Part shown: positions 1-5,014 of the stretch, piece by piece
Position numbering within the stretch: position 1 is the stretch's first letter
How the letters are laid out: every line of letters begins with the position of its first letter
Assembly: GCA_024860865.1 (NCBI GenBank)
Contig: JACRDV010000145.1
Coordinates: 1-5,014, forward strand
DNA: 5,014 nucleotides
Source of the DNA: JACRDV01 sp024860865 [NCBI: Methanobacteriota archaeon]
Lineage (GTDB): Archaea; JACRDV01
Reading direction: 5' to 3'
The notes under the pieces: model-generated
What the model was told of the DNA's origin: nothing
Databases searched by the model: none
Seen by the model: only the letters and a program-made list of their open reading frames with translations
Position numbers and translations under genes: made by a program

Positions 1-35
1 AAAAGCGAGTCACTCAATTATAATAGCTAAAACAT

Positions 36-347
36 ACTAAGGCCCCTAGTGACCTCCTCCCAACGCTAAAAGCATTGGGCATCCACCACTTCAAGGACTC
101 GCTCCGTCACCGGAGGCGCAGGTCCGCTCTTGCTTACGGATGCTTTCGAGGTCGCTGCCTTTACTCGGCTATCAACTGCCCTCTTTTCTCCACAGGAGCC
201 CAAAGGGCTAAAGCCTTACCCTGCCCTAACTCGCTTTGCACTTTCACTGCGGGAGGAGCGGCAGCTTAGGGGCTGGGTCACAAATGACTTGTAGGCTCAA
301 GTCCAGCCCTGCCTTGCAGCATATAGCCGCAGGCCTGGCGGCAAAGC
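36..347 (-). ncRNA. Putative structured non-coding RNA, family not recognised
   Basis: A GC-rich island of roughly 58% G+C (hand count over 41-345) in AT-rich surroundings, with no credible protein. Read on the minus strand from about 347 leftwards it folds into many helices: a hairpin 326-331/315-320; an apical hairpin 298-303/286-291 inside a stem 303-309/270-276 (the two share base 303); a hairpin 205-209/197-201 inside 219-224/192-196 (about 5 bp); and a nested module at 51-153. Strand choice rests on two observations. The hairpin at 95-125 closes with GUGA, a GNRA tetraloop, only on the minus strand. Helices 315-331 and 59-79 contain G.U wobbles on the minus strand that become C.A mismatches on the plus strand. 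A five-pair 332-336/40-44 helix could close the ends. I looked for RNase P RNA (GGAAA and ACAGAA conserved blocks) and SRP RNA helix 8 (GGAAG...AGCAG) and found neither. Both ends are inferred, and the 3' end may run past the left edge. That it is a structured RNA is fairly likely; its function is unknown. Confidence 0.68.
51..153 (-). repeat. Nested helix module within the putative RNA
   Basis: On the minus strand GACCUC (153-148) can pair with GAGGUC (56-51). Inside it GCAUCC (143-138) can pair with GGAUGC (84-79). Within that sits the GUGA-capped hairpin 125-95, whose upper stem CUCCG/CGGAG is perfect and whose base GGAC/GUCC is perfect with a small internal loop. A second hairpin, 78-71 with 67-60 and a UUU loop, follows directly after the inner helix and could stack on it. 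Four mutually compatible helices in about 100 nt, nested without conflict, are hard to explain as coding sequence. This is the best-supported part of the RNA model. Confidence 0.6.
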
Positions 348-364
348 GCAAAGAAAATTAAGAC

Positions 365-386
365 TTAAAAATATTAAAATTTTTGA
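365..386 (-). promoter_or_regulatory. Candidate BRE/TATA promoter for the putative RNA
   Basis: Reading leftwards, an A-rich patch (TCAAAA, 386-381) is followed by an AATATTTTTAA stretch (375-365), about 25 nt before the point near 347 where the GC-rich structured RNA begins. The distance suits an archaeal TATA box. The whole area is AT-rich, so a chance match is easy and the exact box is uncertain. Confidence 0.35.
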
Positions 387-419
387 AATTTATTTAGATT
401 CGAACAAAAAACAAGTGGA

Positions 420-453
420 GAGAGGTGACCGAAAGTATCGCAATTCATCTCTC
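420..453 (+). repeat. Inverted repeat, possible hairpin
   Basis: GAGAGGTG (420-427) can pair with CATCTCTC (446-453) over 8 bp including one G.U when read on the plus strand, with an 18-nt loop. On the minus strand the G.U becomes a C.A mismatch. It sits upstream of the leftward RNA promoter. No clear U-run follows, and C/D box motifs are not complete. It may be a small RNA element or chance. Confidence 0.3.
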
Positions 454-495
454 AGCTAAGCAAAGAGTATTCTTGCAAAATTATTTGTAAATTTT

Positions 496-592
496 AAAAT
501 GTTCATAAATGCTTAAAATTACGAAATTATTCTTCCTGATTTCTTGGAAAACTTGAAATTGAGATAATATTGTGAAGATAAAATGTTCATAA
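496..592 (+). repeat. 13-bp direct repeat pair AAAATGTTCATAA
   Basis: The 13-mer AAAATGTTCATAA occurs at 496-508 and again at 580-592, exactly 84 bp apart start to start (eight turns at 10.5 bp per turn). It lies in the gap upstream of psmB, more than 100 bp from the psmB TATA box. It could be a pair of regulator sites, but AT-rich composition raises the odds of coincidence. Confidence 0.45.
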
Positions 593-692
593 GATTGGAC
601 AGAGTTAAGATGTTTAAGAATGGAAATCCATATTTTAAGTAGAACTATTTTCTTAAAGAGTAAATACTAAAACAGCAGAAATAATCCTAAAG

Positions 693-709
693 GAAAAGCC
701 TTATATAAT
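693..709 (+). promoter_or_regulatory. BRE/TATA promoter of psmB
   Basis: The purine-rich GAAAAG (693-698) directly precedes TTATATAAT (701-709), a good archaeal BRE plus TATA arrangement. Transcription should begin about 25 nt downstream of the box centre, near 730, giving a leader of about 37 nt that contains the Shine-Dalgarno sequence. Confidence 0.7.
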
Positions 710-724
710 GGAAAATGGACTAAA

Positions 725-737
725 AGTCTTTTAGACT
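725..737 (+). promoter_or_regulatory. Palindrome at the predicted psmB start site
   Basis: AGTCTTTTAGACT is a perfect 5-bp inverted repeat around TTT, centred at 731. That coincides with the start site predicted from the TATA box at 701-709. The position would suit a repressor operator, but the arms are short and it may be accidental. Confidence 0.3.
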
Positions 738-755
738 AATTTTCTTGTTTTGTCT

Positions 756-762
756 GAGGTGA
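756..762 (+). promoter_or_regulatory. Shine-Dalgarno of psmB, decides the start
   Basis: GAGGTGA matches the archaeal GGAGGTGAT consensus. It ends one base before an in-frame TTG at 764 and four bases before ATG at 767, so ATG 767 is the better start. Confidence 0.75.
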
Positions 763-766
763 CTTG

Positions 767-1399
767 ATGACTATTAAGCGGACTGAAGGTACAACAACAG
801 TAGGTTTAGTTTGCAAGGACGGAGTTGTGTTAGCAACTGAAAAACGAGCGTTGGCAGGTTATCTTATAGCCAGTAAAAGGGCTAAAAAAATCTATGAAGT
901 AGATTTACATTTAGGAGCAACAATTGCCGGCGGAGTTGGCGACTCGCAAGCTTTGGTTAGAATTATACAGGCAAATGCAAAACTTTACAAGTATGAGCAC
1001 GGCCTTCCAATTTCAGTAGAAGCTGTAGCAAATTTAGCTTCAAATGTCTTATTTAATCAGCGATGGTTCCCATTTATAACTGAACTGATAGTTGGCGGAG
1101 TAGACCGAACTGGTTATAGGTTATTTTTCTTAGACCCTGTGGGGGGATTACTAGAAGATAAAATGATTTCAACTGGTTCTGGTTCTCCTCTTGCTTATGG
1201 AGTTTTAGAGGATCAATTTCAAGAAGATTTGCCTGTTGATACGGGAGTAAACTTAGCAATCAGAGCATTGAGAGTTGCAATGGAACGAGATGCAGCTTCT
1301 GGTAATGGTATTGAAGTTGTAACCATTACTAAGGAAGCAGGTTTCAAAACTTTACCACAAAAAGATGTTGAAGATCGGTTGAAGAAGATTAAAGGCTAA
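767..1399 (+). CDS. psmB: 20S proteasome subunit beta, catalytically active type
   Basis: This is the proteolytic beta subunit of the archaeal 20S proteasome, which forms the two inner heptameric rings and degrades unfolded or tagged proteins delivered by AAA ATPases such as PAN or Cdc48. From ATG 767 the protein has 210 residues, normal for the family. A short propeptide MTIKRTEG precedes TTTVG, where autocleavage should expose the nucleophile Thr1 (residue 9). In mature numbering Glu17 and Lys33 are present, as are Ser130, Asp167 and Ser170 in TGSGS and RDAASGNG. These match the catalytic set, so it is not one of the inactive beta paralogues. An in-frame TTG at 764 would add one residue but sits too close to the ribosome-binding site. 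It has its own promoter upstream and is followed after 56 bp by aCPSF1, a recurrent archaeal neighbour. Confidence 0.96.
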   Translation: MTIKRTEGTTTVGLVCKDGVVLATEKRALAGYLIASKRAKKIYEVDLHLGATIAGGVGDSQALVRIIQANAKLYKYEHGLPISVEAVANLASNVLFNQRWFPFITELIVGGVDRTGYRLFFLDPVGGLLEDKMISTGSGSPLAYGVLEDQFQEDLPVDTGVNLAIRALRVAMERDAASGNGIEVVTITKEAGFKTLPQKDVEDRLKKIKG

Positions 1400-1427
1400 A
1401 AAATTTCTGTCGGTTATCTCTTTCGAT

Positions 1428-1435
1428 TTTTATAG
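1428..1435 (+). promoter_or_regulatory. Possible internal TATA box for aCPSF1
   Basis: TTTTATAG lies in the 56-bp gap after psmB, centred about 24-25 nt before the aCPSF1 ATG. A start there would give a nearly leaderless mRNA, which would fit the weak ribosome-binding site (GGTAGTGG, 1441-1448). There is no purine-rich BRE in front, so read-through from psmB is equally possible. Confidence 0.3.
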
Positions 1436-1455
1436 TAAAAGGTAGTGGATACTAG

Positions 1456-3363
1456 ATGGGAGCAGAAGAAGTACTAAATGAAATCAAGCAGGCAATTAAA
1501 CAACATTTGCCTAGTAATGTCTCTATTGTTAATATTGATTTCGAAGGTCCGGAAATAGTAGTCTATACCGACAATCCAAGTATATTTGCAGAAGATGGCG
1601 AGCTAATTCGCGAGTTAGCAAAAGTTATCAGACGCAGGATAGTTGTTCGTCCAGACCCTTCAGTCCTTGCAGATCCAGAGGATGCAGAGAGAAGAATACG
1701 GGAAATTGCGCCAGAAGATGCTAACATTACCAGTATTTCATTTGATCCAGAAACTGGTGAAGTGATAATTGAAGCAAAAAAACCAGGTCTAGTGATCGGC
1801 AAATATGGAAAAACTCTCAAAGAAATAACTAAAACAATCGGTTGGAGACCAAAAGTCACAAGAGCCCCCCCGATTCCCTCAAAGATAGTTAATAGCACGC
1901 GCCACATTTTAACTCGTGAGCGCGAAGAGCGGAAAAAAAATTTGCAGAGAATAGGGCGTAGGATTTATCGAACGCCTTCTGGTCGCGGTGATTGGATTAG
2001 AGTTACCTCTCTAGGCGGTTTTAGGGAGGTTGGTAGAACAGCAGTATTAGTACAAACTCCTTCAAGTAAGGTGTTGATTGACTGCGGTATTAACGTAGCC
2101 TCAGAAGAGAATGCATATCCTTACCTTAATGTTTCTGAGTTCAGAATTGAAGAGCTAGAAGCCGTAATTGTTACTCATTCACATTTAGATCACTGCGGTC
2201 TGGTTCCTTATCTTTTTAAATATGGTTATGACGGCCCAGTCTATTGCACTTCACCAACCAGAGATTTGATGTCACTATTACAGCTAGATTACATCGAAGT
2301 AACCCATCGCGAAGGCAAGGAAACACCCTATACCTCTAAGGATATTAAAGAAATGATTAAGCATACGATCCCGCTGGAGTATGGTGAAGTAACTGATATA
2401 GCTCCTGGGATTAGGTTAACTCTTCACAATGCAGGTCATATTCTCGGGAGTGCGATCGTTCACCTTCACATTGGAGATGGACTTTACAATTTCGCATACA
2501 CTGGAGACGTAAAATTCGAACCGACAAGACTTTTTGAGCCAGCTGTTTTTAGGTTTCCAAGGCTTGAGACTCTGATTATAGAAAGCACTTATGGTGGACT
2601 TGAGGACATACAGCCCTCAAGACAAGATGCTGAAAGAGAACTTATTAAGACAATTCGAGAGACCATTGCACGAGGCGGCAAAGTATTAATTCCAGTTTTT
2701 GCTGTTGGAAGAGCTCAAGAACTTATGATACTCCTTGAGGAAAGCATTAGACTTGGTATATTCGAAAAGGTTCCTGTTTATATGGATGGTATGATTTGGG
2801 AGGCAGCAGCGATTCATACGGCTTACCCAGAATATCTTTGTAAAGATTTGCGCGACCAAATTTTCCATAAGGGGTTTAATCCATTTGTGTCAGATATGTT
2901 TATTCAAGTTGGAAGTTCAGAGGAGCGGACAAAAATAATTGAAGGTGAGCCATCCGTTATTGTCGCTACCTCTGGTATGATGACTGGGGGACCTGTTCTA
3001 GAATATTTCAAAAAGTTGGCAGAAGATCCAAAGAATATCCTACTTTTCGTTGGATATCAAGCCGAAGGGTCACTTGGTCGAAGAATCCAAAAAGGGTGGA
3101 AAGAAATTCCAATGAGCGGAGCTAATGGAAAAACTGAAGTCATAAAAAATAATATGGAAGTTAAAACAATCCGGGGCTTTTCCGGCCATTCGGATCGGAA
3201 CCAACTAATAGAATATATCCGTAGGCTCTCTCCTAAACCTGAAAGGTTGATAATTTGTCACGGCGAAAATCAAAAGTGTGTAGAATTTGCTAGCGCAATC
3301 CATAAGCTTTTTAAACTAGAAACTAAAGCTCCACTAAATCTAGAAACTATTAGAATTAAATAG
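1456..3363 (+). CDS. aCPSF1: aCPSF1 (FttA): KH-domain metallo-beta-lactamase/beta-CASP ribonuclease and transcription terminator
   Basis: This is the archaeal homologue of eukaryotic CPSF73. The family cleaves RNA at U-rich 3' ends and terminates transcription genome-wide, acting on the nascent transcript. The 635 residues match the usual length. An N-terminal pair of KH-like domains spans about 1-143; the second has the GxxG loop (GKYG, 115-118) and the first lacks it. The metallo-beta-lactamase core follows from about 180: HSHLDH at 241-246, the motif 3 His328 in NAGHILG, and Asp351 in YTGD. Beta-CASP motifs are Glu376 (IESTYGG), His578 (GFSGHSD) and His602 (ICHGE), so both zinc sites look complete and the enzyme active. 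GRAQE at 418-422 is also typical. The start ATG has only a weak ribosome-binding site, but the N-terminus matches the family. psmB lies 56 bp upstream, as in MJ1237/MJ1236 of Methanocaldococcus. The 3' end converges on zpr1 across 50 bp. Confidence 0.97.
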
Positions 3364-3367
3364 ATTG

Positions 3368-3395
3368 AAAAAGAAAAAAATATTTAAATTAAAAA
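3368..3395 (-). terminator. T-rich terminator downstream of zpr1
   Basis: On the minus strand three T runs follow the zpr1 stop: T5 at 3395-3391, T7 at 3380-3374 and T5 at 3372-3368. Runs like these are intrinsic archaeal terminators and also preferred aCPSF1 cleavage sites. They lie just beyond the end of the convergent aCPSF1 gene and would limit antisense transcription into it. On the plus strand only a T4 (3399-3402) is visible, so termination of aCPSF1 itself looks weaker. Confidence 0.55.
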
Positions 3396-3413
3396 CAATT
3401 TTATTACAATTCC

Positions 3414-4004
3414 CTAGCGAAGTGTCTGTGGCATTCGATATTGCTCAATTTCAGAAAAAGATAATCTTTTCTTCTCAATTTTTGCTTCATTTTCTGAAAC
3501 AATTGCTGAGTTCCCAAATGGATCTTCAATAATTAAAGTTAAACTTGTTTGCCCGTCTTTAGCCAACTTAATTAAATTTAAAACTTCTTCTCCTTTCCTT
3601 TTCTGATCAGTCGTATCTGCCCACTTTATGGTCATTTTTACAACATCAGCAACCCTTTCTAACACACCTTCGATATTTGAAATATATCCCTCAGCTTGAG
3701 GGCCAGGAGTTATCGTTATTCCAAGTTCTGGAATTTTAATGACTCCGGTGCTTGATCGAACTACTTTAATGAACAAATCCTGAGGATTACTGACTTTATA
3801 CTTATATCTAGTTGGCTCTTTTTGTTCTAAACACATGATGTCGGACGACCGCAACCCACAGTTTTTACACTGAAGCATAGTCTCCATAACTTCTCCAAAA
3901 TACGGAATCTTTTCTGTGCGACCAAATAGAGTGAAGGCATCCTCCGCTTGACAAGCAGGGCACCTTAACTCAGCAGACAGTAATGTAAATTTACGTTCTT
4001 CCAT
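3414..4004 (-). CDS. zpr1: ZPR1 family zinc finger protein
   Basis: A 196-residue protein with one ZPR1 unit, where eukaryotic ZPR1 has two in tandem. The zinc finger uses Cys15/Cys18 and Cys46/Cys49 (RCPAC and QCKNC) with the long intervening loop typical of the family. The following beta-rich A domain shows its marks: VVRSSTGVIKIPELGITITPG, in which RSSTG and IPELG are the key parts, EGVLERV, and DPFGNSAI. In yeast Zpr1 is a dedicated folding chaperone for eEF1A, so an archaeal role with aEF1A is a reasonable inference, not shown here. The start is supported by GGTGA at 4018-4014, nine bases upstream. It lies 26 bp downstream of sepF on the same strand and most likely shares its mRNA. Confidence 0.92.
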   Translation of the reverse strand: MEERKFTLLSAELRCPACQAEDAFTLFGRTEKIPYFGEVMETMLQCKNCGLRSSDIMCLEQKEPTRYKYKVSNPQDLFIKVVRSSTGVIKIPELGITITPGPQAEGYISNIEGVLERVADVVKMTIKWADTTDQKRKGEEVLNLIKLAKDGQTSLTLIIEDPFGNSAIVSENEAKIEKKRLSFSEIEQYRMPQTLR

Positions 4005-4013
4005 TTAATTTAT

Positions 4014-4018
4014 TCACC
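4014..4018 (-). promoter_or_regulatory. Shine-Dalgarno of zpr1
   Basis: GGTGA on the minus strand, nine bases before ATG 4004, inside the 26-bp sepF-zpr1 gap. It allows zpr1 to be translated from a shared transcript. Confidence 0.55.
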
Positions 4019-4030
4019 AAAAAATAGAAA

Positions 4031-4402
4031 TTAGGCTTTGTGCTCTTCGCGATAAATCTTAACTGCTTGAGGCGTCAAAATATATCTGTCTTTATCTATG
4101 CCCGCAATATCTCCGCCTATGCTTTGGCAAACTCCTTTTAATGTTTCAAGCGCTCGTTTTAGTTCTTCAGCATCTTTACTTGCTATCGCTTGCACGTTTA
4201 CAACCAAAATGTTACCTTGATTCAATTCTTCAATGGCTTTTTGCACATCAGTGAAATCCTTAAGCCTCGCTGTTTTTACAAAAGCAGGTCTTGAGCTGTA
4301 AATTCCTCTATCGTATCCTGGTGCCTCTACTTCTATATAATCTTCAAAATTTTTTGTGCTACGATATTCTCCAAATAATTTACCAAGAAAACCTTTGCTC
4401 AT
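4031..4402 (-). CDS. sepF: SepF, archaeal FtsZ membrane anchor
   Basis: A 123-residue protein of the SepF (DUF552) family, which in archaea tethers FtsZ to the membrane at mid-cell. The N-terminus MSKGFLGKLFG alternates hydrophobic and basic or glycine residues, as expected of the amphipathic membrane-targeting helix. A flexible acidic linker (about 15-38) follows. The SepF core runs from about 40 to 115, with AFVKTARLKDFTDVQKAIEE, the strand NILVVNV and the closing GGDIAGIDKDRYILTP (97-111) as key parts. The short C-terminal tail ends KIYREEHKA. The start is fixed by the strong AGGAGGA ribosome-binding site. It is the first gene of a probable two-gene unit with zpr1 and is divergent from lsm. 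It implies that the organism divides with FtsZ, although no ftsZ is in the window. Confidence 0.93.
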   Translation of the reverse strand: MSKGFLGKLFGEYRSTKNFEDYIEVEAPGYDRGIYSSRPAFVKTARLKDFTDVQKAIEELNQGNILVVNVQAIASKDAEELKRALETLKGVCQSIGGDIAGIDKDRYILTPQAVKIYREEHKA

Positions 4403-4407
4403 ATTGA

Positions 4408-4414
4408 TCCTCCT
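4408..4414 (-). promoter_or_regulatory. Strong Shine-Dalgarno of sepF
   Basis: AGGAGGA on the minus strand, five bases before ATG 4402. It is the strongest ribosome-binding site in the window and fixes the sepF start. Confidence 0.8.
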
Positions 4415-4435
4415 AAGAACTATTGGGAAGATAGA

Positions 4436-4445
4436 AAATTTAAAT
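4436..4445 (-). promoter_or_regulatory. Candidate TATA box for sepF-zpr1
   Basis: ATTTAAATTT on the minus strand, preceded by CAAAG. About 25 nt downstream of its centre the start would fall near 4415, immediately before the Shine-Dalgarno, giving a short leader of about a dozen bases. Confidence 0.5.
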
Positions 4446-4451
4446 CTTTGT

Positions 4452-4470
4452 CAGACTTTGAGCAGACTTT
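4452..4470. repeat. Paired CAGACTTT repeats upstream of the sepF TATA box
   Basis: CAGACTTT occurs at 4452-4459 and 4463-4470, 11 bp apart, that is one helical turn on the same face. The pair lies just upstream of the candidate sepF TATA box, a typical place for an archaeal activator to bind. The repeat is short, so this stays tentative. Confidence 0.4.
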
Positions 4471-4565
4471 AATTTCTTATTACAGATGAGTTAGTAAAAT
4501 TTTGAGTATCCTCATAAAACTTTTTAAATACTATATGCTTCTTTTAGCCAACCAACTTGTTTTGA

Positions 4566-4862
<297 letters not shown>

Positions 4863-4871
4863 GCATGGAGA

Positions 4872-5014
4872 ATGACCAAAGGAACACCGTCTTTCGGAAA
4901 GTATCAAAAGAAAGTTCATATTCGTTGTCGACGTTGCGGTAGGCGGTCATATAATATGACTAAAAAATACTGTTCCGCCTGTGGTTTTGGTAGATCAAAA
5001 AGGATACGAGAGTA
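4872..5014 (+). CDS. rpl37e: Large-subunit ribosomal protein L37e, cut by the window edge
   Basis: A partial gene: 47 codons are visible before the right edge. The product is the small zinc-binding ribosomal protein eL37, shared by archaea and eukaryotes and absent from bacteria. [10 protein letters not shown] is the hallmark N-terminus. The zinc site is Cys19/Cys22 (IRCRRCG) and Cys34/Cys37 (YCSACGFG), followed by the basic tail RSKRIRE. The family is about 60 residues long, so roughly a dozen residues lie outside the window. The start overlaps no other gene and lies 9 bp after the lsm stop. The only purine patch (GGAG, 4867-4870) is too close to be a good ribosome-binding site, so translation coupled to lsm is likely. 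An earlier ATG at 4865 is in another frame. Confidence 0.95.

Follow-up and report, generated by a model that had tools for sequence, protein, structure and literature searches.

A dispersed IS200/IS605-type element carrying a long structured RNA in an archaeal genome

The window analyzed here, a 5,014-nt stretch of an archaeal genome, contains next to psmB a GC-rich patch that very probably represents a genuine structured RNA. A preliminary description of this DNA had taken the patch for an RNA gene next to psmB; it lies instead within one of many copies of an IS200/IS605-type element dispersed in the genome, and its RNA is related to the ωRNA/reRNA of TnpB rather than being a divergent RNase P or SRP RNA or a new host RNA family. 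The 5′ hairpins of the RNA have homologues in the TnpB 3′ end/ωRNA region, and the right end of the element is related by its hairpins to that of the TnpB element but is of a different type. We propose, at somewhat better than even confidence, that the element is a PATE-like IS200/IS605 derivative whose long guide-type RNA is used in trans by TnpB, thereby retaining the element. As a mobile element without a nuclease gene, it probably relies on related elements elsewhere in the genome.

Anatomy, composition and dispersal of the element

The element of about 440 bp runs from window position 486 to 49 on the minus strand, with the following parts and flanks:

487–491, minus: TTTAC outside the left end, target site/TAM-like (boundary placed by eye)
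386–486, minus: left end (LE), which also precedes the tnpB gene of contig C48 and, in part, the Y1 tnpA gene of contig C7
364–379, minus: TATA-like box TTTTAATATTTTTAAG in front of the RNA
49–345, minus: structured ωRNA/reRNA-type RNA of about 297 nt (5′ end approximate)
311–335, minus: hairpin A with a UAUAU loop; its C48 counterpart lies within the 3′ end of tnpB
270–309, minus: hairpin B (GGGCUGG/CCAGCCC); its C48 counterpart likewise lies within the 3′ end of tnpB
184–201, minus: GGGCTCCTGTGGAGAAAA motif, kept in a second phylum
79–143, minus: covarying stem GCAUCC/GGAUGC around the GNRA hairpin (95–125)
60–78, minus: hairpin D, covarying and subterminal to the right end
49–54, minus: right end GGTCAC, the element terminus
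29–48, minus: putative guide, 20 nt of flank outside the element, predicted from the reRNA anatomy given in PMC8612924

The copy in the window has both ends, the RNA and the TATA-like box. At its right end a palindrome and a fixed terminus are present in the form of hairpin D and TCAC, and the edge of hairpin D at position 60 lies 11 nt from the terminus at 49, in agreement with the distance of about 10 nt before the guide described for ωRNAs in PMC10278001. The promoter suspected upstream of the RNA in the preliminary description corresponds to the promoter-like sequence at 364–379; a TATA-like 6-mer precedes the RNA in 12 of 15 elements (shuffles: mean 1.7, maximum 5 of 15). The list of 6-mers was drawn up with the sequences in view, and these 15 elements do not count as independent cases.

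The sharply bordered GC-rich island reported earlier is borne out by composition: G+C is 0.580 across 36–347 (312 nt), the richest other stretch of that length within the window has 0.449, and none of 8209 segments of 312 nt taken at a step of 20 from other stretches of the same genome attains 0.580 (mean 0.361, s.d. 0.044). The conserved unit stops at 49 and not at 36, positions 36–48 being flanking DNA outside it. Stops occur in all six frames over 49–345; a 64-aa plus-strand ORF at 75–269 falls within the RNA body, and no minus-strand ORF of at least 60 aa precedes psmB. The minus strand folds at −126.8 kcal/mol (z −2.66, better than 196 of 200 shuffles) and the plus strand at −113.6 kcal/mol (z −2.68, better than 198 of 200). 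Since both strands fold better than shuffles, the two cannot be told apart by folding energy, and the originally stated preference for the minus strand stands on the homologues, the orientation of TnpB and the TATA-like box. The GNRA tetraloop noticed at the outset is GUGA in the hairpin at 95–125, and by eye the same hairpin occurs with a GUGA, GCAA or GCGA loop in seven other copies (C64, C47a, C32, C135, G154, G297 and G298).

Searches of both strands of the island against Rfam yielded nothing convincing, the top listed match having an E-value of 0.1 and scoring far below its cut-off, and the sotRNA families RF02656 and RF02657 were not listed by cmscan for the window (E≤10) or for eight homologue loci (E≤1). 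The island matches neither the RNase P nor the SRP RNA model, in line with the preliminary description, which had not found the hallmark blocks of either on either strand. That the island is nevertheless a divergent RNase P RNA, or some different host RNA next to psmB, has in its favour that no archaeal RNase P RNA (RF00373) was detected at E≤10 in an assembly estimated to be 92% complete, a result attributable to a missing contig or a divergent RNA. The likeness to RNase P and SRP RNAs comprises size and GC contrast only. We regard this reading as extremely improbable: the island belongs to a dispersed, decaying multicopy family with mobile-element ends and matches no Rfam family. Its identification as RNase P or SRP RNA was rejected for want of a model match, the only archaeal SRP RNA (RF01857) match of the assembly being at C152 (E=1.1e-38), and the dispersed copies rule out a single-copy host RNA. 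The gene adjoining psmB, at window 1456–3363, codes for an FttA-type transcription termination factor (PF17214, Beta-Casp), beyond which lie ZPR1-like, SepF and LSm genes.

Using the minus strand of window 500–40 as query, we recovered 22 matches in the same genome at E≤0.001, that is, the element itself and 21 other places; across 60 other genomes of the same domain, all from other phyla, there was no match to this segment better than E=0.004. The copies are broken at varied points, and many are truncated or decayed. The LE leads directly into the RNA in the window, C108 and C109, and in C87a it extends to the start of the RNA before breaking off. The TCAC terminus is present in 10 of the 12 copies reaching the 3′ end (window, C15, C86, C47a, C109, C37, C48, C29, C130 and C104) and altered in C64 and C32; C135 and C149 stop short of it. 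With left boundaries placed by eye near the equivalent of window 486, and C130 excluded for its cut left end, TTTAT stands at the boundary in 8 of 12 left ends of this genome (C108, C48, C159, C149, C37, C7, C15 and C104), TTTAC in the window, and neither motif in C109, C87a and C5. Among the rearranged forms, C109 is a chimera of the 5′ half of the long RNA with a C48-type right end, C104 retains both RNA modules in a shorter form, and C15 and C149 consist of an LE fused to short right-end pieces. C48 and C29 share their 3′ flank and may be one locus. Contigs C106, C108, C29, C87 and C18 end in or near these repeats, and as a consequence full autonomous copies may be absent from the assembly. 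Scans with the exact RNA-core pattern in viral contigs and with a left-end motif gave no matches, and blastn of the island against plasmids gave short matches only, of up to 32 nt.

Relationship to TnpB and TnpA elements

The LE is 87% identical over 112 nt to contig C48 and 85% identical over 60 nt to contig C7. In C48 it is followed by a gene for a 366-aa TnpB (NF040570, 176 bits against a cut-off of 100; PF07282), related to solved TnpB/Cas12f chains, and in C7 by one for a 170-aa Y1 TnpA (PF01797, 111 bits). An IS110-like transposase ORF, so named from its sequence (L066:780–1790), overlaps the end of the TnpA gene and so hides where the TnpA element terminates on its right side.

The right end of C48 includes the tnpB 3′ end together with a shorter reRNA region and terminates in GGTAGTTCAC. 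When C48 and the window were each folded alone, both displayed hairpins A, B and the subterminal D, and the loop of hairpin A was UAUAU in either case. The covariance model R1, which covers hairpins A and B and was constructed from five island-family copies of this genome with C48 left out, matched tnpB at its 3′ end in C48 (E=4.7e-6), in C29 (E=7e-7) and in G297, a genome of a second phylum (E=3e-5), with weak matches to two tnpB 3′ ends of G298 (E=0.17 and 0.25). A plain sequence comparison of the island with C48 indicated similarity of the 5′ parts (1 of 500 shuffles as good), but no significant similarity between the 3′ module and the C48 right end, for which 18 of 500 shuffles did equally well. 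A second model, R2, built on the 3′ module of five copies of this genome, had no match in the tnpB right ends of C48, C29, G297 and G298. Three further TnpB stretches of the same genome (C130, C114 and C147) had no R1 match at E≤10 and no R2 match, and TnpB relatives in other archaea (L091–L097) matched neither model at E≤1; over additional TnpB loci R2 gave two weak matches (L132, E=0.0023; L135, E=0.054). No TnpB was confirmed in viral contigs, and plasmid TnpBs were relatives of less than 60% identity only.

The anatomy of the RNA recalls the TnpB ωRNA/reRNA of ISDra2 and archaeal IS605 elements in three respects: a pair of 5′ stem-loops that correspond to the 3′ end of tnpB, a subterminal 3′ hairpin, and a terminus followed by flank at the guide position. 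In the literature, the ISDra2 reRNA of about 150 nt matches the tnpB 3′ end and the right end, with about 16 nt of flank as guide (PMC8612924); processed ωRNAs, sharing a subterminal 3′ hairpin, span 79–466 nt, a range that includes the length of the present RNA, and ‘derived’ TnpBs with the RuvC-III motif NADXN have two 5′ stem-loops and one at the 3′ side (PMC10278001, which also mentions rearranged TnpB clades); archaeal ωRNAs and Rfam families thereof are described in PMC12558985. Unlike these RNAs, the one in the window has no tnpB in cis and no Rfam family match, and it exceeds the corresponding right-end region of this genome's TnpB element by more than 100 nt. In the TnpB systems that the cited papers describe, the guide RNA comes from the nuclease's own element; with no tnpB in cis, the RNA is not classed here as a classical in-cis ωRNA. 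We found no report of a promoter-bearing long RNA in TnpB-less elements in the open-access literature; a search of PMC12558985 gave no passage on TnpB-less elements, and searches of PMC10432273 and PMC11870625 gave nothing relevant.

The RuvC-III motif of the partner TnpBs reads NADRN in G298, NADLN in C29 and SADLN in C48. The RuvC-II segments, AIVLGKLKK in the C48 TnpB (L063:219–1319) and AIIAIGNPKG in the G298 TnpB (L123), lack the usual glutamate. A glutamate is present further along, in ENHTS and NEAYTS respectively. Judging from these sequences, the active site of the C48 and G298 TnpBs may be rearranged.

Homologues in a second archaeal phylum

A search with R2 over 297 genomes detected G154 (E=8.6e-8), the next match outside the source genome having E=0.0067. 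In 28 genomes of the phylum of G154, it recovered G298 (E=2.7e-12), G297 (E=5.7e-12), G154 and, weakly, G246 (E=0.0064). R1 matches lie directly upstream of R2 in G297, G298 and G154, implying that the RNA is conserved at either end and in the same order. The GGGCTCCTGTGGAGAAAA motif is identical in G154 and G297 except for its last base, with more changes in G298, and in G297 and G154 an LE-like motif, GGTGACCTCTC, is followed by the RNA within about 60 nt. The RNA modules have a G+C of 0.63–0.68 in the second phylum versus 0.57–0.60 in the window.

The covariation that the preliminary description had looked to in homologues is evident in both modules: 12 of 24 pairs of the 3′ module are changed on both sides (10 sequences, 92.6% of cells paired), as are 9 of 16 pairs of the A+B module (10 sequences including C48, 94.4% of cells paired). 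None of 500 shuffles scored as high, and slid structures gave at most 4 pairs for the 3′ module and at most 3 for A+B. The structures had been fixed from the copies of the source genome before the second-phylum sequences were found, and the alignments are still biased to the structure. By helix, 8 of 9 pairs of hairpin A and 7 of 7 of the GNRA hairpin covary. RNAalifold on seven copies of the source genome alone detected little covariation (4 of 35 pairs). Along with the folding results, these observations uphold the structured RNA claimed at the outset.

They also bear on whether the element might be a passive PATE, in which the hairpins are DNA ends for TnpA together with remnants of a deleted tnpB, and the RNA has no function. 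The element is like PATEs in having no transposase gene, IS605-type ends and a subterminal palindrome. There are precedents: the Halanaerobium PATE, in which 28 nt of LE are joined to the final 58 nt of tnpB and to the RE (PMC7290912), shares with it the tnpB 3′-end remnant, and the PATEs of Haloquadratum, some of them apparently derived by core deletion (PMC3119063), share its many copies. The decay of many copies in the source genome and the reduction of C15 and C149 to an LE with short right-end pieces would fit such a passive origin, and covariation in the subterminal hairpin could arise at the level of single-stranded DNA. Yet helices away from the terminus, namely hairpin A and the GNRA hairpin, covary as well, and unlike PATEs the window element has a structured RNA of about 300 nt with a TATA-like box ahead of it, the long RNA being kept in two archaeal phyla. 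On balance we consider a passive PATE unlikely, albeit deserving serious attention, and prefer the interpretation of a guide-type RNA used in trans.

All five readable tnpB right ends (C48, C29, two of G298 and one of G297) terminate in TAGTTCAC after a shorter reRNA region, the G154 tnpB being truncated by a contig end. The RNA-carrying elements terminate in GGAGGTCAC (window and G297), GGGGTCAC (G154), GGAGGCCAC (G298) or GGAAGTCAC (C104). In both phyla the RNA-only and TnpB types of element occur side by side, a pattern compatible with an old split, but with right ends so distinct this TnpB may not accept the long RNA. With two TnpBs and TnpA as tblastn queries (E≤1e-3), no TnpB was found inside 17 RNA loci of other genomes, four of which (L120, L121, L163 and L166) sit at contig ends; outside the RNA, the same search picked up a TnpB fragment at a distance of 1.6 kb in L168 and a weak TnpA match at 1.8 kb in L117. 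Among the 28 genomes, R2 matches below 1e-6 occur in the same three that have a TnpB whose identity to that of C48, taken over the N-terminal part or the entire protein, is at least 50% (G298, 55%; G297, 56%; G154, 56%). All three belong to one family and two of them to one genus, so they do not represent independent cases. G078 has a TnpB 42% identical to that of C48, along with C-terminal pieces 57% identical over about 60 aa. In G246 no C48-type TnpB was found at E≤1e-10 despite its related RNA elements, which speaks against a strict pairing of the RNA with that TnpB.

A structured RNA with some other role, as a decoy or titrator of TnpB or TnpA, a regulator, or a guide for another nuclease, would accommodate both the difference in right ends between RNA-only and TnpB elements in the two phyla and the elements of G246. 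Nevertheless, the 5′ and subterminal hairpins fit the anatomy of ωRNAs and the guide position is kept, and we deem such a role distinctly unlikely.

A proposed trans-acting guide RNA and a possible RNA-only lineage

In terms of mechanism, we propose that TnpA supplied in trans acts on the ends, whereby the element would move. Transcription would start from the TATA-like box of the LE and run past the right end into the flank, the first 16–20 nt or so of which (window 48–29) are the predicted guide, by analogy with known reRNAs. TnpB from other elements may then bind the long RNA in trans and cut the empty donor site beside the TTTAT/TTTAC motif, following which repair would restore the element. 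Under this proposal the element would keep the guide RNA gene and borrow the nuclease.

The family may extend further. A model of the ten sequences in the 3′ alignment (R3) was run over 393 genomes, of which 26 had matches at E≤0.01, including G246 (7 matches) and G078 (5); G154, G297, G298 and one G246 locus match by construction, and many of the others are weak. The 14 R3 loci that were read are tied to the family through the 3′ module only, and the 5′ part of L122, a locus covered by L159 among these 14, had no R1 match at E≤1. The copies read in G246, G078, G297 and G298 are compact, roughly up to 350 nt, and have a hairpin-like stretch at the left end; some contain a TATA-like box, and most terminate in a right end of the GGAGGTCAC type. 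In these four genomes L155–L162 and L164–L166 constitute a further class of short TnpB-less elements, with several copies per genome, most of which start with a TTTAACT(C/T)TGTC-like sequence and end in a GGAGGTCAC-like one. A bacterial record matching the RNA-core pattern and a viral contig matching a second core motif, neither with an R3 match at E≤1, were taken as chance.

More tentatively, and at somewhat less than even confidence, we posit an old RNA-only lineage of IS200/IS605 elements with its own promoter and a long guide-type RNA whose right end differs from that of TnpB elements, living beside the latter in at least two phyla and relying on borrowed TnpA to move and on borrowed TnpB to be retained. 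If this is true, the lineage would parasitize nuclease-bearing transposons by means of a guide RNA acting in trans. A conserved element with nothing but an RNA and a promoter-like sequence would make the RNA alone the selfish unit, and such elements could account for some of the GC-rich islands of AT-rich archaeal genomes. It also becomes testable whether a single TnpB acts in trans for many RNA loci.
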